A DNA stretch of 64,000 bases from Oryzias latipes (Eukaryota; Chordata; Actinopteri; Beloniformes; Adrianichthyidae), in the NCBI RefSeq assembly GCF_002234675.1, contig NC_019866.2, positions 8,957,261-9,021,260 of the forward strand, read 5' to 3'. Both the position numbers and the translations under genes were made by a program. The notes under the pieces are model-generated. The model was not told where the DNA came from. It worked only from the letters and a program-made list of their open reading frames with translations, and ran no database searches. Shown here piece after piece: positions 1 to 64,000 of the stretch; the stretch's first letter is position 1, and the number at the start of each line of letters is the position of its first letter.

Positions 1-33
1 AGTTTTGCACCACATCTCCCATGATGCATTGGG

Positions 34-678
34 TTAAAGTGACAGCATCTCGGGTGAGGAGGGTTGTAGAGGGTAGGGTTATGGGGGGGGGCTGTGGGTA
101 CGCGGCGATCTCTGGGTTGCTCTGGTCGGGTGCCGGGGCTGGCTTGCGGATACGGGGCGCCGGTCGGGTGGTGGGCGGCTCATGGGTTCTCGGGGCCCAG
201 GCCTCGCCCTCGGTGTCCTGTGGCCTGGGGGCCGAGGGCGCTCCTTCCCTCTCCTGGTCTGGCTGGTCGGGCTTGCGAGGATCTGGTTCCCCTTATGAAC
301 ACACGGTTCAGTTCGGCAGCATGCATGTATCTCCACCACCATGTGCACGTGCACACTGCCACACTGCTCCCTGTCTGCTTCATCCCTTCTCCTAACCCAC
401 AGATGGACAGACATTTTCCACTCATCTTCGTATCAGAATTTCACCTTTGATGTAATATTTGTCTTTCCAGCAGATCTGGTATAATTGTTACAACTTAAAA
501 CAATAACTTATTCAAAACAGTAATTGTATCCCCCACTTTCTCACCTCTCTTCCCTTTACTCTCTTCCACCACCCCCCCCTTACATTCTTGCCCACGCAAA
601 TAGCCTTCAGCTCTAATCTGTTTGATCAGCTGTAGGACAGAACAAGTTAAAAAAAAAAATTTAAAGTGACAGCATCTC
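34..678 (+). mobile_element. Retroposed insertion with 18-bp target-site duplication and A tail
   Basis: An identical 18-bp sequence, ttaaagtgacagcatctc, lies at 34-51 and at 661-678. The DNA between them (52-660) ends in an A-rich run at about 648-659, directly before the second copy. That is the signature of target-primed reverse transcription: a non-LTR retrotransposon 3' end or a retroposed transcript inserted on the + strand. The first 250 bases are GC-rich, unlike the surrounding AT-rich DNA, and no convincing reverse-transcriptase reading frame is present, so this is a 5'-truncated or non-coding copy. The family is not recognised. Confidence 0.75.
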
Positions 679-3360
679 AGCGCACAATGAGTCTTCCCTG
701 TTAAATGTCTTGAAACCACAACGAACGCACATCAATTTTTAAATTTTCTTGATGAAATCATTGGTCAAAAGATTAGTTTTAGTAAATTTGTGGGAATAAC
801 ATCAGGCTTTATTTTGTCTGGACATAATTGGAAGCATGAATTCACATGAATGTTTACACGGTTTCTTAGGACTGTGAAGCATTTCTCCATTCAAAACCCT
901 CTCTGTTAGCTCACCGTCTTTAAACTGCTCCTCTGCTTGGAGACACGGTCCTCCCCGAGAGACATTGTTCTCCTGAGTTCGGCAGCTCCCTCACGCAGAG
1001 CAGCTGGACAGACTGGGGCCCGAAGCCTCCTTGGAGCGCATGCCGTAACAAAGCACCCTCCCCTGCCCGCAAACACGAAGCAAGGAGTCCGGCTGCTCTG
1101 CACAGAGACATTCTTTGCTCGGGTGGAGCAGTCGACCGGTCCTGTTCGCGCTCCAAAGCCTTCTCTGGAGCGCCACACCGTCTTTGCATGACGCAAAGCC
1201 AGCGCAGTAGTAACCCACGATTGGAATAAACTGTTTATATGCACAAAGATTGGACCAGCAATCGGAATAACCCACCCATCTCGATCGGAAAGAAATTTTG
1301 ATCCAAATGAGTCTGATCGGGAAAGAGTGTTCCGAATAGCGTGTTTACATGACGCATTTTATTAAGATTACTTCTGTCCATTTTTATTCTGATCAATTGT
1401 TATTCCGATAACTGTTGTCGATGTAACCGCAGCTGTAGGAGATGAATGACCTGCAGCTGAGGCAAAGTGTAAATTACTTTTACAGCCCTAATCAACGATT
1501 CTTTTTTCGGTAAAATGAGTTTTTCTGTGTTCCAAGTAAATCTAAAAATACAGAGCAAAACAAATGTTTGTTGTGACACTGCATGGTATAGAAAGGTTTT
1601 TGAGCCAGATCATGTAAATACATATAAGTAGCTGTTTTAGATTAAAAGATTCGCTGCATTCCATTTGTCTTTTTCTTTTGTGGAGCAGCATGTTGGCCTG
1701 AGAAGGAGTTTATAAGGAAACAGAATGACTGAGCCTGTGTGTGTTTGAATTACTGCTAGATGTGCTTAATCTGTCATAACCTTGCAGCGTGGTTAAATTT
1801 TGAAAAGGAACCTGGAGAGTAAGACTTGTATTCTTCTGTTTTCACATGTAGAAGCTTGGATTTTGCAGACAAAAGACAACAGATTGTTTCTTCCTTCAAT
1901 TAACAAGCAAATTCTCTGGATGTTTGTGTGTTTATATGTTGTTTGGAAATAAAAGGATTAAGATTTAAAGAAATTGAAATTAAAATTTAAGTTTATGTGG
2001 GAGTTTGAAAGAACGACCTTATTAGCAGTGCTGGCAGTGAGTAAGACTTTAGAAGGACAGTCATTTTTGCCCTGTAAAACACATTTCTTTTTATAGAGAG
2101 AACTTTTAAGGATAGCCAGGGAACCAACATTTTTTAGATCAGTCAGCAGGACTACCTCTTTGCTTGTTGCAGCGTCTTTATCAAGTGGAAAGCTCCAATA
2201 GGCTCTTGGGAAGCCAGCTAAAGAAGGCAACTAGAGAGAGGTCTGTTTTTAGCATTAAAGCGTTTGAAAATTAAAATTAGGGACAGGTGGCATAACATGA
2301 TATTTAACACGTCACTAATCATTTTTCTTTTTTATGATTTTAACTAGATTAATGGAGAGTTAAAAGAGTAAATGTAAACATAACATTGTCCAAGTTTTCA
2401 TTTGTATATCATTTGCAGCAAGAAAAAAAGGAAGAAGGGGTTTTATTCAGAGAAAAAAGTAGATTTATGATGAACACAAGTTGTCTTTTGCATATTTTTA
2501 TCACAGAAAGTGACTGTTTAAACCGATTTCTTTTTAAACAAGTCACATTTTGGCTATTTTAAATAACAAATTTTACCTCTGAAAACCGGCCACTTTTCAT
2601 GAGTGTAGTTTTCATGAAGTTTTCAACCCCCTTTCAGGCTGTCTCATGGCTTTCCCGTTATCAAGGAGAAGACGGGTCTGGAATTACTATAAGAGCTCTG
2701 AGGCATGTTTACTCTGCCATGTGACACCAGCTACAATCTGAATCTTCTCCAAAATGAAGACTCCATATTGGCTGTGATGCTAAATTCTAGTAAATGCGTT
2801 TATCATAAGTATGCAAATTTAAACGTTTGTCCCTATGCCAAGATACTAAATCTCTTCGTGTAGTCTTATTAATACTTGAAATTACGTGGTTTCCATTCAT
2901 GTGAGGCTGTTAACCTCTCAAGACCTTGTGCGTGGACACATTTGGGGTTATGTTGCCACAGTAGTTCATTCTGCCAAACCGGGGCCCTGTGACTATCAAG
3001 GGGTCAGCTCAAATGTAACAGTCCTTAAGAATTATTCATAAGGAAACAAACAATCTCTGCTCACAATAGAATATAAAGGATATGCTTTTTTGATTCCAAA
3101 GGCTACTTTTTGGCTTACAATTTAGGAACACAATTTAGCAGCATAAAACAATCTACCAAGTATGTTTTTAAATGTATAATTTTATTTATGAAGAGCCGTA
3201 TTAAATGAATTATATCATGATACATGTTGCAACAGGGTAATTTATATTTGTCACAATTAGAACAACTGGTTCCCTATAAGTAACTCACTGATATTTTATT
3301 TTATTTGACCTTTTGACCCCTAGAGAACATGACACGGGTCCAAAAAGAACCATGCCTGTT
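679..3360. other. 5' flank of the first myosin gene, no gene seen
   Basis: AT-rich intergenic DNA. Apart from the probable repeat at 1180-1440 and a more GC-rich patch at 920-1180, I see no exon with usable splice sites and no protein-like reading frame. Short open frames here have no recognisable composition or motif. Confidence 0.6.
1180..1440. repeat. Probable dispersed repeat with recurring gattccga/cggaata words
   Basis: This stretch repeats short words such as aatcggaata, gatcgggaaa, ttccgaat and ttattccgat in both orientations, together with tttatatg and gtttacatg. Such mixtures are typical of decayed fish DNA-transposon relics with subterminal repeats. The ends are not sharply defined and no terminal inverted repeat was confirmed. 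Confidence 0.35.
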
Positions 3361-3364
3361 TCTA

Positions 3365-3490
3365 CATATGGTATGGTGGCATTCTTGTCAAACAGATGGT
3401 CAAGCATTTGTTCAATTTGGTCAAGCATTCTGCACTTGACCAAACTAAGCAGTCTACTTTTGCTCAGTAAGCACATCTGAGAATATAAAA
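3365..3490 (+). promoter_or_regulatory. Muscle-type promoter of the first myosin gene: E-box cluster plus TATA box
   Basis: A TATA box (tataaaa) lies at 3484-3490. Five CANNTG E-box cores lie in the 115 bp upstream: catatg 3365, cagatg 3393, catttg 3405, cacttg 3433 and catctg 3474. E-boxes bind MyoD-family bHLH factors, which fits a fast-muscle myosin gene. The phrase tggtcaagcatt occurs twice (about 3396 and 3418), with an inverted gacttg-like match nearby. Transcription probably starts near 3515; the untranslated first exon appears to end at 3538 before gtagga. Confidence 0.6.
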
Positions 3491-3690
3491 GCTGCAGCAG
3501 CTCCACACCCTGCTTTGACCGACAGACATCTGACTCAGGTAGGAGCATGCTGTTATACGTCACATTTTTGATTTGCAATTTGAAAATTTGAGGTCAAATG
3601 TATTGACATTTCTTCACTGAATAAAAAAAAGAAGAATTTACATTTGTAAAATATTATTTTCAAATTAAAATATGTTTGTGTCATTTGCAG

Positions 3691-3741
3691 CATCTAGGGT
3701 GTTTTTCCAGAAGACAACTCTTTAATATACAATTCTGTAAG
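3691..3741 (+). other. Probable second untranslated exon of the first myosin gene
   Basis: The sequence is preceded by catttgcag and followed by gtaaaaag, with no reading frame. It sits between the TATA-proximal exon and the first coding exon (acceptor at 3817). Two 5' untranslated exons are common in vertebrate sarcomeric myosin genes. Confidence 0.4.
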
Positions 3742-3839
3742 GTAAAAAGTTTTCCATGAACAAATACAATGAAGCAATAAGTAAATTTTAACTAAATTTT
3801 TCAATTTTTACTTACAGACTCCCACACAACAGTGCCATC

Positions 3840-15246
<11,407 letters not shown>

Positions 15247-15311
15247 AAGAAAACATCTGATGGGCTATTCAACAGTGTTAATAAAATATGAAACATCTGT
15301 TATTTGTACAC

Positions 15312-15317
15312 AATAAA
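15312..15317 (+). terminator. Poly-A signal of the first myosin gene
   Basis: A canonical aataaa lies 66 bp after the stop codon. Another aataaa-containing run is at 15280-15285. The 3' untranslated region is therefore short, as usual for sarcomeric myosin genes. Confidence 0.7.
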
Positions 15318-16532
15318 TATTTTAAATGAAACTTTGGACTCTTCTTTTTTATTTGTTAACATTTTAGACACACAGATACACACAACACTTTACATTGACT
15401 TAAAAATAAGTAAATAAAGTAAATAAACTTTGTTTTTAGTGGACATGTAAAAAAGGACTCAAAAATAAAACTAAAATACACTTATATCAGACTTATCATA
15501 TTCATACCACAAACATAAAGAATGCTTTAAAAACTGATTGAGTTAAATTAATAGAATAATCTATTAAATTCAAAGAATTAACTTAATTTAGTTGACCGTA
15601 CACTGTCAAGAAAAATTTTTTAGCCTGACCTTTAACTGACTCAACTGACTCAATTATGCATCAGAACCACACTTTGGATATTTAAAAAAAAAAGGAATTT
15701 AACAACTGGAGCTTATTAAAGTCTTTGCAACCACAAAGAAAATGTCACACATAATAATGGATCAAACCAATTAGTGAAACAGACACATTTAAAAAAAAAA
15801 GGAAATTAATTGAGCATAACAAAATGGAAGCCCCCTGTGTAGATTGTAGTAATAACAAGTTGCTTCACTTTGACACAGAGCCTGACAGTTTACTTATCAG
15901 GGTTCTTTAGGAAAGACTCCAGCAAAGAGGTTTCCGAGGTTTAGAGAGAGAAACTGCCTTAATCGTGTAACAATTCAACCATTGTCCTTTCAACACAACT
16001 GTCTATATTTTGAGTGTTTGATGAAAGGGAGTAACGGTTTAATTTGCTAAGTTAAAATAAAAATAATCAATGATTTTATTTAAATGAGCCTCTTAACATC
16101 TCTACAGCAAACTAAACCACCATTTGTTCCTGTGTGTCCTGAAGGAAACCTAACACTCTTAAAAACATCTGAGTCTCTTTCGCACAAGACGTGTTTGTCA
16201 TGTTTTCTTCACTTTGATGGCTTTGTGAGCTATAAAAAACTACAGCCTTAGAGCCATGTAAGGAGCAGGTCTCATGACCATCTGTTAGCATCCAAGCACA
16301 TCTTGGCCTTCTAAAAACATCTTCTTGTTCCATTCAACAGTCTAATTACCAACAGACTTGTTAAATAGCAGCAAGGTCACTTGCAAAGGCACTTAGGAAA
16401 ATACCGTCCTATTTTTGTTATCTACATTTTTTTTAAAAATCTCACATGTGATATGTGTCAAGTGAATTAAAAACAAATAGTCTGCAAGTTAACAAGCTAG
16501 GAAAGTTAACAGTGTTTTGTTTTGTTTTTTTT

Positions 16533-16551
16533 GGGGGGGGGGGGGGGGGGG
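16533..16551 (+). repeat. Poly-G run
   Basis: Nineteen consecutive G residues follow a T-rich run. Such tracts are prone to slippage and can form quadruplexes; length in the assembly may be unreliable. Confidence 0.8.
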
Positions 16552-16813
16552 AGCCCAGTTAAGTGAGCCTAATATGGAACACACTTGTTACCTCTTGTTC
16601 ATTCAACTTTTTTGCAAGAATTCTGTAATTGTGTTTTTTCTGTGTTTTATCAGTTTAATACTTTTTTCCTTTAATAAAAGTTTAAAAAAGTAAGTAAGCT
16701 ATTGTAAGGGTTGCAAATTATAACCATTCACTATTAGGCAGGTTGTCACAAAAAAGGTAACTTTACTAATGCAAAGGGCTAATTTAAAAAATAAAGTCAT
16801 GCTTGTGTGACCT

Positions 16814-17016
16814 TAGCCCTTGTGCTATCCAATGGTGCCAAGATGACTATTGACGTGTTATCCCTTCCATGACAATAATGGATTAAGGTGGAGAGGATTT
16901 CATGTAATCCATGGAAACCAGGGAAATAATTAAAGAAAAATGTTCAGCGCACTGTCTTATGGGGTCTAAATGACCTCACTCCCAATGTTGAAGTGCCTTG
17001 GATAGCACAAGGGTTA
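16814..17016. mobile_element. MITE with 15-bp terminal inverted repeats and TA duplication
   Basis: The left end gcccttgtgctatcc (16816) and the reverse complement of the right end, acccttgtgctatcc (ending 17014), match at 14 of 15 positions, and each end is flanked by TA. The internal 170 bp are non-coding. TA target sites and short terminal repeats fit a non-autonomous Tc1/mariner-superfamily element; the family name is not assigned. Confidence 0.7.
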
Positions 17017-18159
17017 TCCTTACCTTAACCTCCAGTGACCTTTTGTGCAAATGTGGGCACAGGACAATGTGGAAACATTTTTCCCCTTCTAAAATAGAAT
17101 ACAAAACCACTTCAAACAAAAGCCTGGACCTGAGAAGTAAAAACAAATGTTTTAACATATTGTGTCTAATTAAAGTTAGATCTAACTTATGTAAAGATAA
17201 AAACATAAGTTAAAGCTTTATCAAAACATCCTTTCCTAATTTACAACAGGTGCAAAGTAATACTGATTGGATTTTTTTGTAATTAAATCTTCTTTTAAAG
17301 AAGCATATCTTGAAGACAGTCATTTTCTTGAGAAATGCGTTTCTGAAACCTTTAACATTGGTACAGAACTTATTTTTGGTCTGATCCCAAACTAGATGGC
17401 AACTGTTCTTCCAGCCGATTCCAAGATGATATACAATCCTTCCTGAGCTTTTATGGAATGGTGCTCAGCCTCAGTTTTAGACAGCTGAGTTGTGTGTGCC
17501 AGGCCTGCAACAGTACACCAGTGACATTTACACGCTCCTCCAAAACCACAGTCTGAACAATGCTTCAGTCCATTGATCTTTTTCCACATGAATTACAGAA
17601 GGATGACAAAGTTAGCCTTTTTATTGAATCATGACAGTCATGAATGTTAATGATAAAGCTTGGATGAAAGTAGAATGTGTTTCTTAGTTAATATATTTGG
17701 TCCTAAACAGCATGTCCAAGACCCTGAACTCCTTGACCTTCAGAGTTGAAGTACATGCGTGTACTTCAAATGTATGCCAATGACAAATAAGAGAAAAAAA
17801 ATCCTTAACAAGTCTTATTTTTTATAAACCTTTGCTCCTCCTTTAACTGTTCACAAAAGGAATAAAGTATCTGAGTACATGAGCATATCTGTAAGAAAAA
17901 TCCTTACTGATTGTGTGAAAGTCAAGGTTTTTGGTTTTAAGTCATTTTCAAACATTGTCATAAGCCTTATACTTTGTAACTATTCCTTTGGAACAAAAAG
18001 GATTCACAGATAAATTTAAATATATATACACTGCCACAAACATGCTTAGTAGGCAATATAAGCACTGTAAATATCAATGTCACAGGATTAGAGACAACAT
18101 GACTAGAATACATTACCAAATTGAGCAGGGCACACCTACCACACAGTCAGTCCTCCCTC

Positions 18160-18167
18160 TATAAAAG
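18160..18167 (+). promoter_or_regulatory. TATA box of the second myosin gene
   Basis: tataaaag lies about 375 bp before the start codon. A short untranslated exon follows and appears to end at 18212 before gtgagtg. The next acceptor is at 18519, opening the coding exon with its ATG at 18537. Confidence 0.6.
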
Positions 18168-18536
18168 AGAGCACTTAATGCTCTGGGAATAACTGGTGGG
18201 CTTCCAACTCAGGTGAGTGCAAAAATGTATTAAGCCTTATTTTGCAAATTTCTGTTGTTCAAATGCTATTTGGAATATAATTGTTCCCAAAGGAAATCTA
18301 TAAACAAATGGGATGCATTTAGATTTGTTTTAAGTCATTGTATTGTATTAAGATGCTTGTGCTTTACAATTTAATAGTGGAAACAACATAACACCGTAAG
18401 ATAATCTGCTGAGAGCCAAACAGGTAGACATTTTTTTTCCAAATTCTTTACCATGTTTCTTGTTTTGAGCAAGTGAACAAAAAATAAATAAATCAATGAT
18501 TGTCACCCCTCATTTTTAGACATCTCAAGTGCTACC

Positions 18537-29217
<10,681 letters not shown>

Positions 29218-29287
29218 CAGTCAAGATCCCCTGGGACAGAGACAGATTCATATAATATGAACCCCCTCTGTTCATCTTTAGCTTATA

Positions 29288-29293
29288 AATAAA
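29288..29293 (+). terminator. Poly-A signal of the second myosin gene
   Basis: aataaa lies 71 bp after the stop. Less than 350 bp further on are minus-strand poly-A motifs (tttatt at 29338 and 29618) that could serve the convergent gene ending at 29964, so the two transcripts end tail to tail. Confidence 0.65.
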
Positions 29294-29299
29294 TGAACT

Positions 29300-29960
29300 A
29301 TACTTGAAACAAATTCCGTGTATTGTTCATTTACTTCTTTATTGTGGTCAGAGTCAATAATAGCTGAAGATGTCTTCAGGCAAGATGCTGTATATTCTTT
29401 GAGTGCTTGTCAGTCTATCACAAATCACCTCATCTCATAAAACTGTATGAGAGTTAATATAAGACAAAGATAAATAATCAGTCATATCATTGCTGTAATT
29501 CAAGTTGTAACATGTATTAATGCTCTTTCATTTGAGGCTGCAGCGTGGGGAGGCTGGTTACAAATTTAAATCAAACATTCAAACGAAATTAAGACCTTTT
29601 CTGTTTGGTATTTTGCTTTTATTATTATACATCTTCATTATCCTACCTTAACACGAGTCACAAGAGCACTGGGCTTACTTACACATGATGACAACAGTAA
29701 AACAGATAAACACAAAACATCAGTTTGATCTGGAATTTTCAGAAAACAGAAAGTAAGTTCTTCCCCCAGTCTACATTTTAAGCAACAAACTAAAACACGT
29801 TCTAAATTCTATGTAATTAAAATAATTGAACTAAACTACTGTTAGGTCATTTTAACTCGTAAAAAATTAAGTATTTTTTTACACCAATACAATAACTTTC
29901 ATGTTTTACTTAGGTTAGCTTGCCTCTGTTTATAATGCACACTTTCACAATTGTCAATTG
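29300..29960. other. Convergent 3' spacer
   Basis: Lies between the end of the second myosin gene and the stop codon of the minus-strand GoLoco gene. It is AT-rich and non-coding; much of 29620-29960 is probably 3' untranslated region of the minus-strand gene, given the tttatt at 29618-29623. Confidence 0.5.
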
Positions 29961-29963
29961 CAG

Positions 29964-32900
29964 CTATTTTTTCTTATCTTTCTTTCCACCTCCCTTTCCC
30001 TTTTTTTGCTCAGCCTTTTCCTTTCCCAGAGTGGCTGCAGCTTGTTGTCTCCCTTGAGCCTTTCCTTTTTGCAGCTGGACTGTAGGTAGCTTCTCAGTCA
30101 GTGAAGTGTCCTCCTTTGGAATGATAACGCTGGTTAAAAGTTGTTCCTGTATATTTGGGCATGAGGTGACAAGATTTACTTTGGTAGGTGCTTCACGGTA
30201 GGGAGATGATGGCCGTGAACGGGCTTTCCTGGGACTTGCACGGCTTGGAGAGCAGTGCTTGGATTTACCATCCTTTTTTGGAGTGAGATTTAAGTCTAGG
30301 GACAGGGGTCTGCCAAATACTGGACTCAAAGGTATATTTACACTTTCTCCTGGGGAACCAAGAGTGAGAAAAACTTCTGGAATCTGATAGTTATAATTCG
30401 GACCCTTCAAAAGACAAGAATATTCAAGTAAGAGTTAAAGAAACTTAAAAACTGCAAACAATGAATCTTCTGTTGAAAAGCTTACTGGTGGTGGGGTGAT
30501 GCTCATGGACACCTTTAAGGTCAGCTGTACAAAAAGATAAAAAAAGAAATAGGGATGCGCTGAAACATTTATCATGAGTTTTTAATCTGTTGCTAGGTTA
30601 AATATTAAATTCAATTAAGGAAAACAAAGAATTCTGGAACCTTGTATACAACCACACACATGAATTTCTAATACAACCTGCATAACAGAAGTCTAAAATG
30701 CCCAGTTTAACAACATCATCAAATTGGAAATTTATATGTTGGAACTTTAATGATTTTTTTCTGCTATTGAGCATTAGTGATCACAAAGATTTGTGCTGTT
30801 GCTCAGTTGTTGTTTTTCTAGTAAAACCCTTCTTTTAAAAATAAATGGAATTGCCAAATTAAGTGTACCTGTGCTGATGAAGGAGGATCCTGTTGAAATT
30901 CTGTTTCTGGGGTAAATGATGCAGATTTGGGGAGAGCCAAAGCAGAGCTGGAGTCTAGATGAGGCCACTGGGTCTCAGAGGTACTCCTGGGACAGTACTT
31001 TCTGGATGTGTCCGGTGTACCTTTATCCACAGTAATTTGTGGTGGAGAGACCTACAAAAGAACAAATTATTCAGTGTATTTTATTTGTAGAAAAAATTAT
31101 TTCTTAAAATAGTAATCTATTAATTAAATAACACAAGGCTTTTTACTATGCACCAAAAACAGTGTCAAGAGGATTCTCTTTTTGGCAAAATACAGATAAT
31201 GCATGATATACACCAAGATTTGTTATAGATATTGCTTCACTTGTTCAAATACAGGTATTCAATCTGAAAATATATAACATATTATTATATTTTTTTTAAC
31301 AGTAAATATTTTTTTATGTGTAAATAAAGTGGGTTAGGTTAAGTGGTCAGTGTGTGTACCTCTCTCTTCTGAGTGATACACATGAACTAGCTGAATTTTG
31401 CATCATCTTATAAAATATTTGTATTGTCAGAGTAATTATGGCTTAAATTCTGAAGAAACCTAATTTATAATTAAATGGCATTCAACAGTTCTTTATTTAG
31501 CGGCTTGCAAGAAAATAATCAAAGAAATACTTCCACCTTTCTTACATAAACCCTTCATGTAAATGCAATAAAAAGGAAAGTCACACAATTTACAAAGATT
31601 TATTCAGAACTAACTGAAAACATGCATATAATGTTTGCTTATCTTTATCACATATAAAATCTTACTTACAAGGATGTCAGTCTTTGAGTTTCTAACTTTA
31701 TCTTTTGTTTTAGACTTTTCACTTTTGTGTGCTGGGGCAGAATGATCAATGTGTTGATCATCTGGTTTTCTAGAAGAAGCCGTCTTCCTGAATGCATCCG
31801 TTTGTTCATCTGTTGAAGAAAATTAAGGATTATTTCTAACACTATAGGAAACAACAAACGCATATTTGGCACATCAGGTGGTTTCTGACCTATTGATACA
31901 TAATTTAAAGCGTTTCCATTATATGTTGGTGAGACAGGGTTGCTTTGGCTGGGTTGTAAAGAACACCGTTGTTCCTCCATGCGTCCACTCTGAGCATGTT
32001 TAAGCATTTTTAACAACTGTTCCTGTTCAACTGGGCATAAGTCCTACATGAGTAATACAAAAAGAGGAAACAATTATTCAGATATGACATAATACTGATA
32101 GCGCCATAAAATGAATGTAATTATTTTTTTATTGACCTAAAAAAAGAATTGTGGAATTGAGAACATACTAATAATAATAAAAAATAAACTGTTAAACAGA
32201 ACAACTGACCTGCCAATAACAGTCACTTTTAAAGGAGCCAGACCTCTGTCTCTGAAGAGGCTTGACAGTTGTTTCTGAGGTAACATCTTTGCATTGAGGA
32301 GAGGGAGTACCCAGATTCTTGAGAATTTGAGGTGCAGAACATCTCTGTTCATCCATTCTTCCGCCCTGTGAGAAGAAAAGTGGTTGTCCTAATGTTAGCT
32401 GTGTAAAGGAAAATGAACACAATTTCAAAGTGTGGATCCGCCATTCTACGAGGGGAGCTAACCTGGACTTTTGAAACAAGGTAACACAAGTAATTTGCAT
32501 CTGTTTCAGCAGAAGTTAGTGATGTGCTGCCACCATTCTGTATCCCAGGTAATGAAGGAAGAGATATCCGCTGGTCATCAAGCCGTCTGCTTTGAACATT
32601 GGACAGCAGGCTAAAGAACTGCTCACTGTCTGGGGGTATATATGGTAGGTTTCATTATCATAAAACAGATCAATCAGATTAATATGAGCACTAAAATCAC
32701 ACACAAAATGCCAAACATGTTTACATGCTTCCAACCTTGGGGGACTTTGCTCTGACCAAGTTGGTGTTTTGTGGTGGTTTGGGGGCTAACATTTAACACA
32801 CATCGCTGTTCATCCAATCGACCGCCTTGCGAGTGACTCACTAAACTGAAAAAATCCTCAAGGTCAGCTTCAGACAAGGCCTAAGCAGGACAAAAATAAA

Positions 32901-34317
32901 ACACATTTAAAAGGGCTGTGTGTGCCAATGGTCCACAGGCACAAAAAAGGAGAAACCTAAACTTACTCTAACAAGGTGGATGATATTTGTTCAACGTGTA
33001 AGGTAGAGAAGTCAAACCTGTTTTGCAGGTGCTTTATCTTTATCATTCAGGTGTTGCTTGTCTGAGCTCGGAATGTAGGAGGTTGAACAAGAAGGCTTTA
33101 GACTTGAAGTAGATTTCTGAATCTCTGGCAGGGAACACCTTTGATCATTCAATCTGGAATCCTATTTTGGAGCAACATTTTTCTTAGCACAGTTTTCCAC
33201 AGAACAAGCATTAAAATACAAGTTTATTCATAATAAGGAGTGTTAGAAGTATACAATTCAATAAGTTGTTTTTTAGTTTGTTTTTTGTTGAAACCACATT
33301 TAAAGAATCATACAAACCTGAACTTTCGAGACCATATAACACAAGTAGTTCGAGTCTCCATTAGAAGTGTTACTTTCCTTCTGTAATCCTGGTAATGATG
33401 GAAGAGACACACGCTGGTCATCAAGCCGGTGACTCTGAGTGTGGGCCAAAAGGTCAAAAAAGGTCTCAGGATCTAAAAGTACAGAAGACACACATCTTTC
33501 AAAGTTAAAGTGCAGTTTAACTGATTTTGAATTTGTCTGCAGATGTACCATAAAATAAAATAAAAAGTAAAAAAATATATATATGAATACTGACATTTAT
33601 TTAGAAAATTAAAACAGAAAAATATCTACTTTCAACCTGCTGCCCATCTGCATGCAGGGGTGAACATGGAGTACTTCTGCTAGGATCCAAGATGCAGCAC
33701 TGGTCCTCCATGCGTCCACGTTGGCCATGAGTAATTAGATTCATAAATTTATGTTGTTCCTCTGGGGATTCCTCCTTATTTTAAATAGAATTTTAAGGAA
33801 ATAAATGGGGATAAGCAGGAATTCGCAATATTTAAAAACATCAGTGTAATATAGATGGACTAAACAGACCCTTAAAGAGTTGGAGCGTATGCGCTGTGGT
33901 GGCATCAGCAACTGACTGGCTGGTACCAGCAGATGCTCTTTACTTCTCTCTGAGGTGCTCTGTCCAGAAGAATTCTCCTGTGCAGGACATTTATGTTTAC
34001 TACAGTCACGTTCCTGAGAGTAGAAAAGGAGGGAGAGTTCAGTTATTTAGGTAATCCATTCTCTGCACACGTAGCCACAAAAGCTTTTATACCAGAAGTT
34101 CAAATATATGTAGATTTAAACATAGTTCCAGTTCCAGTGTTATTTCCTATAAACAAATTTTATCCCTATGACTTTATTTTCAAACCTATAAATTTCAACA
34201 AAATCCTCAAATTATATTTCAATTGAAAACAAGCGTTTGATAAATTACACATCAGTAAACGGAATGTTATAGAAATCTTACATTTAGAATAGGGTTGTCC
34301 TTTCCACCAGATGCCAT
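29964..34317 (-). CDS. pcp2: Multi-GoLoco G-protein regulator, probable expanded Pcp2
   Basis: Thirteen exons (5' to 3'): 34282-34317, 33870-34013, 33630-33774, 33318-33472, 33018-33161, 32736-32880, 32463-32629, 32210-32365, 31890-32043, 31670-31809, 30869-31051, 30486-30524, 29964-30404. They join to 682 residues from ATG at 34317 (MASGGKDN). Seven GoLoco (GPR) motifs lie near residues 66-89, 109-132, 150-171, 213-237, 257-280, 302-323 and 370-393, with cores such as RLDDQR, RMDEQR and RMEEQR. GoLoco motifs bind Gi/o alpha-GDP and block nucleotide release. The C-terminal half is low-complexity, with a Ser/Arg/Pro stretch and a terminal poly-lysine tail (GGGKKDKKK). No TPR repeats precede the motifs, unlike Gpsm1/2. 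The [12 protein letters not shown] segment resembles mammalian PCP2, and stxbp2 and pet100 lie next door as I recall for human PCP2. Orthology is inferred; GoLoco content is seen. Confidence 0.8.
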
Positions 34318-34319
34318 CT

Positions 34320-34935
34320 TTAAAAATAAGGGGACAAAAATGTGTATTTGCCACCAAAAAAAATCCCAAACTGAAGACAGCAGCAAAAGGTTTACATAAA
34401 AATAACTTGTGATTTAGGAATTCCTTTTGAAAGTTTCCGTGTGCTGGAAAAGGAAATGACTCCAACTGATGTTACTGAAAATGTCTGTTGAAATGACACT
34501 GTAGATGATTTTAAACAGAGATCAGAGCCAGAGTATTACCCTGCTGCTGTTAAGATCCAAGATAGTGCTTTGGTCTTAATACCATCTGTCACGTCAGATA
34601 AAAACATAATCCTCAGCATCAGAGCCATGATCTCTTTAACTGCTATATGGCATGTTTTTGCTTTAGGCACAACACTCCACATATTATCTAAAGGTCCAAA
34701 ATGATCATTGAGATGAATGCAGTGTGTGCCAGAATTGGAAAATGCTTTTTGGGTATTTTTACTTCAGCCGGTTTCATTTCCAAGCTAGGAAAAGTCCAGC
34801 CAAAAAACATGTAGGAGGGTGAGAAAAGACTAAAGAAACAGTTGTCAGTTCTATGTAATGTATGTCTATGACACTGTGTCTTTTAAAAAGGACATTAAAC
34901 AAAACAACAGTCCAAAATCTGGTTTGAAACAAGTA
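34320..34935. other. Spacer between the GoLoco gene and the stxbp2 3' end
   Basis: About 600 bp, AT-rich, no exon seen. It should hold the promoter and 5' untranslated sequence of the GoLoco gene, which is transcribed leftward. No TATA box or CpG island is obvious. Confidence 0.4.
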
Positions 34936-34939
34936 CATT

Positions 34940-35913
34940 TTTATTCATCATTTACAAGAGAGGAAACAAAGCACCCAATACAGAAACTCCCACCAATATA
35001 TTAACATACATGAGAAGCTAGCCTCCAGCAGTTCATTTCAACTTTTCAATTACTTTTAACCACAGCAGGTATGACATTTTCAGAAAGTGCACAAAAGGTA
35101 CCCAAAGAAAAGACTTTAAACAAACTTCTGATGATTGCAACTCTTCATTGTGATCCCACTACTTTATTTTTATAATACCTGATACCAAACTAGTTATTCT
35201 AAACATAAGGGTACAATCCTAAAAAAATGACTTTAGACAGACTCTAGTAAGGTTTTAGAGAAATCTTAACAAATGTCTCCTTGAGATTTGTAAAGTTCTA
35301 AAGTCTTACAATAGTTCTTGACTGCTCCTCACTTCAGCTCTTAATTTTGTCCAAACATTTTTAGAATAATCCATAATTGCATAAAAAAATTACCTGTTGG
35401 TACAACTCAGCTGCTGTTGGGTCTATTTTTCTATGCATTAAACATCAAATCAACACGTGCCATATTTTCACCTCATAACTCTTATTAAATAACCTTAATG
35501 CAGCAAAATATACATTTAACAAAATAATCTGATTCAGTGTCCGTTTTTTTTTTTTTTGCCATTATGCAGACAATAAAGCATAGATTCTTTTAGTTTTTGA
35601 AAGGTTGTTAGATGTTGTAAAGTAAAACCTTAAAGTTCTACTCCATTGTAAAGAAATAGGAATGTGGATAGTGGTTCAGTAATTAGCGTACTACTGTTAA
35701 CTTAAATATTTGTACACAATTTCTATCAGGAGAATACAGAAACCAATTTAGATCAAACAATAAAAAGAACCTAAAATAATATCAAATTAACTTCCTTCCA
35801 TGGTTATATTTAAAAGTTCATAACTTCATAATTTACTTTGGAGCACATAAATTTCAAATAGAATATCAGCGTTCAATCAAAGAACACAGCCCCTTATTGT
35901 GTGGTCTTCCCGT
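34940..35913 (-). other. stxbp2: Probable 3' untranslated region of stxbp2
   Basis: Follows the stxbp2 stop codon on the minus strand. Minus-strand aataaa motifs (plus-strand tttatt) occur at 35163-35168 and 34940-34945, so a 3' end near 35.1 or 34.9 kb is likely. The region has no coding frame. Confidence 0.45.
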
Positions 35914-38900
35914 CTAAGAAGTAGACTCGGAATCCTGGTCCAGACTCTTTAAGTCGTTGAGGAAGCCGTTTGGTGTCAAAATGTGAGATGACCCTGTCAA
36001 AGAGAAATGGAAACTTTTTTTATATACATTTTCATATTGACTGAAAGGGGTAGAACTTCTACTGTACCTCTCGGTACAGCAATTGCTTACCAATGAGCAC
36101 TTCCCATTTCCCATCAGTGGAACGAGTGACTTCATAAGCAGAGCGCATCTCAGAGTGGGACACTCCCCCAATCACAAAGATAATGAGTCGAGGGCCAGAG
36201 CGATACTCCGTCGGAGACTTGTTTTTGTGCCAATGTCCAAAACGAGCACTACTGCAGAGAGTCAGGAGGGTAAAAGAAGGATTAGAGGTGCTCCAGATGG
36301 TGTTTGATATTGAATCCATTCCATAAGCAGCTGCGCTTTTTAGTAATTGTTTCCACTGCAGTCATTAGCGACATGTTGCACAATTTCTGTTATGTTAATA
36401 TTTTTTTGAATAATCCACAGGTTGAATTTAACATTATTCCACTTTTGTCTGGATTTACATGTCTCTTGAATCATAGCTTTATCCTTAATGAATACACGTT
36501 TTTAACTTTGCTCTTTGCTTAAAAGGAAGTTGGCAGACATCGAGTATTAAGCAGATTATGAGCAAAATGAGGTTTTTAGTTTGTGGAAGCCCCACCACCA
36601 GGATAGAGATTCCCTTGAAAGTACAGAGCTGAACTCTAAGTAAATGTGACTTAAAATGACCTTTGAAATTTCCAACACAGCTGAAGCAATGAAAGCTTTA
36701 ATGGGAAAATTTTGTACCATTTGTTTGGGCCCTTTCATTTGTTTTTTTAGCCATCTACTGGAGGTTATTTATGTGCTTTGTCTTTTTTATTAACAAAAAA
36801 GATTCCAGATAAATTATTGATTTAAACTCACATAAAAGCTGTTTTTAAAAACATTTTAATAGTTCATTTCCAGAACCTACTTGACTGTGGTCTGAGTAGT
36901 GTTGATTTGTGCACGATCTCCAAAGAATGGCCACTGCTTTGTGTCCAGCTTGTCCTCTATGGCATCCTGTGAAAACATTTCTTTTAGAATGAAAACAAAA
37001 CTGATCAGCTTAACCACAAATCATAAACCCCTTATATCCAATAATACCTCCATGATGTCCTTGATAATGGGAGTCCATCTTGAAAGCTGGTATGTACTCT
37101 CTGTCCGCTCTTTGCGTACTGGTAGTGTGTTTCCAGTATTGCGGCCCTAACCACAAACATTATGCAGGTAAAAAACAGAAAGGGACTTGAATTAGAACAG
37201 GGGTAGTAAATCTTTATTAGTGCATAAAGTTATCCTCAAATAAACTTACCCCAGCTATAATGTTGCAGCCCAGGTTCTGGAGGTTGGTGATGATGGTGCT
37301 GTGGTTCTTTATGTTTGCATGCTCTATCAGCTTGGTAAGGTTCTCCTCCCCAATGCCTTTGTGGATAAACTCAAATGTAAACACTGATAAAGGCTGTAAC
37401 AATGCCTAATGCATTGCCGTTTACTCTGTGACTGTCATATATCTGTAACGCAGCCCCACCTTTCTTCTTGTGGAAAATGAAGAGCAGAATGATGCGGATC
37501 TTTTCAAAGGGCCCAATGTCATTGTTGAGGAGAACCGGAACAATGCTCTTCATGGGATCTTTTATAGGCTCCCCATCTGCATTAGTTCCCATCGCAAGGT
37601 CCTGTGGAAGGCACACTAGTGAGTAACTATCTGGAATAAATATAGTAATCCTGAGCTCAAGTCAGCTGACAGGTTACTACCAGAGCAGGTGACAAGCATA
37701 AAGACTTGTTCACAGATTACTTTTTTTTCTACTCCAGGACAAAAACTACTAAAAGAATTGTAACATCCATAATTTAACTCGTTCTTTTAAAACACAGCAA
37801 GTCTCCTGTATTTTAGACAAACCTTTTCAGTCAACCATCAAATAATACTTAGTTTTATGTTTTGTTTTGTTCTTTTGATCCTATAAAACAAACATAGTTG
37901 AAATGAAACCTACAAGGTAAAACTTTAACTCATTAGTAATGTTTTACCTAGGCCACCCTAAACTTGCAAAGATGCTGCATTTAAACCTAGATAACATTCC
38001 TAACAACCACTAACTTAAACAAAGCATTGTTCTGGTCAGCCAGGACCACTTTATAAGCAGCAAGACATCATGATTCACATTGTTTACATATAACTGGGTA
38101 GGTGCTGCCAAAATGGTTAAACAGTGAAACAAACGGCAGCAAAGGGAACCATCACGCAATCCTGATCGGAGCCAAGGCATGCCTGCTGGATTAAAGAGGT
38201 AGCTTTCAGGCATGCTGATAAACCATTAGTGCAGTTGAGTGATTCACTCATACAAAAAGGTCCCATTAACACATGCATCTCATAATGCCGCATGCATGCC
38301 AAGCTCATCATTTTGCATGTGCTTCTCAGTCATCCAGCACTGAACTGAACCCAGTAGAATAGATCACCTCTGGTGACCTGTCTGGCACTATGCACACAAC
38401 ACAATGGGATTTGGCAGTACTCTGCACTGCAGCTCTACCCTGAGCTTTTGCTGATGGATGAATTAAATACTTCCATGTTGTACATGTCTATGGCATGCCT
38501 GTAAGGTCAAAATAATGACATAACAACCTCTTTAGCACTTCTATAAACAAATAAATGATTTCTGTAACCAAGCCTGTTATGCAACATTCGGGTTATGATT
38601 TATTATCATTATGAAATATCATCAGACAGCACTAGGAACATTTTAGTATAGCTTACATGAGCTTTAAATGAAGATGTCAAATAAAAGTTACAGAGTGGTT
38701 GGATTTAAGCTATTCTGCCTCACAGAGGAACGCATAAGCTGCTCTTCTGGGACAAAGACACTGTTAATACATACCGGTTCTTTGCACTCAGTGCATGATG
38801 AACATTTTTTTCTATTTATGTCTGGAGACAATGGTGTTGTGTTATGTAAATAGTGCAGATGTACACATTACAAAATTAGAATTGACTTTCCACTATTCTA

Positions 38901-41900
38901 ATTTTTTAATTGCGTTTACACAATTTAAAATATTCACAATATAGAATATTAGGAATGAAAATTTAAAAAAAAAATGGTATAGTAATGTAAAATATCCTTT
39001 ATGTTTGTTTATTATTCTTTTGTTTCTATGCTGGAAATACTTTTAATTCAAAATTCCTTTAGGAAAAATGTTCAAAAATGGACGTAGATAATCAGTTTCC
39101 ATGAGTAATTCAATACCAACCTGCTCCACCTCACAGATTTTGTCAAGAGTTGCCTTGAACGTCTTCATACAAGCTTCAGCAAGGTGCAAATGAGTAGAGT
39201 ACTGTAACAAATAATAACCACATTGGATAAGGTTTTCTTGATTTAACATTATTTACATAAAAAAACATTTAAAAAGGTTTCACAGCAATGATTAAAAACA
39301 GAAGAAGGGAACTATATTCTTACCATGGTCAGTTCCTTCTGGTACTGCGGCATTTTCTTGAGCATTTGAGCAAGGTCTTTAATGTTGGCCTGAAAACCGT
39401 AATTCAGATTTTTTTTAACCAATCATATTAGTTTTGAGCTGCCAAAAGAAATATCTGATATTTCAGAAAAGTGACACTACATAGTTCTTACATTGTCTGT
39501 GCACATCCTTTTGCTCTCACAAAAGCTGCGGAGAAGCTCGGTCACTTTTCTGAAAGCAAAAAGAAAAGATCCAGTCATCAACTGCAGGCTGTTTAAATGA
39601 CCAGACTCTAGAATAAACTGCAATCTAATAATATTTTAAGTATTTAATAAAGCATTTTTATGTAAACATATTTGTACTAGAAAAATAAAAATAAAACACA
39701 TTTATCTATCTATACAACATAATGTATACAAAGTTGGTGAGATCCTTTTTTACATATCTACAATTGTTTCCTTCCAAACAAATGTCATAACTAAGCGAAC
39801 ATAAAAGGTTTTAAAGATAAAATAATTTGACTTTCTCTTAATACACTGCAAGCTTAAATTTTTCAATCAATTTATACACTTTTAAGAATAAACCACAAAA
39901 TAAGTGTCTTGTAATAAATCAAAACAATCAAATGAATGCCCCTAATGAACTAAATAATGTAGATGTAGATGTAGCTGCGAGAGACTTACTTTGTGACATC
40001 TGCAATGTGTTGATGCCTGAGCTGAACCCAGAGCTCATCATCTTCATCCAGTAGCACTTCTCTTTGTTTTGAATTCCCAACACCGGTTGTCTGGTAGCTT
40101 AACATAAAGACAGAAATCCATCATTTTGGGGCATCAATGCATCACTGACAGTACAGAGGTATTGCAAGGTACAGAAGTAAAAAAAAAACAAAACAAAGGA
40201 AGGCAAAGCTAACTTACGTGTAAATGTCCTGTTTGATATCCAGCAAGTCGTAAGCCATCGCTTGGAAGGTCAACTCATGTAGAACAGGTGAGATGGGATC
40301 AAACCCGCGATCAACGATAAGCAGCTGGGATCGTGCTTTATCTGCACCCTTTGTATAACAAAACAAAGAAATAAATAAATGATCATCATCTCAGATTTAT
40401 TTTGTTGTTTGTTCTCATAAAGAAGGATTTACACTCAGATGATGCCTTGTCATGTCAAGGCTCTACCTTAAAACTTTTAAGACAGAGTTTTGGATACATG
40501 AAAGTATGTAAAAATGCCTCATGCTTTTGTCATGTGTTGGGAAAAAATAGAAATAGAAATAGGTATACCTGCCTGTTAAGATATCTTGATAGCAAGGAAA
40601 TGTCAGCTAAGAAAGACAGAAAAGATGAAGGTGAAAGGGAAAGGTCAAGAGAAAAAATTAAGAAATTAAACCCAGAACCCATAGAATAATTAACAATTTA
40701 TGAAAATAAAGAAGTGCAGAATCTAAATAGAAGTGTAATCTAATAAAGAGGAAGTTTGTTTTAGAAACAGTGACACAGCAGAGCAAGGGAGACATGGTTG
40801 TCGGGTGTTCTTCAAATTTCCTTACCTCTCCCATGCTCGGGTTGTCAGCTTTGTGAGCAGTTAGGCGCCTGCTGACCTCCTCAGCAAGTTTAGCATTTTC
40901 TTCAGGTCCCCTAAGACAAAGAATTAAAACATCCTGAATAACTAAGTACATTAAGTTGCAAAAAACAAAAAAATTCAAAACAACTTTCAAGTTAAGCTTC
41001 TGTACTTGCGGTATCGGACTGCAGGAAACTCTTTGAGTGTGTCACACAGAGTTGCAATCTGTTCCGCCATATTTTCTATCATTCTGTCTTTGCTTTCACA
41101 TGGTCTGGAGCCGTAGAATGATTTAAAAGAAGAGGGACTGTCCAAAGAAAATACCTACAGGAAGTTATAACAATTGAGGTCAAATGTTCAAAGATACTAA
41201 CACAAACAAAAGGTTAAATAAAAAGAAATGCCTGCAGTCCAGCAATAACAACCAAAAGTCTGCCGTTTCATTTTCAACTTTCATTTTAAAACCTGCTACT
41301 TTATTTCCCCCTTACATTTGAGCATTAAACAACATTGGAACACAAAAGGTTTTCATTAGTTACAGCAGACAGAAACTTTGGGAATAAAAATACTGCAACT
41401 AAAAGTACAATAATTAGGCATTTAAGAGCTAATGGTTTACCTGAGACTCATACGGCAGGAATGCAACATTGATTTCTTTCAGTGTCTTGATAACTTTGGC
41501 CACTCTGGATCTTCCAATCTCAGCAAAGAGACTATCTGAACAAGCTTAAAAAAACAGACAGCAAGAAAAATGTTTGTTTTATTCCAAATGTTTTTGTCTT
41601 TGTTAATTTATAAAAGCTTTCATTTCTTACCATCGGTAAAGAAGATGTGGGCTGCTTTGTAAGTAAAGACTGTGTCCTTGAAGTCATTGATGAGAGCTTT
41701 AACTGACTGTAAAATAAATATTTGTTTATTCAGGGGATTGCAAATGAGAGAAAAATATGTCATCAACTCTTGTAAAAGAAAATCAGAAACATTTAACCTT
41801 CTCCATTGGTGATATCAAATAAATGGCTTCCAAACTTGAGATTGGCTCCCTGCACTTATTAATGTCCTCCACAACTAGAAAATGAAAACGGCAGATGAGA

Positions 41901-43822
41901 CATTTTCTCCCCAAACATTCAACTTTTTTCTAAAATAAAATTTCAACAAATATAAATCTTCCAAAAATAAGTGGTATTATGGTCTACATTTAATGAAATC
42001 AGATTATCTGTGGACTTACTCGTCACTCCCTCGGCGAGAATATCAGACATCTTGCAACAAGAGGACAGAATCCTCATGCTCATGTGATCCACAATTAAAA
42101 CCTAAACAAGACGGAGTAAACAAAAGACGTGATCACATTGAAAGTGAAAAGGAAAGACAAAACAGGAAGATTTTTCTATTTGAGCAGTTTTACCTTCCAT
42201 TCTCCGTCCTTCTTTACACTCTTGATGACTCCATTAAGGATTTCTGAAAAAGGCGCAGAAGAAAAATTGTACGTTATTAAAACTATATGAGCAATCTAGC
42301 TGCACAAGGCAAAGTAAACGTTGTGGCATTTTTGCACTGACTTCAGTTTAAAAAAATCCTGAGCACTGTAAACAAAAAAAAACAAAAGCCAGATATTTCA
42401 TTTCTGGAAAAATATGCATGACTTGTGTTTTTATTCAAGCTTAAGAAAAAAAACAATAAAAGGGAATATCAAATAGTAAATCACCTGCATGGTTTGCCTT
42501 ACCTGCTGGTTTTTAATATTTTACAAGAAGGAACGGAATAATGTTTCAGACATAAAAATGTGATGATAAGCCTGTTGATCAACAATGTGCTTTAGACTAT
42601 TTCCTTTACTACTACAATCACTTGAATATTCAAAATTTAACAGAATTACTTGATCTTGGCAAATGAGCAAAAAGATGTTCTTTTAACACAAGAAATTCAT
42701 GACACGACTATTTTAAAAGCAGTAAAATGTCCTGTAGTGCTGCTGTGGAATAGTTTTATATTTTTCTATTTGAAAAAATTAATAATTATGTCTGTGTTTT
42801 TGAAATTTTAATTCTATATGAATTAATTAGGTTTTATTAATTCAACAAAATTCATTGGACAGTCTCAATTTTTGGTATATTTTGACCTAGTTTTGCAATC
42901 AGCAGCAAGAGAGAAACACATTTTTTATTCGCAATTTGATGTTAAAAATAAATAATTAAAAAATAAATAAATAAACGATCTGCTTGGATTGTAAATTTTC
43001 GTATGAAATAGCAAATCCAAAACTAAAAGAAAACATTTGTTTTTAGTAAATATCTGAGGATTCCATGTCTATTTTTCAGATGTATGGCCTCAATACTATA
43101 TCACCCTCTTTATTATTATCTTCAACTAGTCAAATATTTTCAAAAGAAATGTATTTAAACGTTGATATTTTTACACACACAGCATTTCTTTCAGTGGGGT
43201 GTGTTGTATTATAATGTCATGCAAATGTTTTCAGGCAGCCATTACGTAATTTCTCATAAAACTATGACCGTATTACGTACACGTTAAAATGTTTGAAATT
43301 AAAATGACAGAAACTTTAACATGATCTTTGGTCAGACCTTTTACATGTGTTGGATGGTTGCATCTCGAACAAAGTTGCTAAACTTCCTTTTTACATCATC
43401 AGACACTGAGTTAGCAACTGTTACTGTTAGCTCCCAACTTGCCAGACCATGACCATTTTTGTCGCAGTTTTTAATGCTTTCAATTTAGAAAATGACAATA
43501 AACCGGTCGACAACTTTCTCCTAGCCACTAGTATCTGAAAATAAACATGTCTGAGATATGTATTTATTCGTAGTTTAATGAGTAAAAACTCTTCTTTATT
43601 AGTTACGTTGATGTTGGGTGAAACAGGAAGAAAAACTCAGTGTATCAATCATAATAAGAAAACACGGGTGTGTCTTATTCGTCAGTTCCTATCATTACAA
43701 CAACTGAAATCCAACCAAACCATCCACCATTTCAACTGTTTAAGTATTTGGAAAATGTTTATATTTTAAGGAATTTGATACTTACTTTCTCCGACTACCG
43801 CTTTCAGCCCACTCGGTGCCAT
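35914..43822 (-). CDS. stxbp2: Syntaxin-binding protein 2 (Munc18-2), Sec1/Munc18 family
   Basis: Nineteen exons (5' to 3'): 43786-43822, 42194-42243, 42020-42101, 41798-41874, 41631-41706, 41441-41544, 41006-41154, 40826-40910, 40218-40348, 39990-40097, 39492-39549, 39324-39389, 39121-39201, 37460-37601, 37250-37356, 37048-37146, 36881-36966, 36091-36251, 35914-35993. They join to 592 residues, matching the family's usual length of about 593. The product clasps syntaxin and the assembling SNARE complex at the plasma membrane to license exocytosis. Diagnostic segments: [15 protein letters not shown] at the N-terminus, [60 protein letters not shown] and SSHILTP near the C-terminus. The MAPSGLK start and divergent C-terminal tail favour Stxbp2 over Stxbp1/3, as does the neighbouring pet100. 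All introns are GT-AG. Confidence 0.95.
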
Positions 43823-43829
43823 CTTGGCA

Positions 43830-45400
43830 GGAGACTGGTAGAAGTCAGTCACTTCCTTATGTTTAAAGCGCAGTTTTTGAAAGTGCAACATCGCCCCCTA
43901 ACGTCAGATCTGGGCAATCACCCAAACTATTCCTTAACTCCATGCCTAATGATCCTAGTCTGTAAACATGCAAGCAAATTTTAAAAAATAAATAAATAAA
44001 TGTAAAAAAAATTCTTATCATACAAAAGGAAATTATTTAGTAAAAATCAAATCTGCAAAAAATTAGCATTTGTTTAAAAAAACTCTTAAAAGAGGGGAAG
44101 GAAGGGGGAGGCAGGTGACCCTTTACTGAGAAATTAGTAACCATTTAAATGGCCACTTCTGATAGCCTACATGTCTTTATCATTGTTTAATAAAAAAACA
44201 GAATCTCTGGTGTTATATTCTGTAAATAAAAATTTTAAAAAAGTGTATTCAACTCAAAACCTTGGGCTTTTGTGAAGCCTCATATTCCTAAATAATTGTT
44301 CATTCACTCTTTTCATCATTTGTTTAGAATCATTCTTTCAACATACATACCATTGTAGCCATACTTTGTCAAACTGATGGCCCAAAGTTTGACAAGAATA
44401 AGCAGTTTTTGATTCAACTCGTTATCACAAGGCTACAAAACAATTCATTTTTGCAGCATTTAACCATTAGTAGTTTGGTGCTTCTCCTATACACTGTTTG
44501 GTTTCTGCCAAATTCAGGGCTTTGCTGCAAAAAACATTTTTTTATACAATTACCACACTTGTTCACCTTTTAGCAGATCCCTTCACAACAGCGAATCACC
44601 CAGACTTGGGCCCCCTAGTGGCTACATAGTTAGGCAGTAGAGAGAAGGGTCTTGCCCAAGGACCCACACTGGATGAAGCTCATAGTCCCTCCAGGGACAT
44701 GAACCCTTGTTTCCCACGCACCAGTCCTACACGCAGCCAACTAAGCCATCCAGCTGCATTTTTAATTTTCCATAAATAAATTAATTCAATAATGCATTGA
44801 AATTGTGAAATATGAATGACTTTAGAAAAATAAATTATTTGATAATGGTTTTAACTTCTTAAGATACTTTGAAGTGTCTCTGAAGATTATATGTTTTGAC
44901 CTTTGGGTAGCATTGCAGCAATGAATTAATCTATATTAGCCTCTGTATGTATAATAGAATAATACTACCCCAAGCTGGCATAAAACTTTTTTTCCTATTT
45001 TGACAACAAACATGTCAATAGTACCAGGTAGGTTACTTGAGTAACAAATATTTAGTTATTGAAACTAATAAAAATAAAATAAGAATCCAACAATATTGCT
45101 GTGTTTTACTTTACTCCCATTAAAAAACAAGACATTGTTACATCACAAGCAGCTAATTTTTTCATGACAGCAAACTATATCAGTTAATCTTAAAGAAACA
45201 AAATATTAGTCACTTAAAAGAAATCTTGCAAAAAATATATATAATTGAAATACATCCTTAATATTGGGTGAAGTATGAAAATGTCCAGAACTTCTTTAGA
45301 ACATGGATGTCTGTGTTGATTTTCCCGTTTTGACCATGCCTTATTATTGCCCTGTAACCTTATTGTTATGAGAAATCCCTGTATTTTTACAATTTTCGCA
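43830..45400. other. Spacer between stxbp2 and pet100
   Basis: Contains the stxbp2 promoter at its left end and the pet100 3' untranslated region at its right end. A probable dispersed repeat lies at 44575-44762. Otherwise AT-rich with no exon seen. Confidence 0.5.
44575..44762. repeat. Probable dispersed repeat
   Basis: A GC-richer block with the phrases gggtcttgcccaaggaccc and catgaacccttgtttccc, ending ctaagccatccagctgc. This wording is characteristic of multicopy fish elements and stands out from the AT-rich flanks. Ends and class not determined. Confidence 0.45.
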
Positions 45401-45404
45401 ATCA

Positions 45405-46576
45405 TCAATTCTCAGAGTCCACAGCAAAAGTCTTTAACATTCGCTGCTCCTTTCTGACACGCATTCGCTCCTTGAAGTCTTCCAGCTCTTTCCTCTGAAA
45501 TAAAAAAAACAAAAACATTTCGATCATCCAATGTGATATTAATCTGTTTTCAAACATAATGCACTTTAGATGCTACCTGTTAAGATGCTACCTCTTACTC
45601 GATAAGCTAAGAACACTTAAAAATAATATTTCAAAGTATGATCATTTGAAGCAATATTGACAGCATGACTCCTCACAAATGTTTATCTGGCTACCAGATA
45701 AACAGATAGTTGATTTTAAAGTTTATAAAACAATAAATTGAGTAGGAACTAGACACTCTCCACAAAATAAACAAGGCTCTAAGATCTGCAGAAGCAATCA
45801 ACTGGGAGAACAACACTTAGAACTAAACCGAATGAAGCTTATTTCTGTTTTGTTGCTGCAATGAGCTCAGACTTCCATTAAAGTCAATGTTTAAAACGTT
45901 GCTTTTTTTAATGTTAAAGTCCAACTTTTCATTGTTTTATTAAAAAAATGTTTTCAACTTTATTTAACTTTCATTTCACTTTGTGTGTGCTGCAAAAGCT
46001 TTGGCATCTATGCAAGGACTGTTAATAGTTTATGTGTAAAAAATAATCTATATGATCACGCTTTCTTGCCTTAATGAGAAAAATATAAACAGAGGGGAAA
46101 AAACGGTATCTATGCTCTTTATTTTACACATACCTTTAACTCCTCACCAGGGGGGAAGATTTCTCTCTGGATACAATAAAAAAAACATTCAGTAAAAGAG
46201 GACAATTAAGAATTATTAATAAAGACAAAAAACGAGAATTCATTCAACGAGAATATATTCCTAAATTTTTATAGCTAAATAAAACAGACTTACTTTTCTC
46301 TTTACTATGTACTCCTCAAAGTACTCTGCTTGATTTGAGATCCAAAACATGGCCACAGGAAAAGACAAATACAGCATCATCTGCTCAAACAACAACAACA
46401 GATCATCATGATATTAGCTGAAAACAAAACGCGAAAGGTAAAATTTCTGAAACTGGCTAAATGGATTTCAAAAACGAATGTTGCCATTTTACACATTTAG
46501 GCTTCCTAAAAACACAAACAATTACATCTGTGTTTTAATTAATACTTACTCGGAAAACCTCAATTTTAACACCCAT
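45405..46576 (-). CDS. pet100: PET100 homologue, cytochrome c oxidase assembly factor
   Basis: Four small exons (5' to 3'): 46550-46576, 46294-46380, 46134-46166, 45405-45494. They join to 78 residues, against 73 in human. The protein begins MGVKIEVFRMM and then has a hydrophobic segment, LYLSFPVAMFW (about residues 12-22), that acts as mitochondrial targeting and inner-membrane anchor in this family. SNQAEYFEEYIVKRKREIFPP follows in two parts (SNQAEYFEEY and VKRKREIFPP), and the C-terminus is highly charged (RMRVRKEQRML). Pet100 is needed to assemble respiratory complex IV. The gene sits just upstream of stxbp2 on the same strand, the arrangement I recall from human. Confidence 0.93.
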
Positions 46577-46599
46577 CTTTTGAAAACTGATTCGCAGCA

Positions 46600-47600
46600 G
46601 CAGTAAATGTTACCCTGACATAACCAAAGACCTTCAGACTACTTCCGGGTTTCTGGGTATCCAATCATTTACAAGTCCTGACACATGCGCAAATGAGGAT
46701 ATCCATGAAACAGCTTTTTAGTTAGAAATTTGCGTATTTTGTCCTTTATTGCTTATCGTTTTGATCCAATTTTATTCTGATTTTTTTAAGGCAACATGTC
46801 ATTTTTTTCTTTTTCTTTTTTACTTTACGACCCTGAAATTCCGCCGCTATCCACTGAGGGGGCTTTGTAGCAGCATATATGTAAATGCATCTATATCTAT
46901 ATAATTCTGTATATACATGTGTAATATAAGCAATCGGTCTGTTAGCATAGACGATGACCGTATAACGTTATATTTTCGTGTATTTGTTTTTTTCCCCCCT
47001 GAAGTTACATATGGCAAACAAACTGGTTTAGATTTAAGTCGGAACATTTATCTTTTTATGTGTTTTCTATACGCAACACAAAGTAAACAAACAAAAAATA
47101 AATGATGCAACGCCCACAAAAATTGAACAATATAATACCTCATGTAATCAAACAAATTCACAAATAATAAAACAAATCAACGGTTAAATTATTTTTAGAT
47201 TATTTTTTTTAAAAGTGCAAAGAACAAATTCTAATAGTTTTACAAGCATGTTTACACCAAACAGAGTTTTAGATTTCATTTATACACTTACAAATACAAT
47301 AATGGCTATATTATTACAAGGACACCTAAAATTGATTGCAACAAGAAGTCGATGGAAAAAATATATCACATTTACTTTTATACCCAATGTTAATCAAAAC
47401 ATGAACACGAAAAGAGGTTTTGAGTCATTTGTTTCTTACAAATGGTATATTTCAAATAAGAAAAGAAAGAGAAAAATAAATTTTAAGAAAGCTGCAATTA
47501 CTTTTCATCTCTTTTTTCATATGGGAAGGATATTATTTTTTAAAGCCCAAAAGATCTACCTAGAATTTGTAGTCATTTGAGACGCAGCTGGTGTACTGAA
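46600..47600. other. Divergent spacer between pet100 and brd4
   Basis: About 1 kb separates the pet100 start (46576, leftward) from the first brd4 leader candidate (rightward). A 121-codon open frame at 47215-47580 is lysine/phenylalanine-rich, follows the AT-rich base composition and has no recognisable motif, so I do not call it a gene. Both flanking promoters lie at the edges. Confidence 0.5.
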
Positions 47601-48122
47601 GTCAGAATTTGCGCTTGACGTCATCGTGACATCAAGAGGTGTTCAGGATCGTCGGAGAGAAAGATCCCGCGCGCCCTGGCAGTCTAATAAACTCAGGTAA
47701 ACGCCGTTGTTTCCAGCATTATTCTGCCAGTTGTGTTGCCTGGGTACACCAAGATAATGTAGTGCCGATGACAAAGTATCACTAACGTAAAAACATCGAC
47801 GGTAGTACAAATGCCCGATGCCCACGGAGACCGTTCTCTAGTAGTGCGGCGGCCTATCTGGATAACTAGCTTGCTAGCTACAGCTAGTTTGCAGTTGTCT
47901 ATCAAAAACACAATAACGTCACATACAGTGAGTATTTGGTCGACCTTGATTGGTTGTCTCATCTGCCGAAATGACTATTTCAGGAATATATTAGCCATCA
48001 AATGATAAAATGGCCACACATTGAGCGCATTTTCCTTGTTTGCTGGTCTGGTGTTGTTGTGAGAGACGGTGACGCCGTCACGGGGATGATGGCGTACACA
48101 CACTCAGACTGAGCCTGTGTCG
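47600..48122 (+). promoter_or_regulatory. brd4: Probable main brd4 promoter and untranslated leader exons
   Basis: Locally GC/CpG-richer than its surroundings. It contains a perfect cAMP-response palindrome tgacgtca at 47616-47623 and a related palindrome tgacgccgtca at 48070-48080. Two leader-exon ends with good donors follow: actcag before gtaaac at 47696 and gtgtcg before gtaaga at 48122. No TATA box is evident, as expected for a housekeeping gene. Assignment to brd4 rests on position and strand, since pet100 points the other way. Confidence 0.5.
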
Positions 48123-51100
48123 GTAAGAATGCAGTCAGTTTAGTGTTTAACTAAGAGTATATGTCTGAATGTCTGATTATATCAGTGTGGCTCGGCCTTT
48201 TTACGTTACGGCGTTTCAGAATATGTTTTTGTTACATTTCTGTTTCGCTAACCACTGCACGTCTACTGTGCTAAACCAAGGCAGCAGACTACCAGGTGGC
48301 CTAATATTAGGGTCTTGCCTCCTAGAAGATGGTCGATAGCCCGCAGTCATCAGTTCAGCGTTTTCTCCCCCAGCAAAAAGAATGCCGTATTTTCAAGTAA
48401 AATAGTTTTGAGTATGTTCTGTTTGCTTCAAGAATGAGACAGTTTCACTTCTACAAAGCATTGACATCCAGCATTGTCAGATATTTTTTTGCCAAGGCTC
48501 ACAACTGTCCCAGGCTCTCTGTTTTCCCTGTTGACAGACTTCAGCCATTGTTTCTTTAAGCTTTAAGCATGAATGTAGTGAAAGTCCGACTAATGCAGTC
48601 ATACAAAGTGTTTCATGAAGACAAATGGTGCTTCTAAATTCATCTGCCTGTTTGTGATTTACTTAGAACACACCACAGAAAAGATATGTCCTGCATTGTT
48701 TTATAGCAAATTCCTAAATAAAACTCTTAAAACTGCAAATGTATGCAGTTTGGTGTTTTTTCATAGCTTTGATTGTGTTTATATGACAAAATATTCATGC
48801 ATGATCATATGTATACATTCAAATAGTGTGGGATAACCATACGGTGGGTAAAACATCAAACCAAAACTGATATATGTGCACAAGACTTCGCTAGATCTAA
48901 GCAACTACACAAAATACAATTATATTTTGAACCAATGCACCTTAATTTTAAAAAAAAAAAAGACTCATTCTTTAAGATTCTAGAATGGCAGTGTCCCTTT
49001 TTTTAATTTTCTGGGTTTGTTGCTATGGTAACAACATCTTTGGCCTGGTTTTGAGTGGTCCCTTTTCAACAAGGCAATTGGTTGCACTTTAAATTGCTTT
49101 GCCTGCTGTCTTAAAAAAATACAACTTGTCTTAAACATAAAAAAGTAATGCAACATTTAAAAATAGTTTCCTCTGTCACACATGGTGGTGTTGTTACATG
49201 TGCTGCCCACAGTAGCTTTCACAAATGCACTGTGATTCATCTGATAACATTAGGTCACCTCAGACAAACAAAATAAACTACTACATAGTTTTCATCTTTT
49301 ATTCTGTGCATTATATATAATATTATGGAAATAATATAAACATATAATATAAACATTTTTCTTCTTAACAGGCATAGCTTCTATATTTATATTTTAAAAT
49401 GTCATCTACTTTGTAGGATGGCAGAAATTGACATTTTATGGCATTTTATGTAATTAAAAAAATGTACACAATGATGCTTGTTCTTTTTTTTATATCAATT
49501 TGATCTTAGTTAGCTTTTCGATTATAAGGCTTATTGGTGACTTTTTTTTTAAATTTTTTATGATGTTATGTGTTGTCTTCCAAGACATGTTACTTTTTAT
49601 TAAGGCTTGAATTAGGTATCAGAGTTTAGTCTTAACAACTAAATCATTTCTTTGTAGTAATGCTTTACTTCTTTTCAGAATAGGATTTTTCATTGAGAAT
49701 CGTGGCAGATTAGTGTTGTAGAGAAATGTTTTATATACAACTGTAAATTTTAAACAGAATCCTCCTAGTACATTTTTCAGTATTGCTTATTATTATTCAT
49801 TAACATTATCACTTTATTATTAAGAACAAATACATGAGATGTACAGTCCAAATGGTAAGAAACCATAAATGATACAATATAAAAGTGAATCTCAGCATTA
49901 TACCATAAAGTGTGCTTACATATACAAGCATACATATGATAAAAGGAAAACGATAAAAAAAACAGAGAAAAAATGCAATGCAAAGACATAATACACCATA
50001 TGAAATATCTTATAAATGTAATGCTTATCAAACATAATTTAAAGACAATAATTTCATTTTTAAAAAGCTATCAGTCAAAAGCTTAATTCAATTCAGTTTT
50101 ATTTGTATAGCCCACATTCACAGCAACTATCATCTCAATGGGCTTTGTACCAGTAATTGTAAAGTGAACCAAAATGCAAATTGATGCCAAAAAGCTAACT
50201 GTTAACTCTGTCTACCTATAAAATGGTTTAAATAGTTTCTTAAGACATCTGAGCAAGTACGCATGACAAAATTCACAAACATTTTGGTGCTGCAACATTC
50301 AGCAACAACGCCTGGTGTCATTGCAGGCCACTGTTTAGTTTTTGTTTTTTTTTCAAGCTTTTCTTATTAGAAAGCCAGGACCCCCATAAAGTTTACATTA
50401 CTTTCTGTGGATGTTTTTCTCAAGAGAGCATCACAGATGAAAATAACATATTTTACCTCTGTACAAGCATTATTGGCTCTACCAAGCAAAAATAAGTTGT
50501 TCTGCTAGACTTCAGAAATAGTTTTTGGTGACATATCAAGTTAAACAACAGGCCTAAACAATACTTAGAACATAAAATCTTAGAGCACATCTTATTCACT
50601 CATGTGAGTGCTTTGGAGAACCTAAGGCAAAGAAAATTGAGACATTTTGCATAAGCAGCTTTTTTTAGACTAAAATAGAAGCTGTTGTTAAACATCTATA
50701 TTAATCCAGTTCTTTTCCCTTTTTACTGAAGTAAAAATTTTTATGTCGGACATTTCTTTGTTCACATCTCTTTGGCGCTTCTTTTCCTCTCCACATCCAG
50801 GCTGCTGCACTCTGGGGCAGCTGACATTGACAGCCATCACCACTGTCTGTATGCCATCGTCGATCCCTCTTGCAAGGGCATTGTCGGCTATCATCAGTCC
50901 AGAAATAGGCTGATCAGTTGTTGGGTTTGCGCTGCAAAGGCCAAAGCTTTAGCGCTCGTACCATAGAAAACAGCTAACACTTTATGCATAGTAAATGATA
51001 GAGCATCTTTAAGACTTGTAGCCTGTTTTATTTGCTCAAAGAGCACCACATTCCTTGTGCTCATTCTTTGCTTTACATTTCATTCATTTAATGTCTTTAG

Positions 51101-51890
51101 GGTGGACTAATGCCTTATTTTAATCCTGCTGTTCTCTCTGTACAGTCACTTTCAGCTTTGTACCCACAAAATCTAGTCAATCTATGTACATGCACACGTA
51201 TTTTACACTTTAATAAGGTTCTCATCGTCCCCTAACTTCAGACTAAGTTGCTTCAGCAGAACTTTAGCAGAACTTTTTCCCAACATGGAAAAATTAACAT
51301 TGTAAAGTGATTAGCAATAAACAAAAAATATAAATGTAAACTAATGTTGTGTAAAATAGAGGAGGACTAAATGGTCAACTGAACTTTATTCAGTTCATTT
51401 CTTTATGGAAAGCAAAGTGATGCCTTTACATGGTTTGGTAGTTCAGTTTTGCACTCTTACACAAAGAAATTAGGACGTCCTTGATAATATTTGAAATTCT
51501 AATATCTAATCTATTTTTGTTTCCAATGGTAAAAAGAGTATACAAAAGTTGATTAAAATATAGTTGATTTAATTAGTGGAGATTCACTTTGTGGAAATGA
51601 ATAAAGATAAATCTTGTTCAAATGAATTAAATTGAACAAAACCTTTAGTCAAAATTTATTAAATATACAATTTGCGAGTTAAATATTAACCTTTTTTTCT
51701 CTGTTTTATGTTTTTACCTGTTAGCTCTTTTTTCTTGCTTATTGCTATCATTGTAAATATTTACATCTGTTCAATAATTTCTTCAATAAATTGTTTTAAT
51801 CAATATGTGATGCAGTTTTTTGAGTTTTTGTTTTGTTTCTTCAAGCTTCAAAATTAGTTTGTGAAAAATTATTTAATTGATACCATTGAA
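48123..51890 (+). other. brd4: Probable first intron of brd4
   Basis: AT-rich sequence with no exon that I can support. A short element beginning attcaattcagttttatttg, of a kind common in teleosts, lies at 50086-50170. The rest shows no repeat structure or coding frame worth naming. Confidence 0.4.
50086..50170. repeat. Short dispersed repeat
   Basis: The words attcaattcagttttatttg, tatagcccacattcacag and catctcaatgggctttg occur in the order known from a widespread teleost repeat. Only about 85 bp are preserved. Confidence 0.4.
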
Positions 51891-51899
51891 ATGTTCTCA

Positions 51900-52733
51900 T
51901 TTTGGAGGGTTTAAGCCACCATACATAATAAGGTGAGTGAGAGAGAGTTTTCCTGAAACCGATGGGAGGATAACTTTAAAAGAGGAGAGTGTGGGGGTGG
52001 AGCATAATGAAATGGACTCAGAAAGGGGGTGTGGTATTGTAGGTGTAACATAGAGCCATAAAGAGCAAGAAACTCAAGCTTGGATGGGAAAGGAGAGGAG
52101 GGAGTAGTGAGCAAGCCCTGGAGGAGGGAGGGAGGGGTGTGTGGGCAGAGGCTTGCTGAATGAGGAAGCGGCAGAGCCATATTTTACTGTTGAGTAACTG
52201 CATGCTGGTTTGCCTGCGCTAGAGTAAGAGCCAGACTATGAGCTAGAAAAATAAAGTTCTTCTCTAGGACCATATCGGAATCTACTCCCTACTTTCAATT
52301 TGATCTCGTTTTTTCTTCTACCTCTTGCTTGCGCCTTGTGTCCACTTTGTCTGGAGAGGCCCTGAAGAGGAAGCACAATGGAACGAAGAGCCTGTGGCAA
52401 CTGGGCTGTTGTACTGCTGAGAGGGGGATGGGGTAGAGAGAAGACCGGTTCACACAGCTAACAGCCTGCCTGCTGTAGGTCCGACAGCCTTTCCTCCCTG
52501 TCTGGACACCCCATTTTTAGGGAGTTTTTTCTTTCATGAAACGGCGACGCTCAAACTCTACTTTGTCTTTCATGGATTACACACCAGTTTCCGTGGGATT
52601 TTAGCGCAAACACTGAAGCTTGTGGAAAAATCTTGGGTGTTTTGGAGGAAACAGAAACTTCTGTGTGATTTTTCTTTCACTTTTCTGAGCTTTCGTCCCC
52701 TGTGGTTGGTTTCTGATTTATTGGAGTTCTTGA
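51900..52733 (+). promoter_or_regulatory. brd4: Candidate second brd4 promoter and leader
   Basis: A purine-rich, GC-richer block (ggagaggagggag, gaggagggagggaggg around 52090-52140) precedes a long transcript-like stretch with no introns, ending at the donor at 52832. The stretch contains a complete short upstream reading frame starting at 52536 (MKRRRSNSTLSF..., 22 codons, stop before 52605). Nothing proves transcription; the call rests on composition and the downstream exon. Confidence 0.35.
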
Positions 52734-52831
52734 ATGGATTACAAGATGCACGCCAAGTCGAACGATTTGTTGGATTTTCAAAAACTGGATGCCCTTCTGG
52801 AGAAAATTGCCCATTCAGTCTCTGTGAAAAG
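52734..52831 (+). CDS. brd4: Candidate alternative first coding exon of brd4
   Basis: ATG at 52734 opens 32 codons (MDYKMHAKSNDL..., then LDALLEKIAHSVSVK) ending in ag before a gtaata donor at 52832. The leftover phase (two bases) matches the acceptor at 56328, ttcctctgtccag. Joining them gives an arginine codon followed by ESSEECNG and an uninterrupted frame through to MGDGLETAQ. The result would be an 86-residue extension of Brd4. The part just before MGDGL ([11 protein letters not shown]) resembles the human N-terminus MSAESGPGTRLRN, but no ATG exists in this frame within the 56.3-kb exon before MGDGL. That makes an upstream coding exon plausible. Inference only. Confidence 0.5.
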
Positions 52832-52839
52832 GTAATACT

Positions 52840-55800
52840 GCGAAGTGAAGCAGCCTCACCTGCATACATTTAATTAAAAAAAAAAGAATCTTCTATAATC
52901 TTACCTATTCTATAAAACGTGTAAAGTTAATGTGAGCCCTTATTCAATAATCCATGAGAAAAAAAAGTTTAGGACAGCCTGCGGTCATGATTCTTGAGAC
53001 CATCATGTGGTTAGCACAATGTTGTGTTTTAACTTGGTTCATCTCAGTTTATTGTACTTCTTCAGTACTTTAAGAATAATTCTGTATATTATGTTGTATT
53101 GGATAAAAGTTCTGTTAGCGTGGGAATAGTAAAATTCCATATTTGAAGCCTGAAGCCACAGACTTACCTTCTGGGAAGAACTGATGTTGGTGGGAGGGTT
53201 CCAAAAAAACATTGGTACTGTGCGTGTGGCAGCCTTAGAAATGTCTGTTGGGAGGGTTGGGTTTACTCTAACTGGTTGGAACTGTTAGGAGCGGATGTGA
53301 TTGTTTTTTTCCTGTATATGCCTGACTCATGGTTCGTCTATTTGAGTCAGCTTTTGAGCTCACATGCTTTCTTGTGTCAAGTTTATATTTCAGTACAAGA
53401 GAAACTCTGTTTGCAAGTTTAAACTGAGTTACGGAAACAAACATTTAGAAATCACTTTTTGTTTTTTGTGTATTTAAAAAAAAACTATGTGAAACATGAA
53501 AACAAAGATCTGAGTTATGACCCCATTTCATTTATTTGTTTGGTTTTTCTTGATACTAGGTTATACGCACAATTGGCCTTCCTTTTAGGTGGTTACTTTT
53601 GATTTTTGTCACTCTTGCAAAACTAGAATTTTATTATTTGAGGATTTAAAAGGAACATTCTATGGACAAATAATTGTTGGGATTATTTGACACAAGGCAA
53701 CTTTTATGCCCTCAGGTCATCTACAAACTACCTTATCTGCCTAATTTCCTTGGAGCTTTTTTCTACAGCTATAAAGCTAACCTGAAAGTTGACTTGACAT
53801 GGAGCAGAACTGTTTAAATCAAAGTTTGACACTCTGCAACACCAAGGTTGACAATTACAAAACTACAATTGGTAGCACTAATCTTTGCCAAATATTACGC
53901 TAAAGTTAAAAAACTCAAATGTTTGTCTGAAATATGATCAATTTGTTAAAACCTTTGAGTTGAGCATTTCATGCTAAGCTCAACTCCTTCAAAGTTTTTG
54001 GTCATCCTGATGAGGGTTATCCCATCTATAACAAAACTTTGTCATACTCTACAGGCCTCAGTAGTAAATATATAAACAGCAAGCAGTGCAAATGGAGAAA
54101 GCACAGTTTCGTTTTTTTCTTTTTTATTTATGTGTTTTAAAAGGCTCTCATGGACTTTTTTTCATTCAATGTTTTTATTAAAGAGAAAACAAAACAAATT
54201 TAGCTAGTGTGAAAAAAATGTGTTTTATCCAGTAGCTTCAACATAGTGTTTTTTGCCTTTGTTTTAAAATCTGGAAGATGGAAATCAAAAAGCAAAGAAA
54301 GAAAAGCCTATTTTGATCATTAAGTTGTAAGAAAAAAAAGAACTACAGAAACGATTTCAAACCACTGCTGTTTGACATGTGAAAAAAATATTTAGTCTTT
54401 TCTTCAAATAGTTTGACCTCTTATGTTTGTGACTGCATATTTTTAGACATAAACCCTTTGGTTGCAACTTAGACACCTGTAAATAGTTTTTATTGTTTTT
54501 GTTGTTTAAATGCTTTAAACCATGGTCTTAGGTAAAAAGCTGTTTACCCCAAACTGTGGTGCAGTTGGCCACTGAATTGGGGCTGCAAACAGCAGATTGC
54601 AGATATGAGTCAGATGCATTCCACTTGCGTTAGAAAAGTAAACTGGCGTAAACTAGTGGCTGAGCAAGGCAAGGAAAAAAGCTGTGCAGAAAAGTAAGCA
54701 AGTTGATTTCTTTTGTTCTTGTTAAAGAACAAAGTTGGGCTCCTGAACAGCCGATTCATTTCCACATGGGGTTTTCCGCACTTAATGCGACTGCTACAGT
54801 TCAGTCTCAGTCAAATCCCACTAGTATTCAATGTGCACTGCCAGTGTATTAGCCAAAAAACACTGACTTCCCAGAAAACTTACCTTTTCCGGTACCTCAA
54901 TGAGATACCGGAAAAGGTACTATAGGACATAGCTGACTGGATGATGATATCACTTCATGCCAAATAACCTTTCAGATGAAATGATGGACTAATGTCGTCA
55001 TCTAATCAGTGATGTCCCATAGTACATACCTTTTCCAGTTTTCAGTAAAAAAGAACAATACATTTCGGAAGGCAAAAGTAATTTACAGAAATCTAAATGA
55101 AATTTTAAAAAACGACATACGGGACATCGCTGATTGGATGATGACATTAAAACATCATTTCAAACCAAAGGTATTTGACATGAAGCAATACTACAGATCA
55201 TCATCCAATCAGAAATGTCCCATTGTACAGTTTCCCGTTTCTCGTTGTGTTTTTTTTTTTTTAAACATTTCATTTTGTTTTCTGGAAATTACTTTTGTTT
55301 TTTTAAATGTTTTTATATTTTAGGTTTTATTTTCTGGAATTTCATTTTGTTTTATAAAATGTAATGCTTTTTTTTTGTATTTGTTTTTTAATTGCCGTTG
55401 TGAACTTTTGAATATTTTTACGTCTAGTGATTGATTTATGATTTGCACTTCAGGCCCCCCTTAGAAAGCACACCAGAATATATCAAAAAAAATTTGGCCT
55501 GACAGGACACCGACTCATTACATAAGAACGATCCTATTGGGTATGTTTTGCTTTCACCCAAAAGTATTTGAATTGGACTAATGCTTTCTTTTTCTACATT
55601 TTTTCCCTATTCATGCAATAGATTTCGTAGCTTTCTAGACTTTGAGGGATTGATCATGAGGTGAAACGTGACTCATCAGCATTCTGATTAGTCACAGATG
55701 CATGCTTATTGTTTGCTTTCCTGTATCGGTGATACAAGACTAACTTGTTTTCTGCATTGGTTTGTTGATCAACTTTATTAGGGATTTTTTTCCATGTCTT

Positions 55801-56320
55801 TGCGTCTTTCTTAAGCATCAAAGACATGAGAGTTCATGCCCTTTTTTGCCATTTATTTTCCTGAGTTTGTCCATCTACATGCCTGAAAACAAATGTAAAA
55901 TATGTATAGACCTGTACCTCAAAGCTGTGTTAAAAATACTTAGACACTAAATGTGTCCAATTGACTTCAGGCAAGATATTTTATCGTTTAGGAATTAGCT
56001 TTGTTTTCTGACTTAGTAAAAAAATGTATAAGATCTAAAACCATCATAACTAAAGGATTGAATTCAAATGTTCCTAAGTTAAACATTGTACCACTTTTCC
56101 ACATGATGTAATCTTATCGTGGTTTAATCCTGCGATTCTAAATCACTTCACACTAGGGTTGTTCTGAATTTTTGTTTTCTTTTACAGAAACACATTTCAT
56201 TGGAAAGCATGTCAGATAAAGCTGGTATTTGAACAGAAGAATTTAGTGACTTTGCTATCATGTCCTGGAGTTAGTCTGTGATGTGTTTAATGTCATGTGA
56301 TTGATGGGCCACTGTTTCCT
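52840..56320 (+). other. brd4: brd4 upstream intron
   Basis: AT-rich, without supported exons. A set of nested inverted repeats lies at 54881-55221 and T-rich low-complexity DNA at 55250-55400. A second possible acceptor (ttttacag at 56187) could start a longer untranslated version of the next exon. Confidence 0.45.
54881..55221. mobile_element. Nested inverted-repeat element(s), MITE-like
   Basis: A perfect 14-bp hairpin, taccttttccggta at 54881-54894 and its complement at 54906-54919, has an 11-base loop. A roughly 25-bp unit close to gggacatcgctgattggatgatga then occurs four times in alternating orientation, at about 54924 (+), 54995 (-), 55121 (+) and 55198 (-). No coding frame. This looks like tandem or nested foldback-type elements. 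Confidence 0.6.
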
Positions 56321-56488
56321 CTGTCCAGAGAGTCCAGTGAGGAGTGCAATGGGATCAGTGGTGCTCTGTCAGTGGAGTCTGTGTCGGGGCCAAGACTAAA
56401 CTGGTGTCCTGCCAACACCACTGCCCCTGCTTCTGCTCCAGCTCCAGCTTCTTCTCCAGGGCCCGAACCCACACCCCTACCTTTCAGA

Positions 56489-63839
<7,351 letters not shown>

Positions 63840-64000
63840 GTAAGAGCAGTGGTGCAGATGTTGGTTTTTTACTGGTTTAACCCTGTTTTTGTTGTTTGTT
63901 TGTTTTTACTGCTGTTGCAGGACAAAGATTATATTTGTAAAGCACACCTAACATTTTATTTCATGGTCACAATATCTCAGATGTGTTTATGTATGTGTTC
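63840..64000 (+). other. brd4: Start of the next brd4 intron at the window edge
   Basis: gtaaga at 63840 opens an intron that has not closed by the end of the window. The remaining brd4 exons, including the C-terminal P-TEFb-interacting region of the long isoform, lie to the right. Confidence 0.7.

Follow-up and report, generated by a model that had tools for sequence, protein, structure and literature searches.

A gene on the minus strand of the Oryzias latipes DNA analysed here (a stretch of 64 kb, hereafter the window) is predicted to encode a GoLoco-repeat protein of 682 amino acids. We propose that it is probably a teleost Pcp2 (Gpsm4-type), which would be sister to Gpsm1, Gpsm2 and Gpsm3 but lack TPRs, and whose motif array has grown by tandem duplication of an ancestral Gpsm cassette.

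The spliced prediction consists of 13 exons, spans 4354 bp from an ATG at 34317 to a stop codon at 29964 and translates into exactly 682 residues, the length given by the original prediction. All 12 introns are GT-AG, every exon is stop-free in the frame used and the 13 open exons join in frame; the start codon has aaag immediately before it and G after it, and the GC content is 0.38–0.54 in the exons against 0.23–0.42 in the introns. Splice sites are weak at several exons; the donors of exons 4 to 7 (n = 4) begin with GTT, and the acceptors of exons 3 and 5 are pyrimidine-poor (0.47 and 0.41). Exon 1 (34282..34317) provides the start codon and 12 residues and ends at the donor gtaaga, and exon 2 (33870..34013, phase 0-0) encodes an N-terminal linker followed by the weak donor gtctgt. 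At the other end of the gene, exon 12 (30486..30524, phase 0-0) is a microexon of 39 nt and exon 13 (29964..30404) encodes the C-terminal tail and the stop codon. This tail is lysine-rich at its end, with 13 K/R in the C-terminal 40 residues of the protein.

Exons 3 to 11 can be read as a cassette of three exons repeated three times in tandem, with intron phases 0-1, 1-0 and 0-0 recurring three times and cassette lengths of 444, 468 and 477 nt, each divisible by three. Exon A of the cassette encodes GoLoco 1, exon B GoLoco 2 and the first half of GoLoco 3, and exon C the remainder of that third motif. In the first copy, these are exon 3 (33630..33774, phase 0-1) with motif 1 (33753-33688, 21.2 bits), exon 4 (33318..33472, 1-0) with motif 2 (33467-33402, 38.5 bits) and the first half of motif 3 (33350-33318), and exon 5 (33018..33161, 0-0) with the remainder of motif 3 (33161-33129, 26.1 bits). 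The second copy is made of exon 6 (32736..32880, 0-1) with motif 4 (32859-32794, 42 bits), exon 7 (32463..32629, 1-0) with motif 5 (32624-32559, 36.3 bits) and the first half of motif 6 (32495-32463), and exon 8 (32210..32365, 0-0) with its second half (32365-32333, 31.9 bits). In the third copy, motif 7 (32022-31957, 28.9 bits) is carried by exon 9 (31890..32043, 0-1), followed by exon 10 (31670..31809, 1-0), a probable decayed GoLoco relic without Pfam match, and by exon 11 (30869..31051, 0-0), which is probably decayed as well and has no GoLoco.

A Pfam scan of the whole protein returned GoLoco (PF02188) as the sole family at E ≤ 10 (E 8.8e-48, seven stretches), and a segment-by-segment scan matched it in seven of the nine segments, the two predicted relics giving no match. 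The seven GoLoco motifs originally announced are therefore found as Pfam stretches, but six of them look canonical rather than seven: scored singly, six exceed the curated Pfam cut-off of 25.1 bits and present a DQR or EQR triad with the GDP-contacting arginine, whereas motif 1 falls below the cut-off and reads DQC, with a cysteine at the arginine-finger position. The tally is thus six canonical motifs, one motif without arginine and probably two relics. Translating the window in all six frames yields the core pattern R[MLI][DEN][DEG]Q[RC] seven times, always within this gene, as compared with two matches in total over 20 base shuffles, which rules out a chance origin of the motifs.

Exons at equivalent positions of the cassettes align with each other (exons 3 and 9, score 103; exons 4 and 7, 168; exons 5 and 8, 62), each with p 0.002, the floor for 500 shuffles. 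For the third cassette, exon 10 aligned with exon 7 (p 0.0014 by shuffling, at a score of 36) but not with exon 4 (p 0.22), and exon 11 with exon 8 (score 43, p 0.006) but not with exon 5 (p 0.36). Since the unrelated pair of exons 2 and 11 likewise reached p 0.018 in the shuffle test, we keep to the modest statement that, judging from these alignments, the third cassette seems to have kept its A motif and decayed at the two others. Exons 4 and 7 share 67% amino acid identity, and their dN (0.27) is below their dS (1.37), which suggests that they are under purifying selection; this estimate is restricted to that pair, the dS of the other four exon pairs ranging from 1.97 to infinite. Direct repeats of at least 24 nt within the gene fall into four short families of 28–43 nt, none longer, and these lengths together with the dS of exons 4 and 7 rule out a very recent array.

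The same architecture raises the question of whether the gene, although real, is expressed mostly as shorter transcripts from which symmetric exons or cassettes are skipped, the 682-amino-acid form being rare or an artificial maximum. Skipping would preserve the frame, because the cassettes are multiples of three and exons 2, 5, 8, 11 and 12 are all of phase 0-0, and several donors are weak; however, all the exons are open in the frame used, their GC content ranges higher than that of the introns and dN is below dS for exons 4 and 7, so that we consider predominant skipping rather unlikely.

The absence of a TPR domain, also part of the original prediction, was borne out. A TPR query had no match at E ≤ 1 in the whole 64 kb window, and Pfam at E ≤ 1 revealed no TPR in 10 of the 19 minus-strand open reading frames just upstream of the gene; on the basis of both searches, hidden upstream TPR exons were ruled out. 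TPR matches do lie upstream of the GoLoco exons in the genes on chromosomes C12, C17 and C4 of this genome.

Searching the genome with the protein gave 16 matches, 11 of them in the gene itself and the other five weak (E 0.038–0.64) and located in gpsm genes; as strong matches are confined to one gene, a second genomic copy was ruled out. The gpsm1 (C12), gpsm2 (C17) and gpsm3-like (C16) genes all have an exon A of phase 0-1, an exon B of phase 1-0 and an exon C that begins in phase 0; in each of them GoLoco 3 is divided between exons B and C, and the phase of exon A also agrees with the cassette in the gpsm-type gene on C4. Two genes of this genome are presumably gpsm2-like, and we take the single-motif places on C18 and C1 to resemble Rap1GAP.

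In a tree of the individual motifs, the position types required 4 changes, against a mean of 15.4 after shuffling, and none of 200 shuffles was as low. Against the proposed reading, the A motifs of the Pcp2-like gene formed a group of their own (81/75) on the gpsm C side of the tree, apart from the other A motifs, and its C motifs lay toward D, B and A motifs at weak forks. In a less informative motif tree with few columns, the seven motifs needed 3 changes and GPSM3 GoLoco 1 formed a long branch. The sequences used for comparison were human PCP2, GPSM1, GPSM2 and GPSM3. All three type-A motifs scored best against PCP2 GoLoco 1; for the B motifs, GPSM1 GoLoco 2 (the best) and GPSM2 GoLoco 2 outscored PCP2 GoLoco 2. 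A tree of entire cassettes grouped the Pcp2-like gene with PCP2 with a moderate support of 77/87, PCP2 being represented by one human sequence.

The genomic neighbourhood was informative as well. The adjoining Sec1 gene has STXBP2 as its best PDB match (387 bits; STXBP1 scored 368 and STXBP3 246), and the other neighbour is a BET gene closest to BRD4; in human, PCP2 adjoins STXBP2. BET genes occur on five of the six gpsm-type chromosomes (hypergeometric 0.0027, or 0.0078 without C8, 24 chromosomes being assumed), and Sec1-family matches, identified to family level on C4, C9 and C12, on four of the six (C8, C4, C9 and C12). On C17 both BET and Sec1 matches were absent, and on C16 a Sec1 match was. 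This co-occurrence suggests that Pcp2 is a TPR-less sister of Gpsm1/2/3 born from whole-genome duplication. One study describes BET genes as members of the MHC paralogous regions, whose duplication it dates to before the jawed vertebrates radiated (PMC5133849).

The Pcp2-like identity put forward originally thus agrees with the STXBP2-like and BRD4-like neighbours, the resemblance of the A motifs to PCP2 GoLoco 1 and the moderate grouping in the cassette tree, from which we infer orthology to PCP2. Alternatively, the gene could be, instead of the Pcp2 orthologue, an additional, third copy of gpsm1/2, left for instance by the teleost duplication and since deprived of its TPR exons; this could account for the identical gpsm1/2 exon phases and for the B motifs scoring best against GPSM1 GoLoco 2, in a genome that already holds two gpsm2-like genes. 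The neighbours, the A motifs and the cassette tree speak against such a copy, and we regard it as distinctly unlikely. The grouping with Gpsm1/2 after TPR loss that the original prediction had opposed to a Pcp2 origin is nonetheless observed in part, in the common motif types, exon phases and split GoLoco 3; it is compatible with the Pcp2 label, since Pcp2 would then itself be a member of the Gpsm family. It follows that the protein is distinct from Gpsm1/2 in layout but probably not in origin, these features being common to gpsm1, gpsm2 and the gpsm3-like gene. That the gene is decaying or a pseudogene, with the DQC of motif 1 and the lack of recognizable motifs in exons 10 and 11 as steps of loss, is highly improbable given its 13 open in-frame exons, its start codon context, six intact triads and the dN below dS of exons 4 and 7.

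Mammalian PCP2, a protein of brain and retina, has about 136 amino acids and two GoLoco motifs. Like the fish gene, PCP2/L7 (GPSM4) is composed of GoLoco motifs without TPR and lies beside STXBP2, and its GoLoco 2 shares with the fish B motifs the ending LPGxQ; the fish gene additionally carries motifs of type C (GoLoco 3), a cassette present in several copies and the lysine-rich tail, and its seven motifs and 682 residues depart from the small two-motif protein. As orthology is not defined by size, we treat this greater length and motif number as a variant. According to one paper (PMC6792250), PCP2 genes differ little in size across vertebrates, with 2137 bp in human, 2174 bp in mouse and 2821 bp in anole, which, set beside the span of 4354 bp, counts against the Pcp2 reading.

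The fish protein shares with GPSM1 (AGS3) and GPSM2 (LGN/Pins) the GoLoco position types, the exon phases and the intron within GoLoco 3. Their array, however, has four motifs, with GoLoco 4 in the last exon, whereas exon C of the fish gene lacks type D and there is more than one cassette; the gpsm1 and gpsm2 of the same genome have TPR matches upstream and at most four GoLoco motifs. GPSM3 (AGS4) is likewise TPR-less with several GoLoco motifs, and the gpsm3-like gene on C16 has four, agrees in its exon phases and yielded no TPR match in the flank that was read; it differs in having a single cassette, 52 kb from another BET gene. Rap1GAP, RGS12 and RGS14, which have one GoLoco beside a catalytic domain, have this motif in common with the fish protein. 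Among the literature matches listed, none names a seven-GoLoco protein or a comparable fish Pcp2, subscription papers and annotation databases being outside the scope; an annotation-database model for the gene may well exist already.

That fish Pcp2 could bind several Gi/o alpha subunits at once, as first suggested, is plausible. By analogy with the family, it is likely to be mostly disordered, a string of short helices that binds Gαi/o-GDP in a multivalent manner. Each intact motif would insert a helix into the switch II/alpha3 cleft and place its arginine onto GDP; GDP would then be released more slowly and Gα would be kept from reassociating with Gβγ. The six intact motifs could allow up to six Gα-GDP per molecule, whereas motif 1 is predicted to be weak. 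The arginine finger and the Gα cleft are described in PMC12329598, and the relation between Pcp2 and Gαo is treated in PMC6585000. As opposed to GDI activity, a stimulation of GDP release has also been reported. Devoid of TPR, the protein would neither recruit NuMA, Inscuteable or Frmpd1 nor be autoinhibited by TPR, and would thus function as a buffer or scaffold free of such partners; the lysine-rich tail might keep it near the membrane. The gene is presumably expressed. More tentatively, and on present evidence doubtfully, it might serve in ON-bipolar or Purkinje-type neurons of fish as a constitutively open, TPR-free sponge for up to six Gαi/o-GDP per chain that sets the free Gβγ pool and the speed of recovery, having arisen by stepwise cassette duplication with valency tuned by motif loss.

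The number of GoLoco motifs is known to alter biology: a study of echinoids links the formation of micromeres to one extra GoLoco in their AGS (PMC6706577). A natural six-motif protein without TPR would uncouple Gα-GDP loading from recruitment of the spindle complex, and fish Pcp2 would offer a way to probe multivalency alone in Gβγ signalling. Our results also suggest that Pcp2 and Gpsm3 arose in a simple way, as TPR-less sisters of Gpsm1/2, within one paralogon that includes BET and Sec1 genes.

The spliced model of the Pcp2-like gene runs on the minus strand from 34317 to 29964 and comprises exactly 682 codons in 13 exons (E1–E13) joined by GT-AG introns, reproducing the coordinates and the 682-residue length of the original prediction. 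GoLoco was the sole Pfam family found in the protein, in seven stretches, the number first proposed; scored singly, motifs 1 to 7 obtained 21.2, 38.5, 26.1, 42, 36.3, 31.9 and 28.9 bits, so that six exceed the 25.1-bit cut-off and motif 1 falls below it, while a segment of E10 and another spanning E10/E11 gave no GoLoco match. A six-frame translation of the window contains the core GoLoco pattern at seven places, always inside this gene, compared with two matches summed over 20 shuffles. Motif 1 reads M-E-D-Q-C and the remaining six finish D-Q-R or E-Q-R; the cysteine stands at what we take to be the position of the GDP-contacting arginine, and motif 1 is therefore probably impaired. The gene is well supported as a predicted gene, with an unusual architecture. 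None of the papers listed in the literature searches describes it, and public gene models may already hold such a gene.

Pairwise comparison of the exon peptides E2–E13 (66 pairs) revealed mutual matches among E3, E6 and E9, and matches between E4 and E7 (score 168) and between E5 and E8 (score 62). These correspond to a three-exon cassette, in which exon A encodes GoLoco 1, exon B GoLoco 2 and the first half of GoLoco 3, and exon C the second half. Seven focused shuffle tests addressed E10 and E11. E10 matched E7 (score 36, p 0.0014) and did not significantly match E4 (p 0.22) or E3, E6 and E9 (p 0.10–0.32); E11 matched E8 (score 43, p 0.006) and not E5 (p 0.36), the E11/E8 match being modest evidence because the unrelated pair E2/E11 also reached p 0.018 in the exon-peptide comparison. 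The intron phases 0-1, 1-0 and 0-0 are repeated three times in the gene, and we read E3–E11 as three putative tandem A-B-C cassettes, in the last of which exons B and C have decayed. E4 and E7 share 67% identity over 51 codons (dN 0.27, dS 1.37); the other four exon pairs compared say little on selection, since their dS is at least 1.97 and infinite in two. A 75% direct repeat links 30134–30165, in the coding part of exon 13, with 32010–32041, at the start of exon 9 (CPNIQEQLL and CPVEQEQLL), perhaps another cassette remnant within the tail, or else chance.

A GoLoco search of the genome (734,051,031 bases in 25 contigs; the window is C8:8957261-9021260) returned 17 places. They comprise genes that we take to be of gpsm type on six chromosomes (C17, C16, C12, C4, C9 and C8, the window), whereas C18 and C1 carry isolated motifs, presumably Rap1GAP-like. 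TPR matches lie upstream of the GoLoco motifs on C17, C4 and C12; none was found in the flanks read of the C16 (L010) and C9 (L013) genes, nor in the window. On C12, C17 and C16, exon A has phases 0-1, exon B 1-0 and exon C starts in phase 0, with GoLoco 3 divided between B and C; exon A on C4 agrees, its exon B is apparently cut by an additional intron (by eye), and the phase-in on C9 is uncertain because the acceptor was picked by eye. The cassette of the gpsm genes on C12, C17 and C16 is the same as that of the window gene. The proposed distinction from Gpsm1/2 thus holds for the missing TPR domain but not for the cassette phases and split GoLoco 3, common to gpsm genes, and the window gene is a member of the Gpsm/Pcp2 family with an unusual layout, not a separate kind.

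Motif content varies among these relatives. In the TPR-bearing gpsm2-like gene of C17 (L009), GoLoco 1, 3 and 4 are retained and the core of GoLoco 2 is lost (~6560–6760, reading SGRRLEDSSAAGGSLPGLRL, no Pfam match found); the second gpsm2-like gene, on C4, apparently retains four of four (by eye). The gpsm-like gene of C9 (minus strand, ~3345–3200) has an in-frame TAA between GoLoco 3 and GoLoco 4, and its last motif may therefore be lost. The C16 gene carries four motifs (~6170–6865) and lies 52 kb from a BET gene, an arrangement resembling that of GPSM3 and BRD2 in the human MHC region.

In a tree of single motifs from which human sequences were left out, and in which 14 of the 24 inner forks are open, motifs cluster by position type (4 changes against a shuffled mean of 15.4; 0 of 200 shuffles that low). 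Type B (GoLoco 2) motifs form one clade (85/89), and the window type A (GoLoco 1) motifs cluster with one another (81/75), away from the remaining A motifs. In the cassette tree, both window cassettes pair (98/95) and join a presumed human PCP2 sequence at 77/87 and in 76% of bootstrap trees.

The neighbouring genes were typed against solved structures. The Sec1-family (STXBP-like) gene at ~36.1–42.1 kb is closest to STXBP2 (387 bits; STXBP1 368, STXBP3 246) and the BET gene at ~59.3–63.1 kb to BRD4 (141 bits; BRD3 130, BRD2 127). Among nine neighbour ORFs, Pfam recovered Sec1 in 3/5, BET or bromodomain in 2/2 and myosin tail in 1/2. The myosin heavy chain gene, on the plus strand, ends at ~29.2 kb; it and the window gene stand tail to tail (29218–29964), with less than 0.75 kb between stop codons. 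BET matches occur on C8, C9, C1, C16, C11, C12 and C4, hence on five of the six gpsm-type chromosomes, an overlap with a chance of 0.0027 (0.0078 without C8; 24 chromosomes taken) in a test conceived post hoc, once the window had been seen. Sec1 matches occur on C8, C4, C9, C12, C11 and C22, including four of the six, in a family that takes in Vps45 and Sly1 relatives and of which only the C8 match was typed. The genome search found neither match on C17 and no Sec1 match on C16. Human GPSM1 (9q34), GPSM2 (1p13), GPSM3 (6p21) and PCP2 (19p13) have positions that fit the MHC paralogous set. We infer that this set includes Pcp2 as its fourth Gpsm and that the absent TPR of Pcp2 and Gpsm3 reflects loss. 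BET genes have been placed in MHC paralogous regions, derived from duplications predating the jawed-vertebrate radiation (PMC5133849).

PCP2 gene size has been termed little varied among vertebrates, with 2137 bp in human, 2174 bp in mouse and 2821 bp in anole (PMC6792250); the window gene spans 4354 bp. P, S, T, Q, E, K, G, N or D make up 64% of its protein and K or R 13 of the final 40 residues, which is consistent with a disordered protein that has a basic tail. In mouse, Pcp2 and Gαo co-localise in the dendritic spines of Purkinje cells, and Pcp2 reportedly promotes the release of GDP from Gαo and modulates Go-mediated inhibition of P/Q channels (PMC6585000). PCP2 is also high in rod bipolar cells, where a retinal splice form reportedly speeds the light response via the mGluR6 cascade (PMC11269129). 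The canonical role of GoLoco is that of a GDI for Gαi/o (PMC12329598), and Gpsm2 reportedly loads several Gαt-GDP on its GoLoco motifs and binds Frmpd1 through its TPR domain (PMC9581579). From the reports on Pcp2 and Gαo, GoLoco GDI activity and multiple Gαt on Gpsm2, we infer that the window-gene protein would be a free, TPR-less, multivalent binder of Gα-GDP with up to six sites.
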